This document shows, piece after piece, positions 1-64,000 of a DNA stretch of 64,000 bases (position 1 is its first letter; each line of letters opens with the position of its first letter). The position numbers and the translations under genes are program-made. The notes under the pieces are model-generated. The model saw only the letters and a program-made list of their open reading frames with translations. It had not been told where the DNA came from and made no database searches. This DNA is from Corynebacterium lowii (GTDB lineage Bacteria > Actinomycetota > Actinomycetes > Mycobacteriales > Mycobacteriaceae): assembly GCF_001412085.1 (NCBI RefSeq), contig NZ_LKEV01000001.1, forward strand, positions 1 to 64,000. Direction: 5' to 3'.

Positions 1-119
1 GGTACGCTATCGAGTTCTCACACAACACAACCACCACACGGCGATCACCCCTGATTGTGTGGGGTGGGCCTTGTCGCGGCGACTCGCACTAATTTACACA
101 CCACCCCACCACCACACAA
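1..119 (-). promoter_or_regulatory. Probable rRNA operon promoter and leader, reading off the left edge
   Basis: Read on the minus strand, bases 30 to 1 contain GTGTGAGAACTCGATAG, close to the GAGAACTCAATAG element I know from 16S rRNA leaders of high-GC Gram-positives. Upstream lie a -35-like TTGTGT (119-114) and a -10-like TAAATT (96-91) 17 bases apart. No protein gene is visible between 1 and 171. That a 16S gene follows outside the window is inference; it would fit the origin-proximal context. Confidence 0.4.
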
Positions 120-171
120 ACACCCAGGCCAGAGCATGTTTTTAGAGCATCTTGTTCACCTACTGTTTGCC

Positions 172-1260
172 CTACGTTCGCGCTTTGGTTCCAAAGAAGG
201 CAGACAGGCCTCGCAACTCGTGCCCGGCATGACGGACAAGCCGGGGCAATAGCAAGAGAATGAACGCCGTCAACCCACCTTGAAGTAAGAGCCACTGGTT
301 GAGTCCGATCTTGTCCATACCGAATAGAACAAGTACCGAAGCCATGCCCAGGACAAACACGCAACAGGCAAACCAGTTATGCCGTCCACCCACGGCTGAG
401 AGAATCAGCACTGGGATGAGGTAGATACCGCACATCGCTCCCGCTAAGGCCCCCTGCGCCAGCCCCTCTCCAACGATGATTCCCGCCACGGTTCCCACGG
501 CTATGGCTACAAGAACGAGGCCAACATTTATCACCGCAGTCCACCGTGCCCATTGCGTGCGGGAGCCGCCAAAACGGATCCACTGCCAGTAGCTGTCCTG
601 AATCCGATCCAGGCCGAAAAAGAAAATGAACATCCAGACTACGACCAGTAGCCCACCCGAAACCGGTATCGGTGGAGTATGAAAAATCCACGAGATGAAC
701 CGGCTCAAAAATGCCCCGATGAGAGTAGCAACAACTAAGCCCACGCTAAAGCCCAATTGCAGCCGTAGGATACTCTGCCCCAACAGAGTTTCGGGATAGG
801 GTATCCACGTATCTTTCTTCTTTTTCGGTTCTTCAGCCGAAGCATGGGCGGAAAGGCGACTGGCCAAACTTTCTCCCAGATAGGAGCTCGCCTGCCTAGT
901 CCTCCCAAAAAGATGACGCCCCGCTGCGGCAAGCACCACCAATAAGAAAAAGATTTGCTTTGGGCTACCCCAGGATGTCCTACAGAGAATGACTGTAAGC
1001 ATGCTCACTAATATCAGGGAAGTATCAATGCGCTGATGCCCACGCCAGATTTTGAGGGGAAGATTCAACGCCGCGTAGCCTGCATCAAAGCGCCAGGACA
1101 TTCCCATAATCAGGACAACACAGAGGAGTACCCAGGCAAAGCGGAACCAACTCTCCCCGAGCTCTGGAAAGCCAAGCGTGGACAGAGCAAAAGTCCAGGC
1201 CAGCCACAGCACCGGCTTCATCTTCTCCGTCAACCCCCACCACAGTTTCACACCCTGCAT
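172..1260 (-). CDS. Polytopic membrane protein, probable permease of the adjacent ABC transporter
   Basis: 362-aa protein with about eight to nine hydrophobic segments and a charged loop (EEPKKKKD) in the middle. I recognise no family signature. It starts directly after the stop of the ABC ATPase gene and its ribosome-binding site lies in that gene's 3' end, so the two are translationally coupled. In YtrA-type GntR-ABC operons the gene after the ATPase encodes the membrane partner, so a permease role is inferred from position. Its DNA is less GC-rich than most of the window. Substrate unknown. Confidence 0.6.
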   Translation of the reverse strand: MQGVKLWWGLTEKMKPVLWLAWTFALSTLGFPELGESWFRFAWVLLCVVLIMGMSWRFDAGYAALNLPLKIWRGHQRIDTSLILVSMLTVILCRTSWGSPKQIFFLLVVLAAAGRHLFGRTRQASSYLGESLASRLSAHASAEEPKKKKDTWIPYPETLLGQSILRLQLGFSVGLVVATLIGAFLSRFISWIFHTPPIPVSGGLLVVVWMFIFFFGLDRIQDSYWQWIRFGGSRTQWARWTAVINVGLVLVAIAVGTVAGIIVGEGLAQGALAGAMCGIYLIPVLILSAVGGRHNWFACCVFVLGMASVLVLFGMDKIGLNQWLLLQGGLTAFILLLLPRLVRHAGHELRGLSAFFGTKART

Positions 1261-2130
1261 TTACTCCACCCCCTCAATAGCGCGGGCCAGTTCTTCCAAG
1301 CTGAGCACCTGCACTCGCACCCCACCGGGCAATTCCCCCAACTCGTCTCGTCTCACGTTCAGCACAGCCCGCGTGCTGCCCGCCAGTTCCTCTACGTGCA
1401 GGACGTGGGCCGGGTGGGCGTCGATAAGCTCTTGTGCGGCGGCGCTGGGGCCGAGAATGCTGCTGTATTCTTCTAGCACCTCGTCGAGCGGACCGCTGAG
1501 GCGTACTGAATCGCCACCGAGAATGGTCACGGTGTCCAGTAACTTTTCCGATTCGTGCAGCTCGTGCGTGGAGAGCAGAAAGGTGGCGCTGGGGCGGTGA
1601 TCGCGCTCGGCGCGTAATTCGCGGTAAAAGACGTCGCGCTTTTCCACGTCGAGGCCGAGGTAGGGCTCGTCGAGAAGCGTGAGATCGCAGCCGGAGGCCA
1701 GGGCGAAGATGATTCCCAGGGCGGACTTCTGGCCGCGCGAAAGGGCGGAATACTTCTTGTAACTGGGCAGATCGAACTCGCGCAGCAGGCCCAGCGCGCG
1801 GTCCTGGTCCCAGGTGGGGTAACGCGCGGCGGCGATGCGGAAGAGCCGCATGGCTTCCCAGTTATCGGGCAAGGGGGCGTCGATACCCGCGAGCACGATG
1901 CGCGACATCACCTGGGGATTGTCGAAGGGGTCCATGCCCCAGATGGAAAGTTCGCCGTCGTGCGGCAATTGACCGGAAAGCACGCGCAGTAGCGTGGTCT
2001 TGCCCACTCCGTTGGGGCCGATGAGGCCGTGGATTCCGCCCTGGGGGAGGGTGAGCCGGAGGCCGTCGAAAATGCGCGCGGAGGTGTAGCGTCCGCGCAG
2101 GTCGTGAGATTCGATGAGTGCGGTGTTCAT
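1261..2130 (-). CDS. ABC transporter ATP-binding protein (YtrB-like)
   Basis: 289 aa. Walker A is GPNGVGKTT (residues about 38-46), the signature is the variant LSRGQKSALG, and Walker B is LTLLDEPYLGLD, so the ATPase core is complete. The C-terminal 80 residues are a divergent extension. The start codon overlaps the end of the GntR regulator gene (ATGA, 2127-2130) and the stop abuts the membrane-protein gene, giving a three-gene operon. By family it should power a small efflux or antibiotic-sensing transporter; the substrate cannot be read from sequence. Confidence 0.85.
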   Translation of the reverse strand: MNTALIESHDLRGRYTSARIFDGLRLTLPQGGIHGLIGPNGVGKTTLLRVLSGQLPHDGELSIWGMDPFDNPQVMSRIVLAGIDAPLPDNWEAMRLFRIAAARYPTWDQDRALGLLREFDLPSYKKYSALSRGQKSALGIIFALASGCDLTLLDEPYLGLDVEKRDVFYRELRAERDHRPSATFLLSTHELHESEKLLDTVTILGGDSVRLSGPLDEVLEEYSSILGPSAAAQELIDAHPAHVLHVEELAGSTRAVLNVRRDELGELPGGVRVQVLSLEELARAIEGVE

Positions 2131-2501
2131 GAGTACAGTCCTCTGCTTTCTGCCACGCGATCTACGAGGTCGTGGAGTTGAGCTCGGTTGAGGTTGAGGC
2201 GCAGGGCCTCGTCGATCATGGGGGCCAGGTAGGCGCCGGGGAATTGCTCTCTGCGGCGATCCATGATGATCTCGCGGGCACTTTCGGTAACGAACATGCC
2301 CACGCCGCGGCGCTTCATCAGCACCCCGGATTCCACGAGCAGCGTGAGGCCCTTGCGCGCGGTGGCGGGATTGATCTTGTGAAAAGCCGCCAGCTCATTG
2401 GTGGAGGGAGCGCGCTGCCCGGCGGCGAGGGTGCCCTCCACGATGCTGTCCTCAATGAGCTGCGCTATCTGCTGGAATAGCGGTGCCGCCGCTTCGTCCA
2501 T
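2127..2501 (-). CDS. GntR-family transcriptional regulator, YtrA subfamily
   Basis: 124 aa. The N-terminal winged helix (residues about 8-75) carries the family motif PSTNELAAFHKINPATARKG. The short C-terminal tail of about 50 residues, with no large ligand domain, is typical of the YtrA subgroup. ATG 2501 is preceded by AGGAGG. First gene of an operon with an ABC ATPase and membrane protein. The promoter upstream contains a perfect inverted repeat between -35 and -10, suggesting autorepression released by an inducer of the transporter. Confidence 0.85.
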   Translation of the reverse strand: MDEAAAPLFQQIAQLIEDSIVEGTLAAGQRAPSTNELAAFHKINPATARKGLTLLVESGVLMKRRGVGMFVTESAREIIMDRRREQFPGAYLAPMIDEALRLNLNRAQLHDLVDRVAESRGLYS

Positions 2502-2532
2502 GCCAGACCTCCTCTTAGCTGCTTAGTTACTC

Positions 2533-2561
2533 ATGTAATCAACCAACCTGGTTGGTGTCAA
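2533..2561 (-). promoter_or_regulatory. Promoter with embedded operator of the GntR-ABC operon
   Basis: Minus-strand TTGACA (2561-2556), 17-base spacer, TTACAT (2538-2533). The spacer holds a perfect 7-bp inverted repeat, ACCAACC-T-GGTTGGT (2542-2556). An inverted repeat in the spacer of a GntR gene's own promoter is the usual repressor site; binding by this regulator is inferred. Confidence 0.6.
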
Positions 2562-2744
2562 GGGAAATCAACGAGACGGCAGCCCAAAACGCGACGGATC
2601 CTTCGGACTATGGAACGAAACAACAACCGCACCCATACCCCTCAACAGGGAAAACTCTCAGAACTTCGACGCAACCCCCCACTATGGGGCATGCTGGGGG
2701 TACTGCAATTTAGAGCAATACTTATGAAACGGAAATTAGGAGCC

Positions 2745-3995
2745 ATGCTTGAACGCACACTCGTGTTCGTGGACACCTCGTATCTCCTCGCGAGCTTTTA
2801 CAACTCGTGGGAGACCGGCGCACGCGCACAGTTAGAAATTGACCTGCCCGAGGTCGTAGGCGTCCTGGGCACCATGATCGAAAACCAACTACGCCAACCC
2901 ATCCACCGACAACTCTGGTACGACGGTATTCCCGAATCTGGGCCGCACCGCTACCAGCGTGCCCTGCGCTCCTGCGATGGAGTGCAACTGCGCGCCGGTC
3001 AGCTCATCGCCTGGGGGGAGCGACGTACCCAAAAGGCCGTGGATACCCGCCTGGTGGCCGATATGGTGGTTGCTGCCATAAAACAGCAGCACACGGACAT
3101 CGTTTTGGTCTCCGGCGACGCCGATATGATCCCCGGAGTCCAGGAGGCCACCGCGGCCGGTATCCGCGTCCACCTCTACGGCTTCGGCTGGGATTCCATG
3201 TCCTCCGCCCTGCGCTACGCCTGCGATACCACCACCATCCTGGACCCGCGCGAGGACTTTGCAGACTCCATGCAGCTGCAAATCCTCGAAGGCCCCCTGC
3301 CCCCTGCGGTACCCACCAAACCCCTGGGCGAAATGGAGCCCCCCGAGGACCCCGGCCCCACCCTCGTACCCGAGGCGGCCACCCGCGGGCACCACGCGCC
3401 CAGCACCCCCACCGCGGCGGACAATGCCGAACGCCCGGAGGAAACCGACACGACGCCCGAGGAGCTTATCGACGCCCCTCCGGCCGCCCCGGCGCCCCCC
3501 CCCGCCGAGTCTGCCCCAGTCCAGCCCGCCCCCGTCCAGCCCGCACCCACCGAGGGGAACGAGCCGCCTGCCGTACCCCGCTTTGAGCAGGAAAGCATCA
3601 GCGCGGCAGAAACAGAGGCGGCGACGGCAGAGACGGAAAGCGAGGCCCCCAAGCCCGCGCCCAAGCCCTCCATGATGGCGCCCAAGCGCAAACTGCGCTC
3701 GCGCTACGTCCCCCTGCCCAACGAGGTATGGGCCTCAGCGGGCTACCAAACCCCCTATGACGTGGGGCAGCAGTACGCTACCTGGTGGTATGACAACGCT
3801 GCCTCAGCCGAACAGCGCGATCACGCGCATCTGCTTTCCGGTGGCGGGCTTCCCCCCGAGGTCGATCGCCCCCTGCTGCAATTCGCCTGCGAGACCCTGC
3901 ACGAGTACACCCTCTCAGAAACCCAGCGGGTTAACCTCCGCGATGGCTTTCACGCCGGAATCCGGGGCGTACTCATCAACATCAGGCGCGAGTGA
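2745..3995 (+). CDS. NYN-domain (PIN-like nuclease fold) protein
   Basis: 416 aa from ATG 2745, just after AGGAG. An upstream ATG at 2610 is in frame, but the added 45 residues do not look like a domain. Residues 1-190 form an NYN/LabA-like domain: LVFVDTSYLL at the first acidic strand, DTRLVADMVV, and VLVSGDADM with the second acidic cluster. A Pro/Ala/Glu-rich linker of about 130 residues follows, then a conserved C-terminal domain of about 100 residues. NYN proteins are expected metal-dependent RNases; the target is unknown. Convergent with the PspA-like gene. Confidence 0.75.
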   Translation: MLERTLVFVDTSYLLASFYNSWETGARAQLEIDLPEVVGVLGTMIENQLRQPIHRQLWYDGIPESGPHRYQRALRSCDGVQLRAGQLIAWGERRTQKAVDTRLVADMVVAAIKQQHTDIVLVSGDADMIPGVQEATAAGIRVHLYGFGWDSMSSALRYACDTTTILDPREDFADSMQLQILEGPLPPAVPTKPLGEMEPPEDPGPTLVPEAATRGHHAPSTPTAADNAERPEETDTTPEELIDAPPAAPAPPPAESAPVQPAPVQPAPTEGNEPPAVPRFEQESISAAETEAATAETESEAPKPAPKPSMMAPKRKLRSRYVPLPNEVWASAGYQTPYDVGQQYATWWYDNAASAEQRDHAHLLSGGGLPPEVDRPLLQFACETLHEYTLSETQRVNLRDGFHAGIRGVLINIRRE

Positions 3996-4017
3996 TAGCG
4001 CGAGCAGCGCTCAACGC

Positions 4018-4797
4018 TTAAACCTCGCGGCCCTCGGACTCTCCCTGTTCGAGGGCCGCGTTATCTTGAGCGGTATTCCCCGCATTGAGCTCCGCGCGAA
4101 TCTGATCCAGGCGGGCGCTCGCCTTCATATCCCTGCCCGCAGCAGCGATCTCATCCATACGGGAATTAACGGACCCCTCCGCGAGCTCCTGGGCGCCCAG
4201 GGCGTTGGCGTAGCGGCGCTCGATCTTCTCGCGCACCCCATCCAGGGTGGGCGTGGAATCATCGGCGCTGGCGCTAAGCGCCCCTATCGCCTCGTTGGAG
4301 GCCTCCTGCATCTTGGCCTGGTCCACCTGTGCGCGGAGCTGGTCAATCTGCGCCATCTGCTCCTTGAGGCGAGCCTCAGACTCTCGCTGCTTCTGCTGCG
4401 CCTGCTCCGCGGCCTGCGAGGCCTGCTGGTGGGAGGTCTTGAGCTCTTCGATCTGCTGCTCCACCGCCACGAGCTGGCTGGCAAAAACCTCGGCGGTATT
4501 GGTGTACTCCGCGGCGCGGGTGCTGTCACCCTGGGCACTGGCCTGATCGGCCATCGTGATGGCCTGCTTAGCCTGGCCCTGGAGGGAATCCTGCTCCTTG
4601 AGCAGCCGATCCAGCTTCATCTCCAACTGCCGCTTATTGCCGATAATGGCCGCGGCGTGCTCGGTAATCTCCTGGTGCTGCTCCTTAGCCGCCTCGGTGG
4701 CCTGGTGAATCTGCACCTTGGGGTCGGCGTTCTCGTCGATCTTCTGGTCCAGAGACGCCTTGAGGTAGTTCCAGCCCTTGCTGAAGGGATTGGCCAT
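4018..4797 (-). CDS. PspA/IM30-family envelope-stress protein
   Basis: 259 aa, starting MANPFSKGW. ATG 4797 is preferred over 4872 because the family begins here and AAGGAAGG lies upstream. Almost the whole chain is heptad-rich helix with long Gln/Glu/Ala coiled coil, as in PspA/IM30 (ESCRT-III-like membrane-repair proteins). The N-terminal helix is short and amphipathic. No psp operon partner is adjacent; it is monocistronic between the thioredoxin terminator and the NYN gene. Confidence 0.75.
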   Translation of the reverse strand: MANPFSKGWNYLKASLDQKIDENADPKVQIHQATEAAKEQHQEITEHAAAIIGNKRQLEMKLDRLLKEQDSLQGQAKQAITMADQASAQGDSTRAAEYTNTAEVFASQLVAVEQQIEELKTSHQQASQAAEQAQQKQRESEARLKEQMAQIDQLRAQVDQAKMQEASNEAIGALSASADDSTPTLDGVREKIERRYANALGAQELAEGSVNSRMDEIAAAGRDMKASARLDQIRAELNAGNTAQDNAALEQGESEGREV

Positions 4798-4861
4798 GAT
4801 CTGCGTTCCCGCCTTCCTTGCGCGATTGTTCAGCGTTCCCCCGCGAGTGTACGCAAGCACG

Positions 4862-4908
4862 AAAAAAGGCACCCGCTCTCTGGGATCAGTTCAGGGAGGC
4901 GGGCACCT
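4862..4908 (-). terminator. Rho-independent terminator of the thioredoxin gene
   Basis: On the minus strand, AGGTGCCCGC pairs with GCGGGTGCCT as a 10-bp stem with two G-U pairs, followed directly by TTTTTT. The G-U pairs form only in minus-strand RNA, which fixes the direction. Confidence 0.75.
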
Positions 4909-4949
4909 TCTCTCGTGGAGGCTTCTCTGAAACCGTTTAGGCCAAGCTT

Positions 4950-5330
4950 TTATGCCTCGGCGTCGTGCTGCTCGTTCGCCTCAGCCACCTGGCGGCGCAC
5001 ATCGTCCATGTCCAGGCCCTTCACCTGGCCAATGAGGTCTTCCAGGGCGGCGGGCGGCAAAGCGCCGGCGTCGCGGAACACCATGATCCCATCGCGGAAG
5101 GCCATGAGCGTGGGGATGGCCTGAATCTCTAAGGCTGCGGCAAGCTGCTGGTTCGCCTCGGTATCGAGCTTGGCAAAGGTGACGTCGCCATGCTTCTCCG
5201 AAGCCTTTTCAAAGGTGGGGGCAAAGGCGCGGCAGGGGCCGCACCAGGAAGCCCACGCATCGACGAGGACGATGCCCTCGCCGCTCACGGTCTGCTCGAA
5301 GGTGTCCTCGGTGACGTCGATAGTAGCCAT
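4950..5330 (-). CDS. Thioredoxin
   Basis: 126 aa, start [14 protein letters not shown] 5330 is chosen because it has GAGGAGAG upstream and matches the family N-terminus. The redox motif is WASWCGPC (residues about 29-36), with the cis-Pro in AIPTLMAF. A 20-residue acidic helix extends beyond the usual fold. A cytosolic protein disulfide reductase. Divergent from the copper ATPase, with the CsoR-type operator in the shared 150-bp region, so copper-linked expression is possible but unproven. Confidence 0.9.
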
Positions 5331-5451
5331 TGTGCTCTCCTCGTTCGTTGTCTTTGCGATTCCACGGGCACAAACGCACCCGCCCGGCGCGTTATTCCAC
5401 GCCGTGCTACGCATACCAGGGTACGGGAACCGCGCCATCCACCCTTGCCCA

Positions 5452-5468
5452 ATACCCCCAGGGGGTAT
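5452..5468. promoter_or_regulatory. CsoR-type copper operator
   Basis: ATACCCCCAGGGGGTAT is a perfect 8-bp inverted repeat around one base, ending 12 bases before the copper ATPase ATG. It matches the TACCCC/GGGGTA pattern bound by actinobacterial CsoR repressors. A weaker TACC-AG-GGTA lies at 5414-5423. csoR is not in this window. Confidence 0.75.
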
Positions 5469-5480
5469 ATGGTGTGGGAT

Positions 5481-7748
5481 ATGAGCACCCCGGCACACAT
5501 CGACCTCGGAATTAGCGGCATGACCTGCACCGCGTGTTCTTCCAGGGTGGAGCGCAAACTCAACAAGATGGAGGGAGTGAGCGCCAGCGTCAACTTCGCC
5601 ACCGAGACCGCCTCCGTGGCCTACGACGCCACCGAGGTCACTCCCGAAGATCTTCTAGAGACCATTCGGGCCACCGGCTACGAGGGCTTTGCGCTGGGCG
5701 GACAGGAGGGGCCTGGCGAGGAAGGCGGGGCTGAGGCCGAGGCCGACGGCTGGGCGTCGAAAAGCAAGCCCGATAGCCGCCTGTGGGGCTCCGCGCTGCT
5801 GAGCGCCCCGGTGCTGGTGCTCTCCATGATTCCGGCGCTGCAATTTACCTACTGGCAGTGGCTGGCCTTTGCGCTGATTTCCCCGGTGTTCTTCTGGGGC
5901 GGGTGGCCCTTCCACCGCGCGGCGCTGCTGAACCTACGCCACGGGGCGTTCACGATGGATACCCTCGTCTCCCTGGGCTCCACGGCGGCCTATGCGTGGT
6001 CCACCTGGGCGCTCTTCCTCGGTGGGGCGGGGGAGCCGGGCATGGTCATGCACATGTCGCTGAGCGCTCATTCCCATAGCGGCAACGAGATTTACCTGGA
6101 AACCGTGGGCGTGGTGATCTCCTTCTTGCTGCTGGGCCGCCACTTTGAGGAACGCGCCAAGGGGCGCTCCTCCGAGGCCCTGCGCCACCTGCTGAGCCTC
6201 GGGGCCAAGGAGGCCACGGTGCTGCGCGAGGGCCGAGAGGTGCGCGTTCCCACCGCTCAACTGACCGTGGGCGATCACACCGTGGTGCGCCCCGGCGAGC
6301 AGATTCCCGCCGATGGCACCGTGCTCGAAGGGCACTCCGCCGTGGACGAATCCATGCTTACCGGCGAGTCCGTCCCCGTGGAGGTGACCCCCGGCGCGCG
6401 CGTCACCGGGGCCACGTTGAATACCTCCGGCAGGCTCGTGGTGCGCGTGGATCGAGTGGGGGAAAACAGCACGCTGGCGCAGATGGGCCGCCTTCTCACC
6501 CAGGCCCAGGCCAGCAAGGCCCCCGTGCAGTGCCTAGTGGATCGCATCTCCCAGGTATTCGTGCCGGTGGTCATGGCGCTCGCCACGCTCACCCTGATAG
6601 CACACCTCACCTGGGGCAGCGGGGGCGCTACCGACGCCCTCGCGGCGGCCGTGGCCGTGCTCATCATCGCCTGCCCCTGCGCGCTCGGGCTGGCCACCCC
6701 CACCGCACTCCTGGTGGGCACCGGGCGCGGCGCGCAACTGGGGCTACTCATCAAAGGTCCCGAGGTACTGGAATCCACCCGGCGCGTGGACACCATCGTG
6801 CTGGATAAAACCGGCACCGTCACCACCGGGGAAATGACCGTGCAGGAGGTAATACCCCTGGGGGCTATCGACGCCGCTAAGGTGCTGCGTGTGGCCGCCG
6901 CCGTGGAGGCGGGTTCCGAACACCCCATCGGCCGGGCGATTGTTCTTGCGGCTGCTGTTTCCTCGGCTCCGGCTGAGAGTGCCGCGATGTCTGAGGAGGC
7001 GGCCAGGAGAGAAGGTGCCGCGCGGGACTTCGAGGCCCACCCCGGCCGAGGCATCAGCGCCACCGTGGCTGGCCGGCGCATGGAGGTGACCCGACCCGAG
7101 GGGCTAAGCTCGCACCCCGCCGTGCTGCGGGCACAGGAAGAAGGAGCCACCGCCGTGGTGGTGAGCGTGGAGGGGGAGCCGGTGGGCATCATTGCCATGG
7201 CCGACGCCCCCAAGGCCACCTCCGCCGAGGCCATCGCCGCGCTGCGCGAACTGGGCTTGGAGCCCATGCTGCTCACCGGGGATAACGCCGGTGCGGCCAG
7301 CGCCACCGCCCGCGCCGTGGGTATTTCGCCCGAGGCCGTGCTGGCCGAGGTGCGCCCCGAGGATAAGGTGACCCAGGTGATCGCACTCCAAGAACAGGGC
7401 CGCACCGTGGCAATGGTGGGCGACGGCATGAACGACGCCGCCGCGCTCGCCCAGGCGGACCTGGGCCTGGCGATGGGGGCGGGCACCGACGTGGCCATCG
7501 AGGCCTCCGACATCACCCTGATGAATAACGATCTGCGCTCCGCCGCCGACGCCATCCGTCTCTCGCGGCGCACCCTAAGCACTATTCGCGGCAACCTGCT
7601 CTGGGCCTTTGGCTATAACGTGGCGCTCATTCCCATGGCCGCCCTGGGGCTGCTCAACCCGATGTTCGCGGGTATTGCTATGGCGGCCTCCTCCGTGCTG
7701 GTGGTGGGCAACTCCCTGCGGTTGCGAGGCTTCCGCTCGGCTTTTTAA
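5481..7748 (+). CDS. copA: Copper-exporting P1B-type ATPase
   Basis: 755 aa. An N-terminal heavy-metal domain has GMTCTAC (Cys16, Cys19), followed by eight expected membrane helices. Ion-site CPC at residues 398-400, phosphorylation loop DKTGT (Asp442), TGES in the actuator domain, GDGMND near the C-terminus. All catalytic motifs are intact. The family pumps Cu(I) out of the cytosol. ATG 5481 places the first residues 12 bases after the operator; an in-frame ATG at 5469 is possible. Convergent with dnaB. Confidence 0.92.
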
Positions 7749-7807
7749 GCGGGGGCCGACTGTTACTGGTTGCTGCTGGTTGCCTGGGAGCGCGTGGGGC
7801 GGGGCGC

Positions 7808-9265
7808 TTAGCCGCGCGCCATATCCACAAAGCGCGAGTAGTGCAGTTGGTGAGCCACGCTCACGGTGTCGATGGGACCGCCGCGGTGCTTGGCCAAGAT
7901 GATGTCCGCCTCACCGGCGCGCTCATTATCCTTATCCTGCGAGTCCGGGCGATAGAGGAGCATAACAATATCGGCGTCCTGCTCTAGCGAGCCGGATTCA
8001 CGCAAGTCGGAGAGCTGCGGGCGTTTATCCGTACGCGATTCCGGGCCACGGTTGAGCTGAGAGATGGCCACCAGGGGCACATCGAGTTCCTTGGCCAGCA
8101 ACTTCAGCGAGCGGGAGAACTCCGAGACCTCCTGCTGGCGCGATTCCACGCGCTTGCCCGAACTCATCAGCTGAAGGTAATCCACCACGATCAATTGCAG
8201 GTCATGCTTCTGCTTGAGGCGGCGCGCCTTGGCGCGAATATCCATCATGGTCATGTTGGAGGAGTCATCGATAAAGAGCGGGGCCTCGGAGATCTGCCCC
8301 ACGCGGCTGGCCAGCTTCTCCCAGGCCACCCCATCCATGCGGCCCGAGCGCATATCGGAGAGCTTGATCTCCGTTTCCGCCGAAAGCAGGCGCATGGTGA
8401 TCTCCGTCTTGGACATTTCCAGGGAGAAGATCACGGCGGCCTTGTTGTGCTTAATGGAGGCCGAGCGCGCAAAGTCCAGGGCCAAGGTGGACTTACCCAC
8501 ACCGGGACGGGCGGCCACAATAATCATCTGGCCGCCGTGGAGGCCCTGGGTAAGTTCATCGAGGTCGATAAAGCCCGTGGGTATGCCCTGAGCCAGGCCG
8601 CCATTGGAGGTAATCATGTCAATCTCATCAATGGTGGGCTGCAAGATGTCCGCCAGCACCTCGTAATCCTCGGCGGACTTATCCCGATTGATGCCAAAGA
8701 CTTCCTGCTGGGCCATGTCCACCACGGCATCGACCTCGGCGCCCTCGGCGCCCTCGTAACCCAACTGCACCACGCGGGTACCGGCGTCCACCAGTTTGCG
8801 CAGCGTGGCCTTTTCCTCCACGATCTCCGCGTAATAACGGGCATTGGCCGCCGTGGGCACCGAGGCGATCAGCGTGTGCAAGTAGGGAGCACCGCCCACC
8901 CTATCCAGCTCGTTTTGGCGTTCCAGGCGGGCGGAGACGATCACCGGGTCAATATCCTTGCTCTCCGAAAAGAGGTCGATGATCGCACGGTAAATCAGGG
9001 TGTGGGCCGGGTGATAAAAGTCATCGGGGGAGAGCACCTCGATGATGTCCAACACCGTATTGGGGCTGAGCAGCATGGCGCCGAGCACGCCCTGCTCGGC
9101 CTCTCGATCGTGCGGGGGCTGGCGGAAACCGCCGTCGGACCCCCGGCTGCGATTCTGATAATCCCCCCGGCCCCGGTATTCGCCCGGTTCCTCGAAGGCC
9201 GGGGGAGCATCGACGTCGCTCGGCGGTACGTAATCGTCGTCGAAACTGGCACTCCCCGCGGTCAT
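7808..9265 (-). CDS. dnaB: Replicative DNA helicase DnaB
   Basis: 485 aa. A disordered acidic N-terminus of about 50 residues precedes the DnaB N-terminal domain. The RecA-like domain has Walker A ARPGVGKST (252-260), a Walker B-like LIVVDYLQLM, and the arginine-finger region near the C-terminus. No intein. ATG 9265 follows GAGGAGGAA. It unwinds DNA at the fork as a hexamer. As in relatives it lies near rpsF-ssb-rplI, here separated by the GH15 gene. Confidence 0.95.
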   Translation of the reverse strand: MTAGSASFDDDYVPPSDVDAPPAFEEPGEYRGRGDYQNRSRGSDGGFRQPPHDREAEQGVLGAMLLSPNTVLDIIEVLSPDDFYHPAHTLIYRAIIDLFSESKDIDPVIVSARLERQNELDRVGGAPYLHTLIASVPTAANARYYAEIVEEKATLRKLVDAGTRVVQLGYEGAEGAEVDAVVDMAQQEVFGINRDKSAEDYEVLADILQPTIDEIDMITSNGGLAQGIPTGFIDLDELTQGLHGGQMIIVAARPGVGKSTLALDFARSASIKHNKAAVIFSLEMSKTEITMRLLSAETEIKLSDMRSGRMDGVAWEKLASRVGQISEAPLFIDDSSNMTMMDIRAKARRLKQKHDLQLIVVDYLQLMSSGKRVESRQQEVSEFSRSLKLLAKELDVPLVAISQLNRGPESRTDKRPQLSDLRESGSLEQDADIVMLLYRPDSQDKDNERAGEADIILAKHRGGPIDTVSVAHQLHYSRFVDMARG

Positions 9266-9305
9266 GCTTCCTCCTCTAGTTCGGGCTCACCTCGCCCTGC
9301 CGATA

Positions 9306-11192
9306 CTAGGCGGATTCGGCGCGCGCAATCGCATCGGCCGCCCTAATCAGGGAGAGATGAGAGAAGGCCTGCGGAAAGTTACCGGCCAGGCGCTTGGTGG
9401 CGGGGTCGTACTCCTCCGCCAGCAGGCCCAGATCGGTGGCCAGGCCGCAGAGCATCTCGAACTTTTCCTTGGCCTCGGCCACCCGGCCCGAGGCCGCGTA
9501 CTGTTCCACCAGCCAGAAGGCGCACATCACGAAGGGGTATTCATCGCCCTTGAGGCCGTCGATCCCCTCCACCGTGCGGTAGCGATACACCAGGCCATGC
9601 TCATCTACCAGGTCTTTCTCGATGCGGGCCACGGTGCTGAGCATCTTGGGGTCGTCGGCGGCAATGAAGCCCGTGTGCGGCAGTTGCAGCAGGGAAGCGT
9701 CCACCTCGCCGCTGTCATAGGTCTGGGTGAAGGTTCCCAGCTCCTCGTTCCACCCCTTCTCCATGATCTCTGCGTAGAGGCGTTCGCGGTACCGCTTCCA
9801 GGTATCCACATCGCCCTCGTAGCCGTGCTCCTCCACCGCGCGGATGGCCTCGTTGAAGGAGGCCCACATCATCACGCGGCCGTGGGTGAAGTAGTGCAGA
9901 TCGCCGCGCATCTCCCAAATACCGTGATCGCGGTCCTCGTAGTGCTCCATCACGTAATCGAGCAGCTTCACCTGGAGCGCCCAGGAGTAATCGGAATCCT
10001 TGTATCCGGCGTCGCGCAGCGCGGCCAGGGCTAGCATGACCTCACCCACCACATCGGCCTGGTACTGGTCCGCCGCGCCGTTGCCGATGCGCACCGGGCG
10101 CGAATCCTCGTAGCCGCGCAGGTGCGGCAGTTCCTTCTCTGGCAGCTCGCGCTCCCCGCCCAGGCCGTACATGATCTGCAACTTGGCGGGATCGCCCGCC
10201 ACCGCGCGCAGTAGCCAATTGCGCCAGGCCGTAGCCCCCTTAATCAGGCCGTGAGCCACCATCACCTCTACCGTGAGCGAGGCGTCGCGCAGCCAGGTGA
10301 AGCGATAATCCCAGTTGCGCTCCCCGCCGAAGGATTCCGGCAGGGAGGCCGTGGGAGCCGCCACGATACCACCGGTCTCCGTGTGGGTGAGCGCGCGCAG
10401 CACCAGCAAGGAGCGCTCCACCTGGGGGTGCGTGGCGGCGTCTACGTCCAGACGCTCGATCCAATCGCCCCAGAAATCCTCCGCCGTGGCCAGGGCCTCA
10501 TCGGGGTTTTCCGGCTCCGGTACCGGCTCCCAGGGCTTGAACCAGGTGAGCGACCAATCCGCGCGCTGCCCGGCCTCTAGCGTGACGCTGCCGCGGATCA
10601 CATCGGCGTCGTAAGCCCCCTGCTCGGCGTCAGGGGTAATCATGGCCCCAGCGAGCAGCAGTCCCTCCGGGCCGCCGGTGCACAGCAGGCCCGGCTCCTG
10701 CGTACCCGGGACCTCAACCCAGCGGAACCAGGGCTGCACCCTCCCGTAGTTGAAACTGATCCGCAGGTCCATCCGCACCTCCACGGTGCCGCTGAGACAT
10801 TCCACGCGGCGGATCAGATCCGCCTTGCCGTTGCGCGGGGTCATAAAGTCCAGCACGCGGGCCGTGCCCGTGGGCGATTGCCACAGCGTTTCCAGGATGA
10901 AGGTATTGCCCACGTATCGACGCCCCGTGACCTCACCATCGCGCACCGAGACCTTCCACCGGCCATCGGTGGGATCGCCCAAGAGCGCGGTAAAAAGCGC
11001 CCCCGAATCGAAGCGGGGGAGGCAGAGCCAATCAATCGAGCCCTCGCGGGAGACCAGGGCGGCGGTGGATTGATCGGAGAGCAGGGCGTAATCCTCTAGA
11101 GGGGTGCTGGGCATACCATTGGTTTTCTTGTCTCGGTGGCTGTCTCGTTCTTTGCTGTGCTTCTTGATCTGCTTCGTGCTGTGCGTAAGCAC
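9306..11192 (-). CDS. GH15-family glycoside hydrolase, trehalase/glucoamylase-like
   Basis: About 628 aa. The N-terminal beta-sandwich begins with DYALLSDQSTAALVSREGS, typical of the mycobacterial GH15 trehalase group. The catalytic (alpha/alpha)6 domain includes ERNWDYRFTWLRDAS and a late GDEYPFVMCAFWLVEQY segment with acidic residues. Start uncertain: GTG 11192 has GGAGG 8 nt upstream, ATG 11114 begins the conserved region without a clear Shine-Dalgarno, and ATG 11207 is also open. Either trehalose or alpha-glucan hydrolysis is plausible. Upstream lies the DnaA-box region. Confidence 0.8.
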   Translation of the reverse strand: MLTHSTKQIKKHSKERDSHRDKKTNGMPSTPLEDYALLSDQSTAALVSREGSIDWLCLPRFDSGALFTALLGDPTDGRWKVSVRDGEVTGRRYVGNTFILETLWQSPTGTARVLDFMTPRNGKADLIRRVECLSGTVEVRMDLRISFNYGRVQPWFRWVEVPGTQEPGLLCTGGPEGLLLAGAMITPDAEQGAYDADVIRGSVTLEAGQRADWSLTWFKPWEPVPEPENPDEALATAEDFWGDWIERLDVDAATHPQVERSLLVLRALTHTETGGIVAAPTASLPESFGGERNWDYRFTWLRDASLTVEVMVAHGLIKGATAWRNWLLRAVAGDPAKLQIMYGLGGERELPEKELPHLRGYEDSRPVRIGNGAADQYQADVVGEVMLALAALRDAGYKDSDYSWALQVKLLDYVMEHYEDRDHGIWEMRGDLHYFTHGRVMMWASFNEAIRAVEEHGYEGDVDTWKRYRERLYAEIMEKGWNEELGTFTQTYDSGEVDASLLQLPHTGFIAADDPKMLSTVARIEKDLVDEHGLVYRYRTVEGIDGLKGDEYPFVMCAFWLVEQYAASGRVAEAKEKFEMLCGLATDLGLLAEEYDPATKRLAGNFPQAFSHLSLIRAADAIARAESA

Positions 11193-11248
11193 TCTCTGTG
11201 CCTCCATAATCTACTCACAAACCACTGTATTCCCCATCACTGGAAGAG

Positions 11249-11549
11249 TTATCCACAGGGGGCTGTGGACAACATGGTTAGTTATCCACCCCTCGCCGCC
11301 TGTGCTGTGTACAAACCGGGGTAGTGGTATCTATAATCCCCCAAGCCCAAGCACAGGGCGGCAACATCAGTGCAGGTCAAGGCCATTTTTCCGGCTCTCA
11401 TTCCTGCAAAAATCCTCCAAGATGCCCTTACACCAGGGCATTTGACACCGGCTACTTCGCCTTGTTAGGCCCCCTTCACGGCCCTTCAAGGCACTGACCT
11501 GGGGCATTACTCACCGCGACTTTCCACAGTTATCCACAATCTATCCACA
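11249..11549. other. Cluster of DnaA-box-like sequences in a 500-bp gap
   Basis: The gap 11193-11697 contains no credible gene. TTATCCACA occurs at 11249-11257 and 11530-11538. TTGTCCACA lies on the minus strand at 11264-11272. One-mismatch or variant copies are TTATCCACC (11282-11290), TTGTACACA (minus, 11306-11314) and CTATCCACA (11541-11549). These match the DnaA consensus. No AT-rich unwinding block is obvious between the groups, so a DnaA-titration or regulatory site is as likely as an origin. Confidence 0.6.
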
Positions 11550-11585
11550 GGGCAGCTCAACCCGTGTAGTGAACCTGCGCTCCAT

Positions 11586-11640
11586 GAAAAACACTCACGG
11601 CCCCGAACTCACCCAAAAGTGAGTCACGGGGCCGTGAGTG
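11586..11640 (-). terminator. Strong terminator of the rpsF-ssb-rplI operon
   Basis: A 14-bp perfect stem CACTCACGGCCCCG / CGGGGCCGTGAGTG (11592-11605, 11627-11640) encloses a second 6-bp stem ACTCAC/GTGAGT with an AU-rich loop. On the minus strand TTTTT follows. It lies 58 bases past the rplI stop. Confidence 0.85.
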
Positions 11641-11697
11641 CGCTGTTGTCGTTGGGCCGCACTCCTTCTTTGTGGAGCGGGCCGCCGTCACCGGTTT

Positions 11698-12150
11698 TTA
11701 AGCGGAGACGACCTCAAAGTTCACATTAGCCGCAATATCCTTGTGCAGCTGTGCCTTCACGCGGTACTTGCCGGTCGTCTTGACCAGGTTCTTCGGAAGC
11801 TCGATGACGCGCTTATCCAGATTCGGGCCACCGGCCTTCTTCACGGCTGCCACGATGTCATCGGTCTTAACCGAACCGAAGAGCTTGCCCTTCTCCGAGG
11901 TACGCACGGAGACGGTCACACCCTCCAGGGTGTCAAGCTGCTCGCGGATTTCGCGGGCGTGGTCGAGGTCGCGGATAGCGCGAGCCTCCTGGGCACGCTT
12001 GATGCCCTCGATCTGCTTCTCAGCACCACGGGTAGCCACGATGGCCAGGCCGCGCGGAAGCAGGTAGTTGCGTCCGTAGCCGTCCTTAACCTCAACGATG
12101 TCACCAGCGACACCGAGGTTCTCAACGGCAGCGGTGAGGATCAGTTTCAT
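11698..12150 (-). CDS. rplI: 50S ribosomal protein bL9
   Basis: 150 aa. Starts MKLILTAAVENLG with the conserved GYGRNYLLPRGLA motif of the N-terminal RNA-binding domain, then the connecting helix and C-terminal domain. Full length. Last gene of rpsF-ssb-rplI, 53 bases after ssb, followed by a strong terminator. The usual rpsR gene between ssb and rplI is absent, as in other corynebacteria I know. Confidence 0.97.
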   Translation of the reverse strand: MKLILTAAVENLGVAGDIVEVKDGYGRNYLLPRGLAIVATRGAEKQIEGIKRAQEARAIRDLDHAREIREQLDTLEGVTVSVRTSEKGKLFGSVKTDDIVAAVKKAGGPNLDKRVIELPKNLVKTTGKYRVKAQLHKDIAANVNFEVVSA

Positions 12151-12203
12151 GATCCCTGCCTTTCGTTGTTGAAAAGAGGATGATGTGGAAAGGGTCTCGG
12201 GGA

Positions 12204-12800
12204 TCAGAACGGGGGCTCGTCGTCCGCCCCGCCGAAACCACCGGCGGGGGGAGCGGAGTTCCAGGGATCATTGGCCGGCGCGGAGTTCGAGCCGCCCATT
12301 GATTGCTGCGACTGCTGGGGCTGACCGCCACCAAAGCCGCCCTGGTTACCCTGCGGGGCCTGCTGGCCACCGCCGAAGTTGCCGCCACCGAAACCACCGC
12401 CGGGCTGCCCACCCCGGTTACCGCCACCCTCGCGGGGGTTGCGGTTTACCTGGGCGGAGGCATAGCGCAGGGAGGGGCCGACCTCATCGACCTCGATCTC
12501 GTATACCGTGCGGTTTTCGCCCTCGCGGTTCTGATAAGAACGCTGACGCAACCGTCCGGTAACGATCACCCTCATGCCCTTGGTGATGGTTTCTGCGACG
12601 TTCTCGGCGGCCTGCCGCCACACATTGCAAGTCAAAAACAGCGCCTCGCCGTCCTCCCACTGATTCGTCTGAGAGTTGAATCGGCGGGGGGTGGAGGCCA
12701 CACGGAAATTAGCCACCGCGGCGCCCGAGGGCGTAAAACGCAGTTCTGGGTCGTTGACGCAGTTGCCCACGACCGTGATGTTGGTATCTCCCTGTGCCAT
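12204..12800 (-). CDS. ssb: Single-stranded DNA-binding protein
   Basis: 198 aa. OB fold in residues 1-115 ([16 protein letters not shown] start), then a Gly/Gln-rich flexible linker and the acidic tip DDEPPF used to recruit replication and repair partners. Tetrameric ssDNA protector. Lies between rpsF and rplI in the ribosomal-protein operon, the usual actinobacterial arrangement. Confidence 0.96.
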
Positions 12801-12881
12801 GCTGCTAAACCTTTCTTCAGTGTGATAAACGGCAGCCAGAGGGGCAAGGCCCCCCGGTCTTATCCGAGATTCTATCCACTC

Positions 12882-13169
12882 TTACTTATCGGTGCGCAGA
12901 ACCTTCGTACGCAGGATGTTGTCGTTGAGGTTCAGGAGACGATCAACCTCATTGACCGTGCTGGATTCGCACTCAAGGTTGATGACGACGTAAACGCCCT
13001 CTTCCTTCTTATCGATCGGGTAGGCCAGGCGGCGCTTGCCCCACACATCGACCTTTTCAACGGTGCCGTTTTCCTTGCGAACCACGTCAAGGAACTTTTC
13101 CAGGGACGGGGCTGCGGTGCGCGCATCCTGAGTAGGATCCAGGATGACCATGATTTCGTAGTGACGCAC
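12882..13169 (-). CDS. rpsF: 30S ribosomal protein bS6
   Basis: 95 aa from GTG 13169, giving the canonical start (V/M)[17 protein letters not shown] at 13186-13181 is 11 nt upstream of this GTG; ATG 13178 is only 2 nt away and would add MRS. Contains [11 protein letters not shown] and the C-terminal strand expected of S6. First gene of the rpsF-ssb-rplI operon. Confidence 0.95.
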
Positions 13170-13282
13170 GGACCTCATCACCTCCTATGGTCTAGTAATT
13201 GATATTTCGGCTACGCCCTCGGTGGGCGTGGCAGGAGGGTCGTTGCGTCAAGCAACCTTTCAAAGATAGCGCACACCTGCAT

Positions 13283-13306
13283 AAAAAGCGAGCCCACACG
13301 GCTCTT
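13283..13306 (-). terminator. Probable terminator after the GT87 / small membrane protein pair
   Basis: Minus-strand GAGCC-GTGTG-GGCTC, then GCTTTTT, 22 bases beyond the stop of the 64-aa gene. The stem is short (5 bp). Beside it the 11-base unit AGGCCCCTAGG is repeated in tandem near 13313-13334. Confidence 0.5.
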
Positions 13307-13327
13307 AGGAAGGCCCCTAGGAGGCCC

Positions 13328-13522
13328 CTAGGAAGAAGTGCCCGCGGCATAGAACACGGCAATAACCACGGGGATCACCGTCACGAGTACCAGCGCCACC
13401 CCGCCGAGACCCCAGATCAAGCGCGCCGGCTTCTTGTACATGAAGGCCGCAAAGGCCCCAAGGATGCACAGGAAACCGCAGAACACGCTCACCATCGTGA
13501 GCAGCAGCAAGCCCGTGCTCAT
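13328..13522 (-). CDS. Small membrane protein coupled to the GT87 gene
   Basis: 64 aa, start MSTGLLLLTMVSVF, two hydrophobic helices separated by MYKKPAR. ATG 13522 is preceded by GGGGGAAG and overlaps the GT87 stop as ATGA, so the two are translated in a coupled way. No known family recognised. The tight coupling suggests an accessory subunit of, or stabiliser for, the glycosyltransferase; this is inference. Longer reading frames upstream are antisense artefacts inside the GT87 gene. Confidence 0.65.
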   Translation of the reverse strand: MSTGLLLLTMVSVFCGFLCILGAFAAFMYKKPARLIWGLGGVALVLVTVIPVVIAVFYAAGTSS

Positions 13523-14751
13523 CGCTTCCCCCACGGCAGCGCGGGGTCCACGCCCCCGGTGGCATGATCCACCTTGTCCTCGCGCTGCCCACGCAGCTGT
13601 TGGCTCACCATCACCACCAGGGCCGTGAGCACCCCGCCGCGCAGCACAATCAGCGTGGCAAAGAACCACAGGGGCAGGCCATTGCCCTCCTCCGCGCCGC
13701 TATAGAGCATGGTGGCGGGGAAAACCAGGAGTTCCAGGAACATCCAGCTCAGCAGAAGCCGCCATCGCGGCAAGGCCAGCACGGCGGGCACGAGGAGCCA
13801 CAGCGCGTGCTGGGGCAACCACTGCTTACTCAGCAACAAGGTGAAAGCAACCAAGAGAAAGAGCACCTCCGCCAGGCGCGGGGTACGCCTGGCCGCCAGC
13901 CCCCATTGCGCGATGAGGAGCAGGCCCACGATCCACAATCCCGGCACCATCACATTGAGCGCGGTAGGGGAGAAGGGCACCCCTAGTACCTGCCCCACCA
14001 GGTAATAAAGCGTGTCCCACGAGGCGCCCTGGGCAAGATACGAGCGGTACGGGTCCAACCACGCCTGGGGGTAGAGCAGCAGCACCGGAGCGTTAAGCAA
14101 TATCCAGGTGGCTGCCGACGCCACCGCCACGCGCGCGGGGAAGGCCCATTGCCGCGTGCGCGCTCCCAGAAGGAAGAGCGCCACCACGAGCAGGCCGGGC
14201 CATACCTGGAAGGCCGCCCCCACACCGATCCAGATACCGGCAGCCACCGGGCGCTGATAGCGCACGCTGCGCAGGGCCGCCACCAGGGCGAATACCGCCA
14301 ATAGATCCCAGGCGTGGAAGGCGTAAACGATCAAGAGGGGGGAGCCCGCCACCAGTATCAGGTCCCACACCCTATTGCCCACCACGTCCATGAGCAGGCG
14401 CAGGGTGATAATCCACGTGCAGCCCAGCACCGCCGCGCTGATCGTGAAGTACCACGCGGCGGGGGCAATGGGGAGGGAAAGAGCCTCAATCGCTGGGTAC
14501 GTGAGGTGACTCAAAGCGTTGATGAGCCACTGGAAGAGCGAGGTAAGCACCGGCTCTTCTACCGTGCGGGCGGCAAAGGGATTGGCTAATTCCTCGAAGT
14601 GAAGCGCGCTGTGAAAGCCCGCGATGTCGCTATAGCAGGCGGACATGTACTGCCGATTGCCCGACCAGTCGAGGCGCAGTATTCCATCATCGCCGCGGCT
14701 GCTGGCCAGGCAATGAGCCTTAGAGAGATAGCCCAGGGAGAGCAACGTCAT
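13519..14751 (-). CDS. GT87-family polyprenyl-phosphate-dependent glycosyltransferase
   Basis: 410 aa with about ten membrane helices and the GT-C pattern of short polar loops (DLLAVFALVAAL, GAAFQVWPGLL), as in the actinobacterial GT87 (DUF2029) mannosyl- and arabinosyltransferases. It lies between ponA and rpsF as in relatives and should act on envelope glycans. Start is odd: ATG 14751 has no Shine-Dalgarno and falls inside a hydrophobic stretch, and the 45 in-frame bases before it also encode hydrophobic residues but no ATG, GTG or TTG. Confidence 0.75.
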   Translation of the reverse strand: MTLLSLGYLSKAHCLASSRGDDGILRLDWSGNRQYMSACYSDIAGFHSALHFEELANPFAARTVEEPVLTSLFQWLINALSHLTYPAIEALSLPIAPAAWYFTISAAVLGCTWIITLRLLMDVVGNRVWDLILVAGSPLLIVYAFHAWDLLAVFALVAALRSVRYQRPVAAGIWIGVGAAFQVWPGLLVVALFLLGARTRQWAFPARVAVASAATWILLNAPVLLLYPQAWLDPYRSYLAQGASWDTLYYLVGQVLGVPFSPTALNVMVPGLWIVGLLLIAQWGLAARRTPRLAEVLFLLVAFTLLLSKQWLPQHALWLLVPAVLALPRWRLLLSWMFLELLVFPATMLYSGAEEGNGLPLWFFATLIVLRGGVLTALVVMVSQQLRGQREDKVDHATGGVDPALPWGKR

Positions 14752-14797
14752 GCCCAGGGCGATCGACAGGCTGCGGCACGGGGAATCCTTCCACCGA

Positions 14798-17089
14798 TCA
14801 GAGTCCGAGGATTTCCCCGACCTCGCTGGGCAAGATCTCTACCATGTTCCCGCCCTGGTTATAGTCCTGGGGATTCGGCCCCGCGGGCTGTTGCGGTGCC
14901 GGCGCGGGGGAAGGGGAGGGCGCCGGGGCCGGTTGCTCCACCGGGGCGGGGGAGGGCTGATCGGCGGGCGACGGCGCCGGAGCCGGTTGCTCTGCCGGAG
15001 CAGTCGGGGTGGTCGCCTGGTCATTGCCCGTGGCACCGGAGGTGGAGCTATCGCTCCACGTCGAGGAGGAAGAGGAAGAATCCATGCCCGCACCCGGCGC
15101 GGCATAACCGCCACCGTAGGACCCCACGCCCCAGGTGACGGGACCCGCGGGGGCGAAGTCCTCGAAGTCTCGGCCTTCCAAGGCGCCGTCGAGAGTGGCC
15201 TTCCAGATGTCCGTGGGCAGACCGGAACCGTACATCAAACCGCCCCAGGCGTTGAGCAACGGGGAGTTATCCTCCGTGCCCACCCACACGGCGGTAGCCA
15301 GCTGCGGGGTGGAGCCCACCATCCAGGCATCCTTGTTATAACCGCTATCGCCCAGCTGCGTGGTACCCGTCTTGGAGGCGGAGGGGCGCCCGCCCGCAAG
15401 CGTCTTGCCATTGGAGTAATTGGCGATGGGCTGCATGGCATCAATCACGTTATCCGCCACGACCTCGCTCACGCGGCGCTCGCCCTCCTGGGACTCGCGC
15501 TCATAAAGAACCTCGCGGTTGGCGGTTTCCACCTTCTGCACAAAGTGCGGCTGCTGCCATACGCCCCGGTTGGTCAGCGTGGCCACCGCCACCGCCATAT
15601 CCAGCGGGCGGGACTGGTACTGGCCCAGCACGATGCCCTCGTAGGGCTGGTTGCCGTTTTCCGTGAGCGTCTGCGGGATACCCGGCAGGGAGCGGGCGAT
15701 GCCCAGGGCGTGAGCCATATCCGCAGTGTCCTGGGTACCGTTGGCCAGATCGTTTTGCAGGCGGATAAAGCTGGTGTTGTGGGAGTACTTCAGGGCGTCC
15801 TTAATGGAGCAGAAACCGCAGTTGAAGCCCTCCACGTTGTTCACCGTGATGTTGCCCGGCAGCGTGACCGGATCGGAGGAGTAACCGGTGGAAAGCGGAA
15901 TACCCTGCTGCAAGGCCGCCGCCAGGCCGAAGATCTTGAAGGTCGATCCCGTCTGCAAGCCGGCGTTGGCATAGTCCCAACCATGGGCGTCCTCGCCGCC
16001 GTAATAGGAGCGCACCGCGCCGGTGGCGGGTTCCACGGACACCGCGGCGGTGCGGATATTGGGCTGCTCGCCTTGAAGGTTATTGTGCACCGCGTTCACG
16101 GTGGCTTCCTGGGCCTGCTTATCAATGGTGGTGGTGATCTTCAGCCCGCGGGTGGTCACGTCCTCCTCGGTGATGCCGAGGGTTTCCAGCTCCGCCATCA
16201 CCTGATTCTTAATCATCCCGTTGGTGCCATCGGCCTCCGTATAAGCACTGTAGGAGGCGGGGTCGGTGGTCTCCGGGTAGACGGCCTGGGCGCGCTGCTG
16301 CGGGGTCAGCCCCTCGATTTCCACCATGCCATCGAGCACGTAGTTCCAGCGCAGTTCGGCCTCCGAGCGGTTGATCCAGGGGTCGAGCTGGCTGGGGCGC
16401 TGAATCGCTGCCGCGAGAACGGCGGATTCCTCCGGGGTGAGTTCCGCGGCGTGCTTGCCAAAGTAAGCCTGGGAGGCAGATTCCACACCATAGGCGTTGC
16501 GGCCAAAGTACACGGTATTGAGGTAGGCGGAAAGCACCTCTTCCTTGGACCACTCATTAGCCATCTTGGTGGAGTACACCAGCTCGCGCAGCTTGCGCTC
16601 CACGGAGTGCTCGTTGCCCACCAGCATGTTCTTCACGTACTGCTGGGTGATGGTGGAACCACCACCCGCGGAGCTATCGCCGCGCACCTGGCCCAGAACC
16701 GCGCGGCCAAAGCCGGTGAGGGAGAAGCCGGGGTTCGTCCAGAACTCACGGTCCTCGGCTGCAAGAACGGCGTTGCGCATGCTCTCGGGGATCTCGTCAT
16801 AGGGAATCTGCTGGCGGTTGCCGTCCGGGGGCACGATGCGCGCCAATTCCTCCGAGGAATCGGAGGTGTAAATCTGGGAGACCTGCTTGGCCGATAGTTC
16901 CTCCGGTTCCGGCACCTTGGCCATGATGTATGCCTTCATAAAACCGGCAATCGGAAGAAGAATAAGCAGGCCCAGCACTATAACGGAGGTCCACAAAATA
17001 GGATGCTTGCGGAAGCCTCGCTTGGGCTCGTCCTCCTCATCGAGGAAGTCATCCTCGTAGTCCTCGTACTCGCTGTTATCTCTTGACAC
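14798..17089 (-). CDS. ponA: Class A penicillin-binding protein
   Basis: 763 aa. Acidic cytoplasmic tail, one membrane helix (about 31-51), GT51 glycosyltransferase domain with AEDREFW (Glu112) and GGSTITQQ (143-150), transpeptidase domain with STFK (382-385), SHN (436-438) and KTGT (573-576). All catalytic motifs present. From about 665 the tail is Ser then Pro/Ala-rich, probably unstructured near the wall. Polymerises and cross-links peptidoglycan. Neighbours match the corynebacterial PBP1-type locus. Confidence 0.94.
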   Translation of the reverse strand: MSRDNSEYEDYEDDFLDEEDEPKRGFRKHPILWTSVIVLGLLILLPIAGFMKAYIMAKVPEPEELSAKQVSQIYTSDSSEELARIVPPDGNRQQIPYDEIPESMRNAVLAAEDREFWTNPGFSLTGFGRAVLGQVRGDSSAGGGSTITQQYVKNMLVGNEHSVERKLRELVYSTKMANEWSKEEVLSAYLNTVYFGRNAYGVESASQAYFGKHAAELTPEESAVLAAAIQRPSQLDPWINRSEAELRWNYVLDGMVEIEGLTPQQRAQAVYPETTDPASYSAYTEADGTNGMIKNQVMAELETLGITEEDVTTRGLKITTTIDKQAQEATVNAVHNNLQGEQPNIRTAAVSVEPATGAVRSYYGGEDAHGWDYANAGLQTGSTFKIFGLAAALQQGIPLSTGYSSDPVTLPGNITVNNVEGFNCGFCSIKDALKYSHNTSFIRLQNDLANGTQDTADMAHALGIARSLPGIPQTLTENGNQPYEGIVLGQYQSRPLDMAVAVATLTNRGVWQQPHFVQKVETANREVLYERESQEGERRVSEVVADNVIDAMQPIANYSNGKTLAGGRPSASKTGTTQLGDSGYNKDAWMVGSTPQLATAVWVGTEDNSPLLNAWGGLMYGSGLPTDIWKATLDGALEGRDFEDFAPAGPVTWGVGSYGGGYAAPGAGMDSSSSSSTWSDSSTSGATGNDQATTPTAPAEQPAPAPSPADQPSPAPVEQPAPAPSPSPAPAPQQPAGPNPQDYNQGGNMVEILPSEVGEILGL

Positions 17090-17152
17090 CTGCGGTCCCC
17101 ATCATTGAACGTGTATTTGACATGCAGATTACTTGTTCACCCCGGCCCAGGT

Positions 17153-17512
17153 CTAACCCCCAGCCGTAGCCGAGCTGAGAAGATGGTTCCACCGACACCG
17201 AGGGCACACCTCCACGGTGTGCACCGTCACCTCTCCGCGCTCGGCCACGAGAGCCTCGATTTCTTCTTCATTGCGGGCCGTGCCGGAGCGACGCCCCAGT
17301 TCCTCCCCGTGCACCCACCGCACCACGCGCAACTCATGCTCCCCGCAGACGGGGCAGGGGGCGTCGGCAAGCACTCCGTGGAAACGCGCGGCGGTGACGA
17401 GAAGGAAGTCAGCATCACATAGTTCTTCTCGTCGCACCTGCCCGGCGCGATAGCGCTGGAGAAGGGTGCGCCGCTGCCATTGATGGCTCACTTCATAGCG
17501 GTAATGGATCAC
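17153..17512 (-). CDS. DUF5318 family protein
   Basis: 119 aa from GTG 17512 (VIHYRYEVSHQWQRR). GTG 17536 adds eight residues. Two Cys-x2-Cys pairs (CPVC and CPRC) form a probable zinc ribbon. Conserved in Corynebacteriales next to ponA; function unknown to me. A minus-strand TATATA at about 17523-17528 may be the -10 of a leaderless transcript. Divergent from the MarR gene. Confidence 0.75.
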   Translation of the reverse strand: MIHYRYEVSHQWQRRTLLQRYRAGQVRREELCDADFLLVTAARFHGVLADAPCPVCGEHELRVVRWVHGEELGRRSGTARNEEEIEALVAERGEVTVHTVEVCPRCRWNHLLSSATAGG

Positions 17513-17586
17513 CCGCACGAGCCTATATAAACCCACCAGGGCAGTGCTTTCTGCCTAAATACTTCCTTAGCGCTACAGTAGAGCAT

Positions 17587-18039
17587 ATGAATTCCCCCAC
17601 CCCGGAAGCAGTGGCCCGAAAGGTGCGCCCTGCTCTCACCAAGCTTTATGTGATGTACTTCCGCGTCGCGGATCAATCGAACCTCACCGGACCTCAACTG
17701 TCCATCATGACCCGGATGCGGGAGAACGGTGAATCGCGCATCAGCCAGTTGGCTAAAGAAGAGGGAATCCGTATGCCCACCGCCTCCAATGCGCTGCATC
17801 AATTGGAGCAGCGCGGGATGGTGGAGCGCATCCGCGATACCCAAGATCGCCGTGGCGTGCGCGTGCGTCTGACGGATCTGGGGCTCGCGGAGTTGGAGCG
17901 AGTGGGTGAGGAGCGCACGCAGAGCCTCACCGGCATGTTGGAGAAGCTCTCCGACGAAGAGCTGCAACGCGCTGATGAATTTGTGGATGTCATTAACGTT
18001 CTAGCCAGCAAGTACGGTATTGACGAGACTTCCCAGTAA
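17587..18039 (+). CDS. malR: MarR-family regulator, likely MalR
   Basis: 150 aa. Winged helix-turn-helix with RISQLAKEEGIRMPTASNAL as recognition region and DRRGVRVRLTD in the wing, ending in a dimerisation helix. In C. glutamicum the MarR protein beside the ponA-type PBP gene is, as I recall, MalR, which controls envelope stress; orthology here is inferred from position. Followed 40 bases downstream by a UspA-type gene, probably in one operon. Confidence 0.7.
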   Translation: MNSPTPEAVARKVRPALTKLYVMYFRVADQSNLTGPQLSIMTRMRENGESRISQLAKEEGIRMPTASNALHQLEQRGMVERIRDTQDRRGVRVRLTDLGLAELERVGEERTQSLTGMLEKLSDEELQRADEFVDVINVLASKYGIDETSQ

Positions 18040-18079
18040 CATCTCCTTCAAGCCCGCACAGGAAGGACGATGAATCATT

Positions 18080-19027
18080 ATGGTGCAATCGGAGGCCGAG
18101 TACACCGGCCCCCAGCGAATCCTCGTCGCGTGGAACCCCGATTCTCCCCGCACCGAGGCCCTGGAGTTTGCCGCCTGGCTTTCTCACACCACCGATGTGT
18201 GTATCCGGGTGGTAACGCTTTTCTTGCGCCCCTGGCCCGCTACTTCTTTGCAAAAACTCGGCGGCAAGTACCGCAAGTGGTTTGATAAGCAGCAGCGAGC
18301 CTGCGAGGAGGCGGTCACCCGTGCCCTGCGCCACGCGCAGATTCCATCCCGCCACTGGGATCATCAACCTTCCGTGTTCCTTGACGGCCCCTCGCAGCAT
18401 GCCCTGCTCACCGAGGCCGCCGAGGATTTCGACGCCCACCTGGTGATCCTGGGTTCCGGCGCGGCCGCACCCAAGGGGCGATTCCTGGCCAATTCCACCG
18501 CGGATGCCATGCTGCACTCATCCCCCAAGGCCCTCGGGCTGGCGCCGCGCGCCGTCAAGCTCTCCAAGCACGGGGTGCGGCGCGTGAACTTTGCCTACCT
18601 CGGCACCGAGCAGAAGGATCACGACCCGAGCTTGGACTACGCCGCGCGCATGGCCGCCGCGTGGAACACGCCGCTGCGCATACTCTCCTTCTCCCCCTCC
18701 GGCATTGCGGATGCCTCCCTGGAAGGCAACCTGAACCTGGGCAAGGAACTTGCCCACGATTGGCGCGAGCACTCGCTCGCCATGCTTGACCGCGCCCGCG
18801 ATTGGATCGCCTCGCGCTATTCCCACTTAGAGCTGGAATCCGAGGTAGGCACCGGCCCCGGCTGGGCGGGAGCCGTGGACGCCCTGAAGTGGAAGAAGGG
18901 CGATCTGCTCTGCCTGGGTTCTAATCCGATGGGGGCCATCGAGCGCGTTTTTGTGGGCAGCGCCGCCACCGATCTCTTGCCTCACGTGCGCGTGCCCGTG
19001 ATCGTGTACCCGGTCCCACGCACCTAA
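18080..19027 (+). CDS. Tandem universal stress protein
   Basis: 315 aa with two UspA-like halves. The first begins RILVAWNPDS and the second HGVRRVNFAYLGTE; the second ends with LCLGSNPMGAIERVFVGS, resembling the ATP-binding G-x2-G-x9-G(S/T) motif. The first half has a similar but weaker GSGAAAPKGRFLANS segment. Start ATG 18080 after GGAAGGA. Stress-related nucleotide-binding role by family; probably co-transcribed with the MarR regulator. Confidence 0.8.
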   Translation: MVQSEAEYTGPQRILVAWNPDSPRTEALEFAAWLSHTTDVCIRVVTLFLRPWPATSLQKLGGKYRKWFDKQQRACEEAVTRALRHAQIPSRHWDHQPSVFLDGPSQHALLTEAAEDFDAHLVILGSGAAAPKGRFLANSTADAMLHSSPKALGLAPRAVKLSKHGVRRVNFAYLGTEQKDHDPSLDYAARMAAAWNTPLRILSFSPSGIADASLEGNLNLGKELAHDWREHSLAMLDRARDWIASRYSHLELESEVGTGPGWAGAVDALKWKKGDLLCLGSNPMGAIERVFVGSAATDLLPHVRVPVIVYPVPRT

Positions 19028-19057
19028 ACCTCTACTTTCAAGGAAAAGGAGCCTTTC

Positions 19058-19690
19058 ATGCCCCACGCCCTCATCACCGGAGCCAGCAGGGGAGTGGGCC
19101 GTCGCGTGGCGGAACTGCTCAGTGCCCAAGGCTGGACGCTGAGCGCCCAGTACCACAGCGCGCCCGATCACAGCCTGGAAGCCCAGTGGTGGCAGGCGGA
19201 CTTCACCCAACCCCTTCCCGCCGATCTCCCGCTGCCCGAGCAGATCGACGCCCTCATCCACTGCGCCGGGGTATGCCCCATCGGTAGCACCGCCGATCTC
19301 CCCCGCGCGGCCTGGGAGGAATCCCTGGCCGTGAACCTCCACGCCCCGGTGGAACTCACCGCCCGCCTGCTGCCCGCTTTGCGACGCTCCCGCGGGCACA
19401 TGATCTACGTTAACTCCGGCGCGGGGCTGCACTCCAAGCCCCAGTGGTCCGCTTATTCCGCCGCCAAGCACGGGGCGCGGGCCTGGTGCGATGCGCTGCG
19501 CGCCGAGGAGCCGGATATTCGGGTGACCAGCGTGTACCCCGGCCGGATTGCCACCGATATGCAGCGCGCCATCGTGGCGGAACTGGGGGAGGAGTGGAAG
19601 CCGGAGTCCTATCTGACCGCCGAGGAGGTGGCCCAGGCCATCGTGGGTGTGCTGGGTACCTCCACCACGGATATTCAGGTGCGGCCGTGA
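19058..19690 (+). CDS. Short-chain dehydrogenase/reductase
   Basis: 210 aa. Cofactor motif TGASRGVG (residues 7-14), a CAG variant of the NAG motif, catalytic Ser in VNSGAG and YSAAK (Tyr-x3-Lys). Shorter than the usual 240-260 because several loops are trimmed. NAD(P)-dependent oxidoreductase of unknown substrate. AAGGAAAAGGAG precedes the ATG. Stop overlaps the next GTG. Confidence 0.85.
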   Translation: MPHALITGASRGVGRRVAELLSAQGWTLSAQYHSAPDHSLEAQWWQADFTQPLPADLPLPEQIDALIHCAGVCPIGSTADLPRAAWEESLAVNLHAPVELTARLLPALRRSRGHMIYVNSGAGLHSKPQWSAYSAAKHGARAWCDALRAEEPDIRVTSVYPGRIATDMQRAIVAELGEEWKPESYLTAEEVAQAIVGVLGTSTTDIQVRP

Positions 19691-20169
19691 CCTTCCCGGA
19701 ACACCCCGAAAACGATCTGCATAGCGATGCCGATTACACCAATAAGCTCCCACCCAGCCCGCGATCAGCGGAGGACCTAGCCGAGGGCGTCGATCCCGCC
19801 GTGCAGCACGAGCGCAACCGGGCTTCCACCCGGCAGGCCCTGTGGTGGCTGGCGGGCACGCTGGTGTTATCCGCCGTGGCCTCGCTTGCTTTGGCGGGGC
19901 TCCTGCGCGCAATGGGTGGACCCTACTGCGAGGCGGGGGAGGCCACCTGGCTGTGCAGCCGCAGCGCCGAGCTGTGGTGGGGGATTGGTTCTTGCCTCGT
20001 GCCCGTGGCGGGGCTGCTTGGCTGCATGATTATCATGGTGCGCAAGCTGCGGAGTTACACCCGCTGGCGCGCCTGGATGGGGGTGTTCTGGGTACTCGTG
20101 CCCCACGCGATGATCTGGATGACCACCACGCTGCCCTACGCCATCCTGGGCGCCGAGAAAATGGGCTGA
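19687..20169 (+). CDS. Conserved membrane protein coupled to the SDR gene
   Basis: 160 aa from GTG 19687, which overlaps the SDR stop (GTGA). A polar N-terminus of about 50 residues is followed by three hydrophobic helices (LWWLAGTLVLSAV, WWGIGSCLVPVAG, WMGVFWVLVPHAM). No family recognised; similar small membrane proteins are common in corynebacteria. A longer open frame upstream overlaps the SDR gene and is rejected. Confidence 0.65.
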   Translation: MTFPEHPENDLHSDADYTNKLPPSPRSAEDLAEGVDPAVQHERNRASTRQALWWLAGTLVLSAVASLALAGLLRAMGGPYCEAGEATWLCSRSAELWWGIGSCLVPVAGLLGCMIIMVRKLRSYTRWRAWMGVFWVLVPHAMIWMTTTLPYAILGAEKMG

Positions 20170-20181
20170 AACTTTTAGCGG

Positions 20182-20511
20182 CTAGCCCTCGGTGCGGGAA
20201 TCGAGCACCACCTCGAACTCCAACAGTTCCGCCTTGGTGGCGGCGGGGCGGCGCTGCTCTCCCTCTTTGCTTTCCCCTCCGTGGCCGTGGGCGGCCGCCG
20301 CGCGGTTATCGCGCCAATCGGCGTAGGATTCCTCGTCCTTCCACCAGGTGACCACGTAGTAGCGGTCCTCCCCGGCGGTGGGGCGCAGCAATTGGAAGCC
20401 CTCGAAACCAGGGGAGGAATCCACCGCGTGCTTCCGAGCGGCAAAGCGCTCCTCCAGGGTTGCGGCGGCTTCCGGGGGAACGGTCAGGGCGTTGATCTTC
20501 ACGATGCTCAT
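20182..20511 (-). CDS. mhuD: MhuD-like heme-degrading monooxygenase
   Basis: 109 aa from ATG 20511. The sequence follows M. tuberculosis MhuD as I remember it: VVKINAI-type start, PGFEGFQLLRP, LLEFEVVLD end. With this start Asn7, Trp66 and His75 sit at the same numbers as the catalytic Asn, ruffling Trp and heme-ligand His of MhuD. It would open heme to release iron. ATG 20523 is an alternative start with GAGG nearby. Monocistronic; no Fur/DtxR box was seen in the short upstream gap. Confidence 0.8.
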   Translation of the reverse strand: MSIVKINALTVPPEAAATLEERFAARKHAVDSSPGFEGFQLLRPTAGEDRYYVVTWWKDEESYADWRDNRAAAAHGHGGESKEGEQRRPAATKAELLEFEVVLDSRTEG

Positions 20512-20537
20512 GGTGCCCAGCATAGACCTCGGGTGGG

Positions 20538-20882
20538 TCAGCGGGAGCGCTCTTTAGTTGGCTCCATGCTATCCAACCACGTGCCCAGCACCAGCGCGGA
20601 AAACATCGTGATGTGCCAACTCCACGCACCAAGATCAGTGGCCGCTTCTGGCTCCCGCACGAGAGCATGCAGCCATAACATGACTAGGTAACTGCCGTAG
20701 AGCAGGCAGATATACGGCCAGCGGGAAAGGTGCCGAGCCCAGTAGGCTATGACAGGCACAACAAAGCCCGCTGCGGAAACAATCCAGGCAGCGGGCGAGG
20801 TGTCCTGGCCGAGCGTGGCATATGCCACCCACAGGCTCAGAACTGCGGTGAGGGGGATGCCTACTTTGACCCTGGTATCCAT
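20538..20882 (-). CDS. Four-helix membrane protein of unknown function
   Basis: 114 aa from ATG 20882 (GTG 20891 possible). Four hydrophobic segments cover most of the chain: VGIPLTAVLSLWVAY, WIVSAAGFVVPVIAYWA, YICLLYGSYLVMLWLHA, WHITMFSALVLGTW. No known family recognised. Lies between the MhuD-like and DoxX genes on the same strand with short gaps, so it may be in their transcript. Confidence 0.55.
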   Translation of the reverse strand: MDTRVKVGIPLTAVLSLWVAYATLGQDTSPAAWIVSAAGFVVPVIAYWARHLSRWPYICLLYGSYLVMLWLHALVREPEAATDLGAWSWHITMFSALVLGTWLDSMEPTKERSR

Positions 20883-20903
20883 GTGCCCCACCGTAGTGGA
20901 GCG

Positions 20904-21308
20904 CTAGGCATTCTTCTTAGCAATCACCCTATCCAGGGCCAGGGCACCGGGGCCGATAAAGACCAGCAGGAAGAAGGCCCAGCAGAGCAGGGCGCTAGCC
21001 ACACCGCCGTTATCCAGGGGCGTAAGGCCCTCGGGTTGGTGCATCCAGAAGTAGGCCACGGCCATGCTGCCAGAGGAGATGAAGGCCGCGGCGCGGGTGA
21101 ACAGGCCCAGCATGACCAGCAGGCCACCCACGATCTGAATGGCGGCGGACCACCAATCGGGGTAGACGAAGAGCGCCGGGGCCTCGAACTGGCCGGGGGC
21201 GGGCCAGTTGAAGAAGCGGGCGGTGCCGTACATGAAGAAAATGAGGCCGATGACAATGCGATAAAGCGAGATCACCCAGGGGGCGGATCGGTCAAGAAAT
21301 TGAGTCAC
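20904..21308 (-). CDS. DoxX-family membrane protein
   Basis: 134 aa with four membrane helices and the DoxX pattern: RIVIGLIFFMYGTARFF, then GGLLVMLGLFTRAAAF, a third helix and a terminal one. GTG 21308 is the likely start but has no clear Shine-Dalgarno. DoxX proteins are linked to membrane redox and thiol stress. It follows trhO on the same strand. Confidence 0.8.
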   Translation of the reverse strand: MTQFLDRSAPWVISLYRIVIGLIFFMYGTARFFNWPAPGQFEAPALFVYPDWWSAAIQIVGGLLVMLGLFTRAAAFISSGSMAVAYFWMHQPEGLTPLDNGGVASALLCWAFFLLVFIGPGALALDRVIAKKNA

Positions 21309-21330
21309 GCAGCCAGCATAGCTGTACCAA

Positions 21331-22230
21331 TTAAGCTAGGCAGACCTTAGTTTCACAATCGGCGCAGTATCGCAGATGCGGCTGTGCCCAGCAATCCTCA
21401 CAGATGAGCACCTGTTTGCGGCAGGTCTCCTCGTTGGCGCAATTGTGGAAGTCCGTGGTGTGCTCCTGGCAGTGCACGCAGCGCCCGAGCTTGGCGGGGT
21501 CAATGCCGAAGTCCATGTGCATGCGGCGGTCAAAAACGTAAAGGGAGCCCTCCCACAATCCGTTATTGCCGTATTCCTCGCCGTAACGCACAATGCCGCC
21601 GTCAATTTGATAGACCTCTTTGAAGCCGCGATTGCGCATGAGGGCGGAAAGCACCTCGCAGCGGATACCTCCGGTGCAGTAGGTAACCACGGGGCGGTCT
21701 TTAAGATCGTCGTATTTGCCGGATTCCAATTCCGCGATGAAATCGTGCGTGGTGGTCACATCGGGCACCACGGCGTTTTTGAACTTGCCGATCTGCGCCT
21801 CCATCGCGTTGCGTCCATCGAAGAACACCACCTCATCGCCCCGGCTTTCCACCAGCTCATTGACTTGACGGGGCTTGAGGTGTACCCCGCCGCCAATCAC
21901 GCCGCCTTCATCCACCTGCAATTCCTCCGGGGCGCCAAAGGCCACAATCTCCTGGCGGGCCTTCACCGAAAGGCGCGGGAAATCCTCGGCGCTGCCCTCG
22001 GACCACTTGAACTCCGTGCCCTTAAAGCCGGGGTAATCGCGCATCTTTTTGATATAGCGCTTGCAGGCATCAATATCGCCGCCCACGGTGCCATTAATCC
22101 CGTGGCGGGATACCAAAATGCGCCCCCGCAGCCCCAGCGATTCGCAGAGATCGCGCTGCCATAATTTGATGGCCTCGGGGTCAGCGATGGGCGTGAACTT
22201 GTAATACAGGAGGATTTTGCCTACGGACAC
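21331..22230 (-). CDS. trhO: tRNA uridine(34) hydroxylase TrhO (rhodanese domain)
   Basis: 299 aa. An N-terminal acylphosphatase-like domain ([16 protein letters not shown]) precedes the rhodanese domain with catalytic Cys185 in YCTGGIRCE. The C-terminal region has Cys pairs (CVHC, CEDC, CADC) that may bind zinc. Family members convert wobble uridine to 5-hydroxyuridine using O2. Length and motifs are normal. Divergent from ino1 with 120 bases between. Confidence 0.9.
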
Positions 22231-22295
22231 GGCCCTTATCCTACCCCACCCCCAATCGGGGGTTTAGCCCGGTGACCTTGAACGATACACCTGGC

Positions 22296-22308
22296 GTCGA
22301 TAAGCAAA
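22296..22308 (+). repeat. Copy 1 of intergenic 13-mer GTCGATAAGCAAA
   Basis: Lies 42 bases before the ino1 start. The same 13 bases occur at 44990-45002 and, on the minus strand, at 46521-46533, all outside genes. Possible regulator site; no protein assigned. Confidence 0.4.
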
Positions 22309-22350
22309 ACAAGCCAAACTGCGTGCGGCGCGGCGCTAACATCGCCTGCC

Positions 22351-23442
22351 ATGACGAATAAGAAAATCCGCGTGGCCATTGCCGGAGTGGGCAACTGCGC
22401 CACCTCACTGATTCAGGGCGTGGAATACTACCGCGATACCCCCGCCAGCGAGCGCGTGCCCGGCCTCATGCACGTGCAATTTGGGGATTATCACGTGGGC
22501 GATATTGAGTTTGTGGCCGCCTTTGACGTGGACGCCGCCAAGGTGGGCAGCGACCTTTCCGATGCCACGCGCGCCTCGCGTAACTGCACCATCACCATCA
22601 CGGAGGTGCCGCACCTGGGTGTGACCGTGCAGCGCGGCCCTACCCTCGACGGCCTGGGCACTCACTACCAGGAGGCCATCGAGGAATCTGCCGCCGAGCC
22701 GGTGGACGTGGCCGCCGTGCTGCGTGAAACCCAGGCTGACGTGCTCGTTTCCTACCTCCCGGTGGGTTCCGAGGAGGCCGATAAGGCCTATGCCCAGGCG
22801 GCCATCGACGCCGGGTGCGCCTTCGTCAACGCCCTGCCCGTGTTCATCGCCTCCGACCCCGAGTGGGCCGAGAAGTTCCGCGCCGCCGGGGTGCCCATCG
22901 TGGGCGACGACATCAAATCGCAGGTGGGGGCCACCATTACCCACCGCGTGCTCGCCCGGCTCTTCGAGGAGCGCGGTGTCCGCCTGGATCGCACCATGCA
23001 GCTCAACGTGGGCGGCAACATGGATTTCAAGAATATGCTCGACCGCGAGCGCCTGGAATCCAAGAAAATCTCCAAGACCCAGGCCGTGACGTCCAACCTC
23101 AGCGACGGCCCCCTGGCCGGGGCCACCAGCGACCGCAACGTGCACATCGGCCCCTCCGACTACGTGGAATGGCTCGACGACCGCAAGTGGGCCTACGTTC
23201 GCCTGGAGGGCACCGCCTTTGGTGGGGTGCCGCTGAACCTCGAATACAAACTAGAGGTGTGGGATTCCCCCAACTCCGCGGGCATCATCATCGACGCCAT
23301 CCGCGCCGCCAAGATCGCCCTCGACCGCGGGCTCGGCGGGCCGCTCATGCCGGCCTCCTCTTACCTCATGAAGTCGCCCCCCGAGCAGCTTCCCGACGAC
23401 CTCGGGCGCGCGAGGTTGGAGGCATTTATTGCGGGGGAGTAG
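22351..23442 (+). CDS. ino1: Inositol-3-phosphate synthase
   Basis: 363 aa. NAD-binding [16 protein letters not shown] at the N-terminus, then the actinobacterial core [18 protein letters not shown] with SKTQAV, and [12 protein letters not shown]. Full length. It makes L-myo-inositol 1-phosphate from glucose 6-phosphate for phosphatidylinositol and mycothiol. In C. glutamicum the gene is under IpsA; I could not identify an IpsA site with certainty. Convergent with the Abi-like gene, only 3 bases apart. Confidence 0.93.
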
Positions 23443-23445
23443 GGG

Positions 23446-24240
23446 CTATTCATTCCGCCCACGAGGATCTTTTTCTAGAACGCTAGGAACAACAGATGAT
23501 TGTTCTATATACCTGAATAAATCTCGATCAATCATCGCCGCCAAGCGCAAGCAGTAATAATATCCTCGCCTTGCTGATATTCGGCTTTCATCATTATTCT
23601 CCCCCGGGATGGGATAGCCATTAATCAATGACTCATGATGCGCTATCCTATTCCGTAATAGATGCACATTGCGAACCTGCCGGTGCACCCATGCCCTATC
23701 GAAAGGTTGCCTATCACACGTTCCCGCAATTTTTTGCCCACCAGGAAACGCTTTGATAAGTAACTCAGTACTCCATATCTGGTCATGGTCCACTTTATCG
23801 CATGGTGGTTCACAACCAGTCCCACCTCCCGCATCAAGCATGGAAACCCAAGTTCCGAACATACAACTAGCGATAAGTCGCCCTCGAATCACTCCATTAG
23901 CAGGGTCATAACTATGATACGCTTTCGGCAACCTCTTCCATGCTTCCGCTATTTGATTAAAAGTTCTAGAATCAAATAAAGTTACTGCACTCCGATGCCA
24001 AGACTGGCCATAAGTACTAACCAACACCGAATCAATCGTATTGCGTAGAGCAACTTCCAATAAAGAAATATCTCTAAAGAAAGCCGCCGACAACTCTCTA
24101 TCCCACATATAGAGGGCAACCGCCTTGCGCTCATCATAGAACATCTCTTCCAAATACGGCTTTAAGCGCTGTATTGAAATATGTCGTACCCCAAGAGCGC
24201 CGACCCTGCTACCTGACCATAGATTTGACAGTTCCCCCAT
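23446..24240 (-). CDS. Abi-like HEPN-domain protein, putative phage-defence or toxin RNase (copy 1)
   Basis: 264 aa. Helical Abi_2/AbiF-like architecture: LYMWDRELSAAFFRDIS, LEVALRNTID, and near the C-terminus RNRIAHHES (Arg196, His201), a HEPN R-x4-H RNase motif. The same blocks recur in the 31949-32638 gene. DNA is clearly AT-rich against its neighbours: 22 G+C in the 60 bases 23941-24000. ATG 24240 lies 7 bases after a minus-strand TATCAT, so a leaderless transcript is likely. Stands alone, 3 bases from ino1. Family members act in abortive infection; the trigger here is unknown. Confidence 0.75.
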   Translation of the reverse strand: MGELSNLWSGSRVGALGVRHISIQRLKPYLEEMFYDERKAVALYMWDRELSAAFFRDISLLEVALRNTIDSVLVSTYGQSWHRSAVTLFDSRTFNQIAEAWKRLPKAYHSYDPANGVIRGRLIASCMFGTWVSMLDAGGGTGCEPPCDKVDHDQIWSTELLIKAFPGGQKIAGTCDRQPFDRAWVHRQVRNVHLLRNRIAHHESLINGYPIPGENNDESRISARRGYYYCLRLAAMIDRDLFRYIEQSSVVPSVLEKDPRGRNE

Positions 24241-24247
24241 ATCGTCT

Positions 24248-24311
24248 ATGATAGTAAATGTACTCCCCCTCGCACATGGTCACCTGTTTTAGCAGTTTCG
24301 CCGCGAGGGGG
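24248..24311 (-). promoter_or_regulatory. Leaderless promoter and 9-bp inverted repeat before the first Abi gene
   Basis: Minus-strand TATCAT (24253-24248) ends 7 bases before the ATG. Upstream, CCCCCTCGC (24265-24273) pairs perfectly with GCGAGGGGG (24303-24311) around a 29-base loop. It may be the terminator of the preceding operon (no U-run) or part of a structured RNA or operator. Confidence 0.4.
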
Positions 24312-24332
24312 TTCGCTTATCTCCGGTCCACG

Positions 24333-24494
24333 CTACCCTGCGCAGGCATAGAGTTCCCGCAGATCATCGCCCAATCCGGGCGCGGCACTCTGCCCCTCTA
24401 GCAGCCGCAGAACCTCCTCGCGCACCCGGTCCGTGACCTCCCGCGCGGGTTCCTCGGCGCAGTGCGTGGGGGAGGCCACCGCGGCGGCGAAGGA
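24333..24494 (-). other. In-frame coding-like extension beyond the amber stop of the preceding gene
   Basis: After the TAG at 24497-24495 the same frame stays open for 53 more codons to a second TAG at 24333. It encodes a protein-like sequence with amphipathic helix (EVTDRVREEVLRLLEG) and continues the codon bias of the gene. Most simply, a CAG to TAG change has truncated a 369-residue protein; readthrough is the alternative. Confidence 0.55.
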
Positions 24495-25442
24495 CTACGC
24501 GCTCACCCTCTCTCCCGGAGCCAACTCCTCCATCGAGAGAGCCCAGGCGATCACCTCGGGGCCGGAGGTCACCGGGAAGGTAGCGCCGGCGTCGTGAAAG
24601 CCGGGCCGGGTGGCGGGGTAATTCTCCGCCACCGTCACGGGCAGGCCCTCCGCCATGCCTGCGGCCTGGGTGGCTTCCCGCCACTGCACCGTCCAATAAT
24701 CCAGCGAATCGCTCAGGCGCGCATGTTGCGCGCTCACGCAGGTGCGCGGCCCCGCGGCGTCGCTCACGCACTGGGTATCCCCGCTGGCCACCACGTGATA
24801 TTCCGTCAGGGATAGTTGCGGGGAAAGGGCAAGCAGCGCCAACATGATCGCGCTTATCGACGCCCCGGCGCGCCCCCTGCCCACGAGAGCAAGGGCGAGG
24901 CCCAGAGCCACCAGGGCGGTAATGAATTGTGCAAGCAGCACGCCAGGGGAGGGCTCGTAGCCGAGGAGGCTACCGTTGCTGGAACCGAGGAGCACCAGGC
25001 CACGGCCGTCGAGAGCAAGGTAGAGCACCCCCGCCACCGCGATGGGTCCCAGGAATGCCGACTGTGCGGAGAGGACGAAGCCCAGCGCGAGCACGGCGCC
25101 GATACTGAGCAGCGAAACCCCGAGGTGTGCCCAGGCCCATCCCGCCAGCGGGCTCGACCACTGCGGCCACGAGGCACTGCTGAGGCCGAGCGCCGCCACA
25201 GCCGGAAGCGCCAGCCCTACCCACACCGCAAGCAGGTAGCGCCGCGAACGCGGAGCCTTAACGACGTCCACCGCCATCGCCACGGAGGCCAGCACGGCGG
25301 CGGGCAGGAGGCTGCCCTCTATTCTTTCTGCCGTCCATAGGTATTCCCCGCTCCACCGATGGTCCCCAAGGGCTACGAATACGACTAAGAAAAGCACAGA
25401 GGCCACCGGGGAAACCCAGGTGGCCCATGTTTTGATACCCAT
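24495..25442 (-). CDS. Membrane protein of the MacAB-like operon, truncated by an amber codon
   Basis: 315 aa from ATG 25442 to TAG. About seven to eight membrane helices, then an exported domain starting near residue 225 with a Cys pair (DTQCV ... RTCVS) and a conserved-looking AGMAEGLPV segment. It resembles the extracellular domain on some ABC-2-like permeases of lantibiotic systems, but only weakly. It begins 7 bases after the FtsX permease gene, so it is the last operon member. The original reading frame probably ran to 24333. Function unknown; activity of the short form is doubtful. Confidence 0.6.
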   Translation of the reverse strand: MGIKTWATWVSPVASVLFLVVFVALGDHRWSGEYLWTAERIEGSLLPAAVLASVAMAVDVVKAPRSRRYLLAVWVGLALPAVAALGLSSASWPQWSSPLAGWAWAHLGVSLLSIGAVLALGFVLSAQSAFLGPIAVAGVLYLALDGRGLVLLGSSNGSLLGYEPSPGVLLAQFITALVALGLALALVGRGRAGASISAIMLALLALSPQLSLTEYHVVASGDTQCVSDAAGPRTCVSAQHARLSDSLDYWTVQWREATQAAGMAEGLPVTVAENYPATRPGFHDAGATFPVTSGPEVIAWALSMEELAPGERVSA

Positions 25443-25449
25443 GCGATTC

Positions 25450-27437
<1,988 letters not shown>

Positions 27438-27492
27438 AAGGCTGCTTCCTGCCCTCAGCTTTCTTCCCTTTTCAGAGAGGATCGAGCCTCCG

Positions 27493-29337
27493 CTAGGAGG
27501 ACGCCCCCGTGGACACGGTAGCCTTCTTACCCTTGAGATCCAGGTGCATGGACGGTTGCAGGATCACGCGATCGGAGCTCTTGAGGTCCGAGCTCTCCAC
27601 GGCCACGGAGTAACCATCGGTCTCCCCGGTGGCTACCTCGCGCTCCGTCACGCGGGAATCGCGGGTGACCACCAGCACCACCTGGCTGCCGCTGTCATTG
27701 GTGTACACGGCCTCGGCGGGCACGGACATGGTGTCCTGAGCAATCTCCTGGAGGATCTTCGCACGGGCGGAGGCACCCATGCGCAGGCCCTCGGTGTCAC
27801 CGGTCACGGTGATCTCCACCGGGAAGGTCACCTTGGAATTGCCGGAACCGGAGGCAGAGCTGCTAGCAGAAGAGGCCTTCTGATCCTGTGCAGAGGCGTT
27901 ACCACCAGCCACCGGGGAGATGGAGGTGACCTCGCCGGTGAACTCCTTATCGCCCGTCACCGGAGTGGTGAAGGTAACCTCGGAGCCTTCTTCCACCTTG
28001 TCAATGTCCGTCTCTTTCACCGCGCCGCGCAGCTTGAAGGTGGAATCATTGGCCACCTTGAGCAGCACGCCTTCGGCGGTCTCGCCTTCCTTGGCCCGTA
28101 CCTCGGTGACCACGCCATCCAGGTTGGACTTCACGGAGGCCTTATCAATCTCCTCCTGAATCTTGTCCACGGCCTTCTCGGCTTCCTTATCGGCGTCCTC
28201 CGCGCTCTTGCGGGTATCGCGTACCACCTTGGCCTGCGCGTCCACGTCCTGCTGGGTCACGCCAGTATCCACCACGTTGGCCTCGGCCAGGGCCTGTTGC
28301 AGGGCCTCCGGCTCGATGTCCGGGTTGGAGCGGGCCTGGGAAAGGGTGTACTCGGTGCCGTTGTAAATGATCGTGGCGTTGCCCTGGGCGGCCAGATCCT
28401 TCAGGCGCTCGTATTCCTTCTCGGCGGCGGCCACGGCCTCATCGCCCTGCTTACGCACGTCATCGGCGTTACGCTCGGCCTCGGCCAGTTGCTCGTCAAG
28501 ATCGGCGGTATCAATGACCACCAGCACCTGATCGCGCTCCACGCGGTCACCCACGGCCACGTCCACGCTCTTGATGGTCGCACCACCCGTGCCCTCAACG
28601 GTGGACTGATCCTCCGGCTCGATGGTGCCGGATACCGCGATGCGGTTCACGATGCCCTCGGTGGACACCGGCTGCACATCGGCGCTCGTGAGCTCGGAAT
28701 TGCCGGAGGCATCATCGCCGCCGAATACCGAGCGGCAGCCCACAAAGACCAAGAGCAGAAGAAGCAGCAAGCCCAGCAGCGCCAGGATGGTGCGGCGGCG
28801 CTTCTTCTTGCGTTCCTCCTCCTCTACGGCGTCCTCCTCAGAGTCCTCCGTAGCCTCAGTCTCTTCCGGCTCTCCGGTCTCCTCGGCCCCTTCCGTGGTG
28901 GCCTCGGGGTACTCGGGCTCCTCCGGGTCCTCAATATTCTCGGAATCCTGCGGCTCGCCCGAATCCTCTTCGTCCTCTTTGCGGCCAAAGGTGAACCGGC
29001 CCGCGCCAAAGCCCGCAGCGGCGCCGGCACCGGCTCCCAGGCCTGCGGCTCCGCCGAAACCAGTGCCAAAGCCCGCATTATCAATATCGGAGGCGTCAAT
29101 TCCCGAGGAGCCCGCCGTGGTGCTTCCCGCCGCGATCTCCGTCTGCGAACTCTGCGGCTCCGCTACCTCGGGGGAGTCCTGAACGTCGTTCTCCCCGTGA
29201 TCCTCCACGGAGTGATCCTCAAGGTTATTCGCGGCCTCCATGCGCATGTTGTTCTCATCGGCGCTGCGGGAGGGCATGGGAACCTCGTTATAGAGGGAAC
29301 CTTCTATGAGCTTTGGCGGGTCATTCTCGGTATTCAC
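27493..29337 (-). CDS. Membrane-fusion (HlyD/MacA-like) adaptor with a long acidic cytoplasmic region
   Basis: 614 aa from GTG 29337. Residues 1-195 are unusual: acidic, with a Gly/Ala-Phe-rich stretch (AAGFGAGRF) and long Glu/Thr/Pro runs, then a Lys/Arg cluster and one membrane helix (ILALLGLLLLLLLVFVGC). The exported part has the barrel-sandwich halves (VEGTGGATIKSVDVAVGD and LDGVVTEVRAKEGETAE) flanking a coiled coil, and a C-terminal beta-barrel. MacA-type adaptors usually lack such a cytoplasmic segment. First gene of its operon, behind a 5'-UTR hairpin. Confidence 0.82.
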   Translation of the reverse strand: MNTENDPPKLIEGSLYNEVPMPSRSADENNMRMEAANNLEDHSVEDHGENDVQDSPEVAEPQSSQTEIAAGSTTAGSSGIDASDIDNAGFGTGFGGAAGLGAGAGAAAGFGAGRFTFGRKEDEEDSGEPQDSENIEDPEEPEYPEATTEGAEETGEPEETEATEDSEEDAVEEEERKKKRRRTILALLGLLLLLLLVFVGCRSVFGGDDASGNSELTSADVQPVSTEGIVNRIAVSGTIEPEDQSTVEGTGGATIKSVDVAVGDRVERDQVLVVIDTADLDEQLAEAERNADDVRKQGDEAVAAAEKEYERLKDLAAQGNATIIYNGTEYTLSQARSNPDIEPEALQQALAEANVVDTGVTQQDVDAQAKVVRDTRKSAEDADKEAEKAVDKIQEEIDKASVKSNLDGVVTEVRAKEGETAEGVLLKVANDSTFKLRGAVKETDIDKVEEGSEVTFTTPVTGDKEFTGEVTSISPVAGGNASAQDQKASSASSSASGSGNSKVTFPVEITVTGDTEGLRMGASARAKILQEIAQDTMSVPAEAVYTNDSGSQVVLVVTRDSRVTEREVATGETDGYSVAVESSDLKSSDRVILQPSMHLDLKGKKATVSTGASS

Positions 29338-29347
29338 GCGCGTGTTC

Positions 29348-29398
29348 CCCGGCCCCTCGCCTTATCTTTTGCGGCGGTGCCGCACAGCAGGGGCCGGG
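29348..29398 (-). promoter_or_regulatory. 5'-UTR hairpin covering the ribosome-binding site of the adaptor gene
   Basis: On minus-strand RNA, CCCGGCCCCT (29398-29389 side) pairs with AGGGGCCGGG as a 10-bp perfect stem enclosing a second stem TGCGGC-ACC-GCCGCA. The AGGGG strand is the only plausible Shine-Dalgarno for GTG 29337, so it would be masked when folded. The region 29338-29532 holds no gene. Confidence 0.5.
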
Positions 29399-29532
29399 TT
29401 CTCCTTTCACCAGGTTAAGAGGTGCTCCACAGTTTTATTGTTACTGAGGTTATCGCATAATCCGCGATTATGGTGGAGAAACACCCCCGCTCTCCCCACC
29501 TGCTTCATCTCCCCCTCATCTGTACTGCGCAA

Positions 29533-31020
29533 TCAGCGCTTGCGGTATAAGGTCTTACGCTGATACTTAGGCTCCGACGTCACCAAAACCCCCAGGTTAC
29601 GGAAGATTCCCTCGTCCACCGAGCCCAAAATGGTGGTGGTGTGACAATCGCAACCCCGGAGATTCTTTAATTCCGCCAAGGCCCGGCTCGCCTCCGCAGA
29701 ACGGGAGGCGGAAACGGAAAGGGCAATAAGTACCTCGTCGGTGTGCAGGCGCGGATTACGGGAACCCAAGTGCTGGGTTTTCAGGGTTTGAATCGGCTCA
29801 ATGGAGTCCGGTGCCAGGAGGTTCACAGACTTCTCAATGCCCGCCAAATGCTTCAGCGCATTGAGCAGCATGGCCGAGGAACAGCCCAGCAGTTCGGAGG
29901 TCTTGCCGGTGATGATCGTGCCGTCGGCAAGCTCCATCGCGGAGGCCGGGCCTCCCGTGGCCGCCTCCACGTCCAGGGCCGGGGCCACCACGGCGCGGTC
30001 GGCGGTGCTCACCCCGGCCTTGCTCATCACCATCGCCACGCGCTCGGAGAGCAGCGCGTCGCGCTCCTCGCGGCGCTCGTCCACCAGGGCCTTGTAGTAG
30101 CGGCGGATGATCTCTTGGTTGGCGGCCTCGCGGCAGGCGGCGTCGTCGCTCATGGCATAACCTGCCATGTTCACCCCCATGTCGGTGGGGGATTGGTAGG
30201 GCGAGGCCCCAGCGATCACCTCAAGCATGGACTTGAGCAGGGGGAATACCTCGACGTCGCGGTTATAGCTGGTCACCTGCTTGCCGTAGGCGGAGAGGTG
30301 GAAGGGGTCAATGACGTTGATGTCATCCAAGTCCACCGTGGCGGCCTCATAGGCCAGGTTCACGGGGTGTTCCAGGGGGAGGTTCCAGATGGGGAAGGTC
30401 TCAAACTTGGCGTATCCGGCCTGGATACCTCGCTTGTACTCGTGATACACCTGGCTCAGGCAGGTGGCCAGCTTGCCGGAGCCCGGCCCCGGCGCGGTAA
30501 CCACCACGAGATCGCGGGTGGTCTCCACGTAATCGTTGCGCCCAAAACCCTCCTCGCTGATGATGCGGGCGGTATCGGTGGGGTAGCCGGGGATGGTGCG
30601 GTGCCGGGCCACGCGCAGACCCAGCTTTTCCATGCGCGCGATGAAGTCCTGGGCCAGGGCGTTATCCTCTTCCAGCTGCGTCATCACCACGTTATTGACC
30701 ATGAAGCCGCGCTCGCGGAACACGTCTACCAGGCGCAGCGCGTCCTCCTCGTAGGGGATACCGAGGTCGGCGCGCACCTTCTGGCGCTGCAAATCCTTGG
30801 CGTTCACGCACACCACGATCTCCACTTCCTCGCGGATGTGCTCCAACATGGCGATTTTGTTATCCGGGGTGAAGCCGGGCAGCACCCGGGAGGCGTGGAG
30901 GTCGTCGAAAAGCTTTCCCCCCATCTCTAGGTAGAGCTTGCCGCCGATCTCCGCGCGGCGCGCGCTGATGTGTTCGGATTGCAGCTGAATATACTTTTCC
31001 CGGTCAAAGCCCTGGCGCAT
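29533..31020 (-). CDS. DUF1846 family protein
   Basis: 495 aa from ATG 31020 ([11 protein letters not shown]) with AGGGGAA upstream; a GTG at 31044 would add eight residues. Matches the DUF1846 family throughout, e.g. [46 protein letters not shown] and a C-terminal CDCHTTTIL. The GPGSGK segment looks nucleotide-binding. Cytosolic, hexameric in solved relatives as I recall; biochemical role unsettled. Divergent from the Nei gene with 64 bases between. Confidence 0.88.
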
Positions 31021-31084
31021 TGTTCCCCTTCCGATGGTGCTCACTCAACCGCCCAAGCATACCGCCCGCCCTATAATGTGCCCC

Positions 31085-31900
31085 ATGCCGGAAGGTCACG
31101 TTATTCACGGGCTCGCCCACCGCCTGAACGCGGAGTTCCGCGGCAAAGAGGTGGAGGTTACCTCCCCGCAGGGGCGCTTCGCACGCGAGGCAGCGCTTAT
31201 TGACGCCCACCCGCTCGACCAGGCCGAGGCCTGGGGCAAGCACCTCTTTATTACTTTCGACGCCCCGGCCCCCGAGCACATCGTGTACATCCACCTGGGG
31301 CTGATCGGGAAGCTCAACGTCCACCCCCATGCCGCCCCGGTGGGACAGGTGCGGCTGCGTATCACCGATGGCACCACCGCCGCCGACCTCCACGGCCCCC
31401 AGTGGTGCCGGCTCATCACCGAGGAGGAACGAGCCATCGCTATCGGAAAGCAGGGGGCCGACCCGCTGCGTGCCGACGCCGACCCGGCCCCGATCCTGGA
31501 CAAGGTACTGCGCTCGCGCAAGTCCATCGGCTCGCTGCTCATGGATCAGCACCTCTTTGCCGGGGTGGGAAATATCTACCGCGCGGAAACGCTCTTCCGC
31601 TTAGGGATCTCCCCCTTTACGCCCGGCCGCGAACTCGACCGCGAGGAGACACAGGCCATCTGGGAGGATCTGGTGGACCTCATGGCCGTGGGCGTGGAAC
31701 GCGGGCGCATTGATACGGTGCGCGATGAGCACACCCCCGAGGTCATGGGCCGCCCGCCGCGCAAGGACGACCACGGCGGGGAGGTGTACGTGTACCGCCG
31801 CGAGGGGCAACCCTGCTACGTGTGCGGCACGCCTATTCGCCTACAAGTAATGGAGGGGCGCAATCTCTTTTGGTGCCCTGGGTGCCAGGGGGAGGGGTAG
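31085..31900 (+). CDS. Fpg/Nei-family DNA glycosylase (Nei2-like)
   Basis: 271 aa, starting MPEGHVIHGLA; Pro2 and Glu3 are the catalytic pair, which fixes the start at 31085. H2TH region QHLFAGVGNIYRAETLFRLG and a C-terminal zinc finger Cys-x2-Cys ... Cys-x2-Cys (CYVCG and CPGCQ). Bifunctional glycosylase/AP lyase for oxidised bases; the EGHVIH start suggests the Nei rather than Fpg branch. Followed by the second AT-rich Abi gene on the other strand. Confidence 0.88.
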   Translation: MPEGHVIHGLAHRLNAEFRGKEVEVTSPQGRFAREAALIDAHPLDQAEAWGKHLFITFDAPAPEHIVYIHLGLIGKLNVHPHAAPVGQVRLRITDGTTAADLHGPQWCRLITEEERAIAIGKQGADPLRADADPAPILDKVLRSRKSIGSLLMDQHLFAGVGNIYRAETLFRLGISPFTPGRELDREETQAIWEDLVDLMAVGVERGRIDTVRDEHTPEVMGRPPRKDDHGGEVYVYRREGQPCYVCGTPIRLQVMEGRNLFWCPGCQGEG

Positions 31901-31948
31901 GATCCAGGCAAAATAACCCCCTACGCTTGCAACAATTTTTATTGCAGA

Positions 31949-32638
31949 TTACGGTCTTTTATCTCGCAAAGAAGAAACTCTGGAGTTAGCCATAATCCAC
32001 CACGCCGCAGCCGGATCAATCCAGGAAGCCAACTGCTCTATAGCATTTTTCAATTCATCAAGTTGGCCATTTTCTAATTGAAGATCTTGCTTAACAATCG
32101 GCTCATGGTGAGCACAGCGATTGCGCAGCCGATAAACTTTATCAATCTCGCACTTAAAATCATCCTGAGAAGGAACGTATACCTCTATTTTACCTGCACC
32201 AGCAGAGGGAATCCTTGTTCCAACCAAAACTTTCTGGACCAGGGGCCAGACTGTCGTAGCGTAGGTTCTAGTAAAAAGGTAAGCCCAGAAATCAAAGCTA
32301 AGTTCAGCTATAACACGTCCCGGAGGAGATGTTCGACTTCCACGGATTCTCGCTCTTCTTTCCGCTTTTCTAATAGACTTTTTAGCTCCATCATCAAATG
32401 GGATTTCCGGGTGAATATACCATCTCTCTCCATATCTTTGAGACACAGCAACATCAACACAATTTCGCAGCAGCACCTCAACATGTTGAATGTCCTCCAA
32501 AAAGGCTTTGGTGATCCGCGTATTCCAAAGATAGAGGGCTTCAGGGTTTGAGTGGAAAGCGTAAGTACTCATCCGAGCAGTTGAAAACCATCCATCAAGG
32601 TCCCCCGCCGAAACGACGTTGTTGGAAGATCTACACAC
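31949..32638 (-). CDS. Abi-like HEPN-domain protein, putative phage-defence or toxin RNase (copy 2)
   Basis: 229 aa from GTG 32638, which lies exactly 7 bases after TAGTGT (leaderless). Shares the block order of the 23446-24240 protein: LYLWNTRITKAFLEDI, VEVLLRNCVDV, then RLRNRCAHHEP (Arg172, His177), a HEPN R-x4-H motif. About 35 residues shorter. AT-rich: 19 G+C in 32041-32100. An internal ATG at 32572 is an alternative start. Stands alone between nei and the heme exporter, with a candidate small RNA on the opposite strand just upstream. Confidence 0.72.
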   Translation of the reverse strand: MCRSSNNVVSAGDLDGWFSTARMSTYAFHSNPEALYLWNTRITKAFLEDIQHVEVLLRNCVDVAVSQRYGERWYIHPEIPFDDGAKKSIRKAERRARIRGSRTSPPGRVIAELSFDFWAYLFTRTYATTVWPLVQKVLVGTRIPSAGAGKIEVYVPSQDDFKCEIDKVYRLRNRCAHHEPIVKQDLQLENGQLDELKNAIEQLASWIDPAAAWWIMANSRVSSLRDKRP

Positions 32639-32651
32639 ATGTGTTACACTA
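32639..32651 (-). promoter_or_regulatory. Leaderless promoter and palindrome before the second Abi gene
   Basis: Minus-strand TAGTGT (32651-32646), 7 bases, then GTG 32638. The palindrome ACACATGTGT (32634-32643) spans the start codon and could be an autoregulatory site. No convincing -35. Confidence 0.45.
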
Positions 32652-32755
32652 TCACGCGAAGGCCCCGGAGCGATCCCTGCGTTTTAGACGTACATCGCCG
32701 GGGTTACTGATTTTCCAGGTCACGGCGTTTGGCAGCCCTGTTACCATACAGCACC

Positions 32756-32785
32756 TTGACCAGCACAGAACTTACGTACTAATCT
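32756..32785 (+). promoter_or_regulatory. Promoter of candidate small RNA
   Basis: TTGACC (32756-32761), 18-base spacer, TAATCT (32780-32785). No start codon with a ribosome site follows before the terminator at 32829-32874. Confidence 0.5.
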
Positions 32786-32791
32786 CATCCA

Positions 32792-32874
32792 CAGAGAGCG
32801 TCGGTGTAGGCCGGCGCACCATATTTCACAATCCCCGGGCTCCGTTTCATTAGGAGCCTGGGGATTGTTGTTTT
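32792..32874 (+). ncRNA. Candidate small RNA of about 80 nt, divergent from the second Abi gene
   Basis: Predicted from a sigma-70-like promoter followed by a strong plus-strand terminator with no plus-strand gene in between or just upstream. The first 35 nt contain a short stem-prone GCGTCGGTGTAGGCCGGCGC. No known RNA family recognised. Proximity to a HEPN gene raises an RNA-antitoxin possibility, which is inference only. Confidence 0.35.
32829..32874 (+). terminator. Strong plus-strand terminator
   Basis: 15-bp stem (32829-32843 with 32853-32867) with one G-U pair formed only in plus-strand RNA, 9-base loop, then TTGTTTT. On the minus strand the pair becomes A-C and no U-run follows, so it does not serve the exporter operon. 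Confidence 0.7.
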
Positions 32875-32884
32875 CGCCGTCCCC

Positions 32885-33595
32885 CTAAGACCCCGCCCCC
32901 ACAAGCTCCCGCGCACGCCCATCGCTGAACTCCACGGCGGCGTCGGCAGCCTTCAACTGGGAGCGATCGTGGGTGACCATCACCGTGGCCACCTGGCGTT
33001 CGTCGGTGATCTGGCGCAGCAGGGCCACGATCTCTTCCGAGAGCCGGCGATCCAGGGCGGAGGTGGGTTCGTCGGCCAGGATCACGGCGGGGTCGCCCAT
33101 GAGCGCGCGGGCGATGTTCACGCGCTGGCGCTGCCCGCCGGAAAGTTCCTGGATACGGCGGTGCCCCAGCCCGCCCAGGCCCACCTCGTCGAGGATTCCC
33201 TCGGCGCGCCGCGCCCGTCGCTTAGCTTCACCGCGCTTCTTTCCCCAGCTCAGGGTGCCGCGCAGGTGGTCGCCCATGAGCAGTTGCTCGCGCACCGTGA
33301 GGGCGGGCAGGAGGTTGGGGCTTTGGAAGATCATGCCGATGCGCTCGCGGCGCACCTGGGAGCGCTCGGCCTCGCTGGCCTTGTGCAGCGCCTGGCCGTC
33401 CACGATCACCTCGCCCGAGGTGGGCACGATGAGCCCGGCCAGCACGGAGAGCAGCGTAGACTTGCCCGAACCGGATTCACCCACCACGGCGGTGAGGCTG
33501 CCCGCGGGCACGCTCAGCGATACCTCGTCGAGCGCGGTGACCGTGCCGGTGCCATCGGGAAAGACGCAGCTTACGCGGTTGAGAACGATAGTCAT
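32885..33595 (-). CDS. hrtA: ABC transporter ATPase, probable heme exporter subunit HrtA
   Basis: 236 aa. Walker A GESGSGKST, QSPNLLPALTVREQ, signature ELSGGQRQRVNIARAL, Walker B VILADEPTSALD. LolD/FtsE-type ATPase paired with an FtsX-type permease and divergent from a kinase-regulator pair, which is the arrangement of hrtBA and chrSA in C. glutamicum and C. diphtheriae. Assignment to heme export is inferred from that arrangement. Confidence 0.72.
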   Translation of the reverse strand: MTIVLNRVSCVFPDGTGTVTALDEVSLSVPAGSLTAVVGESGSGKSTLLSVLAGLIVPTSGEVIVDGQALHKASEAERSQVRRERIGMIFQSPNLLPALTVREQLLMGDHLRGTLSWGKKRGEAKRRARRAEGILDEVGLGGLGHRRIQELSGGQRQRVNIARALMGDPAVILADEPTSALDRRLSEEIVALLRQITDERQVATVMVTHDRSQLKAADAAVEFSDGRARELVGAGS

Positions 33596-33604
33596 TGGTT
33601 CCTC

Positions 33605-34636
33605 CTAGTTACTCAGAGCCAGTTGCGGATCAATAGCGGATACCTTGCGCGTGGCCAGCCATGCCCCCAGCAGCCCCAGGGCCAGTACCCCCACGGTGGG
33701 CAGCGCCACGGTGCTCACGCTGAGTTCAAAGGGCACCGCCCGGCGCGCGAACCAGCCGAGGAGCGCCGCCACCGCCGCGCCCGTCACCGCTCCCGCGCTG
33801 AGGATCAGTGCGGCTTGCCCCAGGCTGTCGCGCAGCACATAGCTTTTCGACGCCCCCAGCGCCCGCAGCACGGCAATATCCCTGGTGCGCTGAATCGTCC
33901 ACACGCTTAAGAAAGCCACGATCACCAGCGCGGAGATGCCGTAGAGCAGCCCCTGAATGGAGAGCAGGGAGCCGCGTTCGGACTGATAGGCCCCCAGGCC
34001 GCCGAAGGATTCCTTCACGCTCGCTGCCACCGAGCCGGTATCTGCGGCGGTGTTTTCCCACGCATCCTGTTTCTTGCCATTCAGCATGAGCACCGTGGGG
34101 GAGGGGGAGTGGGCCATCTGCTTCCAGGTGTCCATGTTCGCCCAGGCCACGGGGAGGTGGCTGTAATACTCCTCGGGTGCCTCACCGACCACCGGGACAT
34201 TCACCCCGCCCATCGTGACGTGCGTGCCCGTGGGGACGTCGAAAGTTTCCGGTAGCACCACCCCCTCGCTCGGAATGGCCCCGCCACCGGGGATTTCGTG
34301 GCCTTCGGGCAGGCCGAAGAGCGCCACGGCGGCGGTCTGCTCGCCCATCTGCGCGCTGGTCTGGGCCACACCCAGCGGGGTTACCTCGTCCACGCCGGGG
34401 GTGTCGCGCCAGGCGGCGAGCGTGCCCTCGGGGATCTGGGATTCCACGAAGTCCACCTCCGGGTGGAATACGTAACTCGTGGGATTGAGCGCCTCTAGCG
34501 CCGAGGTATTTTGCTTGCCCAAGCCCGCGGTGAGCCCGGTGAGCATCACCAGGAGGATAACGATGAGGGCCACCACGGCCCCCAGCAGGCTAAATCGGCC
34601 TCGCGCGCGGCGAATATCCCTGAGTGCAAGAAACAT
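33605..34636 (-). CDS. hrtB: FtsX-type permease, probable heme exporter subunit HrtB
   Basis: 343 aa. Start MFLALRDIRRARGRFSLLG followed by the first membrane helix, an exported domain of about 190 residues, then three helices with TRDIAVLRALGASKSYVLRDS. GGAAGG lies before ATG 34636. The N-terminal motif is what I recall for corynebacterial HrtB. Nine bases separate it from the ATPase gene. By family, it extracts heme from the membrane to relieve heme toxicity. Confidence 0.72.
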   Translation of the reverse strand: MFLALRDIRRARGRFSLLGAVVALIVILLVMLTGLTAGLGKQNTSALEALNPTSYVFHPEVDFVESQIPEGTLAAWRDTPGVDEVTPLGVAQTSAQMGEQTAAVALFGLPEGHEIPGGGAIPSEGVVLPETFDVPTGTHVTMGGVNVPVVGEAPEEYYSHLPVAWANMDTWKQMAHSPSPTVLMLNGKKQDAWENTAADTGSVAASVKESFGGLGAYQSERGSLLSIQGLLYGISALVIVAFLSVWTIQRTRDIAVLRALGASKSYVLRDSLGQAALILSAGAVTGAAVAALLGWFARRAVPFELSVSTVALPTVGVLALGLLGAWLATRKVSAIDPQLALSN

Positions 34637-34735
34637 GGGTGCCTTCCTTTCTTCTGTGTTTTCTCTCTGCCCTGTATCCTGCTGCTTTCACCCCTTGCCC
34701 CACATCGACTTGCCGCCAGATTCTGCTATCAGCCG

Positions 34736-34773
34736 ATCGGCCGATGCCGCGCCCACCTCCGGGGTTCTAGGCT
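34736..34773 (+). promoter_or_regulatory. Leaderless promoter of the sensor kinase with a palindrome at -35
   Basis: TAGGCT (34768-34773) lies 7 bases before GTG 34781. ATCGGCCGAT (34736-34745) overlaps the -35 region. The 144-base divergent region also serves the exporter genes, so a response-regulator site is expected here. Confidence 0.45.
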
Positions 34774-34780
34774 GGCCTGC

Positions 34781-36046
34781 GTGTCTGTTCCTCCTCATGA
34801 TTCCCCCGCCCTGAGCCGCGTTTTAGAGGCCATGCGGGTGGGCCTCCACGTGCTCTTTGCCTTCCTGCTGCTCTTTGGCACCGTGAGCACGGTCAGCGGG
34901 ATGGGCGCGGGGAGCGTGGCGGGGGTCGTCGCCACGCTTGCGCTCTCCTGCGCGCTCGCCGCCACCTACCTGGCGGGCACGGTGTGGGAAAATCGCTTTG
35001 CCCAGCGGCGCACCAGCCGCAATCCCGCGCCCTATCGCACCGCCTGGCTCGGCCTGATCTTGGCCCAGTGGCTTGGGTTATTGCTGCTCAGCGCGCACTT
35101 CGTGTGGCTGCTCTTTCCTCTGGTGTTCCTCATTTTGCACGCGGCTTCCAGCGATCTCGTGGGGCTGGGCACGGTGCTCATCGCCTGGGGGTTGAGCGTG
35201 GGGGTCCCGATGCTCGGCTGGCCGCTGCTCACCGGCACACTGGGGTGGGGGATAGGCGGAATCATCGGGCCTTTCGTGGGAGTGGCCTTTGCCATCGCCT
35301 GCTACTTCACCTACCGCGCTCTGCACCGGGAGGCCGAGCGGCACCGTCGATTAGCCCAACGGCTCAGCGCCACCCAGGAACAACTGCTCCTAGCGGAAAA
35401 TCAGGCGGGCCGCCTGGCGGAACGCGAACACCTCGCCAGGGAGATTCACGACACTCTGGCCCAGGGTTTTAACTCCATCGTGCTCTTTTCCCGCGCCTGC
35501 GAAAAGAACCTCCGCTCTGTTTCTGCTGATTCTGCTTTCACTGGCGACGCCGCGCGGGCCCTCGACACCGCCCGCGAGCAGATCGGCATTATCCACAGCG
35601 TAGCCACGGAAAACCTCGCGGAAGCCCGCCTCCTCGTCTCCCGTGGCGCCCCCTCTCACCAGGATCTTTCCGCCGCGCTCATCGAGTTAGGCCAACGCAC
35701 CACCCAGCGCCACGGCCTCCCCGTGGAGGTCATCGCCCCCGAGCAGGCTACGCGGGAACTGCCCGACGAGATCGCCTCCGCCCTCTTGCGCGTGGCCCAG
35801 GAGGCGCTGACCAACGTGGTGCGCCACGCGCACGCCTCCCGCGCCCGCATCACCGTGGCAGCCTGGGAGCGGGAACTGACCTTGGATATTTTCGACGACG
35901 GCACCGGCTTTGATCCCCACGCCACCCACGGCTTTGGATTACCCGGTATCCGCTCCCGCCTGCGCGAACTCGGCGGCCACCTCACCATTGATTCCTCTCC
36001 GCGCGGCACCGTGGTGGCGGCGCGGGTACCGTGGGAGCAATCATGA
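34781..36046 (+). CDS. chrS: Sensor histidine kinase, probable ChrS
   Basis: 421 aa from GTG 34781 (leaderless). Residues about 20-180 carry six hydrophobic segments with short loops, no large sensor domain. HisKA_3 box REHLAREIHDTLAQGFN with phosphoacceptor His223, then an HATPase with LLRVAQEALTNVVRHA and DDGTGFD plus GFGLPGIRSRLRELGG. Membrane-embedded sensing fits ChrS/HrrS-type heme kinases. Stop overlaps the regulator start (ATGA). Upstream in-frame ATGs overlap the exporter promoter and are rejected. Confidence 0.75.
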   Translation: MSVPPHDSPALSRVLEAMRVGLHVLFAFLLLFGTVSTVSGMGAGSVAGVVATLALSCALAATYLAGTVWENRFAQRRTSRNPAPYRTAWLGLILAQWLGLLLLSAHFVWLLFPLVFLILHAASSDLVGLGTVLIAWGLSVGVPMLGWPLLTGTLGWGIGGIIGPFVGVAFAIACYFTYRALHREAERHRRLAQRLSATQEQLLLAENQAGRLAEREHLAREIHDTLAQGFNSIVLFSRACEKNLRSVSADSAFTGDAARALDTAREQIGIIHSVATENLAEARLLVSRGAPSHQDLSAALIELGQRTTQRHGLPVEVIAPEQATRELPDEIASALLRVAQEALTNVVRHAHASRARITVAAWERELTLDIFDDGTGFDPHATHGFGLPGIRSRLRELGGHLTIDSSPRGTVVAARVPWEQS

Positions 36047-36648
36047 TACGGGTCATGCTTATCGACGATCACCCAGTGGTACGCGCCGGATTGCGCGCCA
36101 TTCTGGATAGCTTTGAGGACGTCACCGTGGTGGCCGAGGGGGCCACCGGACCACTGCCCGAAGAGGTGCCCCCGGCGGTAGACGTGGTGGTAATGGACAT
36201 TCAAATGCCCGGTACCAACGGCATTGAATCCACCCGGCAACTGCGCGCGGCGCAGGGGCCGCCCGTGCTGATCCTGACTACTTACGACGCACAGGCCGAT
36301 ATTGTGGCCGCGCTTTCCGCCGGAGCCCTGGGCTACCTGCTCAAGGATGCCCCGGAGGAGGAACTACACCGGGCCGTAGTGGCCACCTCCCAGGGAAAAC
36401 GGACCCTTTCCCCCGAAGTGGCCGCAGCATTGGCCGAGCGGTTGGGGCACCCCGAGGAATCGCTTTCCGCCAGGGAAACGGAGATTCTACGCGCCCTGGC
36501 GACGGGGGCCAGCAACCAACAACTGGCCGATTCCCTCTTCATCTCCCTGGGCACGGTGAAAACGCACCTGCTGCACATCTACCAAAAGCTGGGCGTGGAT
36601 AACCGCACGGCAGCCATCGCCCAGGCCAGGCAGCGGCGGCTTATCTAG
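36043..36648 (+). CDS. chrA: NarL/LuxR-type response regulator, probable ChrA
   Basis: 201 aa. Receiver domain with Asp8-Asp9 acidic pocket, phosphoacceptor Asp52 (VVVMDIQMPG), Thr in LTTYDAQ and Lys in LLKDAPEEE. C-terminal LuxR helix-turn-helix LSARETEILRALATGASNQQ with GTVKTHLLHIYQKLGVDNR. Coupled to the kinase gene. By analogy to ChrA it would activate hrtBA under heme stress. Confidence 0.77.
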   Translation: MIRVMLIDDHPVVRAGLRAILDSFEDVTVVAEGATGPLPEEVPPAVDVVVMDIQMPGTNGIESTRQLRAAQGPPVLILTTYDAQADIVAALSAGALGYLLKDAPEEELHRAVVATSQGKRTLSPEVAAALAERLGHPEESLSARETEILRALATGASNQQLADSLFISLGTVKTHLLHIYQKLGVDNRTAAIAQARQRRLI

Positions 36649-36690
36649 GGTGCTTTGGCCGCTTGCTCCCTTTCGCTCTTACCCCGCGTT

Positions 36691-37386
36691 TTAGCGGGTG
36701 GGGTGCTGGCCTGGGTGCTGGCCCCAGTGGGTACGCATGGCCGCCACCACCAGCCTCAGCCGGGAGTTCACCCCAAAGTGGTTAATGAGCTGGGAGACGT
36801 GCTTTTTCACCGTGGACTCCGCATAGGACGTCCTCGCGGCGATCTCCGCATTCGAGAGTCCATCACACAGCAGAGAAAGAACGCGCTGCTCACCGGGGGA
36901 AAGAACGATCTCCGCCTTGTGTTCCTGCTCCTGCCGATGCGCCAATTCCCGCGCCGGAATGTAATCCACCAGGCGGGAGAGACACTGCGGGGAGACCGAG
37001 GTGCCACCATTCATCGCATCGCGCACCGAGGAAATGATCTCCTGCGGGCGGGCAGACTTGATGATGTACCCTGCCGCGCCCCCGGTGAGGGTTTGCAGCA
37101 TGGTTTCATCGGTATCAAAACCCGTCATGGCCACAAAAACCGGCGGCTGCGGCAGCTTGCGAATCTCCTGGAGGAGGGCGATACCATCCATCTCCGGCAT
37201 GTGAATATCCGTGAGCACCAAGTCCACGGCGTAATCATCCAGGGCCTTGAGGGCTGCTATCCCGTTGGCCGCCTCCGCCACCACGTGAATATCAGCGGTG
37301 GTATTGAAGTAGGTCCTTAGCGAGGAAAGCACCAGCGGATCATCGTCTACCAGGAGCAGGGGGATGTTTTTGGTGCGCTCTGCCAT
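36691..37386 (-). CDS. LuxR-type response regulator
   Basis: 231 aa from ATG 37386. Receiver domain LLVDDDPLVLSSLR, phosphoacceptor Asp60 (LVLTDIHMPEMDG), Thr in MTGFD, Lys in YIIKSARP. A long linker with HRQEQEHKAE leads to the LuxR helix-turn-helix NAEIAARTSYAESTVKKHVS. Starts 8 bases after the stop of the small secreted peptide gene; the likely kinase lies upstream of that gene on the same strand. Convergent with chrA. Confidence 0.85.
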   Translation of the reverse strand: MAERTKNIPLLLVDDDPLVLSSLRTYFNTTADIHVVAEAANGIAALKALDDYAVDLVLTDIHMPEMDGIALLQEIRKLPQPPVFVAMTGFDTDETMLQTLTGGAAGYIIKSARPQEIISSVRDAMNGGTSVSPQCLSRLVDYIPARELAHRQEQEHKAEIVLSPGEQRVLSLLCDGLSNAEIAARTSYAESTVKKHVSQLINHFGVNSRLRLVVAAMRTHWGQHPGQHPTR

Positions 37387-37394
37387 CGGAAAAC

Positions 37395-37598
37395 TCACGA
37401 GCACCAGGGGAGGGTCGGGTTCTTGCGGCAGCTAAAAATCGACGCCGCGGAATCCTTCGTAGCCTGCTCCACCAGGACGTCGGATCCGCTGTACGAGGAA
37501 CCTTCCGGGGCGGCCTGCACCGCAGGGGCCGCCACCAAGAGGCCCGCAGTAGCAGCGATGGCGCAAGCCATGCTGCGCAAACGACGGGAACGGTTCAT
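37395..37598 (-). CDS. Small secreted two-cysteine peptide between kinase and regulator genes
   Basis: 67 aa. Signal peptide MNRSRRLRSMACAIAATAG... with cleavage expected after AVQA (residue 29). The mature 38 residues end in a Cys57-x8-Cys66 pair one residue before the C-terminus, able to close a 10-residue disulfide loop (CRKNPTLPWC). No known family recognised. It has its own perfect -10 (TATAAT) and sits between a sensor kinase and its apparent response regulator, so a ligand or accessory role for the kinase is the obvious hypothesis. Confidence 0.7.
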   Translation of the reverse strand: MNRSRRLRSMACAIAATAGLLVAAPAVQAAPEGSSYSGSDVLVEQATKDSAASIFSCRKNPTLPWCS

Positions 37599-37648
37599 GG
37601 GACTGCACCAGCCTTTCTAGGCGTGAAATGTTATTTGGTCAGGGCCAT

Positions 37649-37654
37649 ATTATA
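37649..37654 (-). promoter_or_regulatory. Internal promoter (-10 TATAAT) of the secreted peptide gene
   Basis: A perfect minus-strand TATAAT lies in the 94-base gap after the kinase gene, 50 bases before the peptide ATG. No good -35 was found. It would let peptide and regulator be expressed without the kinase. Confidence 0.5.
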
Positions 37655-37692
37655 GGGCGCGTTTCCCCGCAAAAGGGAGGGGAGGTCACGTT

Positions 37693-38841
37693 TCAGAGAC
37701 CAAGGTCACGTGTTCCCAGAGATGAGAACTCAATAGTAAGGGTCCACACCTCGCCATCGCTATGGCTTAGTAACCTTCCGCCCATGCTCGCTACGGAGCG
37801 ACGCATCATTCTTATACCCAGGCCGGAGGAAAGTACGGAGGAAGAAAACCGCCCCCGGCGTTCTTTCTCCCCGGCGATCTCATTAATGAGGTCAATGCGT
37901 AGGTTATTGCCGCTGCCGCTCACCAATAAGCGCACCTCGGAGCCGGGGGTGGCGTATTTAATCGCGTTGGTGGCCCCCTCCATGAGCACCTTGTGCACGA
38001 TCTCCAGGGTGGGGTTGGTGATCTGAAGGTCCTCGCTCTCATCGAGCACCGATACCCGCAACCGGTGATCCCGCATTTTGGCGCTGACCTCCTTCACCGT
38101 CTCCACCAGGGTAGGGGCGGAGGGTTTTTCCTGCTTATCCTGCGGAGCATTGAGCAGGCTGAGCAAAGAACGCACCTGCGCCATCGTGATGCGGGCGTCC
38201 TCGGCAATGGAAGAAAGTTCCCCGTGCAGGCGGCCCTCTGCTGGTTCCTGCATCGCCAGCACCTCGGAGCGCATCACGATCGAGGTCAGTGAGGCGGCCA
38301 CGGAATCGTGCAAGGTGCTCGCCAATTCCTCGCGGCTTCTGCGATATTCAGCGCGCCATTGTTCCGCCAATTCGATCTTCTGGCGCACCTTGCGCCCCAA
38401 AATCCACCCGGCAAACGCCGTGACGATCATAAAACTTTCCCAAATAACGATGGCGGAAAAGTCGGCCTCAATGGTCTTTGAATTGCGATCAATAAGGCCT
38501 AGAAACCCGACCGCCACGCCCACGGGAATGAGAAGCCACCAACGCCCGTGGTATCCCACAATCGCCATGAGAATGGCGCACAGAAATACATTGGGCGGCA
38601 AGAAAAGGTGCGGCAAGTACACGGTGCAAGCAAAGGACACTAAAAAGCCGATGCTGCCCCCCACGGGATAGCGCACCGCGAGGGCAACGCTGGCGGTGAG
38701 AATGACCGCCCATAGCGCGCTTTCAGCGGTGACCTCCCAGGGATTGCTGATCCGCAGGGCAAAAATCATCCAGCACAGCGCACATACCGCCACCCATCCA
38801 TCGCGGGGCATGCGGTGCATCCACTGAGTTATCTTCTCCAT
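37693..38841 (-). CDS. Sensor histidine kinase
   Basis: 382 aa from ATG 38841; GTG codons at 38844 and 38847 are alternatives and no start has a good ribosome site. Six hydrophobic segments in residues 15-148, then HisKA_3 box EELASTLHDSVAASL with His178, and an HATPase with LMEGATNAIKYATPG and SSGLGIRMMRRSVASMGG. The D-box is degenerate: IDLINEIAGE replaces the usual DDG. Likely partner is the regulator at 36691-37386, with the secreted peptide gene between. Confidence 0.82.
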   Translation of the reverse strand: MEKITQWMHRMPRDGWVAVCALCWMIFALRISNPWEVTAESALWAVILTASVALAVRYPVGGSIGFLVSFACTVYLPHLFLPPNVFLCAILMAIVGYHGRWWLLIPVGVAVGFLGLIDRNSKTIEADFSAIVIWESFMIVTAFAGWILGRKVRQKIELAEQWRAEYRRSREELASTLHDSVAASLTSIVMRSEVLAMQEPAEGRLHGELSSIAEDARITMAQVRSLLSLLNAPQDKQEKPSAPTLVETVKEVSAKMRDHRLRVSVLDESEDLQITNPTLEIVHKVLMEGATNAIKYATPGSEVRLLVSGSGNNLRIDLINEIAGEKERRGRFSSSVLSSGLGIRMMRRSVASMGGRLLSHSDGEVWTLTIEFSSLGTRDLGL

Positions 38842-38921
38842 CACCACGCCACTTTCGTGCTTTCTCCCCCTGGTTGCGGGTTACGAGGGAGCGTTATTCA
38901 GCCTCAAGGGTACCGTGAGCA

Positions 38922-38970
38922 TAAAAAGACTCCGGCCGCTGTGCCGTTTCCACGCACCTCGACCGGAGCC
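38922..38970 (-). terminator. Intrinsic terminator in the kinase leader
   Basis: Minus-strand GGCTCCGGTCG pairs with CGGCCGGAGTC (11 bp, two G-U pairs), with an inner GTGC/GCAC stem, then TTTTT. The G-U pairs form only on the minus strand. Confidence 0.7.
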
Positions 38971-39179
38971 TTCTTACACTGCACGACCCTGTTGGACGCA
39001 CTCACTGTGGTTTCCCGTTCGATCAAGTTCCGAGAACCTCTCCGGCGGCTCCCGTTTTGATCTAAGCACAGGGTAACCTTACAACCTCGCGGCAATCAAC
39101 CCTTTGATGGAAAATATTTTCCTCATTTTCTAAAGAAGCAGGTCAGGGGACCCTCCTTCCCGTAGTGGTCACCCTAATC

Positions 39180-39198
39180 TGGGGGTAGGCTTACCTAA
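39180..39198. promoter_or_regulatory. DtxR-like iron box
   Basis: TGGGGGTAGGCTTACCTAA matches 16 of 19 positions of the DtxR consensus as I remember it. It lies 48 bases before nnr on the plus strand and just after the start point of the minus-strand leader, so it could control either. Confidence 0.4.
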
Positions 39199-39205
39199 AT
39201 ATTCC

Positions 39206-39240
39206 CCCGCTCCTGGGGAGAAACGAGCGGGTATTATACC
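39206..39240. promoter_or_regulatory. Back-to-back promoters of nnr and the kinase leader
   Basis: The symmetric GGTATTATACC gives TATTAT on the plus strand (39232-39237, 8 bases before the nnr ATG) and TATAAT with an extended TGG on the minus strand. A 7-bp inverted repeat CCCGCTC/GAGCGGG (39206-39212, 39225-39231) lies beside it. Confidence 0.5.
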
Positions 39241-39245
39241 AAATT

Positions 39246-40904
39246 ATGAGCCGCATCTACGCAGTAGAACGCATCCGCCGTGCCGAGGCCGTACTCCTGA
39301 GCGCTCAAACTCAGCCCGACCAGCTCATACGCGAGGCCGCTCGTGCCGTGGCGTCGGCTGCTGTGGCAATGCTGACTACTACTGTGCGCACCCCGGAGGG
39401 ATCTGGGTTATCGAACCCGGATGCTCGCGTACTCCTCCTCGTAGGTACCGGGGGCAACGGCGGCGACGCTCTCTATTGCGGCGCCTTCCTCCGCGAACAG
39501 GGGATTCAGGTAGACGCCCTGGCCGTGGGAAACACCACCCACGAGGGAGCCACCCGCGCCTTTCTTCAAGCCCGCGGGACCTTTCTTGAGGAGGCCCCGG
39601 AGCGCGTGGGGGAGCGGGCCGCCTGGACCTATCACCTGGTGATCGACGGTATTGCGGGGCTCAGCGGCCGCGCCGGACTCCCCGATTCCCAGGCCTGGCT
39701 TGCAGATGCACTGACCCATTCTCCGATTCCCGTGCTGGCTATCGACGTCCCCTCGGGACTTCCCGCCGATACCGGGCGCCCGCCCGCACCCCGCGAGGTT
39801 TCCTACGAGGGGCGCACGCGCACGGTGGCGGGATTCATCACCGCCACCACCACTCTCACCTTCGGCGGCCTGCGTGGAGCACACGCCGCCCACACGGCGT
39901 GCGGCCAGGTGCTCTGCACCGATATTGCTCTAGAAAGCGGCCCCAGCCTGGGCGAATTACTCGATCAACAGGAGGATACGGCCCCCGCTTTTCTCCATCG
40001 CTCCATCACTCCGCCCGCCCCCGAGGGGTTCGAGCCGGTGCCACCCATTCCCGTGCTCATCGGAGAATTAGAGCCCGGTGGAAGCGATGATAAATACAGT
40101 TCCGGCGTGGTGGGGGTACTCGCCGGTAGTGAGACCTATCTGGGTGCCGGGCTGCTCAGCACCGAGGCGTCCATCCGCGCCACCCCCTCGATGGTGCGCT
40201 ACATGGGAAAGGAATACCGCACCATCGTGTCCCACCTTCCCGAGGTGGTGGGCACCGCCACTCTGGAAGAAACCGGGCGAGTTCAGGCCTGGGTGGTAGG
40301 CCCGGGGCGCGGCACCGACGATCACGCGGCAGCGGAATTGGCCGCTATCCTGCGCCGCCCGGAACCCGTGCTCTGCGATGCCGATGCGCTCACCCTCCTC
40401 GCCCAACGCACAGAACTCAGGGAATTGCTTTGCCGACGCCCCCGCGGCACCACCGTGCTCACCCCACACTCCGGTGAGTTTCGGCGGCTCAGCCAGGCCA
40501 TCGGAATGGAATCCGGTAACGCCCCGCACTGCGTCCCCCACTGGGAGAAGGCCCGCAAATTGTCCACGAAGCTCGGGGCAGTGGTGGTGCTCAAAGGACG
40601 CTTTAGCGTGGTGGCACAGGAAAACACCACCGTGATTATCGACGCCGGCCATTCCTGGGCCGCTACCCCCGGTTCCGGGGATGTTCTCTCCGGGCTCCTA
40701 GGGGCCTGGCTCGCCCGGATTCCCGACCAAGCCCATCAGGCCTCCGTGATCGCCGTTCATCTTCACGCGGTGGCAAGCCGCATCGCGGCGGAGACTCCCG
40801 ATGGACCCGCCCCCACCTCGGCCTCCCGGATTGCCGAGGCCATCTCCCGCGCCTCAGCGCGGGAACTACGCGGCTATCGCGCGCTGAGCTCTCCCTGGCG
40901 TTGA
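39246..40904 (+). CDS. nnr: Bifunctional NAD(P)H-hydrate epimerase/dehydratase
   Basis: 552 aa. The N-terminal epimerase (YjeF_N) has GTGGNGGDALYCGAFL and VIDGIAGLSGRAGL; the C-terminal ADP-dependent dehydratase has VLTPHSGEFRRL, VVLKGRFSVV and the P-loop-like ATPGSGDVLSGLLGAWL. Repairs damaged NADHX and NADPHX. Probably leaderless or with a very short leader. The 3' end overlaps the VanZ-like gene on the other strand by 31 bases. Confidence 0.92.
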   Translation: MSRIYAVERIRRAEAVLLSAQTQPDQLIREAARAVASAAVAMLTTTVRTPEGSGLSNPDARVLLLVGTGGNGGDALYCGAFLREQGIQVDALAVGNTTHEGATRAFLQARGTFLEEAPERVGERAAWTYHLVIDGIAGLSGRAGLPDSQAWLADALTHSPIPVLAIDVPSGLPADTGRPPAPREVSYEGRTRTVAGFITATTTLTFGGLRGAHAAHTACGQVLCTDIALESGPSLGELLDQQEDTAPAFLHRSITPPAPEGFEPVPPIPVLIGELEPGGSDDKYSSGVVGVLAGSETYLGAGLLSTEASIRATPSMVRYMGKEYRTIVSHLPEVVGTATLEETGRVQAWVVGPGRGTDDHAAAELAAILRRPEPVLCDADALTLLAQRTELRELLCRRPRGTTVLTPHSGEFRRLSQAIGMESGNAPHCVPHWEKARKLSTKLGAVVVLKGRFSVVAQENTTVIIDAGHSWAATPGSGDVLSGLLGAWLARIPDQAHQASVIAVHLHAVASRIAAETPDGPAPTSASRIAEAISRASARELRGYRALSSPWR

Positions 40905-41356
40905 ATCATCCGGCTCTGAACCACCCGGCGCGCTCCCCATGCCCCCATCACGGCCCCCACGGTATTGCACACCAGGTCATCCACATCGCTGTATCCCACG
41001 GCAAAGACGTATTGGGCGGTTTCGATCACCGCACTGGTGAGCGCACCCACGCCACCCGCCCTCAGCAGGGAACGCCCGGTTCCCTCATTCCACGCCAGCG
41101 CCACGAATACGCCAAGGGGAATAAAGAGCGCCACGTTGCCCACGGTGTTGAGCCACGGCCCCCACCACACCGGGGCGTCGCTGAATCCGTTGAAGAGTTC
41201 CACATCAATGCTGCGCTGGTGGTGGGACTCCACGTCCCATACGTCCCCAATGCTCAGTTGCCCTTTGAGAAGCGTCGCGGCGAAGAGGGCTGCGGCATAC
41301 ACCGCAAAAAGAATCGTGCGTGTTCCGCTGCGGCGCTCATCGGTGGAAAAAAGCAT
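40874..41356 (-). CDS. VanZ-like family membrane protein
   Basis: 160 aa from ATG 41356. About four membrane helices with NTVGNVALFIPLGVFVA and the family motif SAVIETAQYVFAVGYSDVDDL followed by NTVGAVMGAWG. VanZ-like proteins are often of unknown function, some linked to glycopeptide tolerance. The longer frame to 41551 runs through the parS site and looks non-coding. Its 3' end overlaps nnr antisense. Confidence 0.8.
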   Translation of the reverse strand: MLFSTDERRSGTRTILFAVYAAALFAATLLKGQLSIGDVWDVESHHQRSIDVELFNGFSDAPVWWGPWLNTVGNVALFIPLGVFVALAWNEGTGRSLLRAGGVGALTSAVIETAQYVFAVGYSDVDDLVCNTVGAVMGAWGARRVVQSRMIQRQGELSAR

Positions 41357-41404
41357 GGCGACCAGGGTAGGGGGATGCCCTGTGTTCCCGCTGTACGATC
41401 CCCA

Positions 41405-41420
41405 TGTTTCACGTGAAACA
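41405..41420. other. parS site 1 (intergenic)
   Basis: TGTTTCACGTGAAACA is the exact 16-bp parS consensus bound by ParB, with one further symmetric base pair on each side. Lies between the VanZ-like gene and the next open frame. Confidence 0.92.
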
Positions 41421-41497
41421 TCAGAGGAATCTACCTTTGTACCCAATCCTTCCCGACGAGCAATTTTCACGAGGAATATCGGAAGATCTCCATTAGC

Positions 41498-41995
41498 ATG
41501 AGCCCCATGAGCGAAGCGAGGGAACCGGGGCCAACGCGAATCGCCACCCATGCCACGGATCGCACTGATCGCCTCGGGACGTTTTATACCTACCGCCCTA
41601 CCACGATCAAGCGTATTCTCTCCGGAGTCAGCCTAGGAGTGGCCCTCCTCTTTCTCTTTGCGGCCTTCCACGGCATCCGCATCTATCAGGGCCACGATAT
41701 TATGTGGAATCTCATCGCCGGAATCGTTTTCACCGTATCCACCGGACTCCCCGGTGCATACTGGCTGGCTCATACCCTCCACGACGCCCGCAACATTAAG
41801 CGCTGGGCTCTCCGCCACGGCGCCTATGGCACCGATTGGCAGTGGTTAGCGGAAAATAAGGCTGCCACGGAGGAATCACACGAACTCCCTCATCTACCCC
41901 CGCTGCCCAAACGCCGGTGGTGGGCGGTGTGGGTCGCCGCCGCGGCGCTCTTCGTCGTGGCGGCTCAGCTGGGGCACAACATGTCCGTGGTCTAA
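41498..41995 (+). CDS. Conserved membrane protein
   Basis: 165 aa from ATG 41498 (ATG 41507 possible). A polar N-terminus with TFYTYRPTTIKRI is followed by two helices (SLGVALLFLFAAFHGI and WNLIAGIVFTVSTGLPGAYWLA), a Trp-rich loop and a third C-terminal helix. No family recognised. Stop is 4 bases from the convergent leuS stop. Confidence 0.6.
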   Translation: MSPMSEAREPGPTRIATHATDRTDRLGTFYTYRPTTIKRILSGVSLGVALLFLFAAFHGIRIYQGHDIMWNLIAGIVFTVSTGLPGAYWLAHTLHDARNIKRWALRHGAYGTDWQWLAENKAATEESHELPHLPPLPKRRWWAVWVAAAALFVVAAQLGHNMSVV

Positions 41996-41998
41996 GGA

Positions 41999-44869
41999 CT
42001 ACTTCACCACCAGGTTCACCATGCGGCCGGGCACCACGATGGTCTTGACCACGTTCTTACCCTCCACATGCTCGGCCACCTTGGGGTCGGCCAGGGCGGC
42101 GTCGATAAGCACCTGCTGTTCGGCCTCGGCGGGCACGGTGATGCGGCCTCGCACCTTGCCATTGACCTGCACGGGCAGCTCTACCTCATCGTCCACCAGC
42201 CACTTTTCCTCGTGGATGGGGAAGGGGACGAAGGCGATGGTGCCCTCGTGGCCCAGGCGGCTCCACAGTTCCTCCGCGATGTGCGGGGCCACGGGGGAGA
42301 GCATGATGGGCAGCGGCTCCACGAGTTCGCGCGGCACCTCGGTGGGGTAGGCCTTGGTGAGGTAATTGACGTACTCGATGAGCTTGGCCACCACCGTGTT
42401 GTTGTGCAGGTGGGTGTAGTCCTCGCGCACCCCGGCGATGGTGCGATGCAGGGCCTTGAGGTCGTCCTTGGTGGGGGTGGCCTCGGAGACGGTGAGCGCC
42501 CCGGTATCCTCCGCCACGATGAGACGCCACAGGCGTTGCAGGAATCGGTGCGCACCCACAACGTCCTTGGTGGCCCAGGGGCGCGAGGTATCCAGCGGCC
42601 CCATCGACATCTCGTACACGCGCAGGGTATCGGCACCGAAGTCACGGCAAATATCATCGGGAGCCACGGCGTTCTTCAGGGATTTACCCATCTTGCCGTA
42701 CTCCTGCTTCACCTTTTCGCCCTGGTAGAAGAACTCACCATCGCGCTCCTCCACCTCGGCGGCAGGCACGTAGACCCCGCGGGAATCCGTGTAGGCATAA
42801 GCCTGGATATACCCCTGGTTGAACAGGCGGCGGTAGGGCTCAGAGGAGGTGACGTAACCGAGGTCAAAGAGCACCTTGTGCCAGAAGCGGGAGTAGAGCA
42901 GGTGCAGCACGGCGTGCTCCACGCCGCCCACGTAGAGGTCCACGCCGCCCGGATCCTGCGGACCGTGCTGCTCGGGGCGCGGACCCGTCCAGTAACGCTC
43001 GTTTTCAATATCGCAGAAGGCCTGCTCATTGGTGGGGTCGATGTAGCGCAACTGGTACCAGGAGGAACCGGCCCACTGAGGCATGACGTTGGTATCCCGG
43101 TAGTAGGTCTGCGGGCCGTCGCCCAGATCCAGCTCCACCTCTACCCAATCGCGCACCTTGGCCAGGGGCGGGTGGGGCTCGGAATCGGCGTCGTTCGGGT
43201 CCGCCGCCTCCGGCTTATAATCCTCCACCTCGGGGAGGTTCACCGGCAGCATCTCCTCCGGGAGAGCATGAGCGACGCCCTGGGCGTCGTAGACGATGGG
43301 GAAGGGCTCGCCCCAATAGCGCTGGCGGGCAAAGAGCCAATCGCGCAGCTTGTACTGGATACGGCCCCGGCCCGCGCCGCGCTCCTCCAACCATTCAATC
43401 GCCTGGGCGATGGCGGTGGGCTTATCCATGCCATTGAGGTCCAGGCCCTCGGCGTTGGCGGAATTGATATGCGCGCCATCGCCCTCGTAGGCCTCCTCGC
43501 TGATATTGCCGCCCTCAATCACCGGGCGGATCGGCAGCCCAAAGGCCTGAGCAAACTCATAATCGCGGGGATCGTGGGCGGGCACGGCCATAATCGCACC
43601 CGTGCCATAGCCGGTGAGCACATAATCCGCAATGAATACGGGCACCTGCTCCCCATTCACCGGATTGGTGCCATAAGCACCCAGGAATACGCCGGTTTTC
43701 TCCTTATTCTCCTGGCGCTCCAAATCGGACTTCGCCGCAATAGCCGCGCGATAAGCCGCCACGGCCTCCTTGGGTGTGGCCTGCCCATAAGTCCAGCGCT
43801 CATCAATTCCCTCATAGGAACCGGTACCACCGGCCACCAAGGTATCCACCAATTCATGCTCCGGGGCCAGCACCATATAAGAGGCGCCAAAAAGCGTATC
43901 AGGGCGGGTGGTAAATACCGTTAGATCGTGCCCCTGGGATGGGAAGTGAACCTCCGCACCCCGCGAACGGCCAATCCAATTGCGCTGCATGGCCTTAACC
44001 TTCTCCGGCCAATCCACATGCTCCAGATCGTCAATAAGACGATCCGAATACGCCGTAATACGCATCATCCACTGAGAAAGGCGCTTGCGGAATACCGGGA
44101 AATTACCGCGCTCAGAGCGGCCCTCCGCCGTGACCTCCTCATTGGCCAAGACGGTCCCCAGGCCGGGGCACCAATTCACCATCGAAGAGGAGCGATAAAC
44201 CAGGCGGAACTCATCAATCACCTTTTGCTTATCCAGGGCGCTCAATTGCGCATACGGCCCCTCAAAGCCCTCCGGCAGCGGCATCTGGCCGCTTTCCAGC
44301 ATCTCCACGAGTTCATCAATACGGCGGGCCTTGCCCTGCTCCGGGTCAAACCAGGAGTTATAAATCTGAAGGAAAATCCACTGCGTCCACCGATAAAACT
44401 CGGGGTCCGTGGTAGCCACGCTGCGGCGGCGGTCATGGCCAAGGCCCAACGCCCCCAACTGGCGCTTCATATTCTCAATATTCGCCATCGTGGTAGTGCG
44501 CGGGTGCGTGCCCGTTTGGATGGCATACTGCTCGGCAGGCAAGCCAAAGGCATCATAACCCAAGGTGTGCAGCACATTCTTGCCCAGCGAGCGGTGGAAA
44601 CGGGCGTAGACGTCCGTAGCGATATAACCCAGCGGGTGCCCCACGTGCAGCCCCGCCCCGGAGGGGTAGGGGAACATGTCTTGGACAAAGAGCTTATCCT
44701 CCGGCAGCGCTCCTTCCCCCTGTTCGGGGGCGAGGTCGCCCACTGGATTGGGCGCGTTAAAGGTGCCATTCTCCGCCCAATAACCCTGCCACGATTGCTC
44801 AATCTGCGCGGCCAGTTGCGCGGTATAGCGGTGCGGCGGGATAGAAGGGGTATCGCTGGGATTCGTCAT
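41999..44869 (-). CDS. leuS: Leucyl-tRNA synthetase
   Basis: 956 aa. Class I signatures HVGHPLGY (HIGH) near residue 77 and GKMGKSLKN (KMSKS variant) near 725, the editing domain with the TTRPDTLFG segment, and the C-terminal anticodon-binding region. Full length for the actinobacterial form. ATG 44869 lies 8 bases after a minus-strand TACACT, so a leaderless or near-leaderless transcript is likely. No T-box was seen upstream. Confidence 0.97.
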
Positions 44870-44989
44870 GGTTGAACAGTGTAGTAGGTGGGTGGGACAC
44901 GGCGTGTTGTGCCAGCGAGCAGCGGCTCAACCGCGCGAAGAGCACCCCAAGAAAATACCAAGGAAACCGCAGAGTGGAACCACCGGAAC

Positions 44990-45002
44990 GTCGATAAGCA
45001 AA
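44990..45002 (+). repeat. Copy 2 of intergenic 13-mer GTCGATAAGCAAA
   Basis: Located between leuS and the MHS transporter gene, 120 bases before the latter's start. Identical to 22296-22308 and to 46521-46533 reversed. Confidence 0.4.
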
Positions 45003-45122
45003 ATAAAACTACCCCCGCGCCCCACCCACCATGTAGCCTAAGTAACACTTTATGCCGGAAAAGCGATTCAGGAACAAGCAGCACCGGCAGATTCACCCGA
45101 CCTCAAAAGGAGGCCACCCGCT

Positions 45123-46487
45123 TTGACCAGTATAAACTCCGCTCCCGAACTGAGCGCACAGGCGCGCAGGCGCGTGCTCTTTGCCACGACCATCGGCACC
45201 GCCGTGGAGTGGTACGACTACTTCCTCTACGCCGCCGCCGCGGGCCTGGTGTTCAACCACCTCTTTTTCAGCGAGGTAGAAGGCGGCCTGGCCTCCATTC
45301 TGAGCTACCTCACCGTGGGCCTTTCCTTCCTCTTCCGCCCCTTCGGTGCCTTCCTCGCGGGCTACTTCGGTGACCGCTACGGGCGCCGCGTGGTGCTCAT
45401 GGTCACACTCTTCGGCATGGGCATCGCCACCACCCTCATCGGTGTGCTGCCCACCTACGAATCCATCGGCATCGCCGCGCCGATCCTCCTCATCATTCTG
45501 CGCATCATCCAGGGCATTTCCGCCGGTGGCGAATGGGGCGGCGCGGTGCTGCTCTCCGTGGAGCACGCACCCACCGATAAGCGCGGTTTCTTCGGTTCCT
45601 TCCCCCAAATGGGTGTGCCCGCGGGTCTGCTGCTCTCCTCCGGCGTGCTCGCGCTGATGAGCACCATCGCGCCTGGCGACGCCTTCCTGGAATGGGGTTG
45701 GCGCGTGCCCTTCCTGCTGAGCATCGTGCTCGTGGCCGTGGGTTACCTGGTGCGCATGGGCGTGGAAGAATCCCCCGTGTTCGCGGAGATCGAGGAACGC
45801 AAAAAGACCTCATCTAGCCCCATCTCCGACCTCTTCCGCAAGAGCACTCCGCTGGTGTTTGTGGCCGCCCTGCTCTTTGCCGGTAACAACGCCGTGGGCT
45901 ACATGACCGCCGGCGGCTACGTGCAAAAGTACGCCTCCAACCCCGAGGGCCCCGTGGCGCTCGACCGCTCCACCGTGCTCTGGGCCGTCACCGCCTCCGC
46001 CGTGGCCTGGCTCATCACCACCGGGTTCGCCGGGTGGCTCTCCGACAAGCTGGGCCGCCGCACCACCTACATCGTGGGCTACCTCACCCAGCTCCTCGGC
46101 GCCGTGGCGCTCTTCCCCCTCATCAACCTCGGTGGCACCACCATGCTCACCGTGGGTCTGCTGCTGCTCACCGTGGGCCTCGGCCTCACCTACGGCCAGC
46201 AATCGGCCACCTACGCCGAACTCTTCCCGGCCTCCATGCGCTTCTCCGGCGTCTCCATCAGCTACGCCATCGGCGCCATCTTCGGCGGCGCGTTCGCCCC
46301 CATGATCGCCCAGTGGCTCTACGAAACCACCGGCGGCACCGAGGCCATCTCCATGTACCTCGCCTTTATGACCATCGTGGGCCTGGCCGCCGCTCTCGTG
46401 CTGCGCGACCGCACCGGCATCCCGCTCGGCCCCGACCACGAGGAAGAGCAGGCGGTATCGCCGCTGCGCTTCCACAAAGTCGGGTAG
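45123..46487 (+). CDS. MFS transporter, metabolite:H+ symporter (MHS) family
   Basis: 454 aa from TTG 45123, which has AAAGGAGG 9 bases upstream. Twelve helices with the MHS hallmark GTAVEWYDYFLYAAAAGLVF in helix 1, GDRYGRRVVL between helices 2 and 3, and SAGGEWGGAVLLSVEH. Proton-coupled uptake of an organic acid or compatible solute; substrate not predictable. 13-mer copies lie on both sides of the gene. Confidence 0.87.
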   Translation: MTSINSAPELSAQARRRVLFATTIGTAVEWYDYFLYAAAAGLVFNHLFFSEVEGGLASILSYLTVGLSFLFRPFGAFLAGYFGDRYGRRVVLMVTLFGMGIATTLIGVLPTYESIGIAAPILLIILRIIQGISAGGEWGGAVLLSVEHAPTDKRGFFGSFPQMGVPAGLLLSSGVLALMSTIAPGDAFLEWGWRVPFLLSIVLVAVGYLVRMGVEESPVFAEIEERKKTSSSPISDLFRKSTPLVFVAALLFAGNNAVGYMTAGGYVQKYASNPEGPVALDRSTVLWAVTASAVAWLITTGFAGWLSDKLGRRTTYIVGYLTQLLGAVALFPLINLGGTTMLTVGLLLLTVGLGLTYGQQSATYAELFPASMRFSGVSISYAIGAIFGGAFAPMIAQWLYETTGGTEAISMYLAFMTIVGLAAALVLRDRTGIPLGPDHEEEQAVSPLRFHKVG

Positions 46488-46520
46488 AGGCTGCGTTCCT
46501 GCCGCTTTGGCTTATCAAAC

Positions 46521-46533
46521 TTTGCTTATCGAC
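46521..46533 (-). repeat. Copy 3 of intergenic 13-mer GTCGATAAGCAAA
   Basis: Located 34 bases after the MHS transporter stop, in inverted orientation relative to copy 2. A related GGCTTATC lies 12 bases away. Confidence 0.4.
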
Positions 46534-46617
46534 GGCGCCTGAGTGAGGCTTGCACTTGGGTATCGGTAGTACACCATAACCCGGCTCCACTCTTGTTCGG
46601 CTCCTCAGAATAGAAAA

Positions 46618-46673
46618 GCTCCCCGCAGTGAATGGCTGATTGCTTCAGTCCACCTACGGGGAGCATTTCTTTT
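46618..46673 (+). terminator. Possible terminator downstream of the MHS transporter gene
   Basis: GCTCCCCG (46618-46625) pairs with CGGGGAGC (46657-46664), followed by ATTTCTTTT. The 31-base loop is long, so termination efficiency is uncertain. Confidence 0.4.
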
Positions 46674-46738
46674 GGTGGAGAGCATGATGTACTGGGGCTG
46701 ACCTCTCTCCTCAGTACGCTCTCCTATAAAGATGTCCA

Positions 46739-46939
46739 CTATGCAGAGTCATTCTTATTTTTCTCTTGCACAATAATTACCATGATATTAATAAAAGAGA
46801 GGAAACCTATCATCATGGATAAGGGAGAAAAGAGAGCCTGAGAAAAATTACCGTCCGCAACGAAGAGCATGATAATGAAAATAAACACCCAGCTGCCAAG
46901 AGACATGGCAATGCGGATTTTTGGACTGATACGGGACAT
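46739..46939 (-). CDS. Small AT-rich membrane protein
   Basis: 66 aa, start MSRISPKIRIAMSLG, two membrane helices (WVFIFIIMLFVA and MMIGFLSFINIMVIIV) and a charged tail. No family recognised. Strong AGGAGG 4 bases before ATG 46939, so it is probably translated. DNA is very AT-rich: 16 G+C in 46741-46800, unlike its neighbours. The ribosome site lies in a hairpin. Stands alone between the MHS transporter and the symporter gene. Confidence 0.6.
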   Translation of the reverse strand: MSRISPKIRIAMSLGSWVFIFIIMLFVADGNFSQALFSPLSMMIGFLSFINIMVIIVQEKNKNDSA

Positions 46940-46943
46940 GTAA

Positions 46944-46958
46944 CCTCCTGCTAGGAGG
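46944..46958 (-). promoter_or_regulatory. Hairpin sequestering the Shine-Dalgarno of the small membrane gene
   Basis: Minus-strand CCTCCT-AGC-AGGAGG: the AGGAGG that serves ATG 46939 pairs with an exact anti-Shine-Dalgarno three bases away. Confidence 0.55.
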
Positions 46959-47044
46959 ATACTGCCGTGTCCCTGTAGGCGCTACCAATAGCAGCCCGGG
47001 CACTTTTGCGCCCTGGGCGATGCTTGGCGCTTGATGCTTGGCGC

Positions 47045-48271
47045 TTAAGCCGCACTCGGGGCCGCCTCGCCCTCCTCCAACGTGTTCTCCTCCTCCGGGA
47101 GATCGTTGCGGGCGAACTTGTTGATGATGAGCGCAATCGCGCCGTCGCCCGTGACATTCGCGGCAGTACCAAAGGAATCAATGGCGATGTAGGCGGCGAT
47201 CATCAGGGCCACCTGGTCGTCGCTAAAGCCCAACATGCTGCTCAGCAGCGCCACCGCCGCCATCACGCCGCCGCCCGGCACACCGGGGGCCGCGATCATC
47301 GTGATGCCCAGCATGAAGATGAAGCCCACTGCCAGGCCCACGGATACCTCCATGCCCGACATGTACACGATGGCGAAGGCGAAAAGCGTCAGCTTCATCA
47401 TCGAGCCCGCCAGGTGAATCATGGCGCACAGCGGCACCACAAAGCCCGCCACATTGGAGGCCACGCCGTTCTTACGCACCGCACGGTACGTGACCGGAAT
47501 GGTGGCCGCCGAGGAGGCCGTACCCAGCGCCGTACCATAGGCCGGGAGCATGGTGCGCAGCGCACGCAGCGGGTTCGTGCCCGTGAGCGCGCCCGCCAGG
47601 CAGAATTGCAGCACCAGGTACACCAGCGTCATCACCGTGGCTAGCACCAGCACCTTGCCGAAGGCCACCAGGGTATCCACCAGATTGCCGTTCATACCCA
47701 GGTTCAGGAACATGCCGAAGATGAACAGCGGCAACAGCGGAACAATGAAGGAACTCACCACCTTCATCACGATCTGCTCCAACTCGCGGGTAGCGTTATA
47801 CAGGCGATCCGCCTTCATCGTGGCCATCGCCACGCCCAAGCAGAAGGCCAAGAGCAGGGCACTCATCAGTTCCAAGGGCGGCGGCATCTCCACCGTGAAG
47901 TACGGAGCAATCGCCCCGGCCTCAATGTCGGAAACGTTGGTGTCCAGGCGCTCTCCGGCCAGCAGCGAGGGATACACCCCGCGCGCCACGCCATAGGCCA
48001 GCAAGCCGGACAAGACCGTGGAGGTGTACGCCACCCCCGTGGTGATCGCCAACCACTTGCCCGCGCCGCGCCCCAGGCCCGCGATGGCCGGGGTAATCAG
48101 CGCGAAAATCAGCAGCGGGACGAAGAAGCCCAGGAAGTTCGAGAACAGACCATTGAAGGTGATGAACACCCTGGCCAGGGCCTCCGGGAAAAAGAAGCTA
48201 CACGAGATGCCCAAGATGATGGCCACAACCACCCTAAAGAGCAACGAGGAAGCCATGCGCCTGAAATCCAT
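47045..48271 (-). CDS. Dicarboxylate/amino acid:cation symporter (DAACS family)
   Basis: 408 aa. SDF/glutamate-transporter fold with eight helices and two hairpins; substrate-site motif GTASSAATIPVTYRAV in hairpin 1 and GGGVMAAVALL plus FGTAANVTGDGAIALI in helices 7-8. Acidic C-terminal tail. Sodium- or proton-coupled uptake of Ser/Thr, Glu or C4-dicarboxylates. Overall it resembles SstT-like members, but the substrate is uncertain. A G-rich tract lies upstream. Confidence 0.88.
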   Translation of the reverse strand: MDFRRMASSLLFRVVVAIILGISCSFFFPEALARVFITFNGLFSNFLGFFVPLLIFALITPAIAGLGRGAGKWLAITTGVAYTSTVLSGLLAYGVARGVYPSLLAGERLDTNVSDIEAGAIAPYFTVEMPPPLELMSALLLAFCLGVAMATMKADRLYNATRELEQIVMKVVSSFIVPLLPLFIFGMFLNLGMNGNLVDTLVAFGKVLVLATVMTLVYLVLQFCLAGALTGTNPLRALRTMLPAYGTALGTASSAATIPVTYRAVRKNGVASNVAGFVVPLCAMIHLAGSMMKLTLFAFAIVYMSGMEVSVGLAVGFIFMLGITMIAAPGVPGGGVMAAVALLSSMLGFSDDQVALMIAAYIAIDSFGTAANVTGDGAIALIINKFARNDLPEEENTLEEGEAAPSAA

Positions 48272-48357
48272 GTGATCCTGCGCTTTCTAACTATCGACGT
48301 CGGGCACGGCGCCGCACTATCGACGCCGCAGGTAGACCGTTAGATTACAAGATCGGT

Positions 48358-48394
48358 GGGGGAGGGGGATAACTGCTTGGGGGGAGGGGGAGGG
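48358..48394 (+). other. G-rich tract with quadruplex-forming pattern
   Basis: Five G-runs of 5, 5, 6, 5 and 3 with mostly one-base A loops lie in the 209-base region shared by the symporter gene and the membrane GAF-like gene. The flanking part of the gap has two ACTATCGACG repeats (about 48286 and 48316) and nothing else recognisable. Confidence 0.5.
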
Positions 48395-48436
48395 CACTTA
48401 CGACGTGCTCGGTACCCCAAGAGATCCATCGTTCTG

Positions 48437-48442
48437 TATAAT
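48437..48442 (+). promoter_or_regulatory. -10 element (TATAAT) of the membrane GAF-like gene
   Basis: A perfect TATAAT preceded by TG lies 38 bases before ATG 48481. No clear -35. Confidence 0.5.
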
Positions 48443-48480
48443 TTTCTCCTAGCAACTGTCACAGAATCTCAGGCCGGCAG

Positions 48481-49356
48481 ATGCTAAGAAAAATTAACTC
48501 ATATCGGGGGATGAAAATTAATATCATGGGGTACCCATTTTCAAACAAAATACATAAGGAGCCCGTCCTTCCCGAGCCAACCTGGGCAAGGAACATAGCA
48601 AGCATCAATCCTGTAGTACTCAATGCAGCAATAGCTATATCATCAATACTTGCAAGCAGCTTTTTTAATAAAAACTGGATAGCCTTTGCGCTCGCTCTCG
48701 CAATTATCATTGCATGCTTCATCCTGGACAATCTTAGAGACCGTCGCAATTTTTCACTAGAGGAAGAATGGGACAAAACCCAAAGAGACGCCATAGAATC
48801 AATCATAAAGACCCTCACGGATGGCACTCAAGGAATTGGCGACGCACTCCACATTTCCGATAAGAAAGAGCGAGACAAACAGATCGCGGCCGCACGAAAA
48901 GCGATCATGTCAGTGGTCAGAGAGCGCATTGGCCCGAATGAGGGAGTCCGGGCAAACCTATTCGAGGTCCATAGTGACGATCCCATAGAGCTAAAGGCGT
49001 CCCCTTTTGTTCACGGCGGGCGCCAAAATCACCATTCGAGTCGAAGATTTACCCTGGAAGATGAGTCACTTCGCATTGCTGTGGAAAGCAATCAAGGAAG
49101 ATACGAACCCGACACGACAGATTTTTCAGATACAAATGGGAAACCGCTGGAGTATGGATGCTTTGCCGTCATGCCAGTAAGCACCGGGGATAAACTATTT
49201 AGATTGCTAACCGTCGATTCGGAATACCCGTGGGATATTGACAATTTCCACGGGAAAATCCTTCTGAATCACTTTGCATCTCTCCTATGTCTTACGTACA
49301 TAAAAGACGAAAATGCAAAGTCAATCCCCATCGCAACAGCACGCGATACGGAGTGA
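48481..49356 (+). CDS. Membrane-anchored GAF-like domain protein of unknown function
   Basis: 291 aa. Two membrane helices (about 44-62 and 65-84), a charged helix, then a C-terminal sensor-like domain ending GCFAVMPVSTGDKLFRLL and HFASLLCLTYI, reminiscent of a GAF fold; no catalytic motif seen. AT-rich against neighbours (24 G+C in 48601-48660). Start uncertain among ATG 48481, 48511 and 48526. Followed by a small charged ORF. The pair looks like a horizontally acquired cassette; a defence or sensing role is speculation. Confidence 0.55.
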   Translation: MLRKINSYRGMKINIMGYPFSNKIHKEPVLPEPTWARNIASINPVVLNAAIAISSILASSFFNKNWIAFALALAIIIACFILDNLRDRRNFSLEEEWDKTQRDAIESIIKTLTDGTQGIGDALHISDKKERDKQIAAARKAIMSVVRERIGPNEGVRANLFEVHSDDPIELKASPFVHGGRQNHHSSRRFTLEDESLRIAVESNQGRYEPDTTDFSDTNGKPLEYGCFAVMPVSTGDKLFRLLTVDSEYPWDIDNFHGKILLNHFASLLCLTYIKDENAKSIPIATARDTE

Positions 49357-49440
49357 CTGACAGTGGAAAATTGAAGTGGAAGCTTCTAGGATAGGCAACA
49401 GACCATTCAACCACACGCCATACTGTGAAGGGGTGCACTG

Positions 49441-49611
49441 ATGAGCCGTATAAAGGGCGAACTTTTTGATGCCCACCGTCAAGATCGAATCCGCTTGCTC
49501 CAAGAGGACCCTGCTCGATACTTCGAAAACGCTCCCCGCTTAACCTTTCGCTTTGCGGAATCCGATGCCGAGGAACGCGCCGCTCGGCGCCGCCGCAACC
49601 AAAAATCATAA
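49441..49611 (+). CDS. Small charged protein downstream of the GAF-like gene
   Basis: 56 aa (MSRIKGELFDAHRQDRIR to RRRRNQKS). GAAGGGG lies 7 bases before the ATG. High content of Arg, Glu and Asp in a probably helical chain; no family recognised. It follows the membrane GAF-like gene by 84 bases on the same strand. Coding is suggested by the ribosome site and sensible composition, but a chance frame cannot be excluded. Confidence 0.45.
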   Translation: MSRIKGELFDAHRQDRIRLLQEDPARYFENAPRLTFRFAESDAEERAARRRRNQKS

Positions 49612-49706
49612 GGGGATAATCCCACCAACGGTAGGCTCACGGTATCTGATGCTTTGAGCTTCACCACACAGCAAAAAACGCATGGTCAGCTCCTAACGGC
49701 TTAGCA

Positions 49707-51395
49707 TCACTCCCCAAACACCCACGCCACCAACAAAGCCCCAGGATCAATAACACCCTTGGAGGCCTCACCCACGTAGGAGGCCCGCCCCTTCTTCGCG
49801 GTCATATTCCGCGTTGATTCGGCCCCTTCTTCTGCGGCGCGGTGTGCGGCGGCAAGAGCCTCTTCCCATTCCGCTTCACTTACGCTTCCACTGGCTCCAC
49901 CGGCCCCATCAGAGCCAGTAGCCACACCGCCGACCACCCCCGCCACGGCTTCGGCGGCGGGCAGGAGGGCGTCGAGAAGCGTCCCGTCCCCACGCTGCGC
50001 GCCACCGAGCTCCGCAATCGCCGCGCAGGCGCGGTCAAGCCCCGTGGCGAGCCCGGCGGGAGAGTCCTCCTCACGTAGGGCAGCGGCGAGTTCGCGGAAG
50101 AGGGTACCCAGCACCGCACCGGAGGTTCCACCGGAGCGAATGAGGAAGCGGCGCGAGAGCCCGTCGAGCACTTCGGGGTTGGGGCCGCGCAGGGGGAGGG
50201 CGATGTCTACCAAGGCGGCCTCCATATTGGTGCCAAAGTCTCCGTCGCCGGCCAAGCGGTCGAGTTCGGTGAGGTGTCCGCTGCCCTCCTGAACGCGGCG
50301 CACAAAACCACTGAGCCAGGTGTTTTCCGCGCCCTCGGTGGGCAGGGTGTCCTCGGCGTGCAGCCGGGCGGGTTCGCAATGGGCCTTGTCACTGATGCGT
50401 TGGGGCCAGGCGGGCGCGGTGGTGGGGGCGTCGATAAGGTCTATAATCTCGCTGGTGGCGCGGCTGAGCGTGAGGGAGGCTCCGGCCATGTTCACGGAGG
50501 TGACATAGTTGCCCACCAGGTTGCGCCGCACGATGATGCCGCGCTGCGCCAGCCAGTTCAGGGCCTCCCCCAGGAGCAGGTGCAGTTCCAGGGAGGAGGT
50601 GCCACCCAGGCCATTGAACAGCAGAATCACCTCTTCCCCCTCGTGCAGATCGAGGGAATCTGCCACCGACCCCAGCAGACGCTCCACGATCTCGGCGGCC
50701 GGGGCGGCCTGTTCGCGGGAGGTGCCGCGCTCGCCGTGGATACCCACGCCCACCTCCATCTCTCCCTCACCAAGGTTAAAGGTCTGTTCCCCGGTGGTGG
50801 GCAGGTGCCCCGGCGCGAGGGCCACGGCCATGCTGCGGGAGTTATCGGCCACCCACTGCGCGAGGTCGGCCACAGCGTCGATGGTATCGCCGCGCTGGGC
50901 AGCGGCTCCGGCTATCTTCTCCACCAGAATGGTGGCGGCGGTACCTCGGCGGCCGGGGCCGTCGCCCGTTCCCTCGGTGGCCACGTCCTCGGCCACGCGC
51001 ACCTCGCGGGTGGGCACGGTGCTGAGCGCCTGGCGGGCCACGCGGAAGTTCATCACGTCGCCGGTGTAGTTCTTCACCACGTGGAGCACACCCGCACCCT
51101 GATCGGCCCAGCGGGTGGCCTCGGTGATTTGCACGGCGTTGGGGGAGGTGAAGAGCAGGCCGGGGCACACGGCGCTGAGCATGCCGGTGCCGAGGAAGCC
51201 CGCGTGGAGGGGTTCGTGACCGGAGCCACCGCCGGAGATCACGGCCACGCGCGGGCGGTCGGGGCGCGGGGCGTCGTGAGCGATGAAGCCGCGTTCGTCC
51301 CAGCGGGCCTCGGGGTGGGCGGCGATGATGCCACCGAGGGCCTGGGGAAGGAAGTCGGCGGCGGAGTTGCGGAAGGAGGGGAGTGGGGTGTTCAT
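49707..51395 (-). CDS. Fused DhaK-DhaL dihydroxyacetone kinase (ATP-type)
   Basis: 562 aa. The DhaK half has GGGSGHEPLHAGFLG (55-69) and the substrate-binding His in VGIHGERG; the DhaL half after about residue 350 has LAGDGDFGTNM and RSGGTSGAVLGTLF. Domain fusion indicates the ATP-dependent form rather than the PTS-linked one. Phosphorylates dihydroxyacetone, possibly also glyceraldehyde. Monocistronic; divergent from the SdpI-like gene with 44 bases between. Confidence 0.9.
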   Translation of the reverse strand: MNTPLPSFRNSAADFLPQALGGIIAAHPEARWDERGFIAHDAPRPDRPRVAVISGGGSGHEPLHAGFLGTGMLSAVCPGLLFTSPNAVQITEATRWADQGAGVLHVVKNYTGDVMNFRVARQALSTVPTREVRVAEDVATEGTGDGPGRRGTAATILVEKIAGAAAQRGDTIDAVADLAQWVADNSRSMAVALAPGHLPTTGEQTFNLGEGEMEVGVGIHGERGTSREQAAPAAEIVERLLGSVADSLDLHEGEEVILLFNGLGGTSSLELHLLLGEALNWLAQRGIIVRRNLVGNYVTSVNMAGASLTLSRATSEIIDLIDAPTTAPAWPQRISDKAHCEPARLHAEDTLPTEGAENTWLSGFVRRVQEGSGHLTELDRLAGDGDFGTNMEAALVDIALPLRGPNPEVLDGLSRRFLIRSGGTSGAVLGTLFRELAAALREEDSPAGLATGLDRACAAIAELGGAQRGDGTLLDALLPAAEAVAGVVGGVATGSDGAGGASGSVSEAEWEEALAAAHRAAEEGAESTRNMTAKKGRASYVGEASKGVIDPGALLVAWVFGE

Positions 51396-51439
51396 GGCTT
51401 CGAGGGTAACCGCGCGGCGGGGGATCGTGGAGGCATAGA

Positions 51440-51865
51440 ATGAGCAGCATGATCTTTGGCGTGATTCTGCTTGTCCTCGGCCTCATCCTCACCGTGATCG
51501 GTGGCCTCGCGTGGGCGGCCAAACTCCCTGGCAACGGGGTGGTGGGGATTCGCGTGCCCGAGGTGCGCAAGAGCCAGGACCTGTGGGAACTCGCGCACCG
51601 CATCGCCGGGCCTTTTTGGACCCTGGGCGGAATCGCGCTGATTTTCGGCGCCTGTTTTTCCTTCATCGCGCAGGGTTGGCTGTGGCTGCTGCCGGTGCTC
51701 ACGGTGCTCATCGCCCTGGTGGCGATAGGGGCGGGTGCCGGGAAGGCCGCGCACGCGGTGGCAGTTATCGACGCCCGCCGTATGATCGAGGCGGAAACCG
51801 GCGGACCGAAGCCCGCGGTGGACATGGACGCGCTGCGTCGCGCCGCCCGCGCCTCCGATAACTAA
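51440..51865 (+). CDS. SdpI-like family membrane protein
   Basis: 141 aa (ATG 51440; ATG 51449 possible). Three membrane helices; NGVVGIRVPEVRKSQDLWELAHRIAG is the typical SdpI-family segment (GIRTxxTxxSxxxWxxxHR-like). Immunity or signalling role in Bacillus; unknown here. Lies just upstream of the trp leader promoter. Confidence 0.75.
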   Translation: MSSMIFGVILLVLGLILTVIGGLAWAAKLPGNGVVGIRVPEVRKSQDLWELAHRIAGPFWTLGGIALIFGACFSFIAQGWLWLLPVLTVLIALVAIGAGAGKAAHAVAVIDARRMIEAETGGPKPAVDMDALRRAARASDN

Positions 51866-51870
51866 AGCCC

Positions 51871-51900
51871 TTGCCTATTACCCATACCACTGACTAGGAT
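51871..51900 (+). promoter_or_regulatory. trp operon promoter
   Basis: TTGCCT (51871-51876), 18-base spacer, TAGGAT (51895-51900). GTG 51907 of the leader peptide follows 6 bases later, so the leader mRNA is probably leaderless. Confidence 0.65.
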
Positions 51901-51906
51901 AGCGGT

Positions 51907-51957
51907 GTGACGTTGACCATTATTCCCTCTATGCAGTGGTGGTGGCACGCTTCCTAG
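51907..51957 (+). CDS. trpL: trp leader peptide with three tandem Trp codons
   Basis: 16 residues from GTG 51907: VTLTIIPSMQWWWHAS, ending TAG. TGG-TGG-TGG in a short frame between a promoter and trpE is diagnostic of a ribosome-mediated attenuator. ATG 51931 could start a shorter 8-residue version. Stalling at Trp codons when charged tRNA-Trp is scarce would shift folding of the RNA downstream. Confidence 0.85.
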   Translation: MTLTIIPSMQWWWHAS

Positions 51958-52051
51958 CGGGCCGCCCTTCTCACGTATCACCTCCGGCTCGCGGGCTTCC
52001 CCCAGGAAGCAGCGGGCCTTCCGCATATCTGGGGGCATGAGGGCCCGCTTC
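51949..52051 (+). promoter_or_regulatory. trpL: trp attenuator region with competing stems
   Basis: AGCGGGCC occurs twice (51956-51963, over the trpL stop, and 52011-52018); both can pair with GGCCCGCT (52042-52049). GCTTCC (51949-51954 and 51995-52000) can pair with GGAAGC (52005-52010). The 3' stem 52011-52021 / 52039-52049 has 11 bp but no U-run after it, so it may block translation or act with Rho rather than as a classic terminator. Confidence 0.55.
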
Positions 52052-52087
52052 ACCGCAAAACCAATAAATCACCCAAGGATGAAGCAC

Positions 52088-53647
52088 ATGACTCAAGGTA
52101 CCGAACCATACATTGTTGATCGTCAAGTGACGTATCACGAGGACGCCTCCGCGCTCTTCCATGCCCTCGGCGGAACCGAAACCGAGGGCGGCGCACTGCT
52201 CGAAAGCGCGGACATCTCCACCCGCTCCGGCATTAGTTCCCTCGCGGTCCTCGATTCCTCCCTGCGGCTCACCTGCGAGGGGCAGCGCGTGCACCTCACC
52301 GCGCTCACACCTTCCGGGGAAAATATCGCCGCCTTCCTCCGTGATTCCCTCGCGCAATATCGGGAAGGGGAGGGGTTCCGCTTTCCGCTTTCCGACGCCG
52401 CCGAGGAGGCCGAGCGCCTCACCGCCACGAGCACCGTGGAGCCACTGCGCCGCCTCGTAGAGGCCCAAGGTTACCCCGAGGGCCTGCCTCTTCTGCTGGG
52501 CGGCATGGCCTTTGATTACCTCGATACCTTCGAGAATCTGCCCGCCGTGGCAGACTCCGCTAATACCTACCCCGATTATCAGTTCCATCTGGCCGAGGTG
52601 GTGCTAGAAATTAACCACCGCGAGCACACCGCCACCCTGCGTGGCATCGCCGTGGGGGAGGAGCAGGAGGAGGCCCTGCGCCGCCGAGTGGAAGAACTAG
52701 CCCAGCGCATCGAGATGTTTCACGTGAAACATGCCCCCTCTCCAGGAACCTCCGGTGGCACCCTCCGAGTGCAAGCACAGACCTCCGACGCCCAATTCCG
52801 CGCCCAGGTGGAAGAACTCAAAGGAAACATCGAGAACGGCGACATCTACCAGGTGGTACCCGCTCGTTCCTTCACCGCTGAGTGTCCCGACGCCTTTGCC
52901 GCTTACCGGCACCTGCGCACCACCAACCCCAGCCCCTACATGTTTTACCTGCGCGGGGTCTCCCTCGATGGCCGCGCCTACGAACTCTTCGGCGCCTCCC
53001 CGGAATCGAACCTCAAGTTCGAGGCCACCAACCGCAGCCTCCAGCTCTATCCCATCGCCGGAACCCGCCCGCGCGGACTCAACCCGGACGGCTCCATCAA
53101 CCACGAGCTCGATATTCGCAACGAACTAGCTATGCGTACCGACGCCAAGGAACTGGCCGAGCACACCATGCTCGTGGACCTCGCCCGCAATGATCTTGCC
53201 CGCGTGGCCGAGGTGGGCACCCGCCGCGTGGCCGACCTCCTCCAGGTGGATCGCTACTCCCGCGTCATGCACCTTGTTTCCCGAGTCACGGCCACCCTCG
53301 CGCCCGGCCTCGATGCCCTCGATGCTTACCGCGCCTGCATGAACATGGGCACCCTCACCGGGGCCCCGAAGTTGCGTGCCACGGAGTTGCTGCGGGGCGT
53401 CGAAAAGCAAAGGCGAGGCTCCTACGGTGGTGCCGTGGGATACCTGCGTGGGGGAGGGGACATGGATACCTGCATCGTGATTCGCTCCGCCTTTGTGCAG
53501 GACGGCACCGCCGTGGTGCAGGCCGGGGCGGGCGTGGTGCGTGATTCCGACCCCCAAGCCGAGGCCGACGAAACCCTGCACAAGGCCTATGCCGTGCTCC
53601 ACGCCCTCGCCCTGGCTCAGGCCAAGAATCTGGAGGTGATCCGATGA
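52088..53647 (+). CDS. trpE: Anthranilate synthase component I
   Basis: 519 aa from ATG 52088 (AAGGATGA upstream). Feedback-site motif LLESADIS near the N-terminus; chorismate-binding C-terminal half with YQVVPARSF, IAGTRPRG, DLARNDLARV and GAPKLRATELL. Makes anthranilate with TrpG. A parS site encodes part of the linker between the two domains. Stop overlaps trpG (ATGA). Confidence 0.95.
   Translation: MTQGTEPYIVDRQVTYHEDASALFHALGGTETEGGALLESADISTRSGISSLAVLDSSLRLTCEGQRVHLTALTPSGENIAAFLRDSLAQYREGEGFRFPLSDAAEEAERLTATSTVEPLRRLVEAQGYPEGLPLLLGGMAFDYLDTFENLPAVADSANTYPDYQFHLAEVVLEINHREHTATLRGIAVGEEQEEALRRRVEELAQRIEMFHVKHAPSPGTSGGTLRVQAQTSDAQFRAQVEELKGNIENGDIYQVVPARSFTAECPDAFAAYRHLRTTNPSPYMFYLRGVSLDGRAYELFGASPESNLKFEATNRSLQLYPIAGTRPRGLNPDGSINHELDIRNELAMRTDAKELAEHTMLVDLARNDLARVAEVGTRRVADLLQVDRYSRVMHLVSRVTATLAPGLDALDAYRACMNMGTLTGAPKLRATELLRGVEKQRRGSYGGAVGYLRGGGDMDTCIVIRSAFVQDGTAVVQAGAGVVRDSDPQAEADETLHKAYAVLHALALAQAKNLEVIR
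52716..52731. other. parS site 2 (inside trpE)
   Basis: Exact TGTTTCACGTGAAACA, read by trpE as MFHVKH in the inter-domain linker. Confidence 0.92.
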
Positions 53648-54288
53648 ACCCCGCCCACATCGTGCTCATAGATAACCACGATTCCTTTGTATACAACCTC
53701 GTCGATGCTCTGCGCGGCGGCGGGCACCGCTGCACGGTATTCCGCAATACCATCGCGCCCGAGGAGGTCTTTGCCGCCCGCCCCGACCTCATCGTGCTCT
53801 CTCCCGGCCCCGGCCACCCCCGCCAAGCCGGGGCCATGATGGAGGTACTGGCGCAGGCATTGGACCAGCAGATTCCCGTGCTGGGCATCTGCCTGGGATT
53901 CCAGGCGATCCTCGAACACTTCGGCGGCAGCGTCGTGCCCTGCGGGCCGGTTCACGGCACCACCGACGTCATGCGCCTCACCGAGGCCGCCGCCACCTCC
54001 GAGATTTTCCACGGGCTTACTATCGACGCCGAGCCCGACCACCCCGAGGACCCCGGCCATGCCGTACCCGTGGCCCGCTATCACTCCCTGGGTTGCACCA
54101 CCGTGCCAGACGGCATGGAGGCCCTGGGGTGGTCCTCCTCCCGCATCGGGGAAGTGGTCATGGCCGCCCGCTGCGTCGAGCAGCCCGCCATCGGCCTGCA
54201 ATTCCACCCGGAATCGGTGCTCAGCCCCAGCGGCCCGATTCTGCTGGACCGCCTCATCGCTCACCTCTTGGAATCCCGGAAGGATTAA
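53644..54288 (+). CDS. trpG: Anthranilate synthase component II (glutamine amidotransferase)
   Basis: 214 aa. Class I amidotransferase triad: Cys in GICLGFQ, His and Glu in QFHPES; oxyanion segment LSPGPGHPRQAG. Supplies ammonia to TrpE. ATGA overlap with trpE and 3 bases from trpD show tight operon packing. Confidence 0.95.
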   Translation: MNPAHIVLIDNHDSFVYNLVDALRGGGHRCTVFRNTIAPEEVFAARPDLIVLSPGPGHPRQAGAMMEVLAQALDQQIPVLGICLGFQAILEHFGGSVVPCGPVHGTTDVMRLTEAAATSEIFHGLTIDAEPDHPEDPGHAVPVARYHSLGCTTVPDGMEALGWSSSRIGEVVMAARCVEQPAIGLQFHPESVLSPSGPILLDRLIAHLLESRKD

Positions 54289-54291
54289 CCC

Positions 54292-55320
54292 ATGACCAAC
54301 CCCGAATCCCTGCGCGCGCTCACCGCCTTTCTGGATAACCCCAACCCCACGGCCGAGCAGGTCCAAGAGGTCTTTACCCCGCTCACCGTGGGGGAGTACG
54401 ACGACGTACATATCGCCGCCCTACTCACCGGGATTCGCACCCGCGGGGAAACCCGCGCCGACCTCCTCGGGGCGGCGCGTGCCTTCCTCGCTGCCGGGCG
54501 GCCCTTTCCCATCACCGGGAAGGGAATCACCGATACCGCCGGAACAGGTGGCGATGGTCTGAATACCATCAACATCACCACCGGGGCCTCGCTCATCGCC
54601 GCCGCCGGGGGAGTGACGATGATTAAGTGCGGTAACCGCTCCGTCTCCTCCGCCTCCGGCTCCGCCGACGTCCTCGAAGCCATGAACATCCCCCTGGACC
54701 TCGACCCCGAACGCGCCGTGCGGCAGTTCCAGGCCTCCCGCTTCACCTTCCTCTTCGCCCCGGCCTATCACCCCGCCATCGCCCACGTGCAACCGGTGCG
54801 CCGAGCCCTCAAAATCTCCACCATCTTCAACACCCTGGGCCCCGTGCTCTCCCCGGCGCGCCCGGAGTTTGAAATCATGGGCGTGGCCCAACCACGCATG
54901 GGGCGCATGCTGGCCGAGGTATTTAGGGAGTTAGGCCGCACCCGCGCCCTGGTGGTGCACGGCTCCGGGGCCGATGAGATCGCCGTGTGGGGCCCCACCC
55001 AGGTATGGGAACTCACCCCCACCGGGGAGATCGAGGAGTACACGCTCACCCCCGCCGAGATGGGCCTGGGCACACACTCCCTCGACGCCCTCGTGGGCGG
55101 TGATGCCCAGGAGAACGCCCGGCACCTCTACGCGGCTTTTGAGGGCACCGGCCCCGCTGCGCACCGGGAGGCCCTGGCGGCCTCGGCCGGAGCGATGTTC
55201 TACGTATCCGGCCACGCCGCCAGTATCCGCGAGGGCGTGGAGCGCGCCCTTTCCACGATGTCCGAGGGCACCGTCAATGAATGGTTGCACACCCACGAGG
55301 AGGCGAACTATGCCGGCTAA
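54292..55320 (+). CDS. trpD: Anthranilate phosphoribosyltransferase
   Basis: 342 aa. PRPP-binding DTAGTGGDGLNTINITT, KCGNRSVSS and the HGSGADEI segment, normal length. Adds phosphoribose to anthranilate. Overlaps trpCF by 11 bases. Confidence 0.96.
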   Translation: MTNPESLRALTAFLDNPNPTAEQVQEVFTPLTVGEYDDVHIAALLTGIRTRGETRADLLGAARAFLAAGRPFPITGKGITDTAGTGGDGLNTINITTGASLIAAAGGVTMIKCGNRSVSSASGSADVLEAMNIPLDLDPERAVRQFQASRFTFLFAPAYHPAIAHVQPVRRALKISTIFNTLGPVLSPARPEFEIMGVAQPRMGRMLAEVFRELGRTRALVVHGSGADEIAVWGPTQVWELTPTGEIEEYTLTPAEMGLGTHSLDALVGGDAQENARHLYAAFEGTGPAAHREALAASAGAMFYVSGHAASIREGVERALSTMSEGTVNEWLHTHEEANYAG

Positions 55321-56851
55321 TCTGCCCACTGTTCTAGAGGGAATCGTGACCGCGCGGCGCGGGCACCTAGAGGAGATTCTCGCCCGCATCGCCCACGTGA
55401 ACCCCCGCGATCTTTCGCGCTCCGAGCGTTCCCTGTATCGCGCGCTGGGGGGCTCGGAGGCTGAGGATAGGGCTGGCACGGGGCCGGGTGAGGTGCCCGC
55501 GACTGCCGCCCGCACCAACCGCTTCATCATGGAGTGCAAATCTTCCTCCCCCTCCCTGGGCATGATCCGGGAGCACTACGAGCCGGGCGAGATCGCCTCG
55601 GTGTACTCCCGCTACGCCTCGGCCATCTCGGTGCTCTGCGAGCCGGAGCGCTTCGGCGGCGATTACGACCACCTGGCCACGGTGGCAGCCACCACGCACC
55701 TGCCGGTGCTTTGCAAGGACTTCATCATCGACGAGGTGCAGGTGCACGCCGCCCGCTACTTTGGCGCAGATGCCATCCTGCTCATGCTCTCCGTGCTGGA
55801 CGACGCCACCTATCGAGCCCTCGCCGCCGAGGCCGAGCGCCTGGGGCTCGACGTACTCACCGAGGTGATCGACGAGGAGGAGGTGCGCCGCGCCCTGAAC
55901 TTGGGGGCCCGCATCGTGGGCATCAACCACCGCAATCTCCACGACCTCTCCATCGACCTCTCCCGCTCGCAGCGCTTGGCGGCCCTGCTGCCCCCGGAGG
56001 TGGTGGTGGTGTCGGAGTCCGGTATCCGCGACCACCGCACGGTGGCGCACCTGGGCGCTCACTCTCACGCCTTCCTCGTGGGGTCCCAACTCACGGGGCA
56101 GCCCGATATTGACCGCGCGGCGCGACGCCTGGTCTTTGGTGATAACAAAGTCTGCGGGCTCCAGCGCCCCTCCGCCACTCAGGCCGCCCGCGCGGCCGGG
56201 TCTCTCTATGGTGGTCTCATCTTCGAGGAAGCCTCGCCCCGCAATGTTTCACGTGAAACCGCGCTTCGTATCATCGCAGCCGAGCCCGGCCTAGATTACG
56301 TGGCCGTCTCCCGGCGCACCTCCGGGTGGGGAGAGCTAATTGAGGGCCTGCCCGTGGCCGCCATTCAGGTTCACGCCCCCTTGCAGGGTTCCCTCGCAGA
56401 GGAGGAGAGTCTACTTCGCTCCATTCGCGCGGACCTCGACGCCCACGGCGGCGAACAGGTACAGATCTGGCGGGCCGTCTCCATGACCGCCCCGGAGGGA
56501 CCAGGGGTAGCGCAGGGCCTCGTGCCCCTCATCGAAGAATCTCTCGTACACCGGCTGGTCCTCGATTCCGGCTCCGGTGGCACCGGCCATGCCTTCGATT
56601 GGAGCCGTATCCCGGTGGAGGTGCGCCGCCTTTCCCTCCTCGCCGGGGGACTAAACCCCGAGAATCTTTCTCAGGCCCTCGCCGTGGATTGCCTGGGGGT
56701 GGACCTCAATTCCGGTGTGGAATACGGCCCGCAGGCCGGAGCCTGGGCAGGGGAGAAGGACGCCGCCGCCATCACCCAGGCCTTCCGCCTTATCCGTTCC
56801 TACAGCCACCAAGCCGACTACCAACCACAGCAGCAACCTCAGAAGGGATAA
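55310..56851 (+). CDS. trpCF: Bifunctional indole-3-glycerol-phosphate synthase / phosphoribosylanthranilate isomerase
   Basis: 513 aa from ATG 55310 with GAGGAGG upstream. Residues 1-255 are TrpC: MECKSSSPSLG with catalytic Lys, LCKDFIID, LTEVIDEEE, GINHRNL. Residues 258-513 are TrpF, starting VCGLQRPS with the catalytic Cys, and SLLAGGLNPEN near the end. A parS variant lies within the TrpF segment RNVSRETA, which is a natural conserved loop. The fusion is usual for corynebacteria. Confidence 0.94.
   Translation: MPANLPTVLEGIVTARRGHLEEILARIAHVNPRDLSRSERSLYRALGGSEAEDRAGTGPGEVPATAARTNRFIMECKSSSPSLGMIREHYEPGEIASVYSRYASAISVLCEPERFGGDYDHLATVAATTHLPVLCKDFIIDEVQVHAARYFGADAILLMLSVLDDATYRALAAEAERLGLDVLTEVIDEEEVRRALNLGARIVGINHRNLHDLSIDLSRSQRLAALLPPEVVVVSESGIRDHRTVAHLGAHSHAFLVGSQLTGQPDIDRAARRLVFGDNKVCGLQRPSATQAARAAGSLYGGLIFEEASPRNVSRETALRIIAAEPGLDYVAVSRRTSGWGELIEGLPVAAIQVHAPLQGSLAEEESLLRSIRADLDAHGGEQVQIWRAVSMTAPEGPGVAQGLVPLIEESLVHRLVLDSGSGGTGHAFDWSRIPVEVRRLSLLAGGLNPENLSQALAVDCLGVDLNSGVEYGPQAGAWAGEKDAAAITQAFRLIRSYSHQADYQPQQQPQKG
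56245..56260. other. parS site 3 (inside trpCF, one mismatch)
   Basis: TGTTTCACGTGAAACC, last base differs from consensus. Read as NVSRET in the TrpF domain. Confidence 0.8.
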
Positions 56852-56854
56852 CCT

Positions 56855-58222
56855 ATGACTTCCTCGCACCCCCTCCTACCCGCATACTTCGGGGAGTTCG
56901 GCGGCCAGTTCGTCCCCGAGTCCCTCATTCCCGCCCTAGACCAGCTGGAACAGGCCTTCGTCGATGCCCTGGCCGATGAGGCCTTCATGGAAGAGTATCG
57001 CGGCCTGCTCCGCGATTACCTGGGGCGGCCCACCCCACTCACCGAGTGCCGCAATGTTCCACGTGAAACATCGGGGAACGGCGCGGGCGCTGCGAGCGAC
57101 GCAGGGGACCAGAGCGGCACAGGCGACAAAAGCGACCCGAGCGAAGCAAACAGTTCAAACAGCCCAGCCGAGGCCGGGAGCCCAAGCACCCCAGCCACCA
57201 CAGAAAAACCCACAATCCGCATCTTCCTCAAACGCGAGGATCTAGTGCATGGCGGCGCCCACAAGACCAACCAGGTGATCGGCCAGATTCTCCTGGCCAA
57301 GAAGATGGGCAAAAAGCGCATTATCGCGGAAACCGGGGCCGGGCAGCACGGCACCGCCACGGCCCTGGCCTGCGCGCTACTAGGCATGGAGTGCGTGATT
57401 TATATGGGCACCAAGGACGTGGAGCGTCAGCAACCCAACGTTTATCGCATGAAGCTCCACGGAGCCACCGTGGTACCCGTGGATACCGGCTCGGGCACCC
57501 TCAAGGACGCCGTGAATGAGGCCCTGCGCGATTGGACGGCCACTTTCCACGAGTCCCATTACCTCCTGGGCACCGCGGCCGGACCGCATCCTTTCCCCAC
57601 CATCGTCAAGGAGTTTCACCGCGTCATTTCCCAGGAGGCCAAGGAGCAGATCGTGGAGCGCACCGGCGGATTGCCCGATGTGGTGGTGGCCTGCGTGGGT
57701 GGTGGTTCCAATGCCATCGGCATGTTTGCGGAGTTCATTGATGAGCCCTCCGTGGAGTTAGTCGGCGCGGAACCGGGCGGCGAGGGCCTTGATTCCGGCC
57801 GCCACGGCGCCACCATCAATAACGGCCAAGTGGGTATCCTTCACGGCGCGCGTTCTTACCTCATGCGTACCGCGGAGGGCCAGGTGGAGGAGTCCTATTC
57901 CATCTCCGCGGGCCTGGATTATCCCGGCGTGGGCCCGGAGCATGCCCACCTTTCCGCCACCGGCCGCGCTCAATACGTGGGTATCACCGATGCCGAGGCC
58001 CTAGAGGCCTTCCAGATTCTGGCCCGCCGGGAGGGTATTATCCCGGCCCTGGAATCCTCCCACGCCTTCGCCTATGCCCTCAAGCGCGCCCGCACCGCCC
58101 AGGAGGAGGGTAAGGATCTCACCATCCTGGTTTCTCTTTCCGGGCGCGGTGATAAGGACGTAGACCACGTGCGCCGCACCCTCGATGCCCACCCCGAACT
58201 CGTCTTGGAGGAAAACCGATGA
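56855..58222 (+). CDS. trpB: Tryptophan synthase beta chain with a low-complexity insertion
   Basis: 455 aa, about 45 longer than usual. PLP lysine in [17 protein letters not shown], and GGGSNAIG at the phosphate site; all key parts present. Between PLTECRN (about residue 65) and IRIFLKRED (about 120) lies a Ser/Ala/Gly/Asp-rich stretch that starts with a parS-like site, replacing a loop of about 10 residues. Condenses indole with serine. 3 bases after trpCF; overlaps trpA. Confidence 0.93.
57055..57070. other. parS-like site 4 (inside trpB, one mismatch)
   Basis: TGTTCCACGTGAAACA, fifth base differs from consensus. Read as NVPRET at the start of the extra TrpB loop. Confidence 0.75.
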
Positions 58223-59076
58223 GCCGCTTTGATACCCTCTTCTCCCGCCTTCACGATGAAGGGGCCTTCGTTCCCTTCCTCATGCTGGGCGATCCTTCTC
58301 CCAAAGATTCTCTCGCCATCGTGCGCACCCTCGTGGCCGCCGGTGCCGACGCCCTGGAACTCGGCGTTCCCTTTTCCGATCCGGTGGCCGATGGCCCCAC
58401 CATTCAGGCCTCTCACGTCCGCGCCTTGGCCGGAGGAGTGGGTCTGACCGAGGCCTTGGAGCAGATTCGTGCCATTCGTGCGGAGTTTCCCCGCCTGCCC
58501 CTGGGCATGTTGGTTTACGGCAACGTTCCCTTTGCTCGGGGCCTGGACACCTTCTATCAGGAGTTTGCCGAGGCCGGGGCGGACGCGATTTTGCTCCCCG
58601 ATATTCCCGTGCGCGAGGGTGCCCCCTTCATCGCGGCCGCCGAGCGCGCGGGGATCGACCCCGTGTTCATCGCCCCGGCCCAGGCCTCCGAGGAGGTTTT
58701 GGAGGCCGTGGCCACCCACTCCCGCGGGTACATCTACGCCGTGTCCCGCGATGGGGTGACAGGGACGGAGAAGCAGTCTCAAACCACGGGGCTGCGGGAG
58801 GCCGTGGAGCACGTCGCTCGTTTCGATGGTGCCCCCATTCTTCTCGGTTTCGGCATCTCCCAGCCGGAGCATGTGCGGGCCGCGATTCAGGCCGGGGCTG
58901 CCGGTGCCATTACTGGCTCCGCGATTACGAGGATCGTCGAAAAGCATTGTGTGCCCGATCCCGAGCGTCCCTCTCACTCTGAGCACGGGGTGCCGGCCTC
59001 CAAGGTGGGGGACCCGGAGGCGTTGCGCGCGGAGCTGGGGGAGTACGTGCGGGCGATGAAAAAGGCAACACTGTGA
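58219..59076 (+). CDS. trpA: Tryptophan synthase alpha chain
   Basis: 285 aa. Catalytic Glu in [16 protein letters not shown] and Asp in [17 protein letters not shown] phosphate loop. Cleaves indole-3-glycerol phosphate for TrpB. ATGA overlap with trpB. Last trp gene; a small AACCT/AGGTT inverted repeat follows at 59080-59094 without a clear U-run. Confidence 0.95.
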
Positions 59077-59137
59077 CGTAACCTCACTTAGGTTCCGCTT
59101 GCTTTTCCCACACGCTTGTGCGGCGCATACTAGGGGT

Positions 59138-59521
59138 ATGGCTGAAAAATCGCTTCCCTCCTGTAGCCGCCGCCTCTTCCTCGTGGGCAGCGCCACCACC
59201 TTCGCCGGAGCGGTGCTCGCCGCCTGTGGTTCCGGCCCCACGGAGGAGGTGGCGGCTTCCGACGTCCCGGTGGGCAGCGCCACCATCGTCGGTGACTTCA
59301 TCATCGCCCAGCCAGAGGAAGGGCAGTACCGCGTGTATTCCACCACCTGCCCGCACCAGAGCAGCAAGATCACCGAGGTGGAGGGGGAGACGGTGCGCTG
59401 CCCGGCCCATAACTCCGTGTTTTCGCTTGCCGACGGCTCCGTGGTGGACGGCCCCGCTCGCTCGCCCCTCACAGAGGGCACGGTGGAGGAAAACGGAACA
59501 AATCTGCGCGTGAGCCTCTAA
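59138..59521 (+). CDS. Rieske [2Fe-2S] lipoprotein with twin-arginine-like signal
   Basis: 127 aa. Signal SRRLFLVGSATTFAGAVLAAC combines a twin-arginine-like SRRLFL with a lipobox LAAC (lipidated Cys near residue 30). Cluster ligands CPHQ and, after about 15 residues, CPAH. Exported iron-sulfur electron carrier; partner unknown. ATG 59138 is 6 bases after CATACT, so it may be leaderless. Confidence 0.85.
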   Translation: MAEKSLPSCSRRLFLVGSATTFAGAVLAACGSGPTEEVAASDVPVGSATIVGDFIIAQPEEGQYRVYSTTCPHQSSKITEVEGETVRCPAHNSVFSLADGSVVDGPARSPLTEGTVEENGTNLRVSL

Positions 59522-59531
59522 AATCTCCAGG

Positions 59532-60497
59532 GTGAATCTGCTCAAACGCCAAGATCCCCTTATTTTCCTCATCCTCACGGCCGTGGTGGTGGCCATCGTG
59601 GCCCCCGCCCGGGGTGCCTTTGCGGAGCACTTTTCCACGGCCACTTCGGTGGCCATTGCCGTTTTATTCTTCCTCTACGGGGCGCGCCTTTCCACCAGGG
59701 AGGCGCTGCGCGGCTTGCAAAATTGGCGGCTGCACCTGCTGATTCTGTGCTTTACTTTCGTGGTATTCCCCATCATTGGCCTGGCCCTGCGCCCGCTCAC
59801 TCTCTTTCTCCCGCAGGATCTGTACCTCGGTATTCTCTACCTCACCCTGGTGCCCTCCACGGTGCAATCCTCCGTGGCTTTCACCTCCCTTGCCCGCGGC
59901 AACGTGGCCGGGGCCATCGTGGCGGCCTCCGCGAGTAACCTCGCCGGGGTTTTCCTCACCCCGCTGCTGGTGCTCGCCCTCATGGATTCCGGCTCTGGGT
60001 TGCATATCGACGCCTCCGTGTTCCTGGACATCGCCCTGCAATTGCTCCTTCCCTTCATTCTGGGGCAGATAGCGCACCGCTGGGTGAAGGGTTTTGCCGC
60101 CCATAAGGCCACCAAGATCGTGGACCGCGGTTCCATCACGATGGTGGTTTATTCCGCCTTTTCCGCCGGCATGGTCGAGGGAATCTGGCAATCCACCTCG
60201 GCGCCGGAAATCATCTTTCTCATTCTGCTTTCCATCACCCTGGTGGCCTTCATGCTCTGGCTCACCAAGTTCAGTGCGCAGCGCCTGGGTTTCGATCACG
60301 GGGACGTGCTGGCGGTGCAGTTCTGCGGCACCAAGAAGTCTCTGGCCTCGGGCTTGCCGATGGCCTCGGTGATCTTTGGGGGAGCGAGCCTGGGGTTGCT
60401 TATCCTGCCGCTGATGATCTTCCATCAGGTGCAGTTGATGATGTGCTCCTGGTTGGCCTCCCGCTATGCCCGCCAGGGCACCGAAGGAACCTCATAA
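59532..60497 (+). CDS. Bile acid:sodium symporter-family (YfeH/SBF-like) transporter
   Basis: 321 aa from GTG 59532. Ten helices; LFFLYGARLSTREALRGLQNWRLH and VPSTVQSSVAFTSLARGNVAGAIVAAS followed by FCGTKKSLASGLPMA are the SBF-like (DUF4137) motifs. Sodium-coupled uptake of an organic anion is the family expectation. Ten bases after the Rieske gene. Confidence 0.85.
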   Translation: MNLLKRQDPLIFLILTAVVVAIVAPARGAFAEHFSTATSVAIAVLFFLYGARLSTREALRGLQNWRLHLLILCFTFVVFPIIGLALRPLTLFLPQDLYLGILYLTLVPSTVQSSVAFTSLARGNVAGAIVAASASNLAGVFLTPLLVLALMDSGSGLHIDASVFLDIALQLLLPFILGQIAHRWVKGFAAHKATKIVDRGSITMVVYSAFSAGMVEGIWQSTSAPEIIFLILLSITLVAFMLWLTKFSAQRLGFDHGDVLAVQFCGTKKSLASGLPMASVIFGGASLGLLILPLMIFHQVQLMMCSWLASRYARQGTEGTS

Positions 60498-60537
60498 GCC
60501 GCAGAAGAAGAGCAGCAGCCGCGCTAAAATAGCGCCA

Positions 60538-60855
60538 ATGAGTTCCCCCTTATTTATCCGCACCACCTTGAATATCCCCGGCGCTGGCACCGCCGTGCAC
60601 GTGGCTGAGTTGCTTCCCCTCGGCCCGGAGCAGTGCCGCATGATTCGCATTGTGGAGGTTGATCCCTCGGGTAACCCCGTGGGGGCGGCCGCCGGGGGGC
60701 GGCACTACGGCATGGAGGCCCCTCCGCAGGAGATCGTGCCCCACCCCGATACCTACGGCAATTTCCCCGATATTTCCTCCGAACCCCTCAGCGCGGAGGA
60801 GTTTCAGGCCCTGTGGCAGCGGGCCGTGGCGGCCTTCCCTGGGCTCAACACTTAA
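60538..60855 (+). CDS. Small conserved protein, DUF6881-like
   Basis: 105 aa from ATG 60538, exactly 7 bases after TAAAAT, a leaderless arrangement. One alpha/beta domain with RMIRIVEVDPSGN, a PPQEIVPHPDTYGNF segment and a final LSAEEFQALW. It resembles DUF6881 from memory only. Function unknown. Convergent with azlD. Confidence 0.6.
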   Translation: MSSPLFIRTTLNIPGAGTAVHVAELLPLGPEQCRMIRIVEVDPSGNPVGAAAGGRHYGMEAPPQEIVPHPDTYGNFPDISSEPLSAEEFQALWQRAVAAFPGLNT

Positions 60856-60902
60856 CCCCCGACGCCGCGCTCAACACCTCGCTACACCCCCAGCACAGCC
60901 CC

Positions 60903-61247
60903 CTAAAACACCGCGTTCACCAGAACCATATAGATCGCGGTGCCACCCAGGATGGAGAGCCCCGCCTGCCTCCTCCAAGCGTGCAGCCCCAACGTGGCCG
61001 CCCCCGCAATCCCGGAGGCCAGCAGACCGCCGGGGGCCTGCGTTTGCCCCGCGATGGTGTACACCACCAGCACCACCATCACCCCCACGGGCATAGTCAG
61101 CCCGAGGGTGCCCACAAAGCGGTTGTTTCGCATGAGTTTCTTAGCGCTATAGGGGAATTGGCGCAGCAGCACCGTCACGATGGCCACGGGTACAAGCACC
61201 GCCGCGACCGTCGCTAAGCTCACGCCCTCGGGCAGTCCGGCGTTCAT
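60903..61247 (-). CDS. azlD: Branched-chain amino acid exporter small subunit AzlD
   Basis: 114 aa from ATG 61247 with GAGGAGG upstream; overlaps the azlC stop (ATGA). Four helices including VVLVVYTIAG and the AzlD RFVGTLGLTMPVGVMVV region. In C. glutamicum BrnE is the same family. The longer frame to 61526 is antisense to azlC and rejected. Confidence 0.85.
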   Translation of the reverse strand: MNAGLPEGVSLATVAAVLVPVAIVTVLLRQFPYSAKKLMRNNRFVGTLGLTMPVGVMVVLVVYTIAGQTQAPGGLLASGIAGAATLGLHAWRRQAGLSILGGTAIYMVLVNAVF

Positions 61248-61966
61248 GGCTGCCTCCTCACGGCGCGGTCCTCGTCCCAGCGGAAGCGCAGGATCAGAAT
61301 GAGGAAGTAGAGCAGCAGGGCCACCATGAGCAGCTGCCCGGGAGCGATGAAGGCCGCCAGGATCGCCAGGGCACCGGAGATCAAGGGAAGAGAAAAATCC
61401 TTGTTGTTCTGGAATGATTCCCAGGCGAGGACGATAAAGAGGGCGGTGAGCGCGTAATCCATGCCCTGAATATTCGGGGGGATGATCTGCCCGAGCAGCA
61501 CGCCGAGGATTCCAGGTATAACCCAAAGCAATTGGCAGAACACCTGAATCGTGAGCACTCGCGCCCCACTCAGCGAGCCCGGCGGGTGGGCGGAGGCCAC
61601 GGCATAGGATTCATCGGTGAGTGCGTAGGTGGAATAGGCCTGCCCGGCCTTGGAGCGTATGGCCTCGCGGGGGAAGGTGAGGCCGTAAAAGAGGTGGCGG
61701 AAGTTCACCATGAAGCCGGTCACCGCGGCGGAGAAGGGGCCGATTCCGGCGCCCACCAGGCTGATGGCCAGGAACTCCATCGAGCCCGCATAGATCACGA
61801 TGGAGAAGATCGGCGTCCACCACCAGGCATAACCGGATTGCACCATGAGCATGCCAAAGGCCAGGCCCAGTGGAATGAGGCCCAGACCCACCGTCCAGGT
61901 ATCGGCTATGCCTGAGCGTATTTCCTGCCATGTTTCACGTGAAACATGGCGCCTCCCGCCACCCAT
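61244..61966 (-). CDS. azlC: Branched-chain amino acid exporter large subunit AzlC
   Basis: 240 aa from ATG 61966 with AGGAGAG upstream. AzlC motifs: LIPLGLAFGMLMVQSGYAWWW, IYAGSMEFLAISLVGAG, NFRHLFYGLTF and LTDESYAV. BrnF-like exporter of Ile, Leu, Val or Met with AzlD. Its first residues HVSRET are encoded by a parS site. Start shares one base with the yqgE stop (TAATG). Confidence 0.88.
   Translation of the reverse strand: MGGGRRHVSRETWQEIRSGIADTWTVGLGLIPLGLAFGMLMVQSGYAWWWTPIFSIVIYAGSMEFLAISLVGAGIGPFSAAVTGFMVNFRHLFYGLTFPREAIRSKAGQAYSTYALTDESYAVASAHPPGSLSGARVLTIQVFCQLLWVIPGILGVLLGQIIPPNIQGMDYALTALFIVLAWESFQNNKDFSLPLISGALAILAAFIAPGQLLMVALLLYFLILILRFRWDEDRAVRRQP
61931..61946. other. parS site 5 (inside azlC)
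   Basis: Exact TGTTTCACGTGAAACA. On the azlC strand the palindrome encodes HVSRET at residues 7-12. Confidence 0.92.
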
Positions 61967-62574
61967 TAGTTCTCTCCTGGGTCGATGGGGTAGGTGGAAA
62001 AGAGCGGCAGCGGCATGGGTTGACGACGCATGACCTCCGCCCACAGATCGGAGCGCCCGGGAGCAACCACATCGGAGGGCAGCGCCGGGGCCACGTACCA
62101 ATCCCCGCGCTCAATCTCCTCGGCCAGTTGGCCCGGCCCCCACTCGGCATAACCGGCAAAGAGCCTCATGCCCTCTAGGTCCTCGCTCAGTTCCTCCGGT
62201 TCAGCCCGCAGGTCCACCATCGCCAGGCGATTAGCCAAGCGATTCAAGGCCGGATGCCCCTCAAGCTCCACGCCCTGCGCGGGCACCCCCACGCCCACCA
62301 CGGACTGCTGTTGCAGCGGACCGCCGATGTACAACGCCTGGGGCTTAGCCACCACGTTCACCCATTCGGGCATCACGTTGTACACCGCCAGGTCGCTGCG
62401 GGAGGCCAGGTTCACCCCAAAGGTCAGCCTCTCGTTGTTCTCAATCACCAGAATCACCGAACGCGCAAAGTCCGCCGATTCCATTCCCGGAGCCGCCACC
62501 AGCAGCATGCCCGGAGCGGGATCGTTGCGCTCTAGAGCATTAAAAAGCCTGTCCGCGTAGTATTCCTCAGCCAC
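61966..62574 (-). CDS. YqgE/AlgH (UPF0301) family protein
   Basis: 202 aa. Family motifs GMLLVAAPGMESADFARSV, VILVIENNE, LYIGGP and GYAEWGPGQLAEEIERGDWYV. Function unknown. Middle gene between the CCA-adding enzyme and azlC on the same strand, 18 bases after the former. Confidence 0.88.
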   Translation of the reverse strand: MAEEYYADRLFNALERNDPAPGMLLVAAPGMESADFARSVILVIENNERLTFGVNLASRSDLAVYNVMPEWVNVVAKPQALYIGGPLQQQSVVGVGVPAQGVELEGHPALNRLANRLAMVDLRAEPEELSEDLEGMRLFAGYAEWGPGQLAEEIERGDWYVAPALPSDVVAPGRSDLWAEVMRRQPMPLPLFSTYPIDPGEN

Positions 62575-62592
62575 CGCAATCTTCCTCTCAAC

Positions 62593-64000
62593 CTATCCTT
62601 CGGCTTTCTCCTCGGCCCACCACTCCCGCAAAGCGGCAATGGCCTCCTCACGCTCCATCGGCCCGCGCTCCAAACGCAGCTCTTTGAGGTATCCCCAGGC
62701 GCGCCCCACCTCGGGGCCGGGACGCAGCCCCAGAATCTCCATGATCTCGTTGCCGTCCAGATCAGGGCGCACCCGCGCCAAATCCTCCTTGGCCTGGATC
62801 TCCTCGATGCGCTCTTCCAGGTGATCGTAGTGGGCACGCAGGCGCGCCGCCTTCTTTTTATTCCGGGTGGTGCAATCGGCCCGCACCAACTTATGCAGCC
62901 GGGGGAGGAGGTCACCGGCGTCGGTCACATAGCGCCGCACCGCGGAATCCGTCCACTGCCCCTCGCTAAAGCCGTGGAAGCGCATGTGCAGGAACACCAG
63001 TTGTCCCACATCGCTCACCATCTGCTTGGAGTACTTCAGCGCCCGCATGCGCTTGCGCACCATCTTCGCGCCCACCACCTCGTGATGGTGGAAGGTCACC
63101 CCACCGCCCGGCTTGGCGGCACGGGTGGCGGGCTTTCCGACGTCGTGAAGCAAAGCCGCCCAGCGCAGCACCAGGTCGGGCCCCTCGGCGGGGTCCTCCT
63201 GGTCGATGGCCTGGCGCAGCACCGTCATGGAGTGGGCGTAGACGTCCTTGTGCTGCATGTGTTCGTCGGGGGTGAGGTGCAGGCCGGCCACCTCGGGGAA
63301 AATGATCTCCGCGATGCCGGTGCGCACCAGGATCTCCCAACCCTCCTCCGGGTAGGCGCCGGCCATGAGTTTGTCCAGTTCGGTGCGCACCCGCTCGGCA
63401 GTGATGCGGCGAATCTCTCCGGCCATGCTGCGCATGGCGGCCTCCACGCGCTCAGCCAGACCCACACCCAGTTGGGAGACGAAGCGCGCGGCGCGCAGCA
63501 TTCTTAGGGGATCGTCGGAGAAGGATTGTTCCGGGGCCGCCGGAGTATCGAGGATTCCGGCGCGCAGGGCGGCCAGGCCGTTCATGGGGTCGTGGAAGCG
63601 GCCCTCCACCGCACCGGTAGCAGAAGCAGCACCAGCACCCGGAAAAAGCTCCACCGCCATCGCATTCAACGTAAAGTCCCGGCGCACGAGGTCGCCCTCT
63701 AAGGTGTCCCCAAAGCGCACCTCGGGGTTGCGCGAGATTCCATCATAGGAATCAGAGCGAAAGGTGGTGATCTCTATTTGCTGCCCGGCCTTTTCCGCCG
63801 AGACCGTACCGAACTCAATCCCGGTATCCCATACGGCGGGGGCGTAGCCCTCCAGAATCTCCTTGATCGTCTCCGGGCGCGCCGAGGTGGTGAAGTCAAG
63901 GTCGTGGCCCAGTCGGTTAAGCAGCGCATCGCGCACGGAGCCACCCACCAGGTAGAGCGATTCCCCGCGCTGGGCAAAGGCCACCACGAGGTCGCTGAGC
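62593..64000 (-). CDS. CCA tRNA nucleotidyltransferase, 5' end outside the window
   Basis: Partial: 464 residues are visible from an internal GTG, and the frame stays open to base 64000 (LSDLV precedes). Nucleotidyltransferase core LYLVGGSVRDALLNRLGHDLDF with DLDF metal ligands, RRDFTLNAMA, DDPLRMLRAARF, and a C-terminal HD domain (HDVGKPATR). Class II CCA-adding enzyme of the actinobacterial HD type; completes tRNA 3' ends. Confidence 0.92.
   Translation of the reverse strand, partial: LSDLVVAFAQRGESLYLVGGSVRDALLNRLGHDLDFTTSARPETIKEILEGYAPAVWDTGIEFGTVSAEKAGQQIEITTFRSDSYDGISRNPEVRFGDTLEGDLVRRDFTLNAMAVELFPGAGAASATGAVEGRFHDPMNGLAALRAGILDTPAAPEQSFSDDPLRMLRAARFVSQLGVGLAERVEAAMRSMAGEIRRITAERVRTELDKLMAGAYPEEGWEILVRTGIAEIIFPEVAGLHLTPDEHMQHKDVYAHSMTVLRQAIDQEDPAEGPDLVLRWAALLHDVGKPATRAAKPGGGVTFHHHEVVGAKMVRKRMRALKYSKQMVSDVGQLVFLHMRFHGFSEGQWTDSAVRRYVTDAGDLLPRLHKLVRADCTTRNKKKAARLRAHYDHLEERIEEIQAKEDLARVRPDLDGNEIMEILGLRPGPEVGRAWGYLKELRLERGPMEREEAIAALREWWAEEKAEG

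Follow-up and report, generated by a model that had tools for sequence, protein, structure and literature searches.

The window analysed in this work is a stretch of 64,000 nucleotides from Corynebacterium lowii, and the cluster under study consists of three genes on its minus strand. First of all, a sensor histidine kinase of 384 amino acids is encoded at 37693..38847, with an alternative ATG start at 38841; it is followed by a two-cysteine peptide gene of 67 amino acids with a signal-like start (37395..37598), recognised from its sequence and its homologues, and by a response regulator composed of REC and GerE domains (36691..37404, the likely start being GTG 37398 or ATG 37386). The first-pass annotation had described a kinase, an exported-looking Cys-x8-Cys peptide of 67 residues and a LuxR-type regulator in one minus-strand cluster, and this arrangement was confirmed by the open reading frames and profile matches. 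In the kinase, HisKA_3 was matched at E 2.6e-9 and HATPase_c at 26.3 bits, just under the cut-off of 26.4; the match to DUF7134 lies below its cut-off, and the GHKL profile HATPase_c_5 reached only E 0.079. The REC and GerE domains of the regulator were matched at E 4.3e-26 and E 3.5e-11, respectively. The TGA codon of the peptide gene overlaps the possible GTG start of the regulator (37398), so that the translation of the two genes may be coupled.

Read from the sequence, residues 1–29 of the peptide (37512..37598, minus strand) form a predicted Sec signal peptide with a basic n-region, a hydrophobic core and V-Q-A, and the predicted remainder after residue 29 comprises 38 amino acids ending in FSCRKNPTLPWCS. 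At the tip, C57 and C66 enclose eight residues (CRKNPTLPWC, 37401..37430, minus strand) and are followed by one Ser. When the peptide was searched against Pfam and NCBIfam at E up to 1, no match was obtained, a result that covers MgrB only if these libraries carry an MgrB model. The perfect TATAAT noticed earlier before the peptide is indeed present as a −10 element (37649..37654, minus strand), roughly 50 bases upstream of the first codon of the peptide; three of the four close relatives retain it, L071 has TATACT instead and the more distant L072 lacks it. A scan of the region for sigma-70 promoters gave no match. Upstream of the −10 element lies the box GTGACYTTNGTCTC (37696..37709, minus strand), a possible regulator site according to its conservation: it is exact in the window and in three of the four close relatives, carries one mismatch in L071 and is absent from L072. 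In the C. lowii genome, this box is the one exact match, and four more places match with one mismatch.

At 32885-36648, an ABC ATPase and an FtsX-type permease are arranged divergently from another kinase–regulator pair, the whole being convergent with the studied cluster; we take these genes to be HrtBA-ChrSA-like. The ChrA-like regulator of this pair, the one compared, is only 32% identical to the window regulator, which is thus not close to ChrA by this measure; its kinase ORF overlaps it, and no peptide lies between them. The HrtBA-ChrSA gene arrangement itself is described in the accessible text of PMC3353115. A heme link through these neighbours is unsupported, owing to the low identity of the two regulators and to the varying neighbours of homologous loci. 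On the other side, upstream of the kinase, a conserved RNA-like element occupies 38920-39085 of the minus strand and ends in a strong hairpin with a T-run (131 nt folded, z −3.7). It was found in two of 61 sampled genomes, namely its own and G048 (83% identity), where the copy has no kinase beside it and is divergent from a YjeF-type gene; an Rfam search of 15 kb gave no match at the element and one weak match elsewhere. Its membership in the signalling system was rejected, because the G048 copy stands without a kinase and G048 is not among the genomes from which a regulator was fetched. The element is likely an independent small RNA.

Distribution and variation of the gene set in Corynebacterium

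A first search of 151 genomes returned three close homologues of the peptide (60–67% identity), together with several more distant ones that share its end. The regulator was then used as the query on 242 Corynebacterium genomes, since choosing loci by the peptide was to be avoided, and 149 of the 242 gave a match at E up to 1e-30; the window together with the surroundings of the best 140 regulator matches formed a set of 141 loci from 126 genomes. At 111 of these loci the peptide gene is directly upstream of the regulator (one of them, L204, added by hand), at eight it is linked elsewhere, at three it is decayed and at 19 it is absent. Of the eight linked elsewhere, two were read in their loci, convergent in L073 and downstream in L124, and the other six are profile matches about 2.6 kb downstream of the regulator. 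At least one intact linked peptide is present in 111 of the 126 genomes, C. aurimucosum (L208) being one named carrier, and seven genomes have two such units bearing different tips. Non-conservation of the peptide with the kinase and regulator was what the first-pass annotation had said would refute its reading; the genus-wide survey found conservation instead (111/141 loci).

The strict rule demanded a signal-like start and C-x(3-9)-[W/F]-C near the stop, and such an ORF was found upstream of 105 of the 141 regulators, versus 10 of 1735 control windows from the same loci and 3 of 1410 dinucleotide shuffles. With the loose rule, in which the aromatic residue is dropped, the counts were 111/141, 131/1735 and 55/1410. 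Directly upstream of the regulator, then, lies a peptide with a signal-like start and a C-x(4-8)-C tip, and a partnership of kinase, looped peptide and LuxR-type regulator is well supported by gene order and motif. Among 301 genomes of the family, just three relatives of the regulator at E up to 1e-38 lie beyond the genus, all without the peptide, and in these the kinase ORF runs up to or into the regulator. A plasmid search gave one Nonomuraea record for the regulator.

The anatomy of the family was counted on 110 peptides, 103 of them distinct. The ring between the two cysteines has eight residues in 78 of the 110, seven in 9, five in 2 and four in 21. Immediately ahead of the second Cys, 101 peptides have Trp, 4 have Phe, 2 each have Tyr and Ile, and one has Leu. 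Within the distinct set, F or L occupies position −2 relative to the first Cys in 92/103, and Asp occupies position −4 in 53/103. Altered ends occur in three peptides, namely a Cys-Trp order in L087 and Ile before the last Cys in L196 and L206. Across five species, namely that of the window and its four closest relatives, the pN/pS of the last 21 codons is 0.18, and the tip of the peptide is under purifying selection.

A kinase-sized ORF ends just upstream of the peptide in 108 of the 111 loci; the three without it are L074, whose peptide is intact, and L135 and L162, both situated at the end of a contig. The LH[DN] motif is present in 93 of these kinase ORFs, and several members of the CGG-ring clade have LHG instead. 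According to hydropathy, the window kinase has six membrane segments, and the 92 kinases scored have four to seven (five in 45 and six in 36). A two-sequence AlphaFold model is of low confidence (mean pLDDT 59.8); it gives the same helix order as hydropathy, without an outer domain, and its best PDB matches are mostly cytoplasmic parts of kinases, including DesK. A ligand-like role of the peptide would fit such a kinase, which crosses the membrane about six times and for which no extracellular domain is evident. In 91 units, peptide distances follow those of the kinase membrane part (r 0.82), the catalytic part (r 0.84) and the regulator (r 0.79), with no extra covariation with the membrane part (partial r 0.20 versus 0.38 for the catalytic part). 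These correlations therefore support co-inheritance as a unit and not contact, and no coevolution specific to the sensor part of the kinase was found.

Among the 19 peptide-less loci, eight have an adjacent kinase-sized gene (L083, L084, L169, L173, L175, L192, L205 and L207), with the kinase motif in all but L192; at the others, no kinase-sized gene, a fragment or an unrelated ORF lies upstream of the regulator. Truncated regulators were seen in L116, with an intact peptide, and in L145 and L198, without one. In L161 the peptide is ruined and no kinase-sized ORF is present, and the decayed peptides of L076 and L132 are still beside a kinase-sized ORF. In a quick regulator tree of uncertain root (138 rows, three short ones omitted), rows without a peptide do not group together (11 changes), and L083 and L084 sit within a clade that carries it, so that secondary loss is the simpler reading. 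Moreover, since the kinase remains beside the regulator in L083 and L084, the peptide is dispensable at least there. These two loci belong to sister genomes that have kept kinase and regulator with no peptide in the surrounding 5.5 kb, that is, a natural deletion, by which the role of the peptide could be told.

Secreted A3 proteins and shared promoter elements

Clustering of the neighbours at the 141 loci gave a family of secreted-looking proteins, here called A3, of about 190–220 residues, some with longer tails, whose genes are often in tandem pairs or triplets. Against Pfam and NCBIfam, A3 gave only sub-threshold matches, and a plasmid search returned no record of it. An aerolysin-like or beta-pore-forming nature of A3 was an impression by eye, which searches of relatives against Pfam, NCBIfam and PDB sequences neither supported nor excluded. 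The family was found in 119 of the 242 genomes at E up to 1e-6: 86 genomes have both A3 and a fetched regulator, 40 the regulator only, 33 A3 only and 83 neither (Fisher p 5e-10, uncorrected for kinship). Proximity was taken from the 150 best-scoring A3 places and is therefore a lower bound: at least 28 of the 141 regulator loci have an A3 gene no more than 4 kb away, and at least 29 have one within 12 kb. The A3-linked loci are spread over several distinct parts of the regulator tree; 27 of them have an intact peptide and one a decayed peptide, and none is among the 19 peptide-less loci. The genome of the window carries three tandem A3 genes (L314-L316, G000:C1:446107-447985) about 410 kb from the cluster, behind genes reading as ribosomal proteins and with GTACGAAAGTACC upstream. 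In one genome (G045, L030 and L073), repeated coding stretches were observed near a kinase remnant, A3 genes and the peptide, which may be a recombination site or an assembly effect.

The promoters of peptide and A3 genes were compared at 19 loci with 20 shuffles each, and five of the 19 scored above the best of their shuffles, three of them through the GGAACGAAAGTA element. In one clade, both the peptide and the A3 genes have promoters with GGAACGAAAGTA-like elements of 11–12 bases; ahead of the peptide these are often two spaced copies in inverted orientation. Exact copies of the core ACGAAAGTA were counted in 12/110 peptide promoters versus 1/651 control windows (shuffle mean 0.2), and by reading, 11 of these 12 promoters belong to one clade. 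Of the 66 distal A3 promoters, 52 come from genomes with the regulator and 14 from the other genomes; three of the former and none of the latter contain exact ACGAAAGTA. With one mismatch the counts are 7/52 versus 2/14, without enrichment. The peptide promoter of the window has no exact copy of ACGAAAGTA. One regulator box for all A3 promoters is thus only partly supported, since most of those not adjoining the operon lack it. For the same reason, and because the window peptide promoter has no exact box, control of A3 as an output of the signalling unit is no more than a plausible proposal.

Candidate mechanism and comparison with known systems

The explanation that we favour for the whole, at a probability slightly above even, is that the three genes form one signalling unit, in which the looped peptide would be the extracellular signal or ligand of its own kinase. 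In this mechanism, the peptide would be exported by Sec and then trimmed, and a disulfide between the two terminal cysteines would close it; the looped tip (F/L-x-C-ring-W-C) would then bind the outer face or the helix bundle of the partner kinase and set its activity, after which the regulator would alter transcription. Most likely, the peptide would act outside the cell as a signal that its own kinase reads, and in several lineages the A3 secreted proteins would be a likely part of the output. The strongest support for this prediction is the fixed gene order with the conserved tip, and its weakest link is the peptide leaving the cell. As for the earlier proposal that the peptide is a ligand or modulator of the kinase, the conservation of the gene set and the absence of an evident extracellular domain in the kinase speak for it, the rest of that proposal being a sequence-based prediction; a private ligand or modulator is the best reading of the peptide at present.

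The proposal had also appealed to Agr-type logic. AgrBDCA is alike in that a small exported peptide of cyclic type is encoded together with a kinase of several membrane helices; in Agr, the ring is a thiolactone made by AgrB, the kinase is of the GHKL class and the regulator is of the LytTR type. Here, in contrast, a signal-like start and two terminal cysteines are found with a HisKA_3 kinase and a GerE regulator, and the two conserved cysteines suggest a disulfide rather than a thiolactone or lactone ring. AgrB (PF04647) gave no match over the cut-off in 10 genomes; the C. lowii genome gave none at all, and G045 gave one under the cut-off. Given the lack of AgrB, the GerE output domain and the HisKA_3 kinase, the likeness to Agr holds as an analogy only.

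The main rival is same-cell control of the MgrB type. The peptide would then stay with the producing cell as an exported or membrane-anchored modulator of the kinase, and through its cysteines it would perhaps report redox or folding conditions outside the membrane; we consider this a serious possibility of about one chance in three. MgrB inhibits a kinase of another class, PhoQ; this kinase has an outer domain, and none is evident in the window kinase, a difference that speaks against the rival. In the accessible text of PMC8404706, MgrB is likewise a very small membrane protein acting on a kinase, with two key periplasmic cysteines and a terminal aromatic residue, and its residues C28, C39, F34 and W47 matter for the control of PhoQ. 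The corynebacterial peptide shares the two cysteines and the aromatic residue near the end and is encoded in cis with its kinase, the order kinase–peptide–regulator being, unlike in MgrB-PhoQ, the hallmark of the unit. Very short members of 38–44 amino acids, L178, L199, L098 and L099 among them, could stay anchored. A loose A-x-A-like pattern is found in 93 of 103 distinct peptides, only slightly above chance: it is also common in random regulator segments of equal lengths (1555/2060), and therefore tells little on cleavage and leaves the case for release weak. The stretch joining the hydrophobic core to the tip differs among the peptides in both length and sequence, and the tip itself is kept; this agrees with a released tip but would be compatible with a tethered one as well.

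It is improbable that the peptide is instead an output product, for instance a small bacteriocin or a peptide with surface activity, made by a two-component system sensing something else. The peptide's own −10 element and the nearby A3 secreted proteins would agree with such a product, as would the ABC transporter ATPase gene after the regulator in C. aurimucosum (L208 4725-5417, ABC_tran E 2.5e-22), which its position places, as the L111 entry, in a neighbour cluster present at 5 of the 141 loci, four of them with a peptide; against it stand the conserved ring and tip and the placement of the gene ahead of the regulator at 111/141 loci. An immunity gene may nonetheless be among the neighbours. 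A chance small ORF that is not translated, to which the empty Pfam and NCBIfam searches at E up to 1 might point, is contradicted by the motif enrichment, the conserved locus, the tip pattern and the pN/pS and is of negligible probability.

Returning to the unit with its looped peptide, other systems share parts of its design. EsrISR has a third membrane partner beside its kinase–regulator pair, which is a PspC membrane protein and not a looped peptide; the profile search of the window kinase gave no PspC match. The third exported or membrane partner of MtrAB-LpqB is a lipoprotein, likewise no looped peptide, and HrrSA and ChrSA are of the same HPK7/LuxR class, as given in the accessible text of PMC3353115. 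For the heme kinases of HrrSA and ChrSA, the available part of PMC5812335 describes six membrane helices joined by small loops. The former source, a 2012 review of corynebacterial two-component systems, counts five LuxR-type systems in C. glutamicum, and in its accessible text neither 'peptide' nor 'small protein' occurs; in a census of LuxR proteins in Actinobacteria, which reports seven REC-LuxR proteins in C. aurimucosum, the three uses of 'peptide' in the accessible text do not concern such a system (PMC3466318). In C. glutamicum, one number stands between hrrS (Cgl2937) and hrrA (Cgl2935), where a small gene may be located (PMC3353115, accessible text). Within the open literature, with most subscription journals and preprints outside this scope, no peptide system of this kind is named among the matches listed. 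To our knowledge, no peptide quorum-sensing system has been described in corynebacteria.

Meaning for Corynebacterium

Peptide-linked two-component signalling is of a kind already known, and the corynebacterial looped-peptide form looks like a previously unnamed family. In its broader version, which we hold tentatively and at somewhat less than an even chance, Corynebacterium would possess peptide pheromones of a class of its own, W-C peptides exported by Sec and looped by a disulfide, each read by a private membrane-embedded kinase. Different specificity types, with rings of four to eight residues, would occur across the genus and sometimes within one genome, and the systems would control secreted proteins of an unnamed family. 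There is a real chance that this is the first peptide signalling class of the genus. Because the candidate ligand is compact and chemically simple and its partner kinase is fixed, the question could be tested with a synthetic peptide and a reporter; LuxR-type two-component systems lacking an assigned stimulus gain a candidate stimulus, and the linked A3 secreted proteins offer a first guess at the controlled output. Corynebacteria are common residents of skin and airways, pathogens included, and if the reading is true, these looped peptides may be a chemical language of Corynebacterium.
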